NCBI RefSeq assembly: GCF_012290005.1
Contig: NZ_JAAXMS010000007.1
Span: 229,991-293,990 of the forward strand
From: Crateriforma spongiae
GTDB lineage: Bacteria; Planctomycetota; Planctomycetia; Pirellulales; Pirellulaceae
DNA length: 64,000 nt
Direction of reading: 5' to 3'
Below the pieces are notes generated by a model, which was given only the letters and a program-made list of their open reading frames with translations, searched no databases and was not told the DNA's origin. How positions within the stretch are numbered: the first letter of the stretch is position 1; the number at the start of each line of letters is the position of its first letter. Position numbers and translations under genes: made by a program. Of the stretch, positions 1 through 64,000 are shown one piece after another.

Positions 1-857
1 GTATGGAAGCGGAGTGTGTTCAGATCGTCGTGGAGGATCCCCACGAAGCGTTCGGCAGGATCGTCGCCCATTTTCGTCCTCCACTGCCCGCGACCGTCCC
101 GCAAGCCGGAATCGATCCCGACGCGCAGGTCGATCCGACCGCAGAAATTCATCCAACGGCAACCGTGGCGGCCGGTGCCTTCATCGGGGCCCGCGTCCGG
201 ATCATGCCGGGTGTGGTGGTCGGCCAGTGCTGCACGATTGACGAAGACTGCGTGTTGCACGCCGGCGTCGTGCTTTATTCGTACACCCGCTTGGAACCAC
301 GCGTCGTCCTTCATGCCGGCAGCGTCCTGGGGGCGCACGGCTTCGGATATCGCCAAGAAAACGGACGTCACGTCCCGACCGCTCAGCTGGGATACGTGCA
401 CATCGAACGTGACGTGGAACTGGGGGCTTGCGTCACCGTTGACCGCGGCACCTATGGTGCGACGCGGATTTGCGAAGGCACCAAAGTCGACAACCAAGTG
501 ATGATCGGACACAACTGTCGGATCGGTCGCCACAATTTGATTTGCAGCCAAGTCGGCATTGCCGGCAGCTGTCACACCGGTGACTACGTCGTCTTGGCTG
601 GCCAAGTCGGATTGAAAGATCACATCAAGCTGGGGGATCAGACGATCGTCGGCGCCCAGGCCGGCGTGATGGAAGACAGCCAGGGTCACGAAGTTCTGCT
701 GGGGTCACCGGCGACCGGCCAGCGGGAACAAATGCAGATCATGGCGACCGAACGGAAGTTGCCCGAGATGCGACGTGAACTGAAATCGCTTCGCAAGGAA
801 CTGCAGTCGCTGCGTCAGATCGTCGGCGACGACGTACCCGTTCGAAAGGCGGCGTGA
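1..857 (+). CDS. lpxD: UDP-3-O-acylglucosamine N-acyltransferase LpxD (5' end outside window)
   Basis: LpxD adds the N-linked hydroxyacyl chain to UDP-3-O-acylglucosamine in lipid A synthesis in the cytoplasm. The visible 284 residues contain the end of the N-terminal uridine-binding domain, then a long left-handed beta-helix of hexapeptide repeats, and a C-terminal helical tail rich in Leu and Arg. The family motifs HGFGY, the DRGTYG segment and the IGHN motif with the likely catalytic His are present. Known LpxD proteins have about 340 residues, so roughly 50-60 are missing. The ATG at position 3 is internal, and the real start lies before the window. lpxI follows after 3 bp, which points to one lipid A operon. 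Confidence 0.93.
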   Translation, partial: MEAECVQIVVEDPHEAFGRIVAHFRPPLPATVPQAGIDPDAQVDPTAEIHPTATVAAGAFIGARVRIMPGVVVGQCCTIDEDCVLHAGVVLYSYTRLEPRVVLHAGSVLGAHGFGYRQENGRHVPTAQLGYVHIERDVELGACVTVDRGTYGATRICEGTKVDNQVMIGHNCRIGRHNLICSQVGIAGSCHTGDYVVLAGQVGLKDHIKLGDQTIVGAQAGVMEDSQGHEVLLGSPATGQREQMQIMATERKLPEMRRELKSLRKELQSLRQIVGDDVPVRKAA

Positions 858-860
858 ACC

Positions 861-1778
861 ATGGCCCCGATTCGTGGTGCGGATGCTGCGGGGCCGATCG
901 GGCTGATCGCCGGTTGGGGACGCTTGCCTGTGTTGGTGGCTCAAACGCTAAAAGACAACGGGCATCCGGTGCATTGCATTGCGATCAACGGACACGCGTC
1001 TGCCGAATTGGAGGACGTGTGTGACGCGGTTCAGTGGTCCGGCGTCGGCCGTATGGGCGGACACTTGCGGTACTTTCGTCGTCACAAGGTGACCGGCATT
1101 ACGATGGCCGGCAAACTGTTCAAGTCGGATTTATTGTATTCCCGATCGGTGTGGCGTCACTTGCCCGATTGGACGTGTGTCAGGGTGTTCGCACCATTGC
1201 TGCTGGGGCGTCGGCCCGACGCCCGCGACGACAGCCTGCTGACCGCGGTGACAGAACTTTATCTACGTCAGGGAATCGCGGTTCATGCCGCGACCGATTT
1301 GGCTCCGGAGTTGCTTGTGAATCAGGGACATTTGGCCGGTCCGTCGCCCAAGCCCGCATTGCAATCCGATGCCCGCGCCGGTTGGCGGGTGGCGCGTCAG
1401 ATGGGCGGGCTGGACATCGGACAGACGATCACCATCAAAGACGGAACCGTGATCGCGGTTGAAGCGATCGAGGGAACCGACGCCTGTATCCAGCGCACCG
1501 GTCAGTTGTGCTCTCGCGGCGGTTGGACGTTGGTCAAAGTGGCCAAGCCGGACCAAGACATGCGGTTTGACGTTCCCACGATCGGTCCGCAAACGATTGC
1601 CAACGTTCATGCCGCCGGCGGCAAAGCGATCGTCATCGAGGCGGAACGGACGATCGTTGTCGACCAAGATCAAACCTATCGCGACGCCAGTCGCGCAGGA
1701 ATTTCCATCATCGCCTATGATGACGCCGAAGTTTGCGGGTCATCGACCGAAGAGACGGTGGTTCGACGTGCCGCTTGA
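861..1778 (+). CDS. lpxI: UDP-2,3-diacylglucosamine pyrophosphatase LpxI
   Basis: LpxI hydrolyses UDP-2,3-diacylglucosamine to lipid X and UMP. It replaces LpxH in many non-enteric bacteria. The 305-residue protein has the N-terminal segment starting at GPIGLIAGWGRLP (residues 11-23), the AGK motif near residue 83, and the C-terminal catalytic half with the EGTDA motif (204-208) and RFDVPTIGPQT (235-245). Length and motif order match the DUF1009/LpxI family. The ATG lies 3 bp after the lpxD stop, which suggests translational coupling. The next gene, ispE, starts 21 bp downstream. Confidence 0.93.
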   Translation: MAPIRGADAAGPIGLIAGWGRLPVLVAQTLKDNGHPVHCIAINGHASAELEDVCDAVQWSGVGRMGGHLRYFRRHKVTGITMAGKLFKSDLLYSRSVWRHLPDWTCVRVFAPLLLGRRPDARDDSLLTAVTELYLRQGIAVHAATDLAPELLVNQGHLAGPSPKPALQSDARAGWRVARQMGGLDIGQTITIKDGTVIAVEAIEGTDACIQRTGQLCSRGGWTLVKVAKPDQDMRFDVPTIGPQTIANVHAAGGKAIVIEAERTIVVDQDQTYRDASRAGISIIAYDDAEVCGSSTEETVVRRAA

Positions 1779-1799
1779 TTTTTCTGCGCGATCGGAACC

Positions 1800-2891
1800 A
1801 TGTCCAAAACCAACGCATCGCAAATACGGATGCTTTGCCCGGCAAAGCTGAATCTGTTTTTGGAATTGTGCAAACGCCGCGACGACGGATACCACGACAT
1901 CGATACGGTGATGGTCGCCATCGACCTGGTGGATGAATTGCAAATCCGTGTTCGGCAACAGCCCGGCATTTCACTGCAAGTGGACTGGTCGCCTTCGCGT
2001 CGCGAGCTTGCCAAACAACTTGGCGTCGAACCGTCTTCGAAAGCTGCGCTGGGGCCCGATGCCCATGTCGATCCATCGCTTGCACCGGAGTCCGCCGCAT
2101 CATTGCTGGACATCCCTTGCGACGAACGCAATCTGGTTTGGCGGGCCGCCGAAGCCGCGGTCAAACACTTCGATTTGGATTTCGGATTTGAAATCACGCT
2201 TGGCAAACGCATCCCGGCCGGTGCGGGCATGGGCGGTGCCAGCAGCAACGCGGCGATGACGCTGTTGGCGATCGCCACCCTGGTCGGACGCCGGGGCGAC
2301 CTTGATTCGCTGCACGGCTTGGCGGCCGAGATCGGCAGTGACGTTCCCTTTTTCTTGCGACTGCCGCCGGCCCCGGATCCGGCCGGCACGGTGCCTGCGG
2401 GCACTCCAAACGTCAGCGAAAACTCCGGTGCGTCAATTTCGCCGGTCGCCTGGGCAACCGGTCGCGGTGAAGTCTTGCAGCCGGTGCCTATCGGCGGCCG
2501 GCTGAATTTCGTCATCGTCTACCCGGCGATCGCATTGTCGACGGCTCGGGTATATCAGGGGGCCACCGTGCCCGATTCCCCAATATCTTCGGCACCACTA
2601 CGAAATAGCCTGAAGACCTTGGCGATCAGCGAAATCGGGCAATTTATGGGGAATCGGTTGACCGATCCCGCACGGAAAATTGCGTCTCGTATCGATGAAA
2701 TTCACGAATCTATGTGGCAAAGCGGTCTGAAAGGGGTTCAATTAACGGGTAGCGGTTCGGCCAGTTTCGGGATAGCGGATACCCCCAAATCGGCCGGCTT
2801 GGCGGCTGAGACGCTACGTCAGCAATTATGCCCCGGTGCAAGAGTGATGACAGCGTGTTCGTTGCCTCCGCCCGCAAAGACTCAGACGTGA
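1800..2891 (+). CDS. ispE: 4-diphosphocytidyl-2-C-methyl-D-erythritol kinase IspE
   Basis: IspE phosphorylates CDP-methylerythritol in the non-mevalonate isoprenoid pathway. The protein has the substrate-binding start PAKLNLFLEL (residues 14-23, Lys16), the GHMP-kinase ATP loop PAGAGMGGASSNAA (139-152), and a C-terminal glycine-rich segment containing LTGSGSASFG. At 363 residues it is longer than the usual 280-300. Extra sequence sits around residues 58-108, between the first strand and the ATP loop, and near 190-225. Both insertions look low in complexity. The gene follows lpxI closely and precedes spoVG, an ispE-spoVG order also known in Firmicutes. Confidence 0.93.
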   Translation: MSKTNASQIRMLCPAKLNLFLELCKRRDDGYHDIDTVMVAIDLVDELQIRVRQQPGISLQVDWSPSRRELAKQLGVEPSSKAALGPDAHVDPSLAPESAASLLDIPCDERNLVWRAAEAAVKHFDLDFGFEITLGKRIPAGAGMGGASSNAAMTLLAIATLVGRRGDLDSLHGLAAEIGSDVPFFLRLPPAPDPAGTVPAGTPNVSENSGASISPVAWATGRGEVLQPVPIGGRLNFVIVYPAIALSTARVYQGATVPDSPISSAPLRNSLKTLAISEIGQFMGNRLTDPARKIASRIDEIHESMWQSGLKGVQLTGSGSASFGIADTPKSAGLAAETLRQQLCPGARVMTACSLPPPAKTQT

Positions 2892-3097
2892 CAACCGTGA
2901 ACCCGTATTTCCGGATCCGACGCACCGCCCTAACCCGTGCGGCAGCCCGCTTCCATTGCAGGCCGCCGTCCCTTGGTTTGATTGAAAACCATTGCAGGAC
3001 TTTGGGCGTGTCGAGTGCAGTGTTTGGACCGGTCATCAGGATTCGCCAGCGACAAGTTCGGCCCCACGACGTGACGGCAAGTTAGGGAGGGTGTTCG

Positions 3098-3820
3098 GTG
3101 AACATCACTGAAGTACGCATCAAGTTGATGGAATCCAGCGAAGACCGTCTGCGAGCATTCTGTTCGATCACGATCGACGATTGTTTTGTCGTTCGTGATT
3201 TGAAGATTATCGATGGGACCAATGGCCCGTTCGTTGCCATGCCCAGTCGTAAATTGGCCGGACACTGTCAACGTTGTGGCTACAAGAATCATCTGCGCGC
3301 GAATTTCTGCAACCAATGCGGTGGAAAGCTGCGGTTGGATGCGGATTTCAATGATTCGCCACAGAAGCTGTATGCCGACGTTGCCCACCCGATCAACAGC
3401 GAGTGTCGCGAGCTGATTCAGAACGCGGTGTTGGCAGAATTCGAAGCCGAAGTCGCACGTGCCAGCCAGCCCGGTTACCGTTCGCGGTACGACGACGATT
3501 TCGGTTTCGAAGACGTGAGCGCCGATGATCTGGATTCCGAGGATCGACGAAACTCGGGCAACCGCCCCGCCGCGTCGGCAAAGTCCAATGTGAACGAACC
3601 TGCGGCCAAGCCCAAACGGTCCGATGACCAGCGACAGGAAGCCACTTTGATCGATTCGGCCGGTGAAGCTGGCCCCCCGAGACCTAAGATGTCGGATCGG
3701 CCCGGTGATCGTGCCGCGGCTCAAGCGCGCACGACGAATTCCGCATCCGTGGAAGACACCGAATCTGAAAGCGACGCGGACGACCATGACGGCTTTGGTG
3801 CCGGTATCTTTGACGAATAG
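3098..3820 (+). CDS. spoVG: SpoVG family protein with inserted zinc ribbon
   Basis: SpoVG proteins are small regulators that bind nucleic acid. The start is GTG, supported by GGGAGG at 3085-3090. Residues 1-52 match the SpoVG fold (ITEVRIKL, then [20 protein letters not shown]), and the fold resumes at [13 protein letters not shown] (92-104) followed by the [10 protein letters not shown] helix. Between these halves lies a four-Cys zinc ribbon, C57-x2-C60-x10-C71-x2-C74, which the usual ~97-residue family members lack. Residues 120-240 form an acidic, Ser/Ala-rich tail that is probably disordered. The family call is firm. The effect of the insertion is unknown, but a zinc-dependent nucleic-acid contact is one inference. 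Confidence 0.85.
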
Positions 3821-3874
3821 GCGACGCGATGGCTGTTCGGTTTCGCGATGCCAACATCCTGATGGTTTGACCTG

Positions 3875-4174
3875 ATGAACCCACCCCCATCCGCAACCCG
3901 CCGCAACCGACGTCAGATCAGTCTTTCGTTCATGTTGTTGGTGATGCTGATTTTTGCATTGATGTCGGCCGGGATGTTGTATGCGTCTCGTGTCGATGCC
4001 GTGCAAAATGAATTGCGGGTCCTCTTTGGTGCCGACGTGGTCCCAGCAACCGGCGACCAGGGGCGTCTGCCACATTTGGTGTTCATCCTGTTCACGCTGA
4101 CGTCGCCACTGATTCTGGCCGGCCTGCTGTCGACCGGCCTGGGTATCTATCGGCAATTGATTCGTCCCCGCTGA
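3875..4174 (+). CDS. small two-helix membrane protein, unknown function
   Basis: This is a 99-residue protein with no family I recognise. It has a basic N-terminus (RRNRRQ, residues 9-14), a membrane segment at about 17-38, a polar stretch of about 35 residues, and a second membrane segment at about 66-90 ending in RQLIRPR. The positive-inside rule puts both ends in the cytoplasm. It lies 54 bp after spoVG on the same strand and 73 bp before an RNA methyltransferase gene. Nothing in the sequence points to a function. Confidence 0.6.
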   Translation: MNPPPSATRRNRRQISLSFMLLVMLIFALMSAGMLYASRVDAVQNELRVLFGADVVPATGDQGRLPHLVFILFTLTSPLILAGLLSTGLGIYRQLIRPR

Positions 4175-4247
4175 CCCGCCACTTGTTGCGAACGTCGGGT
4201 CTGATAACCCCATTTTCGGTTCGTCCGGTCCCCGCCACAATTCGGGC

Positions 4248-5705
4248 ATGACCGGCAAGAAAATCGAACCGACTGGCCGGGAATCTGGCGACTGGCGCAG
4301 CGAATTACGGGATTCGCTGGGTGTCTGTGGATTACCCAATGATCAATGGGCCGATTTCTTGGCGGCCCTGGAGGTCAATCACGGCAGCGTCATGCGGTTG
4401 CATCGTCGCTGGATTGACGATGCAAAATCGCAATCCGAATCGGACGGGATCCGGGCCGGTCATTTGGGGCCGACCGTGCCCTGGTATCACGGTGCGTTCC
4501 GACACGATGGTACTTGGCAGGGACGCCGGCCTGCGGACACGTTGCGGTATGCGGCCGGTGACTTCTTTCTGCAGGACGCCGGATCGCTGTTGGCGCTGGC
4601 CGCTTGCGGTGCGGACACCGATGAACTGGCCGGCGGTCTCGTTTGCGACTTGTGTGCATCCCCTGGCGGAAAAGCAACCGCGTTGGTCGAAGCGGTCGGC
4701 GAAAGTGGGTTTGTGTTGGCCAATGAGCCGATCCGGTCACGGCTGGCGGCGTTGGAGTTCAACCTGACGCGGACCGGAAGCGATCGTTGGGCGATCAGCC
4801 AAAAGGACCCGGAGGATTTGGCGTCGGAGTTGACCGGACAGTTCGACTGTGTGGTGGTCGATGCGCCGTGCAGCGGCCAAACGCTGGTTGCCCGCGGCAA
4901 GCAATCCGAAGGCTCGTTCTCAGCACGTCAGGTTCGGCACAGTGCTGCCAGGCAAAATCGCATCTTGGATGCGGCCGTGCGTCTATTGCGTCCCGGCGGC
5001 AAACTGATTTACAGCACATGCACTTTCGCGGTGGACGAAAACGAAGCTCAGGTGCAACGAATGGTTGACACCGCGTCGATGGTGCCGGTTCAGTTGGAGG
5101 CATTGCGCGATTATCGTTCTGTGGCCGACGGTTGTTATCGCTTGTGGCCACATCTGCACGACTGCGCAGGTGCCTTTGCGGCGCGATTGGACGCTGGCGG
5201 GGACGCGATGTCGACGCGCGACGAAGCTTCACCGACCCATGGGGGCGACCGAATTTCATCGGCAAAACGACACAAGAATCGGCGTGATCGTCGTGGTCCC
5301 AGACGCATTGAATTCGAACCCGGTGATTGGGTCACAGACGACGCGGCGGGACTTCATCAGCGGACGATCATTCGCGGTGATGTTGCCATGTGTGTACCGG
5401 TGGATGCACCGCAGTGGGTACCGTTGATCGCTGCGAAGTTGCCCGAGTTGGCCTATTGCACCGGGAAAACATGGAAGCCCGCGCACGGATTGGCGCGGCG
5501 GGCATTCGCATCGGTCACACCTGTGCAAACGATCCAAGTTGATGATGCCCAGGCACGTCGCTACCTGTCGGGCAACGTCATCGATTGTGCTCTGCGCGGT
5601 TGGGTGGTCGTTACTTGGCAGGATCGTCCCCTAGGCTGGATCAAATCGAATGGTTCCACTGGCAAGAACCATTTACCCGTTCCCTATCGATTGACCGGCG
5701 GTTGA
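4248..5705 (+). CDS. RsmF/NSUN-type tRNA/rRNA cytosine-C5 methyltransferase
   Basis: This SAM-dependent enzyme methylates cytosine C5 in rRNA or tRNA. The Rossmann SAM-binding motif CDLCASPGGKAT lies near residues 128-139. The two catalytic cysteines of the NOL1/NOP2/Sun family are visible, in DAPCSGQ and in STCTF. Helix VI (RQNRILDAAVRLLRPGGKLI) links them. The C-terminal 130 residues end in a segment typical of the RNA-binding domain of RsmF-like proteins (LGWIK, then KNHLPVPYR). A basic linker (around residues 335-355) separates it from the catalytic core. The substrate cannot be told from sequence. An MFS gene starts 3 bp after the stop. Confidence 0.88.
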   Translation: MTGKKIEPTGRESGDWRSELRDSLGVCGLPNDQWADFLAALEVNHGSVMRLHRRWIDDAKSQSESDGIRAGHLGPTVPWYHGAFRHDGTWQGRRPADTLRYAAGDFFLQDAGSLLALAACGADTDELAGGLVCDLCASPGGKATALVEAVGESGFVLANEPIRSRLAALEFNLTRTGSDRWAISQKDPEDLASELTGQFDCVVVDAPCSGQTLVARGKQSEGSFSARQVRHSAARQNRILDAAVRLLRPGGKLIYSTCTFAVDENEAQVQRMVDTASMVPVQLEALRDYRSVADGCYRLWPHLHDCAGAFAARLDAGGDAMSTRDEASPTHGGDRISSAKRHKNRRDRRGPRRIEFEPGDWVTDDAAGLHQRTIIRGDVAMCVPVDAPQWVPLIAAKLPELAYCTGKTWKPAHGLARRAFASVTPVQTIQVDDAQARRYLSGNVIDCALRGWVVVTWQDRPLGWIKSNGSTGKNHLPVPYRLTGG

Positions 5706-5708
5706 AAC

Positions 5709-7049
5709 TTGTTGCGTCGTGTGGCCTGGCGATTCCCGTTTTTCTATGGCTACGTGATGCTGCCGGTGGCGATGCTGGTGCAAATCTGTACAAGCCCTGG
5801 GCAAACCTTTGCCGTCAGTGCGTTTATGCCCGCGCTTCGCGACGATTTGGGGATGTCCGACAGTCGGTTATCGCTGGCGTACATGTTGGGGACTTTCTTC
5901 GCCGCCTTTCCACTGTCCGGGGTGGGCCCATTGGCGGATCGTTTCGGTCTGCGAGGCGTGACACTATTGGCGGTCGTTGCCCTGGCAGGAACCTGTCTAG
6001 CCGCTTCGACGGTGTCGGGGTTTTGGGGCCTACTGGCGGTGTTTCTGATGTTGCGATTCCTGGGACAAGGATCGCTGACGTTGTTGGGCAGCAACAGTAT
6101 CGCAATGTGGTTTCGCAGCCGCTTGGGGCGGGTGTCTGCGGTGATGAGCATCGGGACCGCGTTGGCATTCGCCTGGGTACCGTCTTGGATTTCCCAGTCC
6201 ATTGATGCCTATGGGTGGCGTCAAACCTACGTCCGCATGGCCGCGTTGATCGCGATGGTAATGGTGCCCGTCTTGCTGTTGGTCTTCGTGAATCGTCCCG
6301 AGGACATCGGGCAAAATGTTGACGGCCGAATCGATCGGGGACCCGACACAGCGGACAGGCCGCTTGGTCGGGGCACAGCGGATGATCGGCGGGAAGTGGA
6401 TGTCGACGCGAATCAAGGCGATGCACCGGAGCAGTCGACTGTGACAACGCCAGAAGATGCCTGGACCCTTTCCGAAGCGTCGCGAACGACCGCATTTCCA
6501 ATTTTGGCCGCCTGCAATGCGTTGTGGGCATTGGTGGGCACTGGGGTCCTGTTTCACTTGTACACGTTGTGTGCCGATCGCGGCATGCCGGACGCGTTAC
6601 CTTCGGATCTTTTCAAGGCATTGGGGCTGTCGATGCTGGCGATGCAGTTGGTCGGCGGCGTGCTGGCGGATTTTGTGCCGCTTCATCGCTTGCTGGGGAT
6701 CGGCATGGTATCGCTCAACTTGTCGGTCGGCTGTCTGATCGGTTGGGATTCCGTTCCGGGCTACTATGTGTTTGCCGTCTTTTTTGGTGGCGGTCAGGGT
6801 CTGTTGATTGCCGTCGGCGTGGTCGTGTGGGTGCGCTATTTCGGACGCCGACACTTGGGAAAGATCCGCGGGACGGTTTGGTGTCTGACCGTGGCCGGCA
6901 GTGGTTGCGGGCCGTTTTTGATGGGAATCTCGCGTGACCAGACCGGCAGTTTTCAGGCGGCGATTTGGGGATTCCTGGCCTTGTTGTCGCCGTTGATGGT
7001 GGCCGCCTGGTTCGCGACACGGCCACGCCATATCGACCCGGCGGTTTGA
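5709..7049 (+). CDS. major facilitator superfamily transporter
   Basis: This is a 446-residue protein with about twelve hydrophobic segments in two halves, separated by a polar loop at roughly residues 198-255 that is rich in Asp and Arg. The first half has an MFS motif A-like loop, GPLADRFGLRG, after TM2. The substrate is not predictable; the overall look is of an oxalate/formate- or monocarboxylate-like MFS branch, but this is a weak impression. The start is TTG at 5709, three bases after the methyltransferase stop, so translational coupling is likely. It ends 15 bp before the convergent RNase III gene with no clear hairpin between them. Confidence 0.85.
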   Translation: MLRRVAWRFPFFYGYVMLPVAMLVQICTSPGQTFAVSAFMPALRDDLGMSDSRLSLAYMLGTFFAAFPLSGVGPLADRFGLRGVTLLAVVALAGTCLAASTVSGFWGLLAVFLMLRFLGQGSLTLLGSNSIAMWFRSRLGRVSAVMSIGTALAFAWVPSWISQSIDAYGWRQTYVRMAALIAMVMVPVLLLVFVNRPEDIGQNVDGRIDRGPDTADRPLGRGTADDRREVDVDANQGDAPEQSTVTTPEDAWTLSEASRTTAFPILAACNALWALVGTGVLFHLYTLCADRGMPDALPSDLFKALGLSMLAMQLVGGVLADFVPLHRLLGIGMVSLNLSVGCLIGWDSVPGYYVFAVFFGGGQGLLIAVGVVVWVRYFGRRHLGKIRGTVWCLTVAGSGCGPFLMGISRDQTGSFQAAIWGFLALLSPLMVAAWFATRPRHIDPAV

Positions 7050-7064
7050 GACGCCGGCGGTGAT

Positions 7065-7919
7065 TCAGGCGGACGTTTCGGCAGACGATTCGCCGGCAGC
7101 GCCGCTGGGATACGGCAGTGGTTCTTCACGCAGTTCGGCCAAAGCGTTGGCCGCGGCGCGTTGTTCGGCGTCTTTCTTGTTATTACCCCACGCGGGCGTG
7201 AAAGATTGTTCGCCGATGACCGCAGCAATCAGAAACGCCTTGCGATGGTCTGGGCCGGTTTCGCGAACCAGCTGATACACCGGAGTGTTGGCCAGATCAC
7301 GCTGGGCATGCTGTTGCAGCGACGATTTGTAGTTGCTGGCCCCCTGGCTTTCGACCGCCGCGTCGACTTCGTCCTGCAGCCAGTCACGAATGCGATCGCG
7401 GATCGCATCCCGGCCGCCGTCCAGATAGATCGCTGCAATGACCGATTCAAAAACGTCGCTGACCAACGACCGGGGGTAGCTGCGGTTTCGCGTCACGCCG
7501 CGACCGACAATCAGGCATCGGTCCAGGCCCAAGCGACAGGCCACACGGCCGCAGGAACGCCGGCTGACAACGGCCGATTTGATCTTCGTCAAATCACCTT
7601 CGTTGTACTCGGGGTATTCTTCGAAGAGCCATTCGCAGACCATCAGGCCCAGCACGGCATCCCCCAAGAATTCCAAGCGTTCATTGCTGGCCAAGCGGTT
7701 GGAAGCTCCCGACGCATGAGTCAACGCCGCACGCAGCAGCGTTTCGTCGGAGAACTGATAATCGATGATGTCTTGGCAGCGACGGATTTTTGCGTCCTGG
7801 TCACCCGCATCCACGTCATCAATCAGATGCACGGACGTGGATTCAGGACCCAGCAACTGGTCCGGAGAGTTCACGTGTATTTCATTCGACAAAGACAGGA
7901 AAAGCCGCTGCGAGAGCAT
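7065..7919 (-). CDS. rnc: ribonuclease III
   Basis: RNase III cleaves double-stranded RNA in rRNA and mRNA processing. The signature NERLEFLGDAVLGL lies at residues 79-92, followed by the second metal-binding motif DVFESVIAAIYLDGG and a C-terminal double-stranded-RNA-binding domain containing GNNKKDAEQRAAANAL. The reading frame stays open upstream into the neighbouring phosphatase gene, so the start needs a choice. The ATG at 7919 gives 284 residues, close to the family norm plus a ~45-residue leader. No strong ribosome-binding site is visible. The C-terminus has a short Ser/Ala-rich tail. Confidence 0.9.
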   Translation of the reverse strand: MLSQRLFLSLSNEIHVNSPDQLLGPESTSVHLIDDVDAGDQDAKIRRCQDIIDYQFSDETLLRAALTHASGASNRLASNERLEFLGDAVLGLMVCEWLFEEYPEYNEGDLTKIKSAVVSRRSCGRVACRLGLDRCLIVGRGVTRNRSYPRSLVSDVFESVIAAIYLDGGRDAIRDRIRDWLQDEVDAAVESQGASNYKSSLQQHAQRDLANTPVYQLVRETGPDHRKAFLIAAVIGEQSFTPAWGNNKKDAEQRAAANALAELREEPLPYPSGAAGESSAETSA

Positions 7920-8035
7920 TTCCCACAGCGTTGACTTTGTCACACGCCGGTGGATGGGGGAACCGATCGATCGCCCCAGCCACCGGTGAGCGACCGTTAT
8001 TGCAGCATATCGACCGACGGGCCCCCCGGCCAGAA

Positions 8036-9784
8036 TCATTTTTCTGATTTGCCGACTTTGTCGGCTCCCGCCGCGGCGATGGTTTCCGGCGATTCGATGA
8101 CCAAATAGTGCCCGTGGTCCGCAGTCAGCAGAATTGCGGTTTCCTGCCAAGCGTCATTCTTTTCCACCCAGTCGACCACGGCGTCAAAGGCGGCTTCACC
8201 GCTGAGCACCGCGCCGATGCTGTTGTCCAGGTTGTTCGCGTGGTTGGCCCAATCGACGTCGCCCGCTTCGATCATTAGCCAGAATCCGTCGGGATCTTGC
8301 TGCAGGACCTTCAGGGCGGCGGTCGCCATTTCGGCCAGCGTCGGGTTTTCCTTGATGTCAGCCTGGCTGTATTTTTCGGTGCCACGGATATCGAAGGTCG
8401 GTTTGTAATCACCGTCGGCGGTTCGGAACGGCAGGTGACCACCGCGGACGCCAAAGAATCCGACCAAGCGATGGTTACCTTTGACGGCTTGATCGGCTGC
8501 TTCGTTTAGCACATCCGCCCCATCACGGTCCTCTGTCCGTTTGGCGACCACGTAACGCCCGCCGTTGGCGACGTCGCTGCGGCGGAGGTCACTTTCGTGC
8601 AGATAGGTGTTTCCCGGCATGAAATTACTGCCCTGGACCTTGTCGGCACCTTTGCCCTGGCCGTAACCGCCGCCGATCAGCACGTCGACGCCCTGATTCG
8701 GCGCATCGCGATGAAACGACGATGGCAAGCCCAGCAGGTCGCGGCTGATGTCTTGATAATCTTTTCGTGTCACGTTGTTGGCGTATGCGCTGGCGGGCGT
8801 TGCGTGGCTGACCGGCACACTGGTGACCATTCCGATCGCAAATCCTTTTTCCCGTTGCAGTTGATGGGCGATTGATTCGGCGGCCTGGCCGAAGGCGTCG
8901 ACACCGATCGCGCCGTTATAGGTTTTGATGCCGCTACACAGACTGGTCGCCGAGGCGGCGGAGTCGGTCACGGTGTGTTCGCGATCACGTTCCAGGCCGA
9001 CCAAGTAACTGCGGCGGCTTTGTTCCATTGCCGGAGTGTGGCCACCACGTTGTGGGTCGTAGCCACCGGTGATGTCTTTTTGTCCGGTGACCGTTTGGGC
9101 GTCGACGTCAAAGGTCGCGCCGGATTGGCGTGGGCTGGTCACGACCACGCCATAGTCGGTTTCGACGCCGCGGTAGTCTTGAAACGACAGTCCGGTACCG
9201 CGTCCGCGTTCGTATCGGACCTTGCCCGCCTTGTACAAAGCGGCGGCCCGAGTGGTTTGCCAATCCATCCCGTCAAAGACGAAAAGCACGATGTTCTTTT
9301 TTCCCGCCGCGATTGCTTGTTGCTGCAACCGGTAGACATCGGTCTGGTCGAAATAGTCGGCCGACGGTTGGTGGGTACCCGGAGTGACCGTACCGTAAAG
9401 CTTCTCCAGACGTTCGCGATCGCTGTACACACTGCCTTCCTGGCGAAGCGAATCCAGTGTGATGCCGAACGTGTAGACGGGAATCAAACGGTTGCTGTGA
9501 TTTGTCCAGCTGCTGTACTTGGTGGCGTCGACACCCCAGTGGCCCCAAGCGGTGGATTGTTCGCGAATCGCGTTGCTTTGCATATCACGGATCGCGTCGC
9601 CGGACGATTCGGAAGGTTCGGTCGAGTCAATCGATCCATTCGCCGTCGCTTCTGCAGACGTGGTTTCATCGGCTCTGGTCGCATCGGCAACCGCGGGCTG
9701 TGCGGAAAGTCGCGTGGACCAAGGGGCGATCAGGGCGAATGCGAGGAAGGCGGTGTAGATGCTGGATTTCGTCAAGGCAGTCAT
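8036..9784 (-). CDS. secreted PhoA-family alkaline phosphatase
   Basis: This enzyme hydrolyses phosphomonoesters outside the cytoplasm. From the ATG at 9784 the protein has 582 residues. A signal peptide covers about residues 1-29 (hydrophobic 9-21, then a likely cleavage after LSA). A Thr/Ser/Glu-rich linker follows. The first metal ligand region is FVFDGMD (169-174). The nucleophile Ser275 lies in TDSAASATSLCSG. The C-terminal metal site is LLTADHGHY. A longer GTG start at 9850 exists but would put a Pro-rich stretch before the signal peptide, so it was not chosen. No Pho box was seen upstream. The gene is divergent from the glycosidase at 9953. Confidence 0.88.
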   Translation of the reverse strand: MTALTKSSIYTAFLAFALIAPWSTRLSAQPAVADATRADETTSAEATANGSIDSTEPSESSGDAIRDMQSNAIREQSTAWGHWGVDATKYSSWTNHSNRLIPVYTFGITLDSLRQEGSVYSDRERLEKLYGTVTPGTHQPSADYFDQTDVYRLQQQAIAAGKKNIVLFVFDGMDWQTTRAAALYKAGKVRYERGRGTGLSFQDYRGVETDYGVVVTSPRQSGATFDVDAQTVTGQKDITGGYDPQRGGHTPAMEQSRRSYLVGLERDREHTVTDSAASATSLCSGIKTYNGAIGVDAFGQAAESIAHQLQREKGFAIGMVTSVPVSHATPASAYANNVTRKDYQDISRDLLGLPSSFHRDAPNQGVDVLIGGGYGQGKGADKVQGSNFMPGNTYLHESDLRRSDVANGGRYVVAKRTEDRDGADVLNEAADQAVKGNHRLVGFFGVRGGHLPFRTADGDYKPTFDIRGTEKYSQADIKENPTLAEMATAALKVLQQDPDGFWLMIEAGDVDWANHANNLDNSIGAVLSGEAAFDAVVDWVEKNDAWQETAILLTADHGHYLVIESPETIAAAGADKVGKSEK

Positions 9785-9952
9785 TGACACGGTGGGGTTC
9801 CAATCAAAAAAAACAACGGGCGGGCCACCTTTCGGGGGTGCAGGATGCACCTTGCTATGCCATCGTCGGTCCGCCGATCAGCCTTAGAATACTTTCCCGA
9901 CTGCTTTGCGTCCGACCCCCTATCCAGCCAAATCAAACAGTTTTCATCGTTC

Positions 9953-12631
9953 ATGAATGATTCGCCGACATCGACGACCGTTGAACACCAACGGCTGAGT
10001 GAGAATGAATCCCGCCAAAAGAATTGGAAACGCTGGGGGCCCTACTTGTCGGAACGCCAGTGGGGCACCGTTCGCGAAGACTATTCGGCCGGTGGTGATG
10101 CCTGGGACGATTTCACGCATGACCAATCACGCAGCCGCGCCTATCGTTGGGGTGAAGACGGACTGCTGGGATTTTCCGATCGACAATGTCGACTGTGTTT
10201 CGCTTTGGCGCTTTGGAATGGCAACGATTCCATTTTGAAGGAACGTCTGTACGGGCTGACCGGCCCACAGGGCAATCACGGCGAAGACGTGAAGGAAGTC
10301 TATTACTATTTGGATTCGACTCCCACACACAGCTACTGCAAGGCATCGTATCGGTACCCCCAAGCCGCGTATCCCTATGAGTTGTTACAGACGCAAAACG
10401 CCCGGCGGACGTTGGACGAGGGAGAATACGAGCTTCACCATACCGGGGTGTTTGATGACGACCGCTTTTTTGATGTCCAGGCGGAATACGCCAAGGCCGG
10501 CCCGGACGACATCATGGTTCGCATCACCATTACCAATCATGGCCCCGAGGCTCATCCGATCTGGGTGTTGCCCACGTTGTGGTTTCGCAACACATGGGTC
10601 TGGGGATGCCGTCACGAAGGCTGTTCGTTAAAGCCGCGTATTGAAAAGGTCGATGGCAACGCGGTGCGGACGCAACACGAGTTCCTGCAGCCGTTTCGAT
10701 GCGAATTCGGTGATCATCCTGATGGCAATCAGGTGCCGTTGTTGTTCACCGACAACGAAACAAACCAAGAATTGCTATTCGGTGAAGAAAACTTTACGCC
10801 GTATGTCAAAGACGCCTTTCATCGCTATGTGATCAATGGCCAAACCGACGCAGTACAGCCGCGTCACTATGGCACCAAGGTCGCCGGCATGTACGCGATG
10901 ACGATTCCCGCCGGACAGTCCAAACAATTCACCGTGCGGTTGTACGATCCGGACGCCGCCGGTGCGGATTCCGTTTCAGTGCCAGAAACCTTTGACCGTC
11001 GTATCGATGAAGCCAATGCATTTTATGACGCGGTACTGCCCGACGGCTTGGAAGACGACGAACGAAGCGTTTGTCGCCAGGCCTACGCAGGATTGTTGTG
11101 GAGCAAGCAGTTTTATCACTACATCGTCAACGATTGGTTGAAAGGCGATCGTGATGTTGCGGTGCCACCGGCGCAACGCCTGTCCGGTCGAAACAGTCGG
11201 TGGCGACATCTGTATGCCAGAGACATTTTGTCGATGCCCGACAAGTGGGAATACCCTTGGTTTGCCGCCTGGGATTTGGCGTTTCATATGATTCCGATGG
11301 CTCGGATCGACCCCGAGTTCGCCAAGCGTCAGCTGACCGTGATGCTAAGAGAATGGTACATGCATCCCAACGGCCAAATCCCGGCCTATGAATACTATTT
11401 CGATGACGTGAACCCGCCGGTGCATGCTTGGGCGTGTTTGCGGGTCTATCAGGAAACCGTTCGGCAGGGCTGTCCCGATCGCACTTTTCTGGCGACGTCG
11501 TTCCAGCGTCTGTTGATGAACTTCACCTGGTGGGTGAACCAAGTCGACGACAACGGCGATAACGTGTTCGCCGGAGGCTTTTTGGGATTGGACAACATCG
11601 GCGTCTTTGACCGCAGCAAGGGGTTGCCGCACGGGACCCAGTTGGAACAAGCCGATGGAACCGCATGGATGGCGTTCTACTGTGGAACGATGTTGTCGAT
11701 CAGCTTGGAATTGGCTCGTGACGATGATTCGTATGCCGAACTTGCGTCCAAATTTTTGGATCACTTTATTCGCATCATCGACGCGATCAACACGATTGAT
11801 GGCGACGGTCTATGGGACGAAGAAGACCAGTTTTACTACGACAGTCTGCACGTCGATGGGCGTCAGGTTGCGCTGAAGGTTCGGTCACTGGTCGGACTGA
11901 TTCCGCTGATCGCGGTGCAGATCATTGATCAGGGGCTGGTCGAACAGTTGCCCGTGTTCAAGGACAAGCTGGATTGGTTTTTGAAATACCGACATCACTT
12001 GGCAAAGAATATTCACTGGGCCAGTGAAGGCTGTAGTGGCGAATCAATGCTGTTGTCCATCGCTTCAAAAGAACGCCTGCAAGCGGTCGTTGATGTGATG
12101 ATGAAGGAAACGGAGTTCCTGTCAGATTTTGGCATCCGTTCGCTATCACGATGCCACGCCCAGCGGCCTTTCGAGTTGGAATTGCGTGGCGAAACGCATC
12201 GTGTCGCCTATGTGCCCGGCGAATCGGACAGTTGGATGTTCGGCGGAAATTCCAACTGGCGAGGGCCCGTTTGGTTGCCGGTCAACTATTTGTTGATCGA
12301 AGCCTTGCGGCGGTACCACCAGTTTTACGGTGACCAGATTCAAATCGATGCGCCCGACGGCTCGGGGACCAAAATGAACCTTTGCCAGGCGGCCGACGAG
12401 ATCAACCGGCGTCTGACGCGACTGGTTCTGCGTCCAGGCGACGGGGCGGTCCGGCCATCGATGGCGGGCAACGTGCCGAGCGGGGAAAACCCGCTTTGGA
12501 ACGACACGTTGTTGTTCTACGAATACTTCCACGGCGATACCGGTCAGGGTCTGGGGGCCAGCCACCAGACCGGTTGGACGTCATTGGTGGCGACGTGCTT
12601 GGAACGCGCCGCGGTGGCGCCCAAAACGTAG
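9953..12631 (+). CDS. GH63/MGH1-like glycoside hydrolase (glucosidase)
   Basis: This large cytoplasmic glycosidase of the alpha/alpha-toroid class resembles the mannosyl-oligosaccharide glucosidase/MGH1-like group. From the ATG at 9953 it has 892 residues and no signal peptide. An N-terminal beta-sandwich-like region (about 1-370) is followed by an (alpha/alpha)6 barrel with PWFAAWDLAFHMIP, a segment containing GQIPAYEY and then WACLRVYQ, and FGGNSNWRGPVWLPVNYL near the C-terminus, as in GH63 enzymes. Acidic residues in the barrel could serve in catalysis, but I cannot assign them with certainty. The natural substrate is unknown. An upstream ATG at 9845 would add 36 residues of atypical sequence. 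Confidence 0.82.
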   Translation: MNDSPTSTTVEHQRLSENESRQKNWKRWGPYLSERQWGTVREDYSAGGDAWDDFTHDQSRSRAYRWGEDGLLGFSDRQCRLCFALALWNGNDSILKERLYGLTGPQGNHGEDVKEVYYYLDSTPTHSYCKASYRYPQAAYPYELLQTQNARRTLDEGEYELHHTGVFDDDRFFDVQAEYAKAGPDDIMVRITITNHGPEAHPIWVLPTLWFRNTWVWGCRHEGCSLKPRIEKVDGNAVRTQHEFLQPFRCEFGDHPDGNQVPLLFTDNETNQELLFGEENFTPYVKDAFHRYVINGQTDAVQPRHYGTKVAGMYAMTIPAGQSKQFTVRLYDPDAAGADSVSVPETFDRRIDEANAFYDAVLPDGLEDDERSVCRQAYAGLLWSKQFYHYIVNDWLKGDRDVAVPPAQRLSGRNSRWRHLYARDILSMPDKWEYPWFAAWDLAFHMIPMARIDPEFAKRQLTVMLREWYMHPNGQIPAYEYYFDDVNPPVHAWACLRVYQETVRQGCPDRTFLATSFQRLLMNFTWWVNQVDDNGDNVFAGGFLGLDNIGVFDRSKGLPHGTQLEQADGTAWMAFYCGTMLSISLELARDDDSYAELASKFLDHFIRIIDAINTIDGDGLWDEEDQFYYDSLHVDGRQVALKVRSLVGLIPLIAVQIIDQGLVEQLPVFKDKLDWFLKYRHHLAKNIHWASEGCSGESMLLSIASKERLQAVVDVMMKETEFLSDFGIRSLSRCHAQRPFELELRGETHRVAYVPGESDSWMFGGNSNWRGPVWLPVNYLLIEALRRYHQFYGDQIQIDAPDGSGTKMNLCQAADEINRRLTRLVLRPGDGAVRPSMAGNVPSGENPLWNDTLLFYEYFHGDTGQGLGASHQTGWTSLVATCLERAAVAPKT

Positions 12632-12660
12632 CGGCCGGACGTGGGGCGGGTGGATCCGGG

Positions 12661-12915
12661 TCAAGCGAATTTTTGAATCGCTTCGGCAACCTTGGCCGGA
12701 TCGTCGGCGGCACGCAGCTTTTTGATTTGTTCGGACTTGAGCCCGATTTTTTCAAGATGGCTTTCCAGCCGCTTCCAAATCGTTTCCCGCTTTTTTCCTT
12801 CGCTTAGATACAGTTCCGTGATCGCTTCCTGGGCTTTTTGCAGCCCGATCGCGTCGCGGTTCTGGTAGTAGTTTTTGATGATTTTGTCTTGGTACGGCGT
12901 GCGATTTTGGGTCAT
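12661..12915 (-). CDS. small conserved-looking basic protein, unknown function
   Basis: This 84-residue soluble protein is rich in Lys, Glu and Ala and is predicted to be largely helical. Helix-forming segments cover about residues 8-32, 39-52 and 57-83. It begins MTQNRTPYQDKIIKNYY. It has no signal peptide or cysteines. The sequence composition is that of a real protein rather than an antisense artefact. It is convergent with the glycosidase gene (29 bp between stops). I recognise no family. Confidence 0.65.
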   Translation of the reverse strand: MTQNRTPYQDKIIKNYYQNRDAIGLQKAQEAITELYLSEGKKRETIWKRLESHLEKIGLKSEQIKKLRAADDPAKVAEAIQKFA

Positions 12916-13249
12916 CGGCGGCTCGAATCGTAAAGAAAAAGCCGGTCAATCGGTCCATGGATTGGGGCCGATCGACAGGCACGGGTGGGCAAGAACACGG
13001 GCAAAATGACCCGCGATCAGATTGCCACTATCGTCATTTATCGGTTCGGAATTGAAGCCGGTCCAGGGCGAACGGCGCCGTGCGTCTGGCGGCCGGCACG
13101 TTCGGTCACCCGTCGGGCCGACGAATCCCCCGCGACGCCCTGCCCAGAAGCCTGCGGGTCCTTTATCGTAGCGTCCACAGGATCGGGCGATTTTCGGGGC
13201 CCCGTGACGAATTATCCGTGTTCCTTTCTTTGACTGAAATCTGGCCAAG
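12916..13249. other. intergenic region between divergent genes (334 bp)
   Basis: This stretch separates the small helical protein gene (leftward) from the chorismate mutase gene (rightward) and must hold both promoters. I see no convincing coding sequence, RNA gene or strong inverted repeat in it. A TTGACT lies within 20 bp of the aroH start, too close to serve as its -35 element. Confidence 0.5.
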
Positions 13250-13753
13250 ATGACTGTTTGCCGTGGAGTCCGAGGGGCGATTACGGTCCAGCAGGACACT
13301 CGTGATGAGGTCCTGTCGGCGACCCGCCAGCTGTTGGCGCTGATGATCCGACGCAACGGCATCGATGCGGCCGACGTTGCCAGCGCCATTTTCACGGTCA
13401 CGCGCGATATCGAAAGTGAGTTTCCCGCGCTGGCGGCGCGACAGTTGGGATGGCTGGAAGTGCCATTGTTGTGCGGTTACGAAGTTTCCGTCGACGGTTC
13501 GCTGCCACGGTGCATTCGCGTGCTGATCCATTGGAACACCGACCTTCCACAAGCCGACATCAACCACGTGTATGTCCGCGATGCGGTCCGGTTGCGTCCC
13601 GATTTGAATGTTCTGCCGCCGGTGGACTTCGAAGAACTGGAAAGGTGGATCAGCGAACATCTGTGTGAAGACCAGTCGACGGCTAAGGCTGTTCCGGCAT
13701 CCCAGGATCCCGCGTCTCCCGGAAGCGACGTGAAGGGAGCATCCGGTGCCTAG
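13250..13753 (+). CDS. aroH: chorismate mutase, AroH class
   Basis: AroH converts chorismate to prephenate for Phe and Tyr synthesis. The protein starts with the AroH signature [14 protein letters not shown] (residues 4-17), whose Arg residues bind the substrate. The core strand [13 protein letters not shown] (near 85-97) holds the second conserved Arg. The family forms trimers with active sites at subunit interfaces. At 167 residues it is longer than the usual ~125. The extra length is a C-terminal region of about 45 residues, ending in a Pro/Ser-rich tail. The gene overlaps its downstream neighbour by 8 bp. Confidence 0.9.
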
Positions 13754-14753
13754 GCCGACCCAAGTTCGGTGGTCCACGCACGGGCGGCTCAGCATGTTGC
13801 ACGCGGCGCATGTGGTCGCCGGAGGTGCCGGTTGCGTGGATGCGGCCACGGAAAAAGCGATGGCCGCGCCGGTGACACAAATCAATGCCCGCTTGGTGTC
13901 CGAGTCTTTGGACGTGTATCGCTTTTGGGATGCGGTGATTCGGACCGCCGCGGTCCGCAAAGACGGACCGGTTCAACGCAAAGCGGCGATCAAGGACTAT
14001 GAGCAGGCGTTGTTGGATGCCGGTGGATCGGAATTGCAGTCCGAACAAACGGCCAGCGCCATTGCCGATTTGTTTTCTTCGGCGGGATCGGCGTTTGATC
14101 GCCGGTTTCCCAAGCTGAACCAGCAATTGGAATTGCGTGGCCGGCCGCTTCGTGAAGCCTGGGAATCCTATGGTCCCGGCCTGTTGAACCAAATATCCAA
14201 GAAGATCTGGCAGGGGCAGCCGCCAGACGATTGGTGGCCCGCCAAAGTCAACGGGTACTGGGTCCAGCCCATGCGGGGAGGCGACGGAGGTGTCGCGCCC
14301 GATGGTCGCTTCTGGATCGAAGCGATGTTGACCGACGCCCACCGGGAATTGCCGGAAGTTCTGCGGATCGCCTATTTGGTCACGCTGATCGCCGTGGACG
14401 AACACATCCGGCAACGCAGCGGCGAACAGTGGTTCACCCTGCCCTGGCCCGAAGCGGTCGTGGTGGTGGTTCTGGATGCGGCCGCCGAACTGGACTTGGT
14501 CGACGATCCAGAGTCCCGCATTCATCTGGCCGTTCGCCACTGGTTGCACCGCGACCTCTGGCTGGGCGAAATCCTGAAAGAATGGTCGTCGCAGTGGCAC
14601 AGCACCGGTGCGGTGATGCCGGTGGCCGTCAAAGCGTTGGCCAAGATGATCGACCAGCATCGTCGAAAACTTGCCGACGATATCGAATCCGCGGGCCTGA
14701 ACCTGTTGGACGACGAAATGCTCAGCGAACTCGGCCTGACTGACGACGACTGA
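13746..14753 (+). CDS. uncharacterised protein coupled to aroH
   Basis: This 335-residue soluble protein belongs to no family I recognise. It starts with GTG inside the last codons of aroH (8-bp overlap), so translation is probably coupled. It is mostly helical by composition. Visible features are Trp-rich segments ([17 protein letters not shown], around 162-178), a hydrophobic helix [16 protein letters not shown], and an acidic C-terminus ending LGLTDDD. It has no signal peptide. The coupling to aroH hints at a link with aromatic amino-acid metabolism, but that is only position-based. Confidence 0.7.
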
Positions 14754-14774
14754 ACCCGTCGCGATGTAAAGAAA

Positions 14775-14806
14775 TTGACAAAATGTCAAATTTGACAGCT
14801 TGTCAA
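14775..14806. promoter_or_regulatory. tandem palindromic operator upstream of tetR-type gene
   Basis: Two perfect 15-bp palindromes of the form TTGACA-N3-TGTCAA lie at 14775-14789 and 14792-14806, with centres 17 bp apart. They end 27 bp before the TetR-family start. TetR regulators typically bind such repeats next to their own gene, so autoregulation of the whole efflux operon is a strong inference. A possible promoter overlaps the second repeat: TTGTCA at 14800-14805 and AATACT at 14822-14827, with a 16-bp spacer. This promoter would give a nearly leaderless message and is tentative. Confidence 0.7.
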
Positions 14807-14833
14807 TAAATCGCATCGACGAATACTGGGGGT

Positions 14834-15589
14834 ATGGATGTATTGACCCCCAAGCAGATCGAAATCCGTCAGCGCGAATCTCGGATTTTGGCGGCCGCCC
14901 TTCCGATGATCCGACGCGGCGGCGTGTCGGCCGTCAGCATGGATGCGATAGCCAAGAAGATTCGCTACACCCGCGGCACGGTCTACAACCACTTTCCCAA
15001 CAAAGAAGACATCGTCCTGTCGTTGGCGGCGCGTGCTTCGGCACGGCGGGTCGAACTGTTCAAGTACGGCGTCACGTTGGGCAAGGCATCACGGGAGAAG
15101 ATCGCCGCGATCGGGATCGCCTGTGAAGTCTACGTTCACGAATTGCCCGACGATTTTTCGGTCGAACAGGTGATCCGTCACGACAGCGTGTGGCAGAAGA
15201 CGTCCGCCGGGCGACGCGACGTCTTGATGCAATGCGAAAACGAATGCATCGGTGTGGTCGGAGCCGTCATTGAAACGGCGATCGAACAAGGTGATTTGCA
15301 ATTGCCACGTGGAAAGCAGGTGGCGGATGTCGTCATGGGGTTATGGTCGCTGACCTATGGCGGTCACGTCCTGGCGGCGACCAGTCCGTCGCTTAGCGAA
15401 ATTGGGATTCACGATCCTGATCAGGCGATTCGTCGTAATTGCAACGCGATGCTGGACGGAATCGGTTGGCAACCATTGTTCGATTCGTCGCGATACAACC
15501 GGTATGTCAAACGCATCTTGCCATTGATGCGTCAAAAGGCGGACGAACTGAAACGGCAAACGGGGCTTGCCACTTCCACCGAAACCTAG
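14834..15589 (+). CDS. TetR/AcrR family transcriptional regulator
   Basis: This is a DNA-binding repressor, probably of the efflux operon it heads. The N-terminal helix-turn-helix is clear (GGVSAVSMDAIAKKIRYT, then RGTVYNHFPNKEDIV, residues ~29-63). The C-terminal ligand-binding half (about 75-250) is helical and diverges, as is usual. At 251 residues it is a little longer than the common ~200. The start ATG at 14834 follows a G-rich run. The adaptor gene of an RND pump starts 9 bp after its stop. The paired palindromes just upstream are the likely binding site. Confidence 0.88.
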   Translation: MDVLTPKQIEIRQRESRILAAALPMIRRGGVSAVSMDAIAKKIRYTRGTVYNHFPNKEDIVLSLAARASARRVELFKYGVTLGKASREKIAAIGIACEVYVHELPDDFSVEQVIRHDSVWQKTSAGRRDVLMQCENECIGVVGAVIETAIEQGDLQLPRGKQVADVVMGLWSLTYGGHVLAATSPSLSEIGIHDPDQAIRRNCNAMLDGIGWQPLFDSSRYNRYVKRILPLMRQKADELKRQTGLATSTET

Positions 15590-15598
15590 GCCCATGAC

Positions 15599-17149
15599 AT
15601 GATCCAACGAATTGGATTGCTGGTGTTTCGCCCGTCGAATCGCCCGCTGGTCGCCGCATCGGTCATCACGGCCGTTGGATTGGTCGCGTTATTTGCCGCG
15701 TGGTCATTGTCGGGCGGCTTTGCGTTGCAAAACGTTGCAGCGGAGCCCGCGGCGGATGTCGCGTTGCTGTATGTCGATGTGATCAGTGTCGGTTCGGTAA
15801 AGCCGCCTGAACAAGTATCGCGGTATCGGGGAACCGTCCAGCCGCGTCGTGAAAGCTTGTTAGCATTCCGGCGTAGCGGGCGAATCGACCGAGTCGACGT
15901 CCATGAAGGAGACATGGTTCGCCAGGGCGACGAATTGGCGATGCTGGACGTGTCGGATTTGAAAGCCGAGCGGGATAGCCTGCAGGCACAGCTAGACGTT
16001 GCGGTCGCCAAGCATGCCGAAGCCGTCGCCGGACCGCGACGCCAGACGATCGCTGCGGCCGCCGCGGAGGTGGATCGGTTGCGTGCGGAAGTTTCCGCGG
16101 CGCAGTCTCGTTGGCAACGGGAACAAGTCTTGCGATCCCGTGGTGCTGGTAGCGATCAGAGTTTCGATGATGCGAAATTCGCCGTTCGGCGTTTGGAAGC
16201 GGCGTTGGAATCTGCGACGGCGGCCCACGAAGAACTGGCCGAAGGAACACGCATCGAACAGGTTCAGCAAGCAAAGGCAAACATCGACGTTGCCAAAGCC
16301 ATGCTGCAGCGAATCGACGTCGATCTGAAGGACAGTCGCATTTTGGCTCCGTTTGACGGTTCGATCGCGCTGCGTCAGGTCGATGAAGGGACGATCGTCG
16401 GAGCCGATCAGCCCGTGTTCCGACTGATCGAATCGCCGCCGTTGGAAGCCCGCTTTGGATTGCCCCCGGAAATCGTGTCAACGCTGGCGGTTGGGCAGAC
16501 GTTGCGAACGGAAATCGACGGTCGACGTCACTCCGCAATGGTTTTGCGAATCCATCCGGCATTGGACGTGGACACCCGGACGCAACGAATCGATGTCCGG
16601 TTTGACGCGGCCGATGACGTTTTGGTCGGGCAAGCAGTCACATTGTTGATCGCCACCCCGCAGACGTCCGGCCATCGTTCTTCCGTTCGGTTTTGGGTCC
16701 CAACAACGGCGCTCGTTCGCGGATCCCGTGGTTTGTGGTCCGTGTTGGCAGCGGTGGAAAACCCCGCCGCGAAATTCGATGACAGTCAACTGCAGGTTGA
16801 TCGTGTCGCCGGAACGACGAAGGCCCGGACGCAAGATGTCGAAATGGTTCCCAGTACGATCGAACGCCGTGATGTGCGTGTCTTGTCGACTGATGGCCCG
16901 TGGTGCGAAGTCACCGGGATGCTTCATCGCGGTGATTGGATCGTCGGTCGGGGGACACATCGCGTGGGGCCGGGGACACGCGTCATGGCGAAACGAACGC
17001 CGCCGCTGCGTGATCCGGATGATTCATCAGCCAAGCGTCCGAAAGCCACTGCTTCCGAAACCACGATATCGGACGACACCGAGCCGGACGGATCCGCACG
17101 ATGCGATCGATCCACGCGGTCGGTCCCGGCATCGGGAGACGACGTATGA
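15599..17149 (+). CDS. RND efflux periplasmic adaptor (HlyD/AcrA family)
   Basis: This is the membrane-fusion subunit that links the inner-membrane RND pump to an outer-membrane channel. A membrane anchor covers about residues 18-40. A barrel-lipoyl start (GTVQPRRESLLAFRRSGRID, then VHEGDMVRQGDELAMLD) is followed by a long coiled coil at about 120-235, rich in Ala, Glu, Gln and Arg. The returning lipoyl half contains ILAPFDGSIALRQVDEGTIV, and a beta-barrel domain follows. A charged, Ser/Thr-rich tail of about 50 residues ends the protein. The stop overlaps the pump ATG by 4 bp (ATGA). No outer-membrane TolC-like gene is in the operon. Confidence 0.88.
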   Translation: MIQRIGLLVFRPSNRPLVAASVITAVGLVALFAAWSLSGGFALQNVAAEPAADVALLYVDVISVGSVKPPEQVSRYRGTVQPRRESLLAFRRSGRIDRVDVHEGDMVRQGDELAMLDVSDLKAERDSLQAQLDVAVAKHAEAVAGPRRQTIAAAAAEVDRLRAEVSAAQSRWQREQVLRSRGAGSDQSFDDAKFAVRRLEAALESATAAHEELAEGTRIEQVQQAKANIDVAKAMLQRIDVDLKDSRILAPFDGSIALRQVDEGTIVGADQPVFRLIESPPLEARFGLPPEIVSTLAVGQTLRTEIDGRRHSAMVLRIHPALDVDTRTQRIDVRFDAADDVLVGQAVTLLIATPQTSGHRSSVRFWVPTTALVRGSRGLWSVLAAVENPAAKFDDSQLQVDRVAGTTKARTQDVEMVPSTIERRDVRVLSTDGPWCEVTGMLHRGDWIVGRGTHRVGPGTRVMAKRTPPLRDPDDSSAKRPKATASETTISDDTEPDGSARCDRSTRSVPASGDDV

Positions 17150-20100
17150 CTCGGTCGACACAGACACGCGGTGATGCGAATAGATCGGACGCACCGAATA
17201 CGGAGGCCTTGCCAGATTCGTCTTGGATCGGTTCGATCGCGTTCGGTTTCTATCATGATTCGCGGCTGGCGGTGTTGATTTTGACGCTGATCATGGTCGC
17301 TGGCTTCAGCAGCTTCGCGATTCTTCCACGAATGGAAGACCCTGTCTTGGTGAAGCGTGCCGCATTAATCACCACACCATTGCCGGGCGCAGACGCGCAG
17401 CGTGTGGAAAGTCAGGTTAGCGAGAAGATCGAAAACCGTTTGCGAGACATCGAAGAGATCAAAGAAATTCGATCGATCAGTCGTGGCGGCATCAGCACGA
17501 TTTCAGTGGAGTTGCTGGATTCGGTCACAGAAAGCGGAACCATTTGGTCGCGCGTACGCAGTCGCCTGGAAGACAGCCTGCAAGACCTTCCGCCCGATGC
17601 GGGACGCCCCCAGTTCGATGAACTGGAAGTTCGCGCCCACGCTTTGATCGTCGGGCTGACTTGGAACCGCGACGAAGCACCGGACTACCGGGTGTTGCGA
17701 CGATTGGCGGTGGACTTACAGGATGTCCTGCAAAACTTGCCCGGAACCGACACGGTGTCTCGTTTCGGCGATCCAGGCGAAGAGATCGAAATCGAAATCG
17801 ATCCTGCTCGGGCGGCATCTTTGTCACTGACGCCTGCAGCGATCGCGGATCAGGTGACGGCTTTTGACGTGAAGCGGTCCGCGGGCCAGGTCCGTCGTGA
17901 ATCGATGGAATTGTTGTTGGAGGTCGGCAACCAGTTGGACTGGGTTGATCAGATCAGAGACATTCCGATCCGCCAAAGTGGCGATGGTTTTGTCCGTCTA
18001 GGCGATTTGGCGACGGTTCAAATGGGAGTTCCTGATCCGCCATCACGATTGGCGATGCTGGGCGGACGTCCCGCCGTGGTGCTCGGTGCAACCGTTCGAT
18101 CGACGTATCGGATCGATCGCTGGACAACGAAAGCCGAACAGGCGTTGGCGGGTTTTCGGGAGACGATACCGGATGGGATTGAGATCGATTCGGTGCTGCG
18201 GCAATCGGACTATGTCGATCAGCGTCTACAGTCACTGGCCAGCAACCTCTTGATCGGTGCGGCAGCCATCTCTTTGGTGATCTATCTGTTGATGGGTTGG
18301 CGTTCGGCGGTGATGGTGACATTGACATTGCCGCTGGCCAGTTTGATGGTCCTGTTTTTCTTGCGTGTGGTTGGCATCCCGATTCATCAGATGTCCGTTA
18401 CCGGGCTGATCATTTCCTTGGGATTGTTGATCGACAACGCCATCGTGATTGTCGACGAAGTGCGTGGACGATTGCGATCCGGACAAAGTCGAATCGACAC
18501 GATGGTGAATTCGGTGTGTCATCTGGCGATCCCGCTGTTGGGTTCCACGGTGACAACCGCCTTGGCTTTCGCACCCATTGCGTTGATGCCGGGCCCGGCC
18601 GGCGAATTCGTCGGCTCCATCGCCATTAGCGTTATTTTTGCGATCTTCTCGTCATTGTTTCTAGCGTTGACACTGATCCCGACGATCGCCGCCCGGTGGC
18701 TGCCGAAGGTCGATCCGAACCAGGATTTCACACATCCAAAGCAAGGTCGGCTGCGACAGATCCATGAAAACGGCCTTCGCGCCGACGGCTTGGCATCCCA
18801 TTTTCAATCGCTACTTCATTGGCTGTTGCGTCGTCCGTTGCGTGGCATCGCGGTATCAATTATCGCTCCGGTGCTTGGTTTTGCGTTGTTTCCGACTTTG
18901 AACGAACAGTTCTTTCCACCGTCGGATCGCAATCAGTTTCATATCACCGTGGAAGGTCCGGCCACCAATTCGCTTTCCCAGACACAGCGAACGGCTGCCG
19001 AAATCGACCTGGTTTTGCAGCAGTATGGGATGCAACGCGTCGACTGGTTTTTTGGCGAAAGTGCACCCCAGTTTTATTACAACGTCATTTCCAATCGAAA
19101 AGGGACCAGCAATTACGCCCAGGCGTTGGTTACCACAAGGGATGCCGGCGATCCGGTACCGCTGATTCGAAAGTTGCAGAGTGAACTGAGTCGCCGAATC
19201 ACGTCGTCACGGGTGTTGGTCCGACAATTGGAACAAGGGCCTCCCTTTGATGCTCCGGTGGAGGTGCGCGTCTTTGGCCCCGATCTGCAGACGCTGCGCA
19301 ATTTGGGCGATCATTACCGACAACTGTTGTCGACCATTCCCGAGGTCACGTATTGTCGGTTGGACATGAACGAAGTCTTGCCGCAAGTGTCCATCGGGGT
19401 GGATGGTGAATCGGCACGGTTGGCGGGATTGGAACCCAATCAAATCGCACGGCAACTGTTCAGCAGTTTGGAAGGACGCGTCGGCGGAAGCATTCTGCAG
19501 GACAACGAGGAACTGCCGATCGTTGTTCGGGTCAAGGATGCGGATCGAGGATCGTTGAATCGAATCACCAGTATGGATCTGGTGGGCCAGACGCCCGACG
19601 GCGCGGTGCGTTTAGTGCCGCTGGACGCGGTGGCCGATGTCACTCTGAATCCGGAAACGGCAGCCATTCCACGGTTGAATCGTCGGCGAATGAACGAAGT
19701 CGCCGCGTTCGTTCAAGCTGGTGTCTTGCCCAGCGTCGTGCAAGCACAGATCGAGCAACTGATTGCCGAAAGCGACGTGCCGTTACCGCGTGGATATCGA
19801 ATCGAATACGGGGGCGAAGCGTCCAAGCGTGATGACGCGGTGGGGAATTTGTTTTCGACCGTTGGCGTGCTGGCGGTGTTGATGGCAGCGACGTTGGTGA
19901 TGTCCTTCGGCTCGTTCCGATTGGCTGCAATCATTGCGTCCGTTGCCGCACTGTCGATCGGATTAGGACTGGGAGCTTTGGAGATTGCCGGTTATCCGTT
20001 TGGGTTCATGGCAATCATCGGAACCATGGGGCTGATCGGTGTGGCAATCAATGATTCGATCGTGGTGTTGGCGGCCATCGGCGCCAACGATCGCGCGGCC

Positions 20101-20382
20101 GGTGGCGACATCGATGCCATTGTGCACGAAGTGATGCATTGTTCGCGGCACGTCGTGGCGACGACGTTCACGACGATGGTGGGGTTTGCACCACTGATTC
20201 TGGATGGCGGCCGGTTCTGGCCGCCGATGGCTGTATGCATCGCTGGTGGCGTCGCGGGGGCAACACTGTTGGCCTTGGTGTTGGTGCCGTCGGCCTACCG
20301 TTTGGTGTCCGTCAAACCAAGCCCCATCGCCGACGCAGAATCCATTCCGATCCCAATGCCGTTGCGAACAGCAGGTACATGA
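17146..20382 (+). CDS. RND efflux transporter permease
   Basis: This proton-driven efflux pump has 1,078 residues from the ATG at 17146. TM1 is at about 32-50, followed by a periplasmic porter domain. Segments with LLIGAAAISLVIYLLMGW (TM2), LLIDNAIVIVDEV (TM4, around residue 428) and PGPAGEFVGSI show the AcrB-like repeat. The second porter domain and TM7-TM12 follow, with VLMAATLVMSFGSF. TM4 has one Asp followed by Asn where AcrB has two Asp residues. This type is common in the broad unclassified RND branch. The substrate is unknown, and drugs or lipophilic toxins are likely given TetR control. Its 3' end overlaps the convergent VWA gene by 71 bp. Confidence 0.9.
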   Translation: MTRSTQTRGDANRSDAPNTEALPDSSWIGSIAFGFYHDSRLAVLILTLIMVAGFSSFAILPRMEDPVLVKRAALITTPLPGADAQRVESQVSEKIENRLRDIEEIKEIRSISRGGISTISVELLDSVTESGTIWSRVRSRLEDSLQDLPPDAGRPQFDELEVRAHALIVGLTWNRDEAPDYRVLRRLAVDLQDVLQNLPGTDTVSRFGDPGEEIEIEIDPARAASLSLTPAAIADQVTAFDVKRSAGQVRRESMELLLEVGNQLDWVDQIRDIPIRQSGDGFVRLGDLATVQMGVPDPPSRLAMLGGRPAVVLGATVRSTYRIDRWTTKAEQALAGFRETIPDGIEIDSVLRQSDYVDQRLQSLASNLLIGAAAISLVIYLLMGWRSAVMVTLTLPLASLMVLFFLRVVGIPIHQMSVTGLIISLGLLIDNAIVIVDEVRGRLRSGQSRIDTMVNSVCHLAIPLLGSTVTTALAFAPIALMPGPAGEFVGSIAISVIFAIFSSLFLALTLIPTIAARWLPKVDPNQDFTHPKQGRLRQIHENGLRADGLASHFQSLLHWLLRRPLRGIAVSIIAPVLGFALFPTLNEQFFPPSDRNQFHITVEGPATNSLSQTQRTAAEIDLVLQQYGMQRVDWFFGESAPQFYYNVISNRKGTSNYAQALVTTRDAGDPVPLIRKLQSELSRRITSSRVLVRQLEQGPPFDAPVEVRVFGPDLQTLRNLGDHYRQLLSTIPEVTYCRLDMNEVLPQVSIGVDGESARLAGLEPNQIARQLFSSLEGRVGGSILQDNEELPIVVRVKDADRGSLNRITSMDLVGQTPDGAVRLVPLDAVADVTLNPETAAIPRLNRRRMNEVAAFVQAGVLPSVVQAQIEQLIAESDVPLPRGYRIEYGGEASKRDDAVGNLFSTVGVLAVLMAATLVMSFGSFRLAAIIASVAALSIGLGLGALEIAGYPFGFMAIIGTMGLIGVAINDSIVVLAAIGANDRAAGGDIDAIVHEVMHCSRHVVATTFTTMVGFAPLILDGGRFWPPMAVCIAGGVAGATLLALVLVPSAYRLVSVKPSPIADAESIPIPMPLRTAGT

Positions 20383-22564
20383 TCCAGCCGCTGATCGGGC
20401 CATCGCCCAGGCGGTTCTTCTGGACAATCGTGGCCACGTTGCGTTGTTGGCTTCGGCGGATCAGGTCGACCAATTCATCGGTTTGGTCGACGCCGAAGGA
20501 TTGCCCGCCGCTTTGTCGGGTCAGCCCTGCCAGTTGTCGCATCAGCACGGGGTCAGCGGATGACCGAGACAGTTCGGCAATGTCTTGCAAGACTTCAAAA
20601 CCCAGCGACGTGTCTTTGGTCGGTTCCGAAGTCGAACCTCCGGTCACACGCAACTGATAGATCCCCGCGGCCAGCGAAGTCGGCAATTGACCTTCCAATC
20701 GCAAACGCCCATCGTCCTGCGAAGATTGACGGTCAAAGGTTAAGGGGGTGACCGATCCATCATCGGCCACGGCTTGAACGGTCCAGTCGTCACGGGGCGA
20801 CAGAGGTGGCGGAATGATGGCCGTGAATCCCGCCGGTGCATCGTCGGAGAAACGGCGGGCGGTCATGTTCAGCTGGATTTCTTCGCCGGAATCTCCGTCA
20901 CGAGCCAGCAGCCACAGAACCAGTTGACGCCAGAATCGCCGGTGGAAATTTTGGAACCCATAGCGATGCCAACGAAACGTTTCATCGATTCCCAAGACGG
21001 CGACTCTGCCTCGCCCATATTCCCCGACGACCAAGAGTGGGTTTCCGTCGGTGGATTCCAGCAAGGTTTGCACCCCCGGTGCCGATCTTGGTGCGCCCAG
21101 ATTACTGGCCCCGTTCAACGGGGGCAGTTGTGCCCAAGTCGTTTGCCGGGGAGTGTCGATCATGGTGATCGGGTGGCGGATGCTAGGCCGCAGTGTCAGA
21201 GGTCCTGGAATATCGGCGTTGCCGATTCGCGAAAGATCCACCGGCAAAACGCCGGCCAGCGGCGTGTCTTGATAGCCGCCGGCCGACAACGCTTCCATGC
21301 CACCGAGCATGACCAGACCTGAGCCGCTTGCCACCGCGTCGGCCAGCGATTGCCACTGTTGATCGCCAACAGCGGATGCTTCCAAATCGCCGATGATGAA
21401 CACGTCGTGGCTGTCGGCCGTCAAATCATCGCCCAACGAAACCGGCCAGCGTGATCGGCTGTCCGCGGGAATCCATTGGTAATCCAAATCCAAGTCGGGG
21501 AAACGCAACGCACGACGCAGAAACTGTTGTTCTTCTCTGGGCTGGCCTTCCAGATAATAAATCCGGCCACCGCCCGGCATCACGTCGACAAAGGCCACTT
21601 GCGTGTTGTTGGGCCGGACGGTTTCGCCAGGCATGACGTCGGCTTGAACTTCCAGGCGATAGCTGCCCGGGGCGGGCGTGTCGACAGCGATTTGCACCGG
21701 AGTTCGGCTGATGGCGGATTCGCTAACAATACGTCGGACTGCCGCATCCGTCTCGCTACCCTGTGAATCGATCCAGCGCAGGCGAATCGGAATTTCGGTA
21801 CCGGCCAATCCACGGCTTTCCAATTCGAAACGCAAGTCAAATTGGGTTCCCGCGAACAGTCGAAAACTTTCGGGCAATCCCGACACCGCGACGTCGCGCC
21901 GCTGATCATTCTGGCTGGCCGGTCCGATCGGGATTGTCCACAGCGGCAATCCGATGGAATCCATCACCGATGCCGCCTGATCCGCCGACAATGCGCCGCC
22001 GCCGGCGGATGTCGTTTCAGGCCCAACGGTGTTCGCGCCGTCGCCGATCAGAATCAATCCTTCGATCGATTGGCGATTGGCACTTTGCAGCGTCCAGCGG
22101 ATCGGCGACGCCAGATCCGTCCGGCGGCCCACCGGAGACGACTGGTCGATCAGCGTTGCAGGATCGCTGTTCTCCGTTTCCGCCGTGGATGCGTACGTCA
22201 GCGGAATGATCTGCAATCGTTCAGAAACCGTTTCCAATTGGTCGGTCAGTGATTGGACCACGCTACGTTGGATGTCCCAGCGACTGGCGGCATCTCCGTC
22301 GGAAAGCGACATGCTTTGCGACGTGTCTATTGCAATCACCAGTGATGATTCTGATGGTTGTTGGTCGACGCGGACCCATGACGGCCCCAACAGGACCAGC
22401 AACAAACAGCCTGCCGCCAGTGACCGAAGCCCCAAAAGTGTTCGAAAACGACGCGGGTCACTCATTGACGGTGTGATCATCAGCAGCACAAGGGCCACCA
22501 CGACGGCCACCAGCAACGCTAGCCAGGATGAATCAAACAGCGGATCGATTTGCCACCGCGTCAT
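20312..22564 (-). CDS. membrane protein with von Willebrand A-like domain
   Basis: This is the last gene of the MoxR-DUF58-BatA cluster. The 750-residue protein has two N-terminal membrane helices (about 13-31 and 44-62). A VWA-like domain follows that starts IAIDTSQSMSLSDG (MIDAS D-x-S-x-S at DTSQS). Next is a beta-sandwich region, then a glutamine-amidotransferase-like segment (VFIIGDLEASAV, then LVMLGGMEALSAGGY, around 390-430), another beta region, and a membrane helix at the C-terminus (about 722-740). The start overlaps the stop of the upstream BatA-like gene by 4 bp. The architecture is typical of planctomycete proteins found with MoxR. The exact process is unknown. Confidence 0.8.
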   Translation of the reverse strand: MTRWQIDPLFDSSWLALLVAVVVALVLLMITPSMSDPRRFRTLLGLRSLAAGCLLLVLLGPSWVRVDQQPSESSLVIAIDTSQSMSLSDGDAASRWDIQRSVVQSLTDQLETVSERLQIIPLTYASTAETENSDPATLIDQSSPVGRRTDLASPIRWTLQSANRQSIEGLILIGDGANTVGPETTSAGGGALSADQAASVMDSIGLPLWTIPIGPASQNDQRRDVAVSGLPESFRLFAGTQFDLRFELESRGLAGTEIPIRLRWIDSQGSETDAAVRRIVSESAISRTPVQIAVDTPAPGSYRLEVQADVMPGETVRPNNTQVAFVDVMPGGGRIYYLEGQPREEQQFLRRALRFPDLDLDYQWIPADSRSRWPVSLGDDLTADSHDVFIIGDLEASAVGDQQWQSLADAVASGSGLVMLGGMEALSAGGYQDTPLAGVLPVDLSRIGNADIPGPLTLRPSIRHPITMIDTPRQTTWAQLPPLNGASNLGAPRSAPGVQTLLESTDGNPLLVVGEYGRGRVAVLGIDETFRWHRYGFQNFHRRFWRQLVLWLLARDGDSGEEIQLNMTARRFSDDAPAGFTAIIPPPLSPRDDWTVQAVADDGSVTPLTFDRQSSQDDGRLRLEGQLPTSLAAGIYQLRVTGGSTSEPTKDTSLGFEVLQDIAELSRSSADPVLMRQLAGLTRQSGGQSFGVDQTDELVDLIRRSQQRNVATIVQKNRLGDGPISGWIMYLLFATALGSEWILRRRWGLV

Positions 22565-25005
22565 GCCGATATCCTTCGATTACCGGCAAGGCTTTGGATT
22601 CCGGACGTCGGTTGGGCCCCTTTGGCTTGACGATAAAAGCGGTTCCCCAAAACCTGTTCCAGAATGAACGCGATGACGGCCAACAACAATATTGGCGAAC
22701 GCAAGGAGATCGACGGCGCGCCCTTGGTTCCGACCAACTCAATGTTGCTCAGGTCGTCGGTCAGCGTGAATCCGGTCTTGTCGTCCTTCGGACCTAACCA
22801 TGCCGTCAGGTCATCGACCGATGCCTTTTCGGCAATCAGGTCGTCATCGTTCCAGTTGCTGCTGAACCCTAGCGTCCCTCGAGGGGATCGCAGCCAATAG
22901 GTTCCCACTTGGCTGATTTGGCCGACGGTCAAGCGTGGTGCGTCCGATGCGGTTTCGATTGGGGTCGGCAGATCGGATCTGGGCGAAAAAAGTTGCCAGC
23001 GGACGGTTGGGTCGGCGGCATCTTCCGAACGGTTGTTTGCACCGGAGCCTGTCGGCGACTTTTTCAACGCCGATAGTGACAACTGAAAAGGTAATCCGAC
23101 GCGTGCCTGTAGCGTCCCCACTTTCGGCGTTGCCAGCCAGCGGACCAATTGCCGTGTCAGGATAAATGTTGGCCAAGCATCCGACCCAAAAAGATCGTTC
23201 CACCGGTCGGACGGGAAGGCGCCAGCGGCAAGCGGTGTCGTCATGACGGCAAGTCTGCCTTGGTCCCGTTGCATGGCGATGATTGCCGGATGGTCGGTGC
23301 CGGCGTACGCGGCCAACGTTTCTTGGTCCTTCTTCGGTTCAATTTGCCAGTAACGACGAATTCGAAAATCGCTCCATCGCGGCTGGGGATCTAGCGACGC
23401 CAGTTCGTCAAAAATTTGGTGACCAGGCCGGACGATTTCTAGAAAACTGCCTGGCGCCGGTACTTTCCATACACGTTTGAAGGTTGGCAGGACTTCGTGT
23501 TGATCAAACCCGCCGGTCAAGCGTGAGCCAGCGATGATTCCGGCGGCGGATCCTTGGCTGAAGAACGCATCCCAATCGATTGCGGCTAACAGGGACGCCG
23601 ATGGATCCAGAAAAATGACGGCATCAAACCGCGATTGGTCGATGGCGGCGAACACGTCTTCGCTAATGACGTCGACCTGGAACGCTGAATTGGGATCGTC
23701 GGGGGCCAGCGGTGAAGTGGCTGCCCAAGCGATCAAGTCGGCTTGATCAGGGTCCTGGGTCACGATCAGCAACGGACGGCGTGGCTGGATGGACCAACTG
23801 AGGAATCGTTGATCGTCGGCCGCCAAGGCGTCGGATGACGCTAGCCGAATCATTCCATGTCGGATTCCAACATCGGGCTCCGGTGGCAGAGTGACGACAA
23901 ATTCGCTGGAACGCCCATTCGCGATCGACACCACTGCTCGATCGACGACTCGGGATTCAGGGTCGATTCGAACGCCGTCACGGATCAGAGGACGCGTCGG
24001 ATCGTCCGCGAATTGAATCAATTCCACCGTGGCGGTATCGGAACGGTCGTCGGCAGAGCCCTGGACAGTGATCGTTCCGCGGACCGCGGTTGCCTGCCCC
24101 AGTGGTGGATGTGGATCGTGGTGCAGCAATTTCAGCGATCGATTCGAAGCGTCGAATTTGCCAACGTCCAGCACGGATACCGCGACGCGATCGTCGACCA
24201 AAGCCTGTTGTGGAGGCGTCATCCAAGACGATCGCGACAGATTACTGACAATGATCAGATGGCGGTCTTCCAAATCGCTGTTTCCCAACAGGCGAAGCAT
24301 CGCATCCAGCTTGCCACTGATGGGGGCGGCATCGGGACGCATGCGGACATTTTCGATCTGGTTGATTGCCGCGGCAGTGTCGGTGGCAAATACCACGGGG
24401 CGACTGGAACGGTCGGCGATCACAACGCGGCTTCCGGGCGCCGCCCGTCCCACCAGTTCTTTGGCGGCCACGCGGATGGCATCCAGATGGTTGGTCCCAC
24501 CCGCGTCCCACTGCGAAGTGGGGCCGTTATCCAGCAGAATCGCCAAAGCAATCGGGTTCCGGCTAGCGGCGACCGGGGCATCGGATGCCAACAAAGAAAA
24601 TCCGGCCCATCCGATCGATGCCGTACAGGCGATTGCACCCGAGATGGTGAGGGCCGCAATGGTTGATTTCGAAATCCCTCGAAACAGCGATGCGGTGGCC
24701 AAGCCCAACAACGCAAGGCCGGCGACCAGGCCGATTCCCGCGGCTAACCATGCGGTGGACAGTTCGCTGCGGACCAAGGGGCCCGCCAACGCGATCGCTA
24801 AAGCGGCCAATGCCAGAATCCGTAGCGCCAACAGCCACCAACGTTTGATTTTCAGTCGTGTACGGTTGCTTTCGAAACGCTGGGTCAGAAACCTCACCGT
24901 GGGAAAGGATTCGCGTCGCGGTTGTTTCGGCGCAATCAGGTGCAACGCGATCGGTACGGCGACCGCGAGAGTACCCAATATCAGTGTGGCGTTGACGAAC
25001 GTCAC
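22561..25005 (-). CDS. BatA domain and VWA-like membrane protein
   Basis: The N-terminus is a textbook BatA (aerotolerance N-terminal) domain: a membrane helix at 7-26, then APKQPRRESFPTVRFL and a second helix at about 58-78. Two further helices lie at about 88-145. A VWA-like domain follows, starting near LAILLDNGPTSQWDA. Its first MIDAS Asp is present but the Ser residues are replaced, so metal binding is doubtful. The C-terminal half is beta-rich with an amidotransferase-like part, and a last membrane helix sits near residue 780. It lies 25 bp after the DUF58 gene and overlaps the next gene by 4 bp. It is probably part of a MoxR-assisted membrane complex. Confidence 0.82.
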   Translation of the reverse strand: MTFVNATLILGTLAVAVPIALHLIAPKQPRRESFPTVRFLTQRFESNRTRLKIKRWWLLALRILALAALAIALAGPLVRSELSTAWLAAGIGLVAGLALLGLATASLFRGISKSTIAALTISGAIACTASIGWAGFSLLASDAPVAASRNPIALAILLDNGPTSQWDAGGTNHLDAIRVAAKELVGRAAPGSRVVIADRSSRPVVFATDTAAAINQIENVRMRPDAAPISGKLDAMLRLLGNSDLEDRHLIIVSNLSRSSWMTPPQQALVDDRVAVSVLDVGKFDASNRSLKLLHHDPHPPLGQATAVRGTITVQGSADDRSDTATVELIQFADDPTRPLIRDGVRIDPESRVVDRAVVSIANGRSSEFVVTLPPEPDVGIRHGMIRLASSDALAADDQRFLSWSIQPRRPLLIVTQDPDQADLIAWAATSPLAPDDPNSAFQVDVISEDVFAAIDQSRFDAVIFLDPSASLLAAIDWDAFFSQGSAAGIIAGSRLTGGFDQHEVLPTFKRVWKVPAPGSFLEIVRPGHQIFDELASLDPQPRWSDFRIRRYWQIEPKKDQETLAAYAGTDHPAIIAMQRDQGRLAVMTTPLAAGAFPSDRWNDLFGSDAWPTFILTRQLVRWLATPKVGTLQARVGLPFQLSLSALKKSPTGSGANNRSEDAADPTVRWQLFSPRSDLPTPIETASDAPRLTVGQISQVGTYWLRSPRGTLGFSSNWNDDDLIAEKASVDDLTAWLGPKDDKTGFTLTDDLSNIELVGTKGAPSISLRSPILLLAVIAFILEQVLGNRFYRQAKGAQPTSGIQSLAGNRRISA

Positions 25006-25030
25006 GCAAGGCTCCGATGACAGGCTGGGC

Positions 25031-26047
25031 TTAGAACCGTGATTGACGTTGTTGAAGGTATTCCGTCAAGGCTTTATCGAACGGCATGCTGGTGTCCAGG
25101 GGAACATAGTCGATGCGAAGCTGATGACAGGCCTGTTCGTGCTGACGTCGAAAATCGTCGATCTGATCGATGTAGTCGGCACGAAATGCGTCTGCGTCGA
25201 CGCTGACTGTTTCGCCCGTTTCGGGGTCTTCGAATTCGATTTGACCGTGATAGGGGAAGTGGACTTCTGCTTCATCCAGGATATGAAAGACGATCACGTC
25301 GTGCCCGGCGTGGCGCAGTTGTGCTAGCGACGCGATTGTCGATTCGGGTGACCCCAGCAGGTCCGAAAATAACATGATCAACGTGTGTTGTTTCAGCATC
25401 GCGGCGACCTGTGTCACACACGTGGCGATGTCGGTTTGACCGTCGGGGGTCAACCGTGACAATGCGGCCAAGCAATCGGCGACCTGACCGCGACGACTGC
25501 GGGCCGGCAAGACCGCGTTCAATTTTTCGGCGAATGTCATCAGGCCGACCGGGTCTTGTTGCATCGTCATCAGGTAGGCCAACGAAGCCGCCAGGCAAGT
25601 CGCATATTCGAACTTCGTCATGCTTTGCCGATGCGTGAAGCCCATCGACTTGGACAGATCCAACACCAAGTATCCGGTCAGATTGGTTTCCGCTTCGTAC
25701 CGTTTGACGTAGTACTTGTCGGTCTTTGCGTAGGCCAGCCAATCGATACGTTTCGGGTCGTCACCGGGATCGTAGCGTCGGTGATCGCTGAACTGGACGG
25801 AAAACCCTTGATGAGGGCTGCTGTGCAGACCCTGCAGAAAGCCCCTCACGATCATCCGCGCGCGCAGGTCCAGTCGCTGGATCTGCTGAAGCGTTTCGGG
25901 GGACAGTGAATCAGTCACCGGCTGGGAAAGCTTTGTGTTGTGAAAAGGCGAATCCGATGGGGGCCGAGGATGGTGATCCGGGGCCTCGTTGGTGACGTGG
26001 TCAAGCGTTCTTGTCAGCCATGCGTGGCGGTTTGGGGACGGCAACAT
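25031..26047 (-). CDS. DUF58 domain protein (MoxR-associated)
   Basis: The DUF58 hallmark is present: RRYDPGDDPKRIDWLAYAKT followed by KYYVKRYEAETN (about 89-120), then a VWA-like fold with LVLDLSKSMGF (MIDAS-like D-x-S-x-S). The protein is soluble, with 338 residues from the ATG at 26047. That start lies inside the moxR 3' end (47-bp overlap). A GTG at 25918 would give a 295-residue protein starting just before the conserved part, so the true start is unsettled. DUF58 proteins are encoded next to MoxR ATPases in many bacteria and are thought to be their clients or partners. Confidence 0.85.
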   Translation of the reverse strand: MLPSPNRHAWLTRTLDHVTNEAPDHHPRPPSDSPFHNTKLSQPVTDSLSPETLQQIQRLDLRARMIVRGFLQGLHSSPHQGFSVQFSDHRRYDPGDDPKRIDWLAYAKTDKYYVKRYEAETNLTGYLVLDLSKSMGFTHRQSMTKFEYATCLAASLAYLMTMQQDPVGLMTFAEKLNAVLPARSRRGQVADCLAALSRLTPDGQTDIATCVTQVAAMLKQHTLIMLFSDLLGSPESTIASLAQLRHAGHDVIVFHILDEAEVHFPYHGQIEFEDPETGETVSVDADAFRADYIDQIDDFRRQHEQACHQLRIDYVPLDTSMPFDKALTEYLQQRQSRF

Positions 26048-27083
26048 CGTCGATCAAGCGGCGAACAATTTCGTCCGTATCGACGCCTTCGGCTTGTGCC
26101 TGGAAGTTGGTAGCGATTCGGTGCCGCAGCACGGGCAACGCGATTTTTTGAATGTCGGCAACGTCAATACTGAATCGACCGTCCATCGCCGCAATGGCTT
26201 TGGCACCGCCGATCAAATTTTGCCCGGCGCGGGGACCGGCACCCCAGTCCACCAGCGATTTGACGTAATCGGGCGCCGTTGGATCGCTGGGGCGACTGGC
26301 GCGAACCAGATTCGATGCATAGCGAACGGTGAACGGATTCACGGCGATGCTGTTGACCAATTTCTGGACGTTCTGGATCGCGCGAGACGACAAGACTTTG
26401 TTGACCGTCGGTGATTCGCCACGTGTGGTGGCCGTCAGGATCTGTTCTTCTTCCGCAGCGGTCGGGTAGTCGATCCGGATCTTGAACATGAACCGGTCCA
26501 ACTGGGCCTCGGGCAACGGATACGTCCCCTCCTGATCGACCGGGTTCTGGGTGGCAATCGCGAAGAATGGATCTGGCAACGCATAGGATTCGCGGCCCAC
26601 GGTGACCTGCCGTTCTTGCATCGCTTCCAGTAAAGCGGCTTGAGTTTTGGGCGGCGTTCGGTTGATTTCGTCGGCCAGCAAGATGTTGGCGAAAATCGGG
26701 CCCTGAACAAAACGAAAGCTGCGACGTCCCGCTTCGTCTTCCTCCAAGACCTGCGTGCCGGTGATGTCCGAGGGCATCAAGTCGGGCGTGAATTGGACCC
26801 GCTTGAACGACACGTCCAAGATATTGGCCAACGTGCTGACCAAAAGTGTTTTCGCCAGTCCGGGGACTCCTTCCAATAAACAGTGACCGCGCGTAAAGAT
26901 GGCGGCTAGCAATTGTTCGATGGTGTCTTGTTGGCCGACAATGACTTTGGCCAATTCGTTTCGCATCGTCTGTTGATGTTCCGCGAATTCCTTCAGCACA
27001 TCGCCTAAGTTGCGTGCCTTGCCAGCCGGTGGTGGATCCGGCGGCGCGGGGGGCGGGCTCGCAGGCACGTTAGAATCACTCAT
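26001..27083 (-). CDS. MoxR family AAA+ ATPase
   Basis: This chaperone-like ATPase is expected to remodel or insert cofactors into the VWA proteins encoded next to it. From the ATG at 27083 it has 360 residues. A Pro-rich N-terminal linker (about 5-20) precedes the AAA+ core. Walker A is GVPGLAKT, Walker B is LLADEIN, sensor 1 is ATQNP with the Pro-rich EGTYPLPEAQLDRF segment, and the lid domain follows. The divergent DUF4159 gene starts at 27121, only 37 bp away, so both promoters must lie inside the opposite coding regions or be extremely compact. Confidence 0.92.
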   Translation of the reverse strand: MSDSNVPASPPPAPPDPPPAGKARNLGDVLKEFAEHQQTMRNELAKVIVGQQDTIEQLLAAIFTRGHCLLEGVPGLAKTLLVSTLANILDVSFKRVQFTPDLMPSDITGTQVLEEDEAGRRSFRFVQGPIFANILLADEINRTPPKTQAALLEAMQERQVTVGRESYALPDPFFAIATQNPVDQEGTYPLPEAQLDRFMFKIRIDYPTAAEEEQILTATTRGESPTVNKVLSSRAIQNVQKLVNSIAVNPFTVRYASNLVRASRPSDPTAPDYVKSLVDWGAGPRAGQNLIGGAKAIAAMDGRFSIDVADIQKIALPVLRHRIATNFQAQAEGVDTDEIVRRLIDDVAVPKPPRMADKNA

Positions 27084-27120
27084 GGACGCAACATTCCCTT
27101 CTTGGTTTTGTGATTCGGCG

Positions 27121-29523
27121 ATGACACCAAACCGATCGGGCACGATCAAGTCGTATTTCACCCGTCGGCATCATACGAAACCGCGGTCGCGACGGACACT
27201 GTTCGTGTGGGCGGTGCTCGTGTGGGTGGTGGTGATCGCGCCGAACGCGGCGATCGGTCAAGACGTTGATGCGGTGTCGGTTCAACGAAGCATCGATCGT
27301 GGCGTTGCGTACCTGAAACAACAGCAGACCGAATCGGGTGGTTGGCCGGAATATCCGTCCTATTCATGCGGGCTGACCGCGCTGTGTACGTTGGCACTGT
27401 TGAACGCGGACGTTCCACCGAATGATCCGGCGATGGTGTCCGCATTGGCCTATTTGCGTCGAAACCGACCGGATCGGACCTATCCAGTCGCCCTGCAAAC
27501 GCTGGTGTACTGCGAAGCCGGTGCGGCGGAGGACCTGCCACGCATCCGGCGCAACGTCGATTGGCTGGTGAAAGCGCAAAACAATCGCGGGTTGTGGTCC
27601 TATACCCAGCAGAAGGAATTCGGAGGCGATCCGTCCAATTCCCAGTTTGCATTGCTGGCCTTGGCCGCCGCGGTGGATCGGGGCGTGACCGTTCCCGAGG
27701 ACGTTTTCGCGAAAGCAAGAACCTACTGGTTGGCGACCCAGCAATCCGACGGCGGATGGCGATACCGCGATGCCATGCCGGTGACGGGCAGCATGACGTG
27801 TGCGGGAATCGCTTCGCTGATCATCACCGAAGGCCGGATGACCGGCGTGAATTCAAGGGTCCAAGGCGACAAGATTCAATGCTGTGGTGGCGGCGATGAA
27901 GGGGCCGATCCGGTTCAAGGTGGTTTGGGATGGCTGGCACGATATTTTTCGACCCAAAGCAACCCGCAAGCGGGCGGTCAGAGCTACTACTACTACATGT
28001 ACGCGCTCGAACGCGTCGGGCGTTTGTCAGGACGTCGTTTTATCGGCCAGCATGATTGGTACCGTGAAGGAGCTGATCGGTTGCTGCGTCTGCAAGATTC
28101 GTTTCAAGGATTCTGGCGAGGCAGCACCAATGGCGAAGATCGACCATTGGTGGCGACATCTTTTGCATTGTTGTTCTTAAGCAAAGGGAAACGGCAGGTG
28201 GTCGTCGGCCGGTTGCAGTATCCGTCATCCGATGCAACCGCTTGGAACCGTCACCCTGAATCGCTACGGCAACTGGTTCGACATTTGGAACGCGACTGGG
28301 CAAAAGACCTGACCTGGCAAACGATTCGCAGCGAAAACGCTCGCGTGACAGATTTGTTGCAAGCCCCTGTTTTGGTCATCAGCGGTCGACAGGCGATCGC
28401 CGGTGGTGATGTCTTGGCGGACCGACTGGGGGAATACGTCGATCAGGGCGGGACGATCTTATTCGAGGCGGAACAAGGTGACGGATGTGGTGATGCCATA
28501 GGATTCCGTCGTCAGTTTGCCGATTGGGTGACGCGCTGGTATCCGGAATCCAAGATTGAAAAGCTGCCAATCGAACACCCTGTCTGGTATGCCCAACGCA
28601 AAGTGGATCCTGAAATGCTGGGAAAGGATTTCTGGATTTATGGTGTGCAGGCTTGTTGTCGTACGCCGATCTTTTTCGTCCCCAAGTCCCTGTCATGTCG
28701 ATGGGAGTTGTCGGGGTTGCTGTTTCGGCAATCCCAATTGTCCGAATCGGCCCGTTCACAGATCAGTGCCGCCGTTTCGGTGGGTGAAAACGTGATTGCC
28801 TATGCGACCGGACGTGAATTGCAAGACAAACTACAGCAACGATTCTTGCTGACTGGATCCACCGAAACGTCGCGGCAACGGGGCCAGTGGCAATTGGCCG
28901 AACTGGCGTTGGGGGCCGGTGGCGAAGACGCACGCCGGGCGTTACCCAACGCTGTGGGACTGCTATCGCAAACGCTTCCTGTCGCGGTGGCCCCGGTCGG
29001 CGATCCCGTCACGTTGGACGATCGAACCCTGAGCGACGTCACCGCATTGTGGGTGCACGGCAGAACCGATTTTCAGTGGTCTGCGGCACAGCGAAAGGCC
29101 GTTCAAACCTATTTGGATCGTGGCGGCTACTTGATCGCCAACGCGGTTTGCGGCGCGGAAGAATTCGTCAAAGCCTTTCGTCGCGAAATCGGCAAACTTG
29201 ATTTGGACGAACCTCTGGCGGCGATCGCCCCTGATCATCCCGCGTTGACCAACCGATATGGCGGGTTCGATGTGCGACGTGTGACCATTCGACGTCCGAA
29301 ACGAGATGCGAATCAGTTTGCGGTGCAAACGCGAACGACGTTTCCGATGATCGAAGCGGCGCGGGTGGGGCCCGCCGACAATGTCTTTTTTTCGCCGTTG
29401 GACCTTAGCTGTGCGTTGGAAAGCCAGAACTCGATTCAGTGTGCCGGCTATGGCACCGAAGACGCGACGCGCATCATTGCCAACCTGTTGCTATATGCGA
29501 TGCAACAGCCGCCGGCCGATTGA
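27121..29523 (+). CDS. secreted prenyltransferase-like repeat and tandem DUF4159 protein
   Basis: The protein has 800 residues from the ATG at 27121. A signal peptide or anchor lies at about 27-47 (hydrophobic, ending AAIGQ). Residues ~50-380 are helical repeats of the prenyltransferase/squalene-cyclase fold, with GVAYLKQQQTESGGWPEY and ATQQSDGGWRYRD. The rest holds two DUF4159-like Rossmann-type domains. The first begins VLVISGRQAIAGGD and has VQACCRTPIFFVP. The second begins ALWVHGRTDFQWS and has FFSPLDLSCALE with AGYGTEDATRI. An in-frame ATG at 27082 would overlap the moxR start. The position beside moxR suggests a joint role. No enzymatic activity can be assigned. Confidence 0.82.
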   Translation: MTPNRSGTIKSYFTRRHHTKPRSRRTLFVWAVLVWVVVIAPNAAIGQDVDAVSVQRSIDRGVAYLKQQQTESGGWPEYPSYSCGLTALCTLALLNADVPPNDPAMVSALAYLRRNRPDRTYPVALQTLVYCEAGAAEDLPRIRRNVDWLVKAQNNRGLWSYTQQKEFGGDPSNSQFALLALAAAVDRGVTVPEDVFAKARTYWLATQQSDGGWRYRDAMPVTGSMTCAGIASLIITEGRMTGVNSRVQGDKIQCCGGGDEGADPVQGGLGWLARYFSTQSNPQAGGQSYYYYMYALERVGRLSGRRFIGQHDWYREGADRLLRLQDSFQGFWRGSTNGEDRPLVATSFALLFLSKGKRQVVVGRLQYPSSDATAWNRHPESLRQLVRHLERDWAKDLTWQTIRSENARVTDLLQAPVLVISGRQAIAGGDVLADRLGEYVDQGGTILFEAEQGDGCGDAIGFRRQFADWVTRWYPESKIEKLPIEHPVWYAQRKVDPEMLGKDFWIYGVQACCRTPIFFVPKSLSCRWELSGLLFRQSQLSESARSQISAAVSVGENVIAYATGRELQDKLQQRFLLTGSTETSRQRGQWQLAELALGAGGEDARRALPNAVGLLSQTLPVAVAPVGDPVTLDDRTLSDVTALWVHGRTDFQWSAAQRKAVQTYLDRGGYLIANAVCGAEEFVKAFRREIGKLDLDEPLAAIAPDHPALTNRYGGFDVRRVTIRRPKRDANQFAVQTRTTFPMIEAARVGPADNVFFSPLDLSCALESQNSIQCAGYGTEDATRIIANLLLYAMQQPPAD

Positions 29524-29527
29524 CCTG

Positions 29528-30853
29528 CTATGCGGCTCGGCGTCGTGGGGTGGCCGCGGTCTGCAGATGTTTCAAGATCACCGGGTCGGCATTCTCGGTG
29601 CCAGATGTATCCGGTTGTGGCGACCAAGTCATGCCCAACCAACGTCCCAATGCTGACTGCCGGACCACCGCTTCGTAGGTCAGCAGGGAAACCGACAATG
29701 CGGCAAAGAAGCAGCAGATTCCCTTTACCAGCGAAGGAATCTGTGGCAACAGAAACTTTATGTCGATGTGCATCAGGCCCAGCAAGGGATGATGGACCAG
29801 GTAGATCCAGAACGACGCGGCAGCAACATACTGTGTCTTCTTCGATATCGGGCGTTCTTGTGCCTGAAAGAAGCCGATGGCTGCCAAGCTAACCGCCCAT
29901 GCGGCCAACGTGGTGGTGGTCCCCAGCAAGATGCCCGATGCCTGGGATATCACCGTGTCGGGCTGGTGTCCGGCCAGATTCCATCGGCCGACGGCCACCG
30001 CGGTACCAAGCGACAGTACGGCGGTGATTATCAACGGTCGCGCCAACGCTTGAATCCGGTGCAAGCGTTTGTCTTGACTGACGATCCAGATGCCGCCCAA
30101 GAAGAATGTTCCGCTGTAAATCCATTTACTGGGGACCGGCAAGAAATCATGCTGAAAACCCCAGACCACTTCGGGACGACAGCACAGTGTGCAGATTCCG
30201 ATTCCCGCCAATAGAATCATCCCGGCAACTGAGCCGAACTGTTGTTGGCTGGATCGAGATTTCTTTTTGACGGGAGTTCGCTGCATCCACGTTGAGATGC
30301 CGGCAACGATGCCGACGTAAGACAACACGTACAGCAAGAACCAAAGGTGACTGGTGCCCCATAGGCTGTTACCCAGGGCGCCATCAATCTTCAGGCTTTT
30401 CAGTTTGACCGCGTCGACCCAGCCCTCGTACACCCAGCCGCCGACCCAGATATAGAGCTCCGCCGGCAGAATCACCATCATCCCGAACAGGAATGGCTTT
30501 CCCAATCGCGACAAACGCGTCCGCATCAAGTCGGCGGCACCGCGTCGCTGCAGTGTTTGCCATGCAAACATGCCGGTCATCACCAGGAACACCGGCATGA
30601 TGAAGATTTCGATGCCCCAGAATGTGACGTCCAGCCACTCGCTCGGCGTGTCGCGAACGGGCCAGGCCAGTCCAGGCATCGGGTGCTTCAGATAGGGAAC
30701 ACATGCGTGAAGCAGGACCACGCCCAGCGTTGCCACGACGCGCAAACGCTCCAATCCCCCGTGTCGTGGTTTTCCGGCAACCGTGCCGGGATCCGCGGAC
30801 CGGAAGGGGACGGAATCGACGTTTCCAGACGCATCGATGGATAGGACCTTCAT
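29528..30853 (-). CDS. acyltransferase 3 family membrane protein
   Basis: These integral membrane enzymes transfer acyl groups to sugars or other extracytoplasmic substrates. The 441-residue protein has about ten membrane segments. The family motif RLRVVATLGVVLLHACVPY near residue 46 contains the conserved Arg and the catalytic-type His. A segment containing FLVMTGMFAWQ follows, and later WFLLYVLSYV. The ATG at 30853 was chosen over one 30 bp upstream, because the family core begins soon after. The gene is convergent with the DUF4159 gene, with only 4 bp between the stops. The substrate is unknown. Confidence 0.82.
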   Translation of the reverse strand: MKVLSIDASGNVDSVPFRSADPGTVAGKPRHGGLERLRVVATLGVVLLHACVPYLKHPMPGLAWPVRDTPSEWLDVTFWGIEIFIMPVFLVMTGMFAWQTLQRRGAADLMRTRLSRLGKPFLFGMMVILPAELYIWVGGWVYEGWVDAVKLKSLKIDGALGNSLWGTSHLWFLLYVLSYVGIVAGISTWMQRTPVKKKSRSSQQQFGSVAGMILLAGIGICTLCCRPEVVWGFQHDFLPVPSKWIYSGTFFLGGIWIVSQDKRLHRIQALARPLIITAVLSLGTAVAVGRWNLAGHQPDTVISQASGILLGTTTTLAAWAVSLAAIGFFQAQERPISKKTQYVAAASFWIYLVHHPLLGLMHIDIKFLLPQIPSLVKGICCFFAALSVSLLTYEAVVRQSALGRWLGMTWSPQPDTSGTENADPVILKHLQTAATPRRRAA

Positions 30854-30969
30854 GCGGGTGCCAGTACCAAACGGCCCGCCCAAAAATCAAGACCAAGCCA
30901 TCGGTGGTCCGCATTGGGGCCGCGTCCGAATTCGGTCGATTCGGCATCGACGCTGTGCGGCTGGATGAA

Positions 30970-31746
30970 TCATCCCATCGCGTTGAATCCGATCACCCCG
31001 ACGGTGGCGATCGAAAAAGCGAATGCGACCAACGCGATCACGCCGTCGCGGGACAGCAAGGCCAACCCAAACGCAGCGAAGGCGGCACCGGCCAAGCTGC
31101 TGCTCATCGGAATCAACGACAGGATCGGTGTGGTTAGCGAAATCAAGATACAGATCACCGCCGTGGCGTATTGGCCTCCGCGTGTGACCAGAAACTCCAG
31201 CCGTGGCCGAGAACATCGGTCCATGAAATGTGCTGGTTTTCTTAGCCAGCCGACCGCTTTTGAAACTCCGTCGGACTCGACATTGCGGTTTTCCAACCAG
31301 TCTGGAATCCAAAAGTGGTCTCGGTTCATCAACAGTTGTGCCGAGATGATGATGATGAAGATTGCCAGCAAAATCGGGACGCCCGGGATGTCGGCCGGTC
31401 CCGGTGGAATCAACAACAATCCAGGTACCAGCAACAGCGGCCCGAAGGATTTGGAACCCAGTGAATCCATCACGTCGCCGATCGAGACGTGTGATTGATC
31501 CTCAGCCAAATCATCAATTCGGTCCAGCAGTTCGTCCAGAGATTGCACCGCCTTTTCATCATCGTCACCCTCATCGCCGTGATCGTCTTGGATGGCCTCC
31601 GCGTCGTCATTGAGGCGTGCACGCATTGACGAATCTTCAGGTGGCAAGGCACCGACATCAATGCGTCCCATGGGTGTGAATTCACCCATCCGGCCAATTT
31701 CGGGGGCAAGCTTGGGCGTGTGGTCTTGATGCGAAACGACGGTCAT
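30970..31746 (-). CDS. ExoD-like exopolysaccharide synthesis protein
   Basis: The C-terminal ~190 residues match the ExoD family: SLDELLDRI at the start, then a block GPLLLVPGLLLIPPGPADIPGV (split here as GPLLLVPGLLLIPPG and PADIPGV), several membrane helices (IPILLAIFIII-like, ATAVICILISL, LALLSRDGVIALVAFAFSI). ExoD was named for its effect on exopolysaccharide in Rhizobium, and its biochemical role is unclear. An acidic, probably disordered N-terminus (about 15-70) precedes the domain. The start is uncertain: ATGs at 31746, 31785 and 31791 are in frame. I chose the shortest because the longer version adds Arg-rich sequence of doubtful quality. Confidence 0.72.
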   Translation of the reverse strand: MTVVSHQDHTPKLAPEIGRMGEFTPMGRIDVGALPPEDSSMRARLNDDAEAIQDDHGDEGDDDEKAVQSLDELLDRIDDLAEDQSHVSIGDVMDSLGSKSFGPLLLVPGLLLIPPGPADIPGVPILLAIFIIIISAQLLMNRDHFWIPDWLENRNVESDGVSKAVGWLRKPAHFMDRCSRPRLEFLVTRGGQYATAVICILISLTTPILSLIPMSSSLAGAAFAAFGLALLSRDGVIALVAFAFSIATVGVIGFNAMG

Positions 31747-32070
31747 GACGTGCAACGGGCATGGGAAGGGCACCGATTCGGCCATCACCATGGATGGCGT
31801 CGAAGCGGCAAAGCGCAGACGCAGCCGTCGGGTATAGGTGCAGCGGTCGCAGGCGGACGCGGAGTGGGCGCTCCGCATTCGTCACAGACCCGCTGAAGTG
31901 AATCCGCACAGAGCGATCGGTAATCGATCATCGCGATCACCAATGACGGCAAGCACACGGGACGTCCGCGTGCAGCGGAATGGAGTAGCAACCGCTATGC
32001 CGCAAATCGTTCGGGGCGTTTCACCCGTCGAACGATCATGATTGTGTACCGCCTCGCGACGGAGTCCCCG
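31747..32070. other. intergenic region (about 320 bp)
   Basis: This lies between two leftward genes and should carry the ExoD-like gene's promoter. The only coding candidate is a 48-residue reading frame on the minus strand (31785-31931) with a CDECG motif. It has no independent support and overlaps possible longer starts of the ExoD-like gene. No clear terminator or repeat was seen. Confidence 0.4.
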
Positions 32071-33549
32071 TCACGCCAAGATTTCGTCCACCACGCGTGA
32101 TGGTTCCACGCCGGTCAGTCGCTGGTCCAGCCCTTGGAAGGGGAACGTGAATCGTTCGTGATCAATTCCCATTTGATTCAAAATCGTCGCGTTCAAGTCA
32201 CGGATGTGAACCGGGTCTTTGACGACGTTGTAACTGAACTCGTCGGTTTCACCGTGAACCGCACCGGGCTGGATCCCCGCGCCGGCCAACCAGACGGTGA
32301 AGCACTTGGGGTGATGGTCACGACCATAGGTTTCGTTGGTCAATTTGCCCTGACAATAAATCGTCCTGCCGAATTCGCCGCCCCAGACGACCAGGGTGTC
32401 GTCCAGCAAACCACGTTGCTTCAGATCGGTCAGCAATCCCGCCGACGGTTGGTCGGTGTCACGACACTGGTTCGGCAAGTCCTTGGGCAGATTGCCGTGT
32501 TGGTCCCATCCGCGATGGAAAATCTGTGTGAAACGGACGCCGCGTTCGGCCATGCGGCGGGCCATCAAGCAGCAATTGGCATAGGTGCCTGGTTTGGTGA
32601 CTTCGGGGCCATACAAGTCCAGAACGTGTTGGGGTTCGTCACTCAGGTCGGCCAATTCCGGAACGCTGGTCTGCATTCGGAACGCCATTTCGTACTGCGC
32701 GATTCTTGCGCGTGTTTCCGGGTCGCCCCATTGCTGTGCGGTGTGTTGGTTCAAGCGTCCCAGCGAATCAAGCATTCGGCGACGAACGACCGGATCGATG
32801 CCTTCGGGGTTGCTTAGATACAGAACCGGGTCACCTTGGCTGCGTAGTGCGACCCCCTGGTATTTGCTGGGCAGGAAACCGCTGCCCCACAACCGGTTGT
32901 AAAGCGCCTGGGCTTCTTTACGACCGGTCCACGAAGCCGTCATCACCAGGAACGCAGGCAAGTTCTCGTTTTCTGTTCCCAGTCCATAGCTGAGCCATGA
33001 TCCCAAGCTGGCTTTGCCGGGTAACTGGTCTCCGGTGCAAATGTACGTAATGGCCGGGTCATGATTGATCGCTTCGGTGTGCATCGATTTGATCAACGCA
33101 ATGTCATCGACCTTCTTGGACATGTGCGGCAACAATTCGCTGACCATCGTGCCGTTTTGCCCCTGTGGCGCAAATTTGTAGATGCTGGGTGCGACCGGAA
33201 ACCGAGCTTGGCCACTGGTCATCGTGGTCAAACGCTGCCCCTGACGGATCGATTCCGGCAAGTCTTTGTCGAACCAATCGGCCATCGTGGGTTTGTGGTC
33301 CCACATGTCCATTTGGCTGGGGGCACCCGACATGAACAGATAAATCGCACGCTTCGCTTTGGGCGCGTGGTGTGGTAATTCGGGCAACCCACCGATCCGT
33401 CCACTCGATGCATGGGGATTAGTGCCGGTCGACGATGGATTCGGTGTCGCCGCGTTGGCTTCCAATGTCGCCAGTGCCGCGGCGCCCAGCCCGACGGATC
33501 CGCGACGTAGAAAGGCACGACGCGATAGTTCGTTGATCAGATCGTTCAT
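32071..33549 (-). CDS. DUF1501 domain protein, Tat-exported
   Basis: The 492-residue protein begins with a twin-arginine signal ([18 protein letters not shown], residues 9-26). The DUF1501 domain covers the rest, an alkaline-phosphatase-like fold of unproven activity. Family blocks are [37 protein letters not shown] and [12 protein letters not shown] near the end. Planctomycetes carry many copies, nearly always paired with a DUF1549/DUF1553 protein, as here (100 bp upstream, same strand). Export in a folded state is likely. A role in breaking down complex polymers has been suggested for the pair, but is not shown. Confidence 0.9.
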
Positions 33550-33649
33550 AAAGGATTGATCGCCAAGTGAAGCCGGCGGTAACAGTCCGGCAGGAAAGTG
33601 GAGGTTCTGTGGAGTGGCCGTCGACGTTCGGAAATTTTGCCGTCGACGC

Positions 33650-36600
33650 CTATTTGCAAACGACTTGGTCCAAGTTCATCACGGTGCTACAGACGACCGT
33701 CCACGCGGCATGTTGGGCGGACGAATCTCCCGACAATTTTGCGGCGGTTGTCGGATTTTCGGCGTAGTAGTTCCGCAGATCATTCAGCAAGACCACCAGT
33801 TCGTCGACCTGCGATTCGGACGGTTGTCGCAAGGTGACATGTCGCATCAGCCAAGCGGCGCGGTCGGTATCGTCGGACAAATCGGAGTGTTCGATCACGC
33901 GTGTGGCCAGTGTTTTGGCCGATTCCAGGTACTGCGGTTCGTTCATCATCAGCAACGCCTGCAACGGCGTGTTGGTTCGTTCCCGGCGAACGGTGCACGA
34001 TTCGCGACTGGGGGCATCAAACGTCGACATTTGTGGCGGCGGGCTGGTCCGCTTCCAGAACGTATAGATGCTTCGGCGGTAAACGTCTGGACCGCTGTCA
34101 GCCTTGAAGTTTGCGGTGTTGCTGCGGGTGTAGCCCACTGCGTACCACAGTCCGGACGGTTGCGGTGGCTTCACGCTGGGGCCGCCCATGGTCGTGTTCA
34201 ACATTCCGGCCAAGTGCAATGCCTGGTCGCGTAAGACTTCCGCATCCAAGCGGAACCGCGGACCGCGTGCAAAGAACCGATTGTTCGGATCGACGTCCAA
34301 GTGTTCCGGCTGTGCTTTGGCGGATCGACGGTAGGTTTCTGTCATGACCAACCGCTTCATCAGTCGTTTGACTTGCCAACCAGATTCGACAAAGTCGCCG
34401 GCCAAGTGATCCAGCAATTCCGGGTGGCTGGGCGGTTCACCCTGGCTGCCGAAGTCTTCGCTGGTTTTGACCAGTCCGGTGCCGAACAGTTGTTGCCAAA
34501 AACGGTTCACCGCGACGCGAGCGGTCAGCGGATGATCGGGCCGCGTCAACCAACGAGCCAACCCCAGGCGGTCGTTGTTCACGCCGTCGGGAATGGTGGG
34601 CAACCAATCGGGAACCGCGCGAGCGACTTTTTCACCGGGCGAATCGTATTGGCCGCGATTCAATACGTGAGCCTGACGCGGTTGCTTCGTTTCTTTCCAA
34701 ACCAGTGTCGTCGGGATCGCTTCGTTTAAATCCGTTTGGGCTTTTTGGATCGCCCGTTCCTGCATCGTGATGGCGATCCAATCGGGGTGCTGACAGAAAC
34801 CGCTGCGGAAGTATCGCTGCATCGCTTTGGTCAATTCCGCCGACCGCGTCGCCGGATCGGTCGCTGCGACTTGGTGGACATGGTCCGGGATCGAAACGCT
34901 GGGACCGGCCAAGGCGTAGTTCCAACGTAGCGGTCGATCATGCTGTACTAATCGGAACAGCAAGTGGTTTTCGCCTTTGCGCAGGTTCAGTTCCCACTGG
35001 TCACCCAGCGGGTCCAGTTTGCGATCTTGACGACGCGAAGCGACTTCCTTGTTGTTCAGATAGACGAGAAAGCCGCCGTCCACGCCCAGCATCAACCGGA
35101 CCTTTTGGGCCTTGGGCGATTGAATCGACTGGTGGATGAACAGAACACTGGGGGTATCGGCCGATGCGACCAACGGGTTGATGGCGATCGCCGGCAGGTC
35201 GCCGCGATGTTGCCAACGATAGGTGCGGCCGCCGTAGTTGACGTCACGGTCGGCATCAAACGCTTTGCGGTCGATCGGGAAATCATCTTGATATCCCTGG
35301 TCGGCACGCTGCAGTTGAAACGGACCGACGGAATGCATCGGGCCGACGGTGACACGATCACCTTCAGGGATTGTCGCGCCGCGATCAGACAATGCCAATC
35401 GAATCGATTGAAATTGGTGTTTTCCGTACTGCGACAAAAAGCTCAAGCGAACCTTCAGTTGCACCGGAGCCTTTTCCTGGCCGGTTCGAATCGGCGGAAA
35501 TGTAAACCAAGCATTGCGGTCGCCGACGCTTTGATGACCACCGACCGCCCAGCCGGCATTGCCGGTTTTGGTATCGCCGTCGATGGCATAGCTGACCGCA
35601 AACTTACCATCCGCCTGTTCGACATCCGCGGTCGCCGATTGGATTTTCAGCGGTTCCCAATTCCCGTCGCCGCGGCGAACCTGCAAATCGATTTCGCTAA
35701 GAACGACGTTTCCGTTGGGCGACGCACCCACGCGATTCGTATTTGCGTCGGCAATCGCGTGCAGATGCAGCGTTTGCCAGTCCGCATCGGCCGGAACCGT
35801 CGCCGTGATCGTGATCACGTCGGTATCGGCGGCGGTTTCGTTCAGCGAAATGGTGCCATCGTCGTCGACCGTCATCGCGACGCCGGACTTCGAATGAACG
35901 TCATTGATCGTTGGGGCTGCAATCACCGGATCGGATTTCAGCGACCGTTCCCAACGGCGTTGGTCTGCATCGACCGATGCGATGGGACCGTCCATTTCTT
36001 GTCGAACTTGGCGCAGGTCACGAGCCAATTGTTGTTGTTCGGCTTTCTGTTCTTCGCTGGGGACCTGGATGGTCGGCGCCGGATCCTCGACGTTCTTGTC
36101 CATCGCCGACCCGTCCAGACTGTTGAAGTACGCCGACAGGCTGTAGTAGTCCTTGCTGGTGATCGGATCAAACTTGTGGTCGTGACAGACCGCACAACCG
36201 GTGGTCAGGCCCAAGAAGACCGTTCCGAACGCGTCGGTCCGGTCGATCACGTTGCGTGCAAAAACTTCGTCATAAATCGAACCGCCTTCGTTGGTGGTCA
36301 CGTTCAAACGGTTGAATCCGCTGGCGATCAACTGATCCGTACTGGGGTCGGGCAACAGATCACCGGCCAATTGTTCGGTGATGAAGGTGTCGAAACGTTT
36401 GTCGTCGTTGAACGCTTGAATGACCCAGTCGCGATAAGGCCACATTTCGCGATAGTTGTCCAAGTGCAGGCCGTGAGTGTCGGCAAATCGAACGACGTCC
36501 AACCAGTACCGCGCCATGTGTTCGCCATACGCGGGCGAATCGATCAGGCGATCGACCAGTCTTTCGTACCCTTCGAGGGATGGATCCGCCAAATACTCAG

Positions 36601-37282
36601 CAGCGATCGTTTCATCGGGCGGCAGACCGGTCAAATCCAAGCTGACGCGACGCAACAGGCTTTCTGGGTCGGCTTGATCATTGGATGACAAGCCGATGCG
36701 CCGGAGCGATGCTTCGACAAAGGCGTCGATGATCGAAAGGTCTTTGGCGTCGGCAATCTTTTGGACGTTCGCGGGGACTGTGTCGTCGATCGGTCGAAAG
36801 GACCAGTGCTGTTCAAATGTGGCGCCCTGGGCGATCCAACGCTCGATCGTGTCTTTCTGTTTAGCCGACAATGGTTTGTGGTAATCCGGCGGTGGCATCA
36901 CCAGATCGGGATCACTTTCGCGAATCCTTTCCAACATCAGGCTGTCGGCCGGTTCGTCGGTGTCGACCACATCGAAGATGCCATCGGCGGTGTCCAAGCG
37001 AATGCCGGCTTGGCGATCATGTTCGTCCGGGCCGTGGCAGGCGAAACAGTGATCGGACAGGATCGGTTTGATATCGCGGGCGAAATCGACATCATCGGCA
37101 TCGCTGGTCTTTCCGTCCGGGCCGTCGGCGAACCCAGGCCCTGGGACCGCCAGCGAAGCGATGACTGAGGCCATCAGGATTCCTGTCCAAGCCGCCAGCT
37201 TTCTGCGACTTCGTGCGAACGGTGGACGTTCGGCTGCAGGGTTCGCGGCAGTGGCGGCGGTGCGCGCGCGTGGATTCAGCAT
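33650..37282 (-). CDS. PSCyt1-DUF1549-DUF1553 planctomycete protein
   Basis: This is a 1,210-residue exported protein. A signal region covers about 28-52. The cytochrome-like PSCyt1 domain has a haem-binding type motif C79-F-A-C82-H83 within [19 protein letters not shown]1549 follows (residues ~140-350, with a block [14 protein letters not shown] and later [20 protein letters not shown]). A coiled-coil stretch and a beta-sandwich/discoidin-like region occupy ~400-800. DUF1553 is at the C-terminus (~850-1190), with [18 protein letters not shown] and [18 protein letters not shown]. The longer GTG/ATG start at 37363 was rejected. The gene lies in an operon with the DUF1501 gene downstream. Confidence 0.9.
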
Positions 37283-37523
37283 GGTGTCGACGAACCGTCG
37301 GAAAGGGGCGGGCAGAAAGGCGGGGCGGTGCGATGCAACCGCGTTCGCGTCATTGTACCGCACCCGCGGCCCGAATCGAACTGCTTTGCTAACAACTAAC
37401 GCTTGCCAAGTCGCGACGCGGCGGTTCGTGGATGGTATTTTGAGGATTCAGAGACTGTTGATTCGTGTTATTTCGCGATACAGCAGGCTCGCCTCTCCCT
37501 TCACCCCCATCGGCAGCCCCAAG

Positions 37524-37781
37524 ATGCGGACCGAACTGGAAAAAACACTCGACGACCTGCACCACCAATTGGAGTCCGCCGCGACGTTGGATCAGGACCA
37601 GCGGGCAAGATTGCGGCAGGCGGTGACCGAAATCCGCCAAAGCCTGGATCGGGAGGACGTCAGTTCCCAGACCCTGGCGTCAAGGTTGCGAGAGGCGACC
37701 GAGCAGTTTCAGGTCGAGCACCCGTCGCTGACCAACAGTGTCGGTCGCGTCGCCGACATCCTGTCGCAAATGGGCATCTAG
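37524..37781 (+). CDS. DUF4404 family protein
   Basis: This 85-residue soluble, helical protein begins MRTELEKTLDDLHHQLESA. It continues with ATLDQDQRARLRQAVTEI and ends in an amphipathic helix (SLTNSVGRVADILSQMGI). The pattern matches DUF4404, a family of small helical proteins of unknown function. The reading frame stays open far upstream, over the divergent PSCyt1 gene, but only this ATG gives a domain-sized protein. No Shine-Dalgarno is obvious. Confidence 0.8.
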   Translation: MRTELEKTLDDLHHQLESAATLDQDQRARLRQAVTEIRQSLDREDVSSQTLASRLREATEQFQVEHPSLTNSVGRVADILSQMGI

Positions 37782-38217
37782 CCTCTCAGGCGACCATCGC
37801 GGTCCGGCGGTGCACATCGCCCGGCGGGCCGACCGCGTTCCGATCGCTACTTTCGTCCGATCTTGCCTGCGATTCCCGAAGGCGATGGTGCGACGGGTGA
37901 AGGTGGGACAGTTTGTCCGCTTTTTCAAGCGTCCTGTGTCATAATGTCCCGATCGTCGAATGCGACGTTTCTAAACGCGATTTTCAGGCACAAATTCGTA
38001 GAATGCATTTGTGCCATTGTCGCGCACCGGAGCGCATCAAAGCGGACCGAAATTGCATCGTCGTACGAAAGGCGGTTGTGTCGTCGGTCGCCCAATGATC
38101 GATCTCCACGCGGGTTCGTATCCCGTCGCTCGCGGTGTGACAGCAGGGCACCGGCCGCGGGACCGGTCCCAGGATCGCCCGTGAATGCCTGGACCATCCC
38201 CATGTGTGATCGGAACC
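37782..38217. other. 435-bp leader of the NtrC-type regulator gene with several palindromes
   Basis: No credible gene is visible here. The region holds several perfect inverted repeats: CGCGGTC at 37798-37804 with GACCGCG at 37831-37837; GGACA-GTT-TGTCC at 37906-37918; CGTCG-AATG-CGACG at 37954-37967; and the strong 9-bp repeat at 37987-38015 listed separately. A -10-like CATAAT occurs at 37940-37945, but no matching -35 was found. The density of dyad symmetry suggests a complex control region or structured leader for the regulator downstream. This is inference. Confidence 0.5.
37987..38015. repeat. perfect 9-bp inverted repeat, operator-like
   Basis: GGCACAAAT (37987-37995) and ATTTGTGCC (38007-38015) form perfect arms around an 11-bp spacer. 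Arm centres are 20 bp apart, about two helical turns, which suits a dimeric DNA-binding protein. No T-run follows on either strand, so it is not a standard terminator. The GG/GC spacing does not fit a sigma-54 promoter. It lies about 200 bp before the NtrC-type regulator gene. Confidence 0.6.
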
Positions 38218-39630
38218 ATGGACAACCGACTAATGAAGCTGCTGCTGGTCGACCACGACGATGACTTTCGCCAAGGCTGTGCACGTTGGATGCAGCACAA
38301 AGGACATCGCGTGACTCAGGCCACGTGCGGTGTCGAAGCGTTGCAGTTGTGCGAGCGGCACGGATACGACGTGGTCGTGATCGATATCGATATGCCGGGT
38401 GTAACCGGGCTGGAGTTCCTGCAGCGCGTTCGGCACGACGACCTGGATCTGGAAGTCGTCATCCTGACGGGCCAGGGATCGATTGCGTCCGCCGTGGCGG
38501 CGATGCAAATGGGGGCCTGTGATTATCTGACCAAGCCCTGCGCGTTGGGTGAACTGGAACACCACTGCCATGTTGCCCACGACCGAGCCGTCTTGAGACG
38601 CGAAAACCAGAACCTGAAAGCCGTGATGTCACGACAACGACCGTCGGCGCGTTTGGTCGGCCATTCGGCCCCGATCGCCTCGGTGAAACGGATGATTGAA
38701 AAGGTCGCTCCGACCGACAAGCCAGTGCTGATCGAAGGTGAAAGTGGCACCGGTAAGGAAGTCGTCGCCCGCTTGATTCAAAAGCACAGCCACGTCGCCG
38801 AACGACCGTTCGTCACCATCAACTGCGCCGCACTTCCCGAACAATTGGTCGAAAGCGAATTGTTCGGTCACCTGAAGGGATCCTTTACCGGTGCAACGGC
38901 CGATAAGCCTGGTCTGTTTGAAATTGCCGACGGAGGGACGCTGTTCATTGATGAAATCGGTGAATTGCCGCCATCGCTGCAACCCAAGCTGTTGCGTGTC
39001 TTGGAAGACGGGTCGATGCGGCGGATCGGTTGCCACAAAGAACGGGTGGTCAATGTCCGCGTGATCGCCGCCACCAATCGTGATTTGGAAGCCGAAGTCG
39101 AACAGGGGCGATTCCGGCGTGACCTTTACTATCGAATCAACGTATTGTCGTTGCGATTGCCACCGCTGCGTGATCGCGTCGGCGATATCGATGTGTTGAT
39201 CGATCATTTGTTGCCCGATGACTGGCACGTCGACGTCTTGGCCCGACAAGCCATGAACGCCTATCACTGGCCGGGCAACATTCGGCAACTGATCAACGTG
39301 TTGGAACGCGCGATGATCTTGGCCAGCGGGCAAGAAATCACGCTGGATGATCTGACCCATGATGTCGCCGACTGTACCGGCGACGCCGAATGCCAAGTCG
39401 CTACGGCCACCCCACGTTCGATCCTGGACCAGGCCGGCATGCAAGAAGGTCGAACGCCGCTGACGATCGATGAACTGACCAAGACGCATGTGCTGGATGT
39501 GCTGTCAGCGTGCAACGGCAACAAGGCAAAAACGGCACGCATGCTGGGCATCCACCGACGAAAACTGTATCGCTTGTTGCACCGCTATGAAGGCGATGCC
39601 GTTCCGGCAACCGATGACGTTGTTCAGTGA
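38218..39630 (+). CDS. sigma-54-dependent response regulator (NtrC family)
   Basis: This two-component activator for sigma-54 promoters has three parts. The receiver domain (1-~120) has the acidic pocket DHDDD (12-16), the phospho-acceptor Asp56 in DIDMPG, and the Lys of TKPC. The AAA+ domain has Walker A GESGTGKE, Walker [12 protein letters not shown] and the sigma-54 loop, which reads GSFTGA instead of the usual GAFTGA. A C-terminal Fis-type helix-turn-helix follows ([18 protein letters not shown], here [17 protein letters not shown]). The ATG at 38218 puts the receiver at the N-terminus; 38233 is an alternative. No histidine kinase gene is nearby. The 3' end overlaps the next gene by 4 bp. 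Confidence 0.92.
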
Positions 39631-40124
39631 CACCGGCCCTGGATCCCTTTGAAGTCAACAAGACGGATCGTGTGGGATGGATGCTGGTCACCGCCCAGAT
39701 GGTTTTGGCTGCGGCGTTGGTTCTGTCATCGCGGTGGTCACCACCGAACACATGGATGTTGGTTTTGATGGTGCCAGGAATCGCCGTCGCCATCACGGCA
39801 TGGCTGGCGATTGGACTTCGGCGTCTTCGGATTCACCCCACTCCCGGGCAACAGACGGTTTTAACGATGACTGGGCCGTATCGTTGGGTACGGCATCCGA
39901 TGTATGTGGGTTTGCTGTTGTTCACGCTGGCACAGTTGCCGTTTGATTGGCAGCCCTGGCGATTCGTGTCTTGGGTGTGCTTGCTGGGCGTCCTTTGGAA
40001 GAAGTCTTCGATTGAAGAGGACGCTCTGGTGCAACGATTCGAATCCTATCACGACTATCGATCAAACACCGGGCGTTTCTTGCCACGGCGAAGCCCATCA
40101 CCGGATGGAGCAACCAAACGCTGA
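39627..40124 (+). CDS. isoprenylcysteine carboxyl methyltransferase-like membrane protein
   Basis: This 165-residue integral membrane protein has about four hydrophobic segments. The ICMT/PEMT hallmark is present: TMTGPYRWVRHPMYVGLLLF (about 80-99), with the SAM-binding RHPxY core, and a later segment EEDALVQRFESYHDY, matching the E-E-x-x-L-x-x-x-F-x-x-Y pattern. Bacterial members methylate unknown small molecules or lipids. It starts with GTG overlapping the regulator's stop by 4 bp, so the two are translationally coupled, an odd pairing for an NtrC-type regulator. Confidence 0.82.
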   Translation: MTPALDPFEVNKTDRVGWMLVTAQMVLAAALVLSSRWSPPNTWMLVLMVPGIAVAITAWLAIGLRRLRIHPTPGQQTVLTMTGPYRWVRHPMYVGLLLFTLAQLPFDWQPWRFVSWVCLLGVLWKKSSIEEDALVQRFESYHDYRSNTGRFLPRRSPSPDGATKR

Positions 40125-40149
40125 ACGCCGCTGACGTGATGTCGAAAAC

Positions 40150-41805
40150 TCAGCCGCTCGAACAGCCTGCTTGTCGCTCATCGGGAACTTGAACCACGTG
40201 GTACAGTTCCGATTCATCCAGTGGGTCGTGATGACGCTGTTGATGATCCAACACCGACAGGTCCGCATCGGATGCGCCGGACAATGGATGCGCTGATCGG
40301 CGTTGCAAACGTTGCCGCAAAATTGCATCGTCCGGTTGGCAGTCCAGGATGCCGAAGTGTGCACCGGTGCGTTCAGCCAATTCCAGAAATCGCATTCGGC
40401 ACGCTCGTCGCAGGAACGTGGCATCGACGACCACCGAATCGCCATGATTCAAGATGGTTTCCGCCAATTGAAACAAGGCGTTGTAGGTGATGCGATCACC
40501 TTGAGGGCTGTACATGCGCCGGGCCACTTCATCGCGCGGCCGGTCTTCGGCTTGCAATCCAAAGTGCCGTTTTCGTTCCACGTCGCTGCGAATTCGAATC
40601 GCGCCGCACTGCTTGACAACGTTACGGCTGAGCGTCGACTTGCCGCTGCCGCTGAAACCGTGGGTGATCCAAAGCCGACGGTCGGTGGGACGAGAAAACT
40701 GTTCGGCCAAGTCGATGTGATTCACACAGTCGTCCAGTGCCTCGTGTCGCTCACTGTCGGTGACCCGTTGTTGGCGACTGCGGATCCAGGCAACTTTTGC
40801 TCGTACCAATGCCCGGTCAATCAAGTACCAACGCAACAGGTGCAGCGATTCATGATCACCGGTGCGATCCAAATAATCGTTGGCGAACGCGCGACAGAAA
40901 TCCATTCGACCGCGTGCGGCAAAATCCATGGCCACAAATGCGGCGTCACACAATACATCGATGCAGCGAAATGCTTTGCAGAACTCGATGCCGTCAAACG
41001 GCGTCAGTTGTCCACGCCAGTGGATCAAATTGGCCAAGTGTAAATCGCCGTGACATTCACGCACGAAGCCCTGTCGGAATCGTTCCGCAAAGACATCTCC
41101 GTGCAAATCAACGAAGCGCCGCATCCAAGAGACCAGAGCGTCCAGATTTTGTTGTGCCCTGTCGTGCGGGACTTCCGCCAATGCATTCAAGTTTTGTTCA
41201 AAAGTCGACAAGACCTGATTCGGCGGGCTGCCGGCGGACTCACCGGTTACCCGCCCAGCTGACTGGTGAAACTGGGCGATCACCTTGGCCAGTGCTTGCA
41301 CCGTCGCATCGTGAATCAAACCTTGGGCAAGTTGCGCATTCAGGAGTGCGTCGTCGGGGAACCGAACCATGCGAACGGCATAATCAACCACTTCACCGAC
41401 GTTGGGATCGCCTTGGGGCATCGGGGAAACTGGGTGCGGAGTTTCCACACGCAGGGATGTGCCGTGGTGTCGGATGGGAACAACATCCAGATACAGTTGC
41501 GGGGCGAAACGACGGTTCAGCCGCAATTCTTCCTCACAAAAAAACTTTCGCTTGGCCAGAGTCGTGTAGTCCAAGAAATCGGTGCGTATCGGTTTCTTGA
41601 CTTTGTAAGCATGGCTGCCGACCAGGAAGACCCAGGAAATATGAGTCTCGTGAACCTCCACCGGCCCGTCGGCGTGGTCTGGAAAAGCCGACGGGTCGCG
41701 AAGTGCACGGTGCAGGGGTTGGTTGCCCTGTGGTGATTGTTTGCCGCGCATTGGGTGGTGACGGCGCAGGGGATCCGACGAGCTGTGGTTAGCGATATCG
41801 GGCAT
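40150..41805 (-). CDS. fused aminoglycoside-phosphotransferase-like and P-loop kinase protein
   Basis: This is a 551-residue two-domain protein. Residues ~50-360 form an aminoglycoside phosphotransferase-like domain, with the Brenner-type motif ECHGDLHLANL and the metal segment FDGIEFCKAFRCIDVLCD. Residues ~375-530 are a P-loop kinase with Walker A GFSGSGKST, a segment IRSDVERKRHFG, and VVVDATFLRRACRMRF. The fusion is widely known as a bifunctional APH/ATP-binding protein, but its substrate has not been settled. A role in antibiotic resistance should not be assumed. It is convergent with the ICMT-like gene, with 25 bp between them. Confidence 0.85.
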   Translation of the reverse strand: MPDIANHSSSDPLRRHHPMRGKQSPQGNQPLHRALRDPSAFPDHADGPVEVHETHISWVFLVGSHAYKVKKPIRTDFLDYTTLAKRKFFCEEELRLNRRFAPQLYLDVVPIRHHGTSLRVETPHPVSPMPQGDPNVGEVVDYAVRMVRFPDDALLNAQLAQGLIHDATVQALAKVIAQFHQSAGRVTGESAGSPPNQVLSTFEQNLNALAEVPHDRAQQNLDALVSWMRRFVDLHGDVFAERFRQGFVRECHGDLHLANLIHWRGQLTPFDGIEFCKAFRCIDVLCDAAFVAMDFAARGRMDFCRAFANDYLDRTGDHESLHLLRWYLIDRALVRAKVAWIRSRQQRVTDSERHEALDDCVNHIDLAEQFSRPTDRRLWITHGFSGSGKSTLSRNVVKQCGAIRIRSDVERKRHFGLQAEDRPRDEVARRMYSPQGDRITYNALFQLAETILNHGDSVVVDATFLRRACRMRFLELAERTGAHFGILDCQPDDAILRQRLQRRSAHPLSGASDADLSVLDHQQRHHDPLDESELYHVVQVPDERQAGCSSG

Positions 41806-41841
41806 GGTGAGGGCCGATGATTCGGGCGGATGCCGGATGAA

Positions 41842-42750
41842 TCATTCGCTGTTGCTGGACGATGACTTCAAGCCTTCGATCATCCGGTTACGAGTGATCC
41901 AAACACTGCACGGGGCGTGCCGCAAAACATAGCGCGACACGCTGCCCATCAGCAAACGCCCCAACAGACCGCGCGGAGTTTCCCCGGCGACTACCAGGTC
42001 GGATCGCTTGTCTTCGGCAAAACGCACCAAAGCTTCGCCGATGTGCTGGCCTTCGATCACGTGGCAAGACGCTTTGGCGACATGGGGGGCCAGTTCCGAC
42101 GCCAGCTCGGTCAGGTGCTCGGTGGCTCTGCCGGAAAGTTCTGGATCGGGTTCCAATTCGCCATACATGCCCGGCCAGTAAGGCACCACACTGACCAACG
42201 AGACGTCAGCCGCTTTGCCCCAGTGGGTGTCACGCAGTTCTTCGATCGCGGCGCGGGCCGGCCCGCTGTCTTCGTACCCCACCGTGATGCGGACTTGGCG
42301 TGGTTGTTTCGCCAGCCCCGTGGGACGAACGACCAGAACGCTGCACGGCGCATGGGTGGCCACGTAATCGCTGGTGCTGCCCAGCATGATTCGGCTGACC
42401 GTGCTGTGGCCTCGCGCGCCGATGACCACCAAGTCGGCATTGGTTTGTTCGGCGATGCGGACGATTTCCGGACCCGCCGAACCTCGCGGTGCGACATGGT
42501 CAATCGACACGTTGGCGCCTTCGAACATGTCTCGAATTCGAGCCGCCGATTGTTCGGCTGCGTCGCGTTCACGCTTCAACAGGTCCTCCAACCAGCTTTC
42601 GACCGGTTGGGCGCGATAGCTGTAGCTTGGCGGATGAATCACGGTGGCAATCGTGATTTCCAATCGGTCACGGTGGGGCAGATGCGACAGCAACCAGGCT
42701 GCTTCTTCGGCGTTGGCCGATCCGTCGGTGGCGATCACGATGCGCTTCAT
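41842..42750 (-). CDS. tandem universal stress protein
   Basis: Two UspA domains are fused in 302 residues. The first (1-~145) starts MKRIVIATDGSANAEEAAWL and has the ATP-binding loop IGARGHSTVSRIMLGSTSDY. The second (~152-290) begins RITVGYEDSGPARAAIEEL and has the loop VAGETPRGLLGRLLMGSVSRY (core GETPRGLLGRLLMGSVS). Both keep the G-x2-G-x9-G(S/T) pattern, so both may bind ATP. Such proteins respond to starvation, oxidants or respiratory stress. The ATG at 42750 was chosen since the Usp fold begins there. The gene is divergent from an ArsR regulator gene. Confidence 0.88.
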   Translation of the reverse strand: MKRIVIATDGSANAEEAAWLLSHLPHRDRLEITIATVIHPPSYSYRAQPVESWLEDLLKRERDAAEQSAARIRDMFEGANVSIDHVAPRGSAGPEIVRIAEQTNADLVVIGARGHSTVSRIMLGSTSDYVATHAPCSVLVVRPTGLAKQPRQVRITVGYEDSGPARAAIEELRDTHWGKAADVSLVSVVPYWPGMYGELEPDPELSGRATEHLTELASELAPHVAKASCHVIEGQHIGEALVRFAEDKRSDLVVAGETPRGLLGRLLMGSVSRYVLRHAPCSVWITRNRMIEGLKSSSSNSE

Positions 42751-43092
42751 GACTGGGCCCTTTCCAATGATGTGGAATACGTTCGACCGTGGGACGCACT
42801 GCCGCAACGCCGTCGGTCATGGCACGGCGACACCGCAGCGAAACAATGGGCAATCGGGATGCCGATCCCTCGAAAACCCAAATGGGCGATCTTTCGTGTC
42901 CTTTCGGATCGTCTGCATGGCTCATTATCGCACACCGAAGGCCGCTGCGTGCGTTTGGGATCAGCCCGGCAGGTGCGTCCGACCGCCGCAGCAGAAGACC
43001 GTTGGCGGATCGCGGGACCAGAAAGGACATTCAATATGTCGTAAGCTGACGATACGTTGGAGGTATTCGTACAAGACACCCAGAGCACGCTG
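42751..43092. other. intergenic region between usp and arsR-type genes (342 bp)
   Basis: This is the divergent promoter region. I see no coding sequence with support. A GGAGGT lies at 43059-43064, but it is 29 bp before the chosen ArsR start and no start codon sits at the usual distance from it. No clean palindrome typical of ArsR operators was found, although the AT-richer stretch 43028-43045 is the most likely site. Confidence 0.4.
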
Positions 43093-43464
43093 ATGACCAC
43101 ACGTACAGCCAAGCCGAGGACCGGACGATCAAAAGCCGGTGCGGAAAAAAACGCCAAGCCAAAGAACAGCGGCAAGCCCAAGGGCAGTGTCGAAATGCTG
43201 ACCGAGGCGGCGGAGTGCCTGAAGACTTTGGCCCATCCGGTGCGTCTGCGCATCGTTCAGTTGTTGCTACACGGCAGATTCACCGTCGGCGAATTGGCCG
43301 CCGATTGCCAGATTCCCGACAACGTCGCAAGCGAACATTTGCGACTGCTGCAGCGATGCGGCTTTTTGACCAGCCAACGCGAAGGCCGCCGGGTCTACTA
43401 CCAAGTGGCCGAACCCCATCTGGAACAATTGATGGCGTGCATCGAAGGAAGATTCATTCGCTAA
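43093..43464 (+). CDS. ArsR family transcriptional regulator
   Basis: This winged-helix repressor has 123 residues from the ATG at 43093. A basic, Lys/Ala-rich leader (1-~35) precedes the ArsR core: LKTLAHPVRLRIVQLLLHG, then the recognition helix region NVASEHLRLLQRCGFL and the wing SQREGRRVYYQV. Cysteines occur at the start of the core (AEC), in the turn (AADC), after the recognition helix (LQRC) and in the last helix (MAC). A pair in the first and last helices could sense thiols or sulfane sulfur as in BigR/SqrR-type regulators, but metal sensing is also possible. It precedes a CoA-disulfide reductase-rhodanese gene by 178 bp. Confidence 0.85.
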   Translation: MTTRTAKPRTGRSKAGAEKNAKPKNSGKPKGSVEMLTEAAECLKTLAHPVRLRIVQLLLHGRFTVGELAADCQIPDNVASEHLRLLQRCGFLTSQREGRRVYYQVAEPHLEQLMACIEGRFIR

Positions 43465-43642
43465 CTGCGTCGCGGTCGGACCCACCGGCGTGTGGGCGAT
43501 CTTTGGGCAACGACCATTCGTCACCTTACGAGCTGACGTGACATGCCCGCAGCATGACGGCCGGAACGTGGGTGATGTTCGGGCCGCCGCCACGACGACG
43601 CTTTCCATCACCAATGGTTTGAATACAGGAGATATCGGATCC

Positions 43643-45301
43643 ATGAAGATCGTCATCATCGGCGGTGTCGCCGGCGGCGCCTCGGCCGCGGCGCGGGCAC
43701 GACGCCTTAGCGAAGACAGCGAAATCGTCGTCATCGAACGGGGCGAAGCACCGTCGTTTGCCAATTGCGGGCTGCCCTATTACGTGGGTGGCGAAATTCA
43801 ATCGCGTGACAAGTTGTTGGTCGCCCCGATCGAACGTTTGCACGGACGCTACCGATTGGATGTTCGGGTTCGCAGCGAAGTTGCGAAGATCGATCGTGCG
43901 AACAAGACCGTGGATGTAAGAGATCTGCGTGACGGGACGACGTATCAAGAAAGTTATGACAAGCTGATCGTTGCGACCGGCGCGGCACCCTTCCGTCCCG
44001 ACTTGGACGGCATTGATCATCCCCGCGTGATGGAACTACGTGACCTGAAGGATGCCGACGCAATGCATGCCGCCGCGGTCGGGCAATCCGGAAAAGCGGT
44101 CGTTGTGGGCGCAGGGTTCATCGGCATCGAAGTCGCCGAAAACCTGGTCCGCCGGGGTTGGGACGTCACCGTCGTCGAACTCGGCGACCAGATTTTGCCG
44201 CCCTGGGATAAGGAAATGGTCAATGGTCTGCACGATCATTTACGCGGTCACGGCGTGACGTTGCAGTTAAACGATTCGGCCGACCGGTTCCAGGATCGCG
44301 ACGGCGGCGTGACAGTCCACTTGAAGTCCGGCGGATCCATTGACGCCAGTTTCGTTGTTTTGGCGATCGGCGTGCGTCCGGAAAGCCGCATGGCGGCCGA
44401 TGCCGGTATCGAATGTGGCCCGCGTGGCGGCATCGTCACCAACGCGCAAATGCAAACCAATGATCCCGATGTCTATGCCGTCGGGGATGTCGCCCAAGTG
44501 ACCGATGTGGTGACCGGTTTGCCGACCCAGATTCCGTTGGCCGGCCCGGCCAATCGTCAAGGCCGAATCGCCGCCGATCACATCTTCGGGCGGGCGTCGA
44601 CGTTTCGTGGAACGCAGGGAACCGCCGTCGTAGGCGTGTTTGACCGAACCGCCGCGATGACGGGGCAAAGCGAAAAGCTTCTGAAACGTGCCGGAACGTC
44701 GTATCAAAAGATCTACGTTCATCCGACTGACCATGCCGGTTACTATCCGGGGGCCCAGGGGATGACGTTGAAGTTGTTGTTTGATCCCGATTCGGGGCTG
44801 ATCTTGGGCGCTCAGGCCGTCGGCGGTGCGGGCGTGGACAAACGGATCGATGTGATCGCGACCGCCATCCAAGCCGGTTGGACGGTGGAGGATCTGGAGG
44901 AAGTCGAACTCTGTTACGCCCCCCAATACGGGCACGCCAAAGATCCGGTCAACATGGCCGGCTTTGTCGCATCCGGCGTTGTGCGAGGGGATCAACCCGT
45001 CGTGCATGTCGAATCGATCGCTGACGCGATGCCGGTCGAAGAATTCCGGATCGATGTTCGCACACCCGGCGAATTCGCCAAGGGACATCTGCCCGACGCG
45101 GTCAATGTTCCGCTGGAAGAACTGCGGGATCGACTGGATGAAATCCCGCGAGATCGATTTGTCATTGCATATTGCCAGGTCGGGCTGCGTGGCTACATGG
45201 CCAGTCGCATTTTGATGCAGCGTGGTTACGACGTGAAGAATCTGAGCGGTGGCTACAAGACGTGGATCCAGCACCACGGCGAACAAGTGCCGGTCGCCTG
45301 A
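43643..45301 (+). CDS. CoA-disulfide reductase fused to rhodanese domain
   Basis: This FAD- and NAD(P)H-dependent enzyme reduces CoA disulfide or CoA persulfide. The ATG at 43643 has AGGAGA upstream. The FAD motif is IIGGVAGGASAAARARRL (5-22). The active-site Cys42 lies in SFANCGLPYYVGG. The second nucleotide motif is VVVGAGFIGIEVAENL, and the C-terminal dimerisation domain follows. A rhodanese domain occupies ~455-552 with its catalytic Cys511 in YCQVGLRGY. This fusion (CoADR-Rhd) is known to act in polysulfide reduction. With the upstream ArsR-type gene, it suggests a sulfane-sulfur or thiol stress response. Confidence 0.9.
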   Translation: MKIVIIGGVAGGASAAARARRLSEDSEIVVIERGEAPSFANCGLPYYVGGEIQSRDKLLVAPIERLHGRYRLDVRVRSEVAKIDRANKTVDVRDLRDGTTYQESYDKLIVATGAAPFRPDLDGIDHPRVMELRDLKDADAMHAAAVGQSGKAVVVGAGFIGIEVAENLVRRGWDVTVVELGDQILPPWDKEMVNGLHDHLRGHGVTLQLNDSADRFQDRDGGVTVHLKSGGSIDASFVVLAIGVRPESRMAADAGIECGPRGGIVTNAQMQTNDPDVYAVGDVAQVTDVVTGLPTQIPLAGPANRQGRIAADHIFGRASTFRGTQGTAVVGVFDRTAAMTGQSEKLLKRAGTSYQKIYVHPTDHAGYYPGAQGMTLKLLFDPDSGLILGAQAVGGAGVDKRIDVIATAIQAGWTVEDLEEVELCYAPQYGHAKDPVNMAGFVASGVVRGDQPVVHVESIADAMPVEEFRIDVRTPGEFAKGHLPDAVNVPLEELRDRLDEIPRDRFVIAYCQVGLRGYMASRILMQRGYDVKNLSGGYKTWIQHHGEQVPVA

Positions 45302-45333
45302 ACCGGCTAGGTCATATCACCAGGTGCAAATGG

Positions 45334-45374
45334 ACAAGACGATGCATCGGAGTTGATCCGGTGCATCGTCTTGT
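45334..45374. terminator. bidirectional hairpin between convergent genes
   Basis: ACAAGACGATGCA (45334-45346) and TGCATCGTCTTGT (45362-45374) form a perfect 13-bp stem. It extends inward by a wobble pair and CGG/CCG to a 7-nt loop at 45351-45357. It sits between the CoA-disulfide reductase stop and the stop of the leftward gene at 45413, so it can end both messages. The T-rich signal after it is weak. Confidence 0.65.
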
Positions 45375-45412
45375 GCGTTTCAGATGATCGTTTCTTAGCG
45401 AAGCTTCCGAAG

Positions 45413-46258
45413 CTATCGCATCAACGTTGCCGCTGGCATCGTGGCAATGCCGACACCGGCGGCCGGCGGAGCCGCCAGACCGTATCCGCTGGTGCGTGGT
45501 GCCAAGGTGGTGGCCGGCTGTCCGGCCTGACTGATCGATCGGTTGTCGGCGGTCGATCCGACCGGCGTGGTGCCGGCGACGGTGGTCGATGACAACCGCG
45601 GCGCGTTGGTGGACCGGGCTAAGTTGGCGGATGACGATCCGAACGGGACGATCCGCTCTCCCGAACCCAACGGTCGCAACCGTGCGGCCAAGTCCGAAGT
45701 GGCTGTCGACGCGGCTTGACGGGTCACTTGGCCCACCGGTTCGTAATCGACGCGTTCTTCGCGAACGATTCGGTGAACGGTCTCGGGAACCTGGACGGTC
45801 TTGGTTTCCGCGACGTATTCGGTCCGTGTCGTTGTTTGATTGACGACGTCGGTTTGCGTCTGCCAGTGAACCTGAGGCTTGAATCGATACGCCAGCGACG
45901 GCTTGGCGAAGGGATTCCAACGGTTGGCGTAGTAGGGTTCCAGGACGGTTCGCGTCACCGGATACAGGGTGGTCCGAGTGGTCGGTCGCGTCTCGGTGAC
46001 CGTCCGAGGCGCATAGGTGGTTTGCTGGCGTGAAACCATGCGTGTTTCTTGGACCGGCCGTTCGATCGTCTTCTTGACCGGGGCATAGCCGATTCCGGTG
46101 GTCGGATCGGTGTACAGCCCCGATGACGCTTGCTGGGCGGTGGCGTTGCTTGCGACCCCACACAAAATGCCTGCGGTCAACAAGGTTCGTGGCAGCAGAG
46201 CCGGGCAATGACGACCGCTGGCGACCGTCGAAACGCGGGATAGAATCCGATGCTTCAT
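45413..46258 (-). CDS. secreted Thr/Arg/Val-rich protein, unknown function
   Basis: This 281-residue protein has an N-terminal export signal (hydrophobic about 25-40, ending NATAQQ). The middle part (about 45-190) is rich in Thr, Arg, Val and Tyr, with loosely repeated units such as TTYAPRTVTETRP, TTLYPVTRTVLEP and TEYVAETKTVQVP. The C-terminal third is rich in Ser, Ala, Gly and Pro and ends in TLMR. The pattern resembles secreted planctomycete proteins of possible structural or surface function, but I cannot name a family. The ATG at 46258 gives the export signal; 46336 is an alternative. Confidence 0.65.
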   Translation of the reverse strand: MKHRILSRVSTVASGRHCPALLPRTLLTAGILCGVASNATAQQASSGLYTDPTTGIGYAPVKKTIERPVQETRMVSRQQTTYAPRTVTETRPTTRTTLYPVTRTVLEPYYANRWNPFAKPSLAYRFKPQVHWQTQTDVVNQTTTRTEYVAETKTVQVPETVHRIVREERVDYEPVGQVTRQAASTATSDLAARLRPLGSGERIVPFGSSSANLARSTNAPRLSSTTVAGTTPVGSTADNRSISQAGQPATTLAPRTSGYGLAAPPAAGVGIATMPAATLMR

Positions 46259-46395
46259 GGCTGGTCCTCGCCGTGTTCGATGTGTTTGAAAAGACAGCGG
46301 TGTTTCACGATTGTGACCTGACCGTAACCGGATCAAACCGGCACCGCTCGGATTGAAGCATCGGCCGAGATCAGACTCTCAACGCAGTAAAAAAA

Positions 46396-46686
46396 ATGAT
46401 TGATGCGGATTTCGTCGCGATGTTGCGGTGCCCCGTCGACGGCAGCCAGCTCGAATTGGTGCCCCCCGATTTGTTGGGGCAGATCAATCAGTGGATCGAA
46501 GAAAAACGGCTTTTTAACACTGCCGATCAAGCCGTCAGCGAACCGATCGAGGCTGGGTTGCGACCGACCGGAAGGCCGGTGATCTATCCGGTCCGCGCTG
46601 GCATTCCCACCTTGGTGCCCGATGAGGCGATTCGATTGCCCGACGAAAGTGGGGCGGGCGGTGAAACTGACGCAGCGGATCACTGA
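46396..46686 (+). CDS. Trm112-like small protein
   Basis: This 96-residue soluble protein begins with a Trm112/YcaR-like block: LRCPVDGSQLELV (10-22) and later RPVIYPVRAGIPTLVPDEAI (core YPVRAGIPTLVPDEA). Typical members have CPxC and act as zinc-binding partners of methyltransferases or as standalone proteins of unknown role. Only one Cys is present here, so zinc binding is unlikely. A 30-residue helical insertion separates the two conserved parts. The ATG follows an A-run. Confidence 0.65.
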   Translation: MIDADFVAMLRCPVDGSQLELVPPDLLGQINQWIEEKRLFNTADQAVSEPIEAGLRPTGRPVIYPVRAGIPTLVPDEAIRLPDESGAGGETDAADH

Positions 46687-46739
46687 CGCTAAGCCCACCG
46701 CAGTTTCGTTGGTTTGATGGCGGTCACCGGAAAGCCGCC

Positions 46740-46982
46740 TTATGACCAGTCCGGACCTTCGTCGCTGCCCGGATCGCCGCACCAAGCGGCCAATGCGGCG
46801 ATGACTTGATCGCGACCGGATGCATTGGTCCACAACGAATCGTCGACGTCCAAACGGATTTCGTATTCGCCTTCGCGGGTACAGTCGTCTTCGCCGCAAA
46901 AGTGTGGCACTTCGCTGACCCAAACGATCCGGTATAGGGGGACGTGCTTGTCATCGATAACGATAAGCGGCGATTGCGACAT
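46740..46982 (-). CDS. small acidic protein, unknown function
   Basis: This 80-residue soluble protein begins MSQSPLIVIDDKHVPLYRIVWVS. Three cysteines occur: two in HFCGEDDCTREGEYEIRL and one in the C-terminal LAAWCGDPGS. The C-terminus is acidic. Composition supports a real gene, but no family is recognised. It is convergent with the Trm112-like gene. The 308 bp that follow before the rhodanese gene hold no clear gene. Confidence 0.5.
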   Translation of the reverse strand: MSQSPLIVIDDKHVPLYRIVWVSEVPHFCGEDDCTREGEYEIRLDVDDSLWTNASGRDQVIAALAAWCGDPGSDEGPDWS

Positions 46983-47103
46983 GTCGTGACCTCATTCATC
47001 GGATGAATCGGTATCGCGGAAAACGGTCCCGCGTGTCGGCGGATGAACTCCCGGAGCTTCCTCTTTTTCCGCATTCCCGTGCTCGACCGCTACGTTCTGC
47101 AGT

Positions 47104-47313
47104 TTACAAGAAGTCGTCGAGATCGTAGCCGGGACTTTCGCGAATTTCGCTCGATCGGGAACCGAAGCGATCGAGCGTCCAAATTTCTGGGGCGTTGAAT
47201 CGTCCGCTGCGGCGCACCTCCGAGGGGTGATTCCGCCGATCAATCACCGGAGCATTCGACGACGCGTTTGGGCAAGCATCCGATCTGGCGTCAGTAGCGT
47301 GGCACGTCCGCAT
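47104..47313 (-). CDS. possible small reading frame behind the rhodanese gene
   Basis: This is a 69-residue candidate in the 46983-47290 gap. The last 30 residues (NAPEIWTLDRFGSRSSEIRE, then SPGYDLDDFL) read like ordinary protein sequence. The N-terminal half overlaps the rhodanese 3' end by 23 bp and is rich in Cys, Arg and Asn in a way typical of antisense or shifted frames. It could be a short real gene, a remnant, or chance. The rest of the gap shows no other feature. Confidence 0.25.
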   Translation of the reverse strand: MRTCHATDARSDACPNASSNAPVIDRRNHPSEVRRSGRFNAPEIWTLDRFGSRSSEIRESPGYDLDDFL

Positions 47314-47653
47314 CGATTTGTTGGCTCCACAAGTCGATCCCGCCAGACATGCTGGTTGAATTCGAAAATCCACTTTGTCGCAATGCAAACACCGCGTGCA
47401 GGCTTCGCACCCCGTGGTGGCAATAAACGATGATGGGACGATCGCGATAAGGTTCCAGTTCACCGATCCGACTCGGGAACTCGCTTAGTGGAATCAGCTT
47501 GGCTCCCTGGATCCGTGCTAGTTCAAATTCGTCCTGCTCTCGGACGTCGACTAGCACCACGTCCGGATTCTCCTGGATTGCGGTTTGTGATTGGACAACG
47601 GTGATTTCCAAGGGGACATCAGAATCGGGCAAAGCAAAGTCTCTGTCGGGCAA
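47291..47653 (-). CDS. rhodanese domain protein
   Basis: This single rhodanese domain of 120 residues would transfer sulfane sulfur or bind it as a persulfide. The active-site loop is YCHHGVRS with the catalytic Cys, preceded by VVLVDVREQDEFELARI. It ends in the usual GGIDLWSQ block. The start is TTG at 47653; no ATG or GTG fits better before the fold. It may supply or receive sulfur together with the CoA-disulfide reductase fusion 2 kb away, but the two are not in one operon. Confidence 0.85.
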   Translation of the reverse strand: MPDRDFALPDSDVPLEITVVQSQTAIQENPDVVLVDVREQDEFELARIQGAKLIPLSEFPSRIGELEPYRDRPIIVYCHHGVRSLHAVFALRQSGFSNSTSMSGGIDLWSQQIDADVPRY

Positions 47654-47698
47654 ACTTAGGGCAAGGCGAGCATTGGGTCAGATCGACAAACGGATCAC

Positions 47699-48619
47699 CT
47701 ATTGAGACGGCGGCTGGTTGGGGGGCGAAATGGAGGCCAGGATCCGCGTGTGGAAGATGATTTGATCGGGGTACATGGAAAACACCATGTCCGGATAGAA
47801 CGCCGAGATCAATCGCTCCAGCGAGACCGTGTCACGCCGTGTCGAACTGTACGAATTGATCATCGATTCGGACAAGCTGATGCGATGATCGGATTGATTC
47901 AACCCGGCCAGTTCCCTGGCACGCTGTTCCGCCGCTTTCATCGCTTGTTGCACCATCGTCAAACGTTTCTGGGTGGTCAAGTTAGCGGCAAACAACGCGA
48001 TCGGGCGTGATATTTGGCTGGACGACGGTGAATAGATCACTGATCGCGAAGATGACGATGATTCCACCAAGTCCTCCGGTGGAAGGACTTGTAAAAGGTT
48101 TTGAAGTTGTTGTTGACCTTCGACCAAGTTTGATTCTTGGTCGAGTGCTCGGTCGTCCATTTCGTCCAAGATCAGCATGACACAGCGGGCGATCGTTTTC
48201 GGTTCGCTGGTGACGCCGTTGCGAGCCCGAAGAGCAATGGAACTGACGGACTGCGATTCCGGACCGGCGGAAAAGAACGCGGAGTGTATGTGAGCTTGGT
48301 CGCACCCCATTTCCGCTGCGGCACGTTCAATGACCAGCCGGCGTCGACGCAAACCTTCGATCGCGTCTTGGGAATCGGTCGCGCTGCTGGTTAAGGGAAT
48401 CACCAGTGCGATGTGTGTGGGGGCCAACGCGGTCTGGCTGACATGCTGGATTGAAAAACGATGCGCCGTGTCGGTTTGACTTGCGGCGTTCGCACCGGCC
48501 GGATTCACTTTCGCGGTCGTTGTATCGTCGGCGCTGACCGATCGATGTTGGCCGGTCAACAACAAGCAGATGATCACCACCGTGGCAGCGACAAGCCGGT
48601 GAACGTTTGCGAACGACAT
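47699..48619 (-). CDS. exported protein, possibly SIMPL-like
   Basis: From the ATG at 48619 the protein has 306 residues. A signal peptide covers about 1-31 (hydrophobic 9-22). The body has helical and strand segments. MKAAEQRARELAGL near residue 232 and FSMYPDQIIFHTRIL near the end recall the SIMPL/DUF541 fold. The match is weak. A Ser-rich run (ESSSSSRSVIYSPSSS) lies at about 185-200. A further ATG at 48625 is two codons upstream. No clear partner genes. Confidence 0.55.
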   Translation of the reverse strand: MSFANVHRLVAATVVIICLLLTGQHRSVSADDTTTAKVNPAGANAASQTDTAHRFSIQHVSQTALAPTHIALVIPLTSSATDSQDAIEGLRRRRLVIERAAAEMGCDQAHIHSAFFSAGPESQSVSSIALRARNGVTSEPKTIARCVMLILDEMDDRALDQESNLVEGQQQLQNLLQVLPPEDLVESSSSSRSVIYSPSSSQISRPIALFAANLTTQKRLTMVQQAMKAAEQRARELAGLNQSDHRISLSESMINSYSSTRRDTVSLERLISAFYPDMVFSMYPDQIIFHTRILASISPPNQPPSQ

Positions 48620-48704
48620 GACCATGACCCCTCGTGAATAGACCCAAAAATCGGCTGGCAAAACCGAGAGACATCATAGCCAATCCACCACTCTGAAACA
48701 TAAA

Positions 48705-48732
48705 ACGACCACCGCCAGGAAGCGGCGGTCGT
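48705..48732 (-). terminator. rho-independent terminator of the metal efflux operon
   Basis: Read on the minus strand, ACGACCGCCGC pairs with GCGGTGGTCGT across a 6-nt loop. This is an 11-bp stem with one G-U pair, followed directly by TTTATGTTT. It lies about 47 bp after the stop of the lipoprotein gene at 48779, at the end of the efflux operon. The upstream arm on the plus strand has one mismatch, so it works best leftward. Confidence 0.7.
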
Positions 48733-48778
48733 GTCATTTCAGGCACGGTCGCGATTCGCGTGATTGAACGCTGAAACG

Positions 48779-49147
48779 CTACATGGTCGGGGCCGGCGGG
48801 CGTTCGCCAAATTTGGCTTCGTAGCGTGCGGCGAACGCCTCAAAATTCTCCGGATGGCACTTGAAACACTGCGAATCTGGTCGGTTGTGTTCATCGCACC
48901 AGTCACCCTTGGCCTGGAAATCGGCCAACAGGGATGTGTCACATAGTGGGCATTCGGATTCGGGGACTCCGTGTTCGCGGCACCACCAGCCACTGTGATC
49001 ATCCGCCATCGCCACGACTTCATCACCGCCCTGGCCATCGACCTGTTGTGTGGACAACGATTCGTCGCTTTCGCTCTGGCAACCGGTCAACAGACAGGCT
49101 CCGGTGCAAAGAACGACAGCCATGAAATGGTTCGTATAACTCATCAC
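48779..49147 (-). CDS. lipoprotein with duplicated Cys/His metal-binding motif
   Basis: This 122-residue lipoprotein has a lipobox LLTGC (Cys23). A Ser/Glu/Asp-rich linker follows. Two copies of one motif are seen: C56-x2-H59-x2-P62-x3-C66-x2-C69 and C84-x2-H87-x2-P90-x3-C94-x2-C97, each preceded by Trp. Each copy has four ligands of the kind that bind zinc or other soft metals. The same motif occurs in the adaptor protein of the operon. The start overlaps the pump gene's stop by 4 bp. Binding of the exported metal in the periplasm is a reasonable inference; no family name is known to me. Confidence 0.75.
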   Translation of the reverse strand: MMSYTNHFMAVVLCTGACLLTGCQSESDESLSTQQVDGQGGDEVVAMADDHSGWWCREHGVPESECPLCDTSLLADFQAKGDWCDEHNRPDSQCFKCHPENFEAFAARYEAKFGERPPAPTM

Positions 49148-52100
49148 GATTCTCTCTCAGAAGACAACAAGGAATGGCCCGCGTCCGCAGATGCGGAACT
49201 TGGGCCGGAAGGAAGGGATGTGCAGCCCGTGCCAAGATCATCAGCACTTCTTTCCGCCGATGACGTCAGCGATGGGCGATCGGTGGGTGGGCGATCGGTG
49301 GCATCGCGAACGACCACGTACAAGACTCGTAACACCAACAACGACATCACGGTCGCACTGATAACGCCACCGATGACTACGGTGGCCAACGGACGCTGGA
49401 CTTCGGCACCCATGCCATCGCTGAACGCCATGGGGACAAAGCCCAACGCGGCGACCAGAGTGGTCATCAGCACCGGACGTAAACGTGTCATTGCCGCTTG
49501 ATGAACCGCTTGCTGAAGCGGAACGCCTTGGCGACGCAACGCTCCGATGGTCGACACCAACAGCATGTCGTCCAGCACGGCGACGCCCGACAATGCAACG
49601 AATCCGATCGCCGCACTGATCGAAAACGGCATGTCGCGAATCCATAAGGCAAAGATTCCGCCTGTCCAAGCGAACGGGATTCCGGTGAAAACACGGACCG
49701 TGTCAATCAGATTGCCATACGTCATGTAGAGCAGGCTTAGGATCAACGCCAGCGCGATCGGTACGACGATCATCAGACGCTGTCGCCCGCGAATCATGTG
49801 TTCAAACTGGCCACCGAATTCGACGTAGTATCGGGACGATGGCATGACGATGTTTTGAGCGATCGCGGCCCGGGCTTCTCGAACAAAGCTGCCGACATCA
49901 CGCCCACGAACATTGACCGAAACGGTGACGCGGCGTTGTCCCCATTCGCGGGCGATCTGGGACGGGCCGGTGGTTACCGTGACGTCGGCCAAGCGTTCCA
50001 GGGGGATTTGTTGGCCGCTGGGTGTGGTCACCGGGATCGATCGAATCGACGGAACATCATGTCGCGCATCGTCGATCAAGGTCACGGTAAGCGGGAATCG
50101 CAATTGGCCTTCGAAAACGTCACCGACCGGTCGGTTTCCGATGGCCTGGACCAGGTCCAACACTTCCGCTGCGGCGATCCCGTACCGGGCGATTTCGTCT
50201 TGGCGGATGCGGACCTGAAGCATCGGTTGGCCGGTCAACTGAGTCGCGCCGACGTCGGCGGCCCCCTCAATTCGCAGCAATTGTGTCTCGATCTCGCCGG
50301 CCTTTTCCGCCAGCGTCTCCAGGTCATCACCGTAAAGCTTGACGGCGATGTCAGATCGTGAACCGGTGCCCATTTCATCCAGCCGCAACTTGATCGGTTG
50401 GGTATAGGCAAGACGCTGTCCTGGCAGATCCCGCAACACTTGTTCGATCAATGCGGTCAATTCGCCCTGTGTGCCCGCTTTGACCCATTGGTCGCGTGGG
50501 CGAAGCGTGATGAAGACATCGGTCAGTTCCAATCCCATCGGATCGGTGGCGATCTCCGCTGATCCGATGCGGCTCCAGACGTGCGCGACCTCATCGGGAA
50601 ACGATTCCAAGATGGCGCGTTCCATTTGGGTGTTGAACCGAATGGAATCTTCCAGTTCCGTTCCCGCCAATCGAACCACATTGATCGCAACGGCGCCTTC
50701 GGAAAGCTGAGGCATGAACTCGGTCCCCAGATTCGGGGCGATCATTCCAAACGCCACGACCAGCACGCCGGCTGCTAACCCGATCACCGCCAGCTTTTGG
50801 TTCATCGTGAACCGCAACACCGGTTCGTAAAGCCGTTGCAGCACGCGGACAAGCCATGGTTCGCGTCGGATCACGCGTTTGGGCATCAGTAGGCTGGCCA
50901 ACACTGGCATCAGAGTCATTGACATCAGCATCGATCCGGCCAAAGCAAAGATGACGGTCATCGCCATCGGCCGAAACATTTTGCCTTCGATGCCTTCCAG
51001 CGTCAGAATCGGCAGGTACACGATCATGATGATCAGTTCACCGAACAGCGTCGGGCCTCGGACCTCCATGGCCGCATCGCGGATGATTTCCAACCTTGAT
51101 TTGCTCTGTCGTTCACCGACGATGCCCAGGTGGCGGACGCAGTTTTCAATCATCACCACTGAACTGTCGACGACCAGGCCGAAGTCGATGGCGCCCAGGC
51201 TCAGTAGGCTGGCCGCGATGCCGAATCGCCACATGCCGGTGAACGCGAATAGCATCGACAAAGGAATTGCCAGTGCGACGATCAGGCCGGCACGCAGGCT
51301 GCCCAGAAAGATAAACAAGATGGCCACCACCAACAGACCGCCTTCGAAAAGGTTTCGGCGGACTGTTTCGATCACCGAATCGACCAGTTCGGTGCGGTCA
51401 TACATCGTGACCAATTGCATCCCGCTTGGCAGGTTGTCACGGATTTCTTCGATCTTGGTCTTCAGTTCGTGGGTGTACTGATGGGTGTTTTCGCCCATCA
51501 GCATGAACCCCAAACCCATCACCGCTTCGCCACGTCCGTCGGCGGATACCGCGCCGCGTCGAATTTCATGACCGATGTCGACGTTTGCGACATCGCGGAT
51601 GCGAATCGGCGTTCCCTCGGACGCTTTGACGACGATGTCGCCGATCTGTTCGACGTTGGTGGTCCGGCCGATTCCTTGGACCAGCAACATTTCGCCCAGT
51701 CGATCGATCTTGCCACCACCGACGTTTCGATTGTTCTGTTGCAAAGCGACGATGACATCGGTGAACGTCAGTTGACGGGCGATCAGGCGTGCCGGATCAA
51801 CACGCACTTGGAACTGTTTTTCAAAGCCGCCCCAACTGTTGATCTCTGCCGTACCGGCGACGGTTCGAAGTTGTGGTTTGACGATCCAGTCTTGGGCGGT
51901 TCGCAATTCGGTCAACAAACGTTGGCGCTGTTGCGGTGACAGTTCCGTGAAATCGACGTCTGGATACGTCAGGACGTAATGAAAGACCTCTCCCAAGCCG
52001 GTTGCGACCGGCCCCATCGTTGGCGGTGACACTCCAAAAGGTAGTGTGACGGTGGCCAAGCGTTCGGCGACAACTTGACGTGCAAAGTAGATGTCGGTGT

Positions 52101-52398
52101 CGTCATCGAATGTGACGACGACTTGTGAGAACCCGAACTTGGAAACCGAGCGAATGTTCTGAAGCGACGGCATGCCGCTGAGAGCTTGCTCGATACGGTA
52201 GGTGATTTGGCGTTCAATCTCCTCCGGTCCCAGGGCGGGCGCGGTCGTGTTGATCTGCACCATCACCGGCGTCGTGTCGGGGAACGCGTCAATGTCCAGT
52301 TGGGACAGCGCGTACGCCCCGGTGCCGAACAATGCGACCAGGCTTAGCAACACCGCCGCACGGTGTCGCAGGGACAGTTCAATCAGATGCTTCAGCAT
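49144..52398 (-). CDS. heavy-metal efflux RND pump, CzcA/CusA family
   Basis: This proton-driven inner-membrane pump exports divalent or monovalent metal ions from the periplasm or cytoplasm. It has 1,084 residues from the ATG at 52398. TM1 is at about 11-32, followed by DIDAFPDTTPVMVQI, a CzcA-type signature. TM4 holds AIDFGLVVDSSVVMIEN (about 400-416). The D-F-G-x3-D core is characteristic of divalent-cation (Zn/Co/Ni) pumps rather than the Cu/Ag type, though two Ser residues replace the usual Gly-Ala. A second porter repeat follows, with TM7-TM12. The adaptor gene is 10 bp upstream. Confidence 0.92.
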   Translation of the reverse strand: MLKHLIELSLRHRAAVLLSLVALFGTGAYALSQLDIDAFPDTTPVMVQINTTAPALGPEEIERQITYRIEQALSGMPSLQNIRSVSKFGFSQVVVTFDDDTDIYFARQVVAERLATVTLPFGVSPPTMGPVATGLGEVFHYVLTYPDVDFTELSPQQRQRLLTELRTAQDWIVKPQLRTVAGTAEINSWGGFEKQFQVRVDPARLIARQLTFTDVIVALQQNNRNVGGGKIDRLGEMLLVQGIGRTTNVEQIGDIVVKASEGTPIRIRDVANVDIGHEIRRGAVSADGRGEAVMGLGFMLMGENTHQYTHELKTKIEEIRDNLPSGMQLVTMYDRTELVDSVIETVRRNLFEGGLLVVAILFIFLGSLRAGLIVALAIPLSMLFAFTGMWRFGIAASLLSLGAIDFGLVVDSSVVMIENCVRHLGIVGERQSKSRLEIIRDAAMEVRGPTLFGELIIMIVYLPILTLEGIEGKMFRPMAMTVIFALAGSMLMSMTLMPVLASLLMPKRVIRREPWLVRVLQRLYEPVLRFTMNQKLAVIGLAAGVLVVAFGMIAPNLGTEFMPQLSEGAVAINVVRLAGTELEDSIRFNTQMERAILESFPDEVAHVWSRIGSAEIATDPMGLELTDVFITLRPRDQWVKAGTQGELTALIEQVLRDLPGQRLAYTQPIKLRLDEMGTGSRSDIAVKLYGDDLETLAEKAGEIETQLLRIEGAADVGATQLTGQPMLQVRIRQDEIARYGIAAAEVLDLVQAIGNRPVGDVFEGQLRFPLTVTLIDDARHDVPSIRSIPVTTPSGQQIPLERLADVTVTTGPSQIAREWGQRRVTVSVNVRGRDVGSFVREARAAIAQNIVMPSSRYYVEFGGQFEHMIRGRQRLMIVVPIALALILSLLYMTYGNLIDTVRVFTGIPFAWTGGIFALWIRDMPFSISAAIGFVALSGVAVLDDMLLVSTIGALRRQGVPLQQAVHQAAMTRLRPVLMTTLVAALGFVPMAFSDGMGAEVQRPLATVVIGGVISATVMSLLVLRVLYVVVRDATDRPPTDRPSLTSSAERSADDLGTGCTSLPSGPSSASADAGHSLLSSERES

Positions 52399-52408
52399 GT
52401 CGATGGAC

Positions 52409-54028
52409 TTAGCGACCGCAGGTGCATCCGGCGCCCAAATTGCCACGCAGCAATTGGGCTCTCAGGACGTCGCTGCCCTTGGTTGCCACGACTTCGCCGG
52501 GAAGAACGCCGGCGATGATTTCGACAAATCCGGCCTGTCTCGCGCCCGGGCGAACCGACCGGGTGACAAAGAACTTTGGTCGGTCCTTTTCAAAAAATCT
52601 GGAGTCACGCACAAAGACCACGTGCCCGTCCCCGTCCCACTGCAATGCGGTTTCGGGCACGACGATCGAATCGGGTTCCTGTCGCAAGATGACTTGGCCC
52701 AATCCGAACGACTCGTTGCGCAAACTCTGGTCTGGGTTTTTCAATACCGCGCGGACCGCGACGGTGCGTGTGGTGGGATCCACATCGGTGCTGATCCAGG
52801 TCAATTGTCCTTCGTGCGTTTTGTCTTGACCGTCAGGACGATAGCGAACGGTTTGACCCAGATGAACCCATTCGGCCTGTTCAGCGGGAACTCGCAAATC
52901 CAGCCAAACTTGACGCGTGTCGACGACGCGGAAAAGCTCATTGCCGCGATTGACCACTTCGCCGACATTGGTGCGAAGTTGGGTTACGACGCCTTGCAGC
53001 GGAGCGGCGACGACGATCAGATTGGATCCGGAAAGGTCTTGTGGCCAAGCCTCATTGGATTCCGGACGTCCCAGACGCCGGACGGTCATCTTTGCCGCTT
53101 CCAATTCAAGCGTTCGCAAACGATCGATATCGATGGGCAGTCCCAGGTTGGCCAATCGTCCGGCCGCGTCGTCCACATCGGCACGTGCCTGTTGCAACTG
53201 GTTTTCAGCATCCAGAATTCGCTTGCCTGAAACGGCGCTGCCGGCCAACGGACGCAAACGACGAAGGTTGTCGCGACAGAAATGTTCGTGCGAAAGCGCC
53301 GCTTGCAATTCGGCTTTGATTCGTCCGGCTTCGGCACAGTCGACAATCCCCAGCGTCTGGCCTTGGTCGACCCATTGCCCGATTTGGACCAGGATGCGTT
53401 TGACCGTTCCATCGGCCGGCGGCGACACCTGAGCCAGCTTGGTTGCATCGTACCGAACGATGCCCGCCGCATCGATGGATTCGATCACGGTGCGGCGGGT
53501 CACCGGTTCGACATCCACGCCGGCCTTCTCCATTGCCTGCATCGAAGCGAATTGAATGCGGACACCGGCGGTGCTGCTGATCGGCAAGTTCGTCGGGCGC
53601 GGCATGGACTGAAGCGCGTGATCGGCACGCCGCAGATCTTGATCGGTCACCTCGGCCGGTTGCGATGTTTCGGCCAGTGTCGGATTTTCCAATACGCACC
53701 CGTGGACGCCGTGCGTATTGCAGTACGTCAACGAAGGTGCGTCGTCCAGCAAGTTTGGCCGACAAACGATACAGATTTCTTCGGGGACACCGTGGCTGGG
53801 GCACCAATTTGCCTTCGCGTCGGGCGTCTGGTTCGCCGTCAACGTTGAAAAACTTGGCAGCGTCCATCCGGTGGCATGACCGTACCAAGCCAAGACGCCT
53901 AGCACCGCGAAAACGCATGCCGTGGGGATCCAGCTGGTGGCTTTCCATACGATCGTACGGATCGATGTCGCGGGACGTTCCAGCGAATCGGACGGCTTGG
54001 GATTGGACACAGAAACGGTGGGCGGCAT
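52409..54028 (-). CDS. heavy-metal RND adaptor (CzcB/CusB family) with N-terminal Cys/His modules
   Basis: This is the periplasmic adaptor of the metal pump, with 539 residues from the ATG at 54028 (GGAGGC lies 7 bp upstream; a GTG one codon earlier is possible). A membrane anchor lies at about 32-52. Two Cys/His modules follow: W75-C76-x2-H79-x2-P82-x3-C86-x2-C89 and a reduced copy, C103-x2-H106-x2-H109-x-C111. The CusB-like body has a lipoyl half (PPADGTVKRILVQIGQWVDQ) and a coiled coil (~235-300). The C-terminus ends CTC-G-R (Cys535, Cys537), again a possible metal site. Confidence 0.88.
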   Translation of the reverse strand: MPPTVSVSNPKPSDSLERPATSIRTIVWKATSWIPTACVFAVLGVLAWYGHATGWTLPSFSTLTANQTPDAKANWCPSHGVPEEICIVCRPNLLDDAPSLTYCNTHGVHGCVLENPTLAETSQPAEVTDQDLRRADHALQSMPRPTNLPISSTAGVRIQFASMQAMEKAGVDVEPVTRRTVIESIDAAGIVRYDATKLAQVSPPADGTVKRILVQIGQWVDQGQTLGIVDCAEAGRIKAELQAALSHEHFCRDNLRRLRPLAGSAVSGKRILDAENQLQQARADVDDAAGRLANLGLPIDIDRLRTLELEAAKMTVRRLGRPESNEAWPQDLSGSNLIVVAAPLQGVVTQLRTNVGEVVNRGNELFRVVDTRQVWLDLRVPAEQAEWVHLGQTVRYRPDGQDKTHEGQLTWISTDVDPTTRTVAVRAVLKNPDQSLRNESFGLGQVILRQEPDSIVVPETALQWDGDGHVVFVRDSRFFEKDRPKFFVTRSVRPGARQAGFVEIIAGVLPGEVVATKGSDVLRAQLLRGNLGAGCTCGR

Positions 54029-54060
54029 CACATTGCCTCCGTGGGCGGTACGTCAGGAAT

Positions 54061-54083
54061 CGTCGGAACGTGATGTTCCGACG
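54061..54083. promoter_or_regulatory. perfect 9-bp inverted repeat in the adaptor leader
   Basis: CGTCGGAAC (54061-54069) and GTTCCGACG (54075-54083) flank a 5-bp spacer. The repeat lies 32 bp before the adaptor start on the minus strand, between the Cys-rich gene and the adaptor. It could be an operator for a metal-responsive regulator or an RNA hairpin that separates expression of the two genes. No T-run follows it, so a classical terminator is unlikely. Confidence 0.65.
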
Positions 54084-54191
54084 CTGCGTGCATGCCCGAA
54101 GCGATTTGACGTCATCAATGGTCACCGTAGGACCAGACGTCAGGGACAGGCACGTGTTGAAATCGACAAAACCAAGGGGTTCGATCGATCG

Positions 54192-54638
54192 TTACAAACG
54201 CAACGTGCACTGAAGCAGCAAGCGGTCTTTCCCGCCGATCGACAGACCCACGTCGTCATGCGAACGTCGAAGGCGTATCTCGCGAGGCATGATCGGGTGG
54301 TCCAAACCATCGTTACCGTCGATGAAATGGAACAGGTCCGTCGGACGTGTCGAATCCACCACCGCATCGGGCAGCAGAGCCCCATGACAGATGCAGTCGT
54401 GGCAATCACCCGGACAATCCACCGGTTGCGGATCGCCAGTATCGTCGACCAGTTCATCAGCCGCGTCGGTGTCGCAACCACAGCAATGGTCGCAAGCGAA
54501 CGCAGCACCAGCGGGTACGTTGGTGCCGATACCCAACGTTGATGCACCATCAACCGCCGCTGCACAACAGCACCGATCCAGTGCCGGACAAGCCAGCACG
54601 GTAAGGATCAGACACAGATGCAGAAAACGCTCGAACAA
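54192..54638 (-). CDS. Cys-rich exported protein of the metal efflux locus
   Basis: This 148-residue protein has an N-terminal hydrophobic export segment (about 4-20) and 14 cysteines. The clusters are C23-C24-C25, C49-x2-C52-C53-x-C55 (CDHCCGC) and C75-x3-C79-x2-C82-x-C84 (CPGDCHDCIC). Its C-terminal half has Asp and His residues. It lies 160 bp upstream of the adaptor gene on the same strand. No family is recognised. A periplasmic metal-binding or metallochaperone role is plausible because the neighbours are metal efflux genes, but this is inference. Confidence 0.68.
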   Translation of the reverse strand: MFERFLHLCLILTVLACPALDRCCCAAAVDGASTLGIGTNVPAGAAFACDHCCGCDTDAADELVDDTGDPQPVDCPGDCHDCICHGALLPDAVVDSTRPTDLFHFIDGNDGLDHPIMPREIRLRRSHDDVGLSIGGKDRLLLQCTLRL

Positions 54639-54846
54639 GTCGCGAAACTATGGTGCGGGGATAACGGAAGAATCGGAGGGGGGAGGCGATGCGACCGCAG
54701 CATTGAAGGTCGCCGGCCGGGCGTGGCTGGGTACCAGTGCTATACAAAATGTCGCTAAGCAAACCGCGGCCAAACGATCGTCGTCGCCTACCTTACCCAT
54801 TGTTCAAGCCATTTCCGGCCAGGTCAACTTTGAAAATTGTGTCGAT

Positions 54847-56937
54847 TCACTCCGGCAATGGCGGGTCGGTGAATTCCGCAAGGGTCTCTTCCTGCGATTT
54901 ATCCTCCAAAGAACCAATGATCGGAGTGCTTTCGATCCCGTCATCACTTTGGTTGACCGTCGACGCCAATTCAAGCGATTCGACGTGCGACGACAACGAC
55001 GGGTAGGTGTATTGCTCGAAAGTCTGCAGAAAGCTTTCTCGCAATTCCTGTCCGTGTTCCCGGTCGATCACGTTCTGTTCGATGGCATCATCAATCGCGA
55101 CGCACAGGCGATCGCTCAGGTCCGCGACGTCGTACTGCAGGTATTCCAAGACGCGTCCCACGGTGTCACCACCAATCGCGGAACAGATCACCGGGCCACC
55201 GTCTTGGAACTCGACGTGGACCGCGTTGGTGTCGCCGAACAAATTGTGAAGGTCCCCCAAAATTTCTTGATATGCCCCCACCAAAAAGACGCCCAGGCGA
55301 TACGGATTGCCGGGAATCAAACGGTGCAACCGCAGTGTCTGGCAACGCTTGCCCCCACACACAAATTCATCAATCTTTCCGTCGCTATCGCATGTGATAT
55401 CGCCCAAAACTGCGTGACGCGTTGGTTCTTCTTGCAAACGATGGATCGGCATGATGGGGAACAGATGCTCAATCGCCCAAGCGTCGGGTACCGATTGGAA
55501 CAACGAAAAGTTTGCAAAGTAGGTGTCCGACAGCATCCGGTTCAGCGATTTCAACTCCTCCGGCATCTCGGGCAATTCATTGGCCAAGTCTCGCACCTTG
55601 TGGCAAAGTGCGAAGTAAACGTTTTCGGCCGCGACGCGCTGTTCCAGCGGCAGATAACCGCCGCTAAACAAATTCATGCAAAGGTCCAGCGACACCTGCG
55701 CATCGTGGAACGATTCCATCAGGTTGTCCGCGTTCAGGTGGCTGAACGCCCACCACAAATCATGAACCGGCTGTTCATACGACTCCGGTGGTGATGTTCC
55801 TTCGTCATCGGATGTGGCCGTTGCGGTCGCCCAGTCCGGCAGTTCCGGTGAACCTTGCGCGGCAACGCCCAACGTGTCAAAGACAAGCACGCTGTGTTGG
55901 GCAGCCACCGACCGCCCGCTTTCGGAAAACAGTTCCGGATGCGGAACGTTCGATTCATCGCACACCGTTTGGATTTGATACACGATGTCGTTGGCATACT
56001 CCTGCATCGAATAGTTCATGCTGGACTGCGAATCCGATTTGGAACCGTCGTAATCGATTCCCAGTCCACCGCCGACGTCCAGGTGACCCAGCGCCGCTCC
56101 GCGTCGGTACAAGTCGACGTAAATCCTGGCTGCTTCCAAGATTGCGGACTTCAGTTGACGAATGTTGCCGATTTGGCTGCCGACGTGAAAATGCAACAAC
56201 TGAAAACAGTCGCCCATTCCCATTTCCAACAAGTGATCCAAGCACTGGGTGACCTCCGCGACGGTCAGGCCGAACTTGCTGCGGTATCCGCCGCTGGCCT
56301 GCCAACGCCCGGAACCACGGGTCGCCAGTTTGACCCGGATACCAATCCGCGGACGCACACCGGCGGCATTCGCCAGACGCAAAAGGACGTCCAACTCGCT
56401 TCGTTTTTCGATCACCGGAAAGACTTTGCGGCCCAGTCGCTGGGCGGACAATGCCAGGTCGAGAACCGCTTCGTCCTTCACACCGTTGCAAACGATCGGT
56501 GAATCCGGCGGTGACATCGCGATGGCCGCCAACAGTTCCGCTTTGCTGCCGGCCTCGATTCCGAATCCCAGTTTGGCGCCGGTTTCGACGATTTCCGCGA
56601 CGACGTCTTTCTGTTGATTGACCTTGATCGGAAAGACGCAGCGATAGCGGTTTTGGTACTGATGGTCGTCGATCGCCTGGCGAAAACAGTGGTCCAAGCG
56701 ATGCAAGCGATCACGCAGGATGCCGCCGAAGCGAACCAAAATCGGCAACCGCATTCCGTCGGCCACCAACGATTCGATCAATGCGTGCAGATCGACCGAC
56801 GCCTGAGGGTCGCGATCAGGCGATACCAGTACCGTGCCGTCGGGTGATACATGGAAATAGTCGTCGCCCCATCGATCGATCCCATATTCGTCCACTGCGT
56901 TCTGAATCGACCATGCGGTACTGATGGATTGCGTCAA
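54847..56937 (-). CDS. speA: biosynthetic arginine decarboxylase SpeA
   Basis: This PLP enzyme decarboxylates arginine to agmatine, the first step of polyamine synthesis from arginine. The PLP lysine is Lys105 in VFPIKVNQQ. The family segments LGFGIEAGSKAELL and HFHVGSQIGNIRQLKSAI follow, plus the diagnostic HLDVGGGLGIDYDGSKSDS (read as DVGGGLGIDYDGS). The 696-residue length is somewhat above the usual ~640. The extra sequence is an acidic C-terminal tail. The only start that keeps the full domain is TTG at 56937. No speB/agmatinase gene lies nearby. Confidence 0.92.
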   Translation of the reverse strand: MTQSISTAWSIQNAVDEYGIDRWGDDYFHVSPDGTVLVSPDRDPQASVDLHALIESLVADGMRLPILVRFGGILRDRLHRLDHCFRQAIDDHQYQNRYRCVFPIKVNQQKDVVAEIVETGAKLGFGIEAGSKAELLAAIAMSPPDSPIVCNGVKDEAVLDLALSAQRLGRKVFPVIEKRSELDVLLRLANAAGVRPRIGIRVKLATRGSGRWQASGGYRSKFGLTVAEVTQCLDHLLEMGMGDCFQLLHFHVGSQIGNIRQLKSAILEAARIYVDLYRRGAALGHLDVGGGLGIDYDGSKSDSQSSMNYSMQEYANDIVYQIQTVCDESNVPHPELFSESGRSVAAQHSVLVFDTLGVAAQGSPELPDWATATATSDDEGTSPPESYEQPVHDLWWAFSHLNADNLMESFHDAQVSLDLCMNLFSGGYLPLEQRVAAENVYFALCHKVRDLANELPEMPEELKSLNRMLSDTYFANFSLFQSVPDAWAIEHLFPIMPIHRLQEEPTRHAVLGDITCDSDGKIDEFVCGGKRCQTLRLHRLIPGNPYRLGVFLVGAYQEILGDLHNLFGDTNAVHVEFQDGGPVICSAIGGDTVGRVLEYLQYDVADLSDRLCVAIDDAIEQNVIDREHGQELRESFLQTFEQYTYPSLSSHVESLELASTVNQSDDGIESTPIIGSLEDKSQEETLAEFTDPPLPE

Positions 56938-57095
56938 TGCACCAAAGCCTTCGGAGAATAACGTCGGCGGTCATCCAAAAGATGGGACAACCCAAAGCGC
57001 GCACAGTATCCAAACGGCATTTGATTTGGTCTAGCAGCGATTCGCCAGAATTTTGATGTCTTTTGGGGCATCCATCTGTGGTTCACGCCGTCTTG

Positions 57096-58715
57096 CTAGG
57101 ACGGGCCTGACGACGCAATCTTTGCCTCCACTACCGTGTCCGTTCCCGGTGGTGTGTCGATCAAAATCGCATCGGTGTGATCGGGCGTAGGCCGGTGTCG
57201 TCCCGGTCGCACCCGTTTGCCGTTTAGCAGTGTTCCGATTGGCGTGTACCGAACGAGGTATTGGTAACTGATCAGCAAGACCACGGAAGTCACGACGCAA
57301 ATGATCGGTAGTTTGATGTAGGGCGACAAATCCCAATCGCGGACCCACGCCTGGACCAACAAGATGACCGGCATGTGGGCGACGTACAGCCAATACGATG
57401 AATCGGACAGATACCGCATCACGGGGCTGTGGGCGTGGCAATAACGACGAAACAGTCCCATCATTCCGATGGACATCAGCCAAGCGTAACCGGCTTGGCA
57501 CAGCAGGCCGACGATGCGATGCGTCTGGTTTCCAGCACCGCCCCAGGTCAGCCCGACAGGAAACAAAACGGCTAACGAAACCAGCAACATCGCCGGCCAG
57601 TGCCGCGACAACCGGCCCGTTGTGTCATCGGCGCGGTAATACAACGCGCCGAAGAAAAAGAACACGGCGTAATAGGCAAGCACGACCGGCAATGGCAGCA
57701 AGCCGATCGAAGTGTCAGGACCGAATTGGCCCGCGTTGCTTTTCATGGACGCTTGCAGGAGTGCGGTCACCGGCACCACCAGCACGATCACCCAAAACGC
57801 CGATGCCGCCCACATCGTCGGTAATGCCCATGGAAGACGTCGATAGATCCACACGCCGATCACAAACCCGACGACTAGGAAGCACAGGAACCACAAAAAC
57901 CATAGATGCAAAAACACGGGAACGAAAAACAACGCGGCCAGCAATGCTTGCGCTGCCTCCTTTGCTTGGTCGGCTGATTCCGCTGTCGTTGCTGAGTCGA
58001 TGGACTTCTCCGGAATCCACTGGGCGATCCTTTGGCGACCGGCTTGAACCGCTTCCTGCTTCACGGGCGCTTTGACAAAGCCGGCGATCATTTTGGTCAG
58101 TGACCAAGGTGCCTGCATCACATCAGCCGGAGTCTCTCCCTTGTAGTTGGCCAAGGTCGGGTCGGCACCATTGCGGATCAAAACCTCCGCTGCATCGTCA
58201 CGCCCCAAAAACGCGGCCAACAGAAAGGGCGTCGCACCATCGTCGGATCGTGCATTGACGTCCTGGCCGTCGTCGATCAACGCCTGGATTCGGTCGGGCT
58301 GGTCCATGATCACGGCCGCCCAAAGGTTGTCGGCGCTGGCGTTGGCATCGGCGGGTTGCTGGACGAACGCCGATACGATCCACACCGACGGGATGATGGT
58401 GAACAACCCCAAAACCAAAGGTAGAAAAATCCGCCGAAATCGATGCCACAGCAAAGCCGGGATGCCGCGTCGTCGCAGCAACATCATTGTGAAAAAACCG
58501 CTGATCAGAAAAAAAAGCGGCATCCGAAAGCCATGGATCATCGACAGAATGACGCCGAATCCGTCGGCTTGCCGGCTGTCTTGCACCGCCCAACCCGATG
58601 CCACCGGCAAGAACGAAATCATGCCGTGCAACACAATGCCCAGCAGCATGGCGACCGCTCGCAAGGCATCCAGATCATGTCGGCGCGGATCGGAAAGAAT
58701 GGCGGCTTTCGACAT
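57096..58715 (-). CDS. acyltransferase 3 family protein with inserted ankyrin repeats
   Basis: This membrane acyltransferase has 539 residues. The family motif RRHDLDALRAVAMLLGIVLH (11-30) has the conserved Arg and His; TM segments follow at about 55-80 and 95-118. Residues ~130-202 are not membrane sequence but two to three ankyrin repeats: LWAAVIMDQPDRIQALIDDG, then DDGATPFLLAAFLGRDDAAE and GETPADVM. A charged, coiled segment (205-255) follows, and TM helices resume at ~258. The insertion sits in a loop between membrane segments. Ankyrin repeats usually bind proteins, so a partner is likely. Confidence 0.82.
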   Translation of the reverse strand: MSKAAILSDPRRHDLDALRAVAMLLGIVLHGMISFLPVASGWAVQDSRQADGFGVILSMIHGFRMPLFFLISGFFTMMLLRRRGIPALLWHRFRRIFLPLVLGLFTIIPSVWIVSAFVQQPADANASADNLWAAVIMDQPDRIQALIDDGQDVNARSDDGATPFLLAAFLGRDDAAEVLIRNGADPTLANYKGETPADVMQAPWSLTKMIAGFVKAPVKQEAVQAGRQRIAQWIPEKSIDSATTAESADQAKEAAQALLAALFFVPVFLHLWFLWFLCFLVVGFVIGVWIYRRLPWALPTMWAASAFWVIVLVVPVTALLQASMKSNAGQFGPDTSIGLLPLPVVLAYYAVFFFFGALYYRADDTTGRLSRHWPAMLLVSLAVLFPVGLTWGGAGNQTHRIVGLLCQAGYAWLMSIGMMGLFRRYCHAHSPVMRYLSDSSYWLYVAHMPVILLVQAWVRDWDLSPYIKLPIICVVTSVVLLISYQYLVRYTPIGTLLNGKRVRPGRHRPTPDHTDAILIDTPPGTDTVVEAKIASSGPS

Positions 58716-58937
58716 GGCACGGATGCTGATTGATTCGGCGGGGCGACGGCGGGAAAAGGCCGGTGAAGGATCCGTTCATGACAGAACCCGGCTAAGTGTG
58801 CCCCCAAACGATACCGCTTTCGCCGGGACCGAATGAATCTTGGCAATCCGGCCGATTAAATATTGCCGTGCGTTGATCCGACAGGCTTTCGATGCGAATC
58901 CGTCAACGCAAATTCGTGATCGATCTGGACCCGACGA

Positions 58938-59738
58938 CTACTTTCCGCCTTTTAATTCATCGTGCAGGTATTTCGGCAATGGGCTGGTGGTCGACCAACC
59001 GCCATCGACGACGATGTTTTCACCGGTGATTTGGCCGGCCCGCTGGTCCGCCAAAAACAATGTTGCATAGGCAACGTCACCCACGTTACCGACGCGTCCC
59101 GATGGGCACACGCTGGCCCAGCCGTCGGCGTATTCCTGGTCTTCGGAGGTGCGCTCGTTCAACGTGGCGCCGGGCGAGACGACGTTGACGGTGATGCCGT
59201 GCGGCCCCAGTTCATCGGCCAATGAAATGGCCAAGTGGCGGATCGCTGCTTTGGTCATGCCATACGAACTGGTGTGGGCATGGGACTGCATCCCGCAAAC
59301 CGACGACATCAGTACGATGCGTCCGGCGGTCTTGGCGGCGATCATCTGCTTGGCAGCTTCTTGCACGCTGAAATAGGTGCCGCGCATGTTGACGTTCATC
59401 AAATAATCGAACTCGTCGGGCTGTACCTTCAAGAACGGGGCAAAGACGGTGATGCCCGCATTGGCAACCATCACATCCAGTCCGCCGTGTTGGGCACTGA
59501 AATCACGAACATGGCCCTGAATCGCTTCGACATCGGCCACGTCGCAGGGATATCCGGTAATGTCCGCGCTGGGGTACTGGTTGCGAAGCGCTTCGACAGC
59601 TTTGGCCGTCGTTTCGTCGCGTCGTGCGTTCAGGCCAACGATGGCGCCTTCGGCAGCGAACTGGCGGCTGATCTCGTAGCCGATGCCGACCGATGCGGCA
59701 GTGACAAAGACTCGTTTATTCTCAAAACGCAATGACAT
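58938..59738 (-). CDS. short-chain dehydrogenase/reductase
   Basis: This is an NAD(P)-dependent oxidoreductase of 266 residues from the ATG at 59738. The cofactor loop reads TAASVGIG (13-20) where most members have TGxxxGIG. The NAGI motif and the catalytic Ser, Tyr and Lys (SSVCG, then SYGMTK) are present. A C-terminal segment with GQITGENIVVDGGWSTT matches classical SDRs. A longer start at 59897 would overlap the glycosidase gene. The substrate is unknown. Its position just after the glycosidase gene hints at sugar metabolism. Confidence 0.88.
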   Translation of the reverse strand: MSLRFENKRVFVTAASVGIGYEISRQFAAEGAIVGLNARRDETTAKAVEALRNQYPSADITGYPCDVADVEAIQGHVRDFSAQHGGLDVMVANAGITVFAPFLKVQPDEFDYLMNVNMRGTYFSVQEAAKQMIAAKTAGRIVLMSSVCGMQSHAHTSSYGMTKAAIRHLAISLADELGPHGITVNVVSPGATLNERTSEDQEYADGWASVCPSGRVGNVGDVAYATLFLADQRAGQITGENIVVDGGWSTTSPLPKYLHDELKGGK

Positions 59739-59872
59739 CGTGGGCGTGATTGGGGTGAAGCGATGAAGAAAGCATGACCCGGTCGCGACCGACCGCCGAC
59801 GGCATGATCTTAGCGATGATCGACTGGCCTTGCCCACGCCCTGGACGTTTGCCGTGTTCCCGTGAGTCTGTC

Positions 59873-62503
59873 TTAAGGACGCTGAATCAAGTACCACAGC
59901 GTCTTGTATTTCGGACCCAGCTGGATCCCCGATCGGTCGCCGGCCAAACGAACCGGTACTTCGGTTTGCGGTTCGCCCGATGCTGTAAGCGATGTCACGT
60001 TGACCTTTCCAGGAATCACCACCGATGCGCTGATGCCCTCGGCGATCGTCGGTGCGTCGCCCCAGTCGGTGCCCACACTGGTGCGAGATTCATTCCACCG
60101 CATGCCGGTGTTTTCAACGCGTCCGACCAGAACCAGCAGCATTCGTTCGGAGGTTTCGATCGGCCGGTTGTCCAACGAAGCCAGGCCGAACGACGCAAAT
60201 TTTCGGTCCAGCCCCCGAACAATCAGCGAAACGTCACCAAGCTTGATCGTGTGATCGGCCAACTGTCCGACGGCAGCTCGCACCGTGGGAGCATTGACGA
60301 CAAAGGTCGCCGGGCCGCCGCCCTTGTTGTCACCCGGTTGCCAACGGACTTGGCTTGTCTGTGCGGTGGCATCGGTGACGGTCTTCCGCCTGATCACGGG
60401 CGTGTCGGTGTGGCCCACTTTGACTTGCAGTCGGTGTTTCATCAGCCAATCGTCTTGTGCTGCCGCCGCGGACCAGTGATCGCTAATCGATGCATCGGCG
60501 TGTGTCGCATCGGTCGGGATCTGCAACGTCATGGATGTTGCCAACGGGTGGACCCCACCCTGACGGAAAATCTGTTTTGCGATGGGCAGCCACACCAAGT
60601 GCCCGGGGTGATTGGCCAATTCGAAGTACGAATCAATACGTGGAACTTCCGGAGCCTCCGATGAATTCATGTACGAAAACTGATAGATCGCGTCCCAATC
60701 CTGCATTGCCGCTACCGACGACAGGATCGGAAACATCTCGACCGCCGATTCGTTTGGCGCCGGATGGTTGTATTCACTGACGCTGAACGGCATCGCCGCG
60801 ACACGATGTCGGGCGATCAAGCCGATACGGCCGCCGTCGGATTCGCCGATCATGGATGTGTTTTCGATCGTCCAGTTGGACGGATCCCAAGGCCGTCCCG
60901 GGAATCGGGGGTGCTGCCAGTACCCGTGCATGTCGATGAAGTCGGACCAACGCGATTCACGCAGGATCCCGGCGGTTTTGCCGTAGCTGGCTTGGGTGTT
61001 GATCACCATTGCTTGCAGGCCAAGATCGAGCTTCAGAAAGTCTCGCATCATGACGTGATAACGCTGTTCGGTATCCATCAGGAATCTTAGGTAGTCCCGC
61101 TGTCGTGGCACGGTATCGACACGACGCGTCAGCCGGACATTGCCCTCAGCGATGCTTTGTGATTTTGCGGTTCCCAAGACTCCGCCGGGACGAAGTGATG
61201 CACCGGAGAACCAAACCGATCCGATGTCATTGCCCATCACCCAACCGACACGACAAACGTCTTGATGGCTTTCGGTCGCACGAAACGGCAAATCAAATCG
61301 TTGCCATCGCGACGTCAATTGCACGGCGGTTTGTAGGCCCAAATGATCCCAGGGATCGATCGCCAGCCGGGCTTCGGGACGGACGGTTCGTGGTCGATCA
61401 CTCTTTGCCCAAAAACTGAACGTGTACAGACGCCCGGCTTCCAAGCTGAGCCCGCGTTGATTCAGTTGGAAATGCCATTCTTCGCTGCCGGGCCGGGTGA
61501 GTTCACAGTGAATGCCGAAAGATTCACCCTCCGGCGCGTCCTGGCTGATTTGAATGGTCGCTTCGGCCGGCGCGGGGGCCTGCAGATTCCAAGCGTCCAG
61601 TTCGCCGCCGGCAGCCGGTTGGGCAAGCATGGGGGCACCCAGCGGCTCGTCGACTTCGCCCCAAGCCCGACGCGCCTGGTCGATGTCGTCGTATCTTGCC
61701 GCCAACCATCGATTCCATTGCTTTTGAAGTTGCGGGCCCCACGGTTCGCCCAGATCCGCCAGAGAATCCCAGGGGGCAGTCGTCAGGCTGTTTTCGTTGT
61801 TAATCTCCACACACAGGATCGCCGGTTCATCCACATAGGTCGTTCCCGTGTAGGGGTTGCGATGCGTCAACAGGTCCTTGGCATATTGTTTTTGAAGTTG
61901 GATGTAAGGCGCGTAAAAGTTGTCCAAGGCTTTGCCGTACCGAAAGGCTCGTTCGGTGCTTCGATCAATGCCGGGGTAATCGCGGGAAACGTGTAAGTTC
62001 AGGTTGCTGTAGATCCCGTTCTGTTTCAGCTGGGCGATCAGCCAATCCAGTCGGTCCAGCTGGTCAGCGTCCAGTCGTTTGCGACCGCGATCCCAAATGC
62101 CACGCGGGGCGGACGCATTGTCCATGTGATGGAATCGAACCACGTTGACGCCTAACTGCCCCAGTCGTTTGGCGATGGCCGTGGCATCGGTCTTGTCGGG
62201 GAATGCGCCGCCAAAACAAAGGTTGGTACCGATGAAGCGAATGCGTTCGCCGTTGCCGTCGACGAAGTGTCCGTCGTTGACCGTCACTCGTCCCGGCTGT
62301 CCGGCCGGAATGATCACATCATCGTCGACCAGAAAATCAAGCCGGTCGTCGACTGCCGACATGCCAAATTCAAACCAGCCTTGGGGTTCTTCAGCGGAAC
62401 CCGGTATCCAGGTGCTCGAGACGACCAGTGCGATCGTCAGAAGTATTCGAAAAACAGCGGGATGCGAAAACAATGAACGCACGAATGAATGAAGTAGTGA
62501 CAT
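59873..62503 (-). CDS. secreted clan GH-A glycoside hydrolase with inserted CBM-like domain
   Basis: This exported 876-residue enzyme has a signal peptide at about 18-37. The TIM-barrel half has RIRFIGTNLCFGGAFPD (87-103) and GVNVVRFHHMD. The acid/base Glu237 lies in EINNEN, and the likely nucleophile Glu577 lies in SEYNHP. Between them, residues ~300-440 form a beta-sandwich of the CBM4/9 type (SFGIHCELTRPGSEEWHFQL, LYTFSFWAKSDRPRTV and RWQRFDLPFRAT). The C-terminal ~200 residues are beta-rich. GH5-like activity is expected, with an unknown polysaccharide substrate. Confidence 0.82.
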   Translation of the reverse strand: MSLLHSFVRSLFSHPAVFRILLTIALVVSSTWIPGSAEEPQGWFEFGMSAVDDRLDFLVDDDVIIPAGQPGRVTVNDGHFVDGNGERIRFIGTNLCFGGAFPDKTDATAIAKRLGQLGVNVVRFHHMDNASAPRGIWDRGRKRLDADQLDRLDWLIAQLKQNGIYSNLNLHVSRDYPGIDRSTERAFRYGKALDNFYAPYIQLQKQYAKDLLTHRNPYTGTTYVDEPAILCVEINNENSLTTAPWDSLADLGEPWGPQLQKQWNRWLAARYDDIDQARRAWGEVDEPLGAPMLAQPAAGGELDAWNLQAPAPAEATIQISQDAPEGESFGIHCELTRPGSEEWHFQLNQRGLSLEAGRLYTFSFWAKSDRPRTVRPEARLAIDPWDHLGLQTAVQLTSRWQRFDLPFRATESHQDVCRVGWVMGNDIGSVWFSGASLRPGGVLGTAKSQSIAEGNVRLTRRVDTVPRQRDYLRFLMDTEQRYHVMMRDFLKLDLGLQAMVINTQASYGKTAGILRESRWSDFIDMHGYWQHPRFPGRPWDPSNWTIENTSMIGESDGGRIGLIARHRVAAMPFSVSEYNHPAPNESAVEMFPILSSVAAMQDWDAIYQFSYMNSSEAPEVPRIDSYFELANHPGHLVWLPIAKQIFRQGGVHPLATSMTLQIPTDATHADASISDHWSAAAAQDDWLMKHRLQVKVGHTDTPVIRRKTVTDATAQTSQVRWQPGDNKGGGPATFVVNAPTVRAAVGQLADHTIKLGDVSLIVRGLDRKFASFGLASLDNRPIETSERMLLVLVGRVENTGMRWNESRTSVGTDWGDAPTIAEGISASVVIPGKVNVTSLTASGEPQTEVPVRLAGDRSGIQLGPKYKTLWYLIQRP

Positions 62504-62663
62504 GCGTTTGCACCGGAGAGTCGGCTGGAGGGGATGGGGGCATGCGGCCGGATCATCCGATGTCATTGGATGCGATCCGCGGGCGTTCGACGTGGTCACG
62601 CCAAGCGATCGTCGGCCACGATCAAGGTGGGGATACCTTTATCATGCGTCACCGTGACCTTGA

Positions 62664-64000
62664 TTAGGAGGTCGGCGGCGAAAAATTGGGGCCGACTGCG
62701 ACGGTTTGTTCGATCGTCGCGTCGACATCGGTGGTCTGGTCGATGAATCGATGCCACCATTCTTTCGCGGCATACTTGTCCCAGCGTGACGCGTCGACGC
62801 ATTGGGCCAGGGCTTGGTCCAGCGCGTCGGCATCCTTGGGGCGATCGTCCGGCGATTTTTCCAGACACCACATCAGGGCACGCTCCAAGCCGGCGTCGAC
62901 GGGGCGTCCCATTCGTTGTGACGGGGATTCCGGGCTTTCGCGAACGTGTTGTTGGCACAATTCAACGATGCTTTGACCACGGAACACGTTGGTGCCGGTC
63001 AGCATGTAGTATCCGACCGCACCGACGGCGTACAGGTCGCTGCGGTGATCCAAAGGTTGGTGTTGAATCGCTTCGGGCGACATGTACAACGGCGTGCCGG
63101 TCAGCGATCCGGCCTGAGTCATTTCGCGGTCGGAATCTTGTGGTTTGACCAATCCGAAATCCAACAGCTTGACGAAATCCGCCATGCCGCCACAGCGGGT
63201 CAGCATGATGTTGGCTGGTTTGACATCTCGGTGGATCAACTTCTGTTCGTGGGCTTCGGCCAAAGATCCACACAGTTGACGCAGCAGATAAATCACGCGC
63301 CCGGCCGGTTGTGGGCCGAACCGACGGATCAAGTCATCCAAGCTCAGCCCGTCCAGGTATTCCATCGCGTAGTAGAAAACGCCTTCGGGAGTTCGACCGT
63401 AATCAAAGATCGCGATCGTGTTGGGATGGGTCAGGCGGCACGTCATTTGAACTTCGCGTTCAAAGCGTGCGATGGCCTGTTCATCATGGCGATCGACGTT
63501 CAGTAGCTTGACCGCGGTCGGACGGTGCAGCATTTGGTGATGGGCACGATAAACTTCGCCCATCGCGCCGGCACCCAATTTTTCATCCAGTGAATATTGC
63601 CCTAGGCGTCGTGCTTCGACCACCGCTTCGCGTCCTTGTCGTTCCAATTTGGATGCGTACAGGGTCAGCCCGAACAGCCCGGCGGTGACCAGCACCAGTA
63701 ACGCTGTCAAACCCAGGAAAGCGATCCGAAGTGATTGCAGCGACTGGAATGCTTCGGAGGTATCGAATTCCGTACCCACGCCGATGTCGAATTCGTCCAA
63801 CCACGTCCACGCGCCGATGACACGAACGCCGCGATAGTCGCGATATCCACCAACGTTCAGCCCTGATTCCCCGGCAGTCGCCGACTGGGCAAGCGCGGTC
63901 AACGGTTGCTCATTTCGCCGAAGCTTGGGGCGATTGCCCGTGGTCATGTCGACGCCGGGATCACGCAGTTGGATATTCAACAGCGACCGAACGTGCGGAC
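62664..64000 (-). CDS. membrane Ser/Thr protein kinase with extracytoplasmic sensor (5' end outside window)
   Basis: The reading frame is open to the window edge, so the N-terminus is missing. The visible part starts with the end of a Cache-like sensor (YRGVRVIGAWTWLDEFDIGVG), then a membrane helix (IAFLGLTALLVLVTAGLFGLT). The kinase domain has the P-loop LGAGAMGEV, the ATP Lys in AVKLL, HRDVKPANIM, DFGLVK and GTPLYMSPEA. All catalytic residues are intact. The C-terminal 50 residues carry no known domain. It would phosphorylate cytoplasmic targets in response to an external signal. Confidence 0.92.
   Translation of the reverse strand, partial: PHVRSLLNIQLRDPGVDMTTGNRPKLRRNEQPLTALAQSATAGESGLNVGGYRDYRGVRVIGAWTWLDEFDIGVGTEFDTSEAFQSLQSLRIAFLGLTALLVLVTAGLFGLTLYASKLERQGREAVVEARRLGQYSLDEKLGAGAMGEVYRAHHQMLHRPTAVKLLNVDRHDEQAIARFEREVQMTCRLTHPNTIAIFDYGRTPEGVFYYAMEYLDGLSLDDLIRRFGPQPAGRVIYLLRQLCGSLAEAHEQKLIHRDVKPANIMLTRCGGMADFVKLLDFGLVKPQDSDREMTQAGSLTGTPLYMSPEAIQHQPLDHRSDLYAVGAVGYYMLTGTNVFRGQSIVELCQQHVRESPESPSQRMGRPVDAGLERALMWCLEKSPDDRPKDADALDQALAQCVDASRWDKYAAKEWWHRFIDQTTDVDATIEQTVAVGPNFSPPTS

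Follow-up and report, generated by a model that had tools for sequence, protein, structure and literature searches.

The window, that is, the whole stretch of 64,000 nucleotides of Crateriforma spongiae DNA that was analysed (contig NZ_JAAXMS010000007.1), carries a spoVG gene whose product has the SpoVG fold interrupted by a predicted zinc ribbon. The gene and its surroundings comprise the following features:

1800 to 2891, forward strand: ispE-like GHMP kinase gene, directly upstream of spoVG (Pfam GHMP_kinases_N/C), a conserved neighbour of ribbon-bearing spoVG genes.
3098 to 3820, forward strand: spoVG with ribbon insert, an open reading frame of 240 amino acids with a GTG start (Pfam SpoVG family PF04026 matched over residues 1-116, 96.6 bits against a cut-off of 29.6).
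3098 to 3253, forward strand: SpoVG beta-sheet half, residues 1-52, ending MPS-R51-K52 (aligned to 2i9x, 2ia9 and 2i9z).
3254 to 3361, forward strand: insert relative to canonical SpoVG, residues 53-88, formed by the ribbon and a variable linker (alignment break; pLDDT).
3266 to 3319, forward strand: predicted zinc ribbon C57-x2-C60-x10-C71-x2-C74, with conserved K63, N64, H65, R67 and N72 (invariant Cys, residue frequencies, superposition).
3362 to 3463, forward strand: second SpoVG half, a strand and the long C-terminal helix, residues 101-122 (predicted secondary structure).
3464 to 3793, forward strand: tail that varies in length, predicted disordered and moderately acidic (in the full-length model it has no secondary structure and a pLDDT of about 50).
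3794 to 3811, forward strand: tip FGAGIF, residues 233-238, with the end motif F-[GSA]-x-G-[ILV] conserved in planctomycete tails.

This protein is the only SpoVG match in the C. spongiae genome, and the GGGAGGG read directly upstream of its GTG start is a candidate ribosome-binding site. The NCBIfam equivalog for septation regulator SpoVG, NF009749, reaches 90.9 bits, below its curated cut-off of 108, its match falling in two stretches with the insert between them; since the cut-off is missed, the protein is filed as a SpoVG-family variant and not as an NF009749 equivalog. A same-strand ispE homologue lies directly upstream of ribbon-spoVG in 179 of 205 loci, and glmU lies downstream in four loci from Omnitrophota, Desantisbacteria and the PVC lineage, those with a recognisable downstream gene. 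These neighbours recall the gene order of Bacillus, ispE-purR-yabJ-spoVG-glmU. In planctomycetes and the allied phyla, the ribbon-bearing protein is the genuine orthologue of SpoVG.

Alignments to 2i9x, 2ia9 and 2i9z stop after K52 and restart at residues 87-88. A previous sequence-only reading of this DNA had described a four-cysteine ribbon splitting the SpoVG fold after PSRK52, and the open reading frame, the exact cysteine positions (57, 60, 71 and 74) and the PDB alignments bear this description out. The same reading had placed the insertion in a loop where the parent family has only a few residues, which stands, the canonical loop having about 6-8 residues (KRTPDGEFRDIAHP), so that about 35 residues are extra in the planctomycete protein. 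The tail, given there as acidic and 120 residues long, is somewhat shorter (about 110-118 residues past the helix), and its acidity is only moderate, with 28 D/E against 13 K/R in the last 110 residues.

To examine the conservation of the insert, 294 planctomycete genomes were sampled, of which 172 have a SpoVG match. The ribbon is present in 130 of the 131 orthologues collected, with exact C-x2-C-x10-C-x2-C spacing in 125 and near variants in 5; the sole exception, L048, has a frameshift inside the ribbon. In an alignment of 108 non-redundant planctomycete sequences with pairwise identity below 82% (A1), only eight columns are invariant (M48, P49, C57, C60, C71, C74, G75 and P98), and R or K occupies both positions 51 and 52 in 98%. 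The invariance of all four cysteines excludes a chance pattern, and the ribbon is indeed fixed in the phylum, with no loss of the cysteines. Besides the cysteines, the ribbons of A1 share K63 (105/108, 97%), N64 (107/108), H65 (70/108, 65%), R/K67 (88/108, 81%) and N72 (88/108), as against 5, 11, 0, 4 and 1, respectively, in 46 other ribbons of the phylum, these counts being used as frequencies and not as p-values because the SpoVG orthologues are related and Fisher values overstate their independence. In the separate Omnitrophota-side clade described below, position 63 is K or R in 93%, in favour of the contact reading given below, and N64 is found in 89%. The conservation of H65 does not extend beyond planctomycetes, a point against that reading.

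No SpoVG match was obtained in 122 of the 294 sampled genomes. Of these 122, 47 belong to the 155 genomes with completeness of 90% or more and contamination of 5% or less; its absence from these good-quality genomes suggests real loss in some lineages. Some planctomycetes also carry distant ribbonless SpoVG-like paralogues with weak Pfam hits (L054, L055 and L056).

AlphaFold2, run on A1, gives a mean pLDDT of 90.7, with local values of about 90 at residues 51-80 and 60 at residues 81-90, and the predicted model matches SpoVG 2ia9 with Z 13.8 (1.9 Å over 86 residues). The insert of this model superposes on Cys-4 zinc fingers at 0.6-1.0 Å over about 25 residues, including the TRABID NZF (0.8 Å, 26 columns), eL40 (0.8 Å, 25 columns) and ArnA (1.0 Å, 25 columns, 40% identity), matches so short that their weak E-values (about 1-3) make them evidence of shape and not of kinship. 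The insert is predicted as a folded ribbon. Neither of the refuting conditions set by the sequence-only reading, loss of the cysteines in close homologues or a predicted structure in which they do not meet, was borne out, the second being judged by superposition. As regards known families, DZR (PF12773, cut-off 27.3) is matched at 29.7 bits with the 131-residue core and 24.6 bits with the full-length protein, and at E below 0.001 in 94 of the 108 A1 members; the tandem pair of that family is not seen, the ribbon being single and the match covering profile positions 21-45. The RanBP2-type zinc finger (PF00641) scores 13.7 bits against a cut-off of 27, and of its consensus, W-x-C-x2-4-C-x3-N-x6-C-x2-C, the spacing and the Asn are present and the Trp is absent. 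The insert is read as a Cys-4 zinc ribbon in which zinc would play a structural role.

The insert was already on record: Gupta and co-workers (2012) listed it as a planctomycete-only signature indel, in a main text that mentions neither zinc nor cysteine (PMC3444138). A DNA pattern scan of genome contigs recovered at least 80 loci, most of them planctomycete, and outside planctomycetes at least 12 in Omnitrophota and at least one each in Auribacterota, Desantisbacteria and a PVC bacterium from Bugula. Phylum surveys covered these four groups. SpoVG was found in 88 of 117 Omnitrophota genomes, with a span of ribbon length in 72 of the best 80 places; in Auribacterota 14 of 44 genomes have it, and the ribbon is present in each of the 14, as it is in 4/4 of the Desantisbacteria group and 2/2 of the Bugula lineage. 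Restriction of the insert to planctomycetes is ruled out by these ribbon-SpoVGs, and the published claim of uniqueness is corrected accordingly. Three further matches of the scan (L233, L254 and L278) are chance matches. Two loci from genomes titled Actinomycetes and Bacteroidales (L238 and L251) encode planctomycete-type ribbon-SpoVG with the tail tip; they were left out of the counts of spread, the genomes probably being mislabelled or mixed metagenome bins.

When the ribbon columns are left out of the tree, eight Omnitrophota proteins that lack the ribbon fall within the ribbon-bearing ones of Omnitrophota, Auribacterota and Desantisbacteria; seven have a 6-residue loop, and L352 keeps a 17-residue Cys-free remnant. 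Such nesting suggests, on phylogenetic grounds, that one Omnitrophota clade lost the ribbon secondarily and cleanly. The AU test, on the mere 86 columns available once the ribbon is left out, is compatible with one origin of the ribbon (p 0.90). Moreover, the ribbon form is accompanied in many Omnitrophota genomes by a second SpoVG, a divergent paralogue about 85-90 residues long that has no ribbon (L373-L387).

The phage and plasmid records searched contained only canonical, ribbonless SpoVG. Among viral contigs, a 163-kb one (L421, IMGVR_UViG_3300027819_000007) carries ribbon-SpoVG at 10001-10456, less than 10 kb from a terminase large subunit gene, so that a phage seems to have acquired the host regulator. 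A divergent ribbon-SpoVG is found at 10001-10405 of a 298-kb viral contig (L420, IMGVR_UViG_3300037467_003067), neighboured by genes for glutathionylspermidine synthase, a helicase and an endonuclease.

Concerning function, S. aureus SpoVG cannot bind DNA without either K50 or R51, and its sequence specificity is set by the six residues with which the C-terminal helix opens (PMC3688583, Jutras 2013). Several RNAs are bound by Listeria SpoVG, the apparent Kd values being 129-273 nM (PMC4959528). The K50-R51 doublet corresponds to R51-K52 of the planctomycete protein, whose specificity helix, given this function by transfer from other SpoVGs (PMC3688583), begins near residue 101. The ribbon begins 4 residues past the doublet, at C57, and ends before this helix; it therefore joins the two halves of the known SpoVG binding site, which makes the change in nucleic-acid recognition proposed by the sequence-only reading plausible (PMC3688583). 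In the preferred reading, zinc would keep the ribbon rigid, as a basic knob next to the face that binds nucleic acid, where K63, R67, H65 and N72 may contribute extra RNA or DNA contacts, each SpoVG subunit gripping nucleic acid by both core and ribbon. Ribbon-SpoVG would then be a global DNA- and RNA-binding regulator with altered target choice. The specific mode of contact has been considered as well. The nearest solved RNA-binding fingers of the same spacing, of ZRANB2 type, contact RNA via two Arg and an aromatic residue. A ZRANB2-like recognition of GG agrees with the spacing and with the positions of H65, R67 and N72, but the second Arg is A or S and the aromatic position holds a His in only 65%, so that the GG-specific mode is not predicted.

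The C-terminal tip adds a further element, flagged here as undescribed. The end motif F-[GSA]-x-G-[ILV] closes 46 of 127 planctomycete SpoVGs and, considering the 89 that are tailed, 51% of them, compared with 0.01% of shuffled tails; in a second alignment, A2, to which only tip-bearing sequences were admitted, F233 and G236 are invariant. The length of the linker preceding the tip ranges from tens of residues to hundreds, as is typical of short docking motifs, and the tip is apparently such a motif for a partner protein. It is absent from every Omnitrophota-side protein examined. In 20 relatives, no other long gene was found to end in the tip, the terminal matches in long open frames being SpoVG only, and the rest of the pattern matches looked like chance. 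The likeness of this tip to the C-terminal tip of SSB is an analogy.

Taken as a whole, the reading of a true SpoVG orthologue whose structural-zinc ribbon would add DNA or RNA contacts and alter targets, and whose disordered tail, in those proteins that bear the tip, would use it to dock a partner, is given an even chance of being right. A more ambitious version, in which the ribbon would be a second site on each subunit of a composite RNA/DNA-binding SpoVG across planctomycetes, Omnitrophota and allied phyla, and in many planctomycetes the disordered acidic tail with its conserved tip would recruit a partner as the SSB tip does, the whole acting as a post-transcriptional hub, is considered rather unlikely.

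In a serious rival reading, the ribbon makes no contact with nucleic acid and serves to dock another partner, such as the ribosome, RNA polymerase or an RNase, by protein-protein contact. Zinc ribbons are also common protein-protein modules, which counts against the nucleic-acid reading; the nearest structural neighbours of the insert include the ubiquitin-binding NZF and Ran-binding fingers, a shape that often binds proteins, and the tail tip suggests that SpoVG has partners. In Listeria, furthermore, spoVG and RNase J1 act together genetically (PMC4959528). However, the specifically conserved residues of exposed type are basic (K63 and R67) and the ribbon sits beside the known DNA-binding doublet, and docking in place of nucleic-acid contact is thus tentatively kept as a somewhat unlikely explanation.

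Unlikely, too, is that the ribbon does no more than stabilise the loop as a clamp; it would then make no contacts, its zinc would be structural, and it would mark the lineage neutrally. The insert is on record precisely as a lineage signature, and one Omnitrophota clade has apparently lost the ribbon while keeping the remaining protein, which shows it to be dispensable there and counts against the contact reading; the conservation of K63, N64, R67 and N72, on the other hand, goes well beyond the folding needs of other ribbons. The possibility, raised in the sequence-only reading, of a regulator responding to zinc, or of a redox sensor switching SpoVG on and off, finds no support. Four cysteines could in principle sense zinc or oxidants, but none is exchanged in the 108 sequences, the Pfam relatives are ordinary zinc ribbons, and the Cys-free stand-in expected of zinc-sparing pairs was not seen in the planctomycete sample, where the extra copies of ribbon-spoVG type (L051-L053) retain their cysteines; the sensor is hence rejected as very improbable. 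An artefact (frameshift, chance cysteine pattern or contamination) has a negligible probability, as nothing of weight speaks for it beyond the frameshift of L048 and a few genome-scan matches with odd organism labels, and the ribbon, present in 130 of the 131 orthologues of the phylum sample, recurs in independent genomes of several phyla. As to the ribbon itself, then, we infer from its residues and position a second contact with nucleic acid, or with a partner, and not a zinc sensor.

SpoVG is a widespread and poorly understood global regulator, for which binding to both DNA and RNA is known from a small number of species. Should the ribbon take part in this binding, a set of largely uncultured phyla would use a differently wired SpoVG. 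With the insert present in planctomycetes and several related phyla, a modified SpoVG is probably at work in a large part of bacterial life. The ribbonless Omnitrophota clade, which seems to have lost the insert cleanly, provides a natural comparison by which the role of the ribbon can be tested directly.

In comparison with what has been described, the indel of PMC3444138 is the present insert, 32-36 residues long and located in this protein and this phylum; that work reports it as absent outside planctomycetes, whereas here it is a predicted zinc ribbon also found in Omnitrophota, Auribacterota, Desantisbacteria and a PVC lineage. In the literature searched, no link between SpoVG and a zinc ribbon was found, the sole co-occurrence being a tcaA paper with each term once. 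The insert is thus partly published, as an indel; its identity as a zinc ribbon, within that literature, and its span over several phyla are new.

With DZR and Zn_Ribbon_1 (PF12773 and PF13240) the ribbon shares the C-x2-C-x10-C-x2-C spacing and the CG ending but, unlike them, it is single, nested in another domain and marked by a K-N-H-x-R and N72 signature of its own. RanBP2-type fingers (ZRANB2, NZF) have in common with it the C-x2-C-x3-N-x6-C-x2-C spacing and a backbone within about 1 Å over 25 residues, whereas the SpoVG ribbon has neither their initial W-x-C nor the second Arg that contacts RNA. Finally, the SpoVG of Bacillus, Staphylococcus, Listeria and Borrelia (PDB 2ia9, 2i9x and 2i9z) shares with the ribbon form the fold, the RK doublet, the AHPIN strand and the C-terminal helix, and linkage to ispE is common to both, as is linkage to glmU outside planctomycetes. 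The ribbon form differs by the insert of about 35 residues in the loop after the RK doublet and, in planctomycetes, often by a long disordered tail with a conserved tip.
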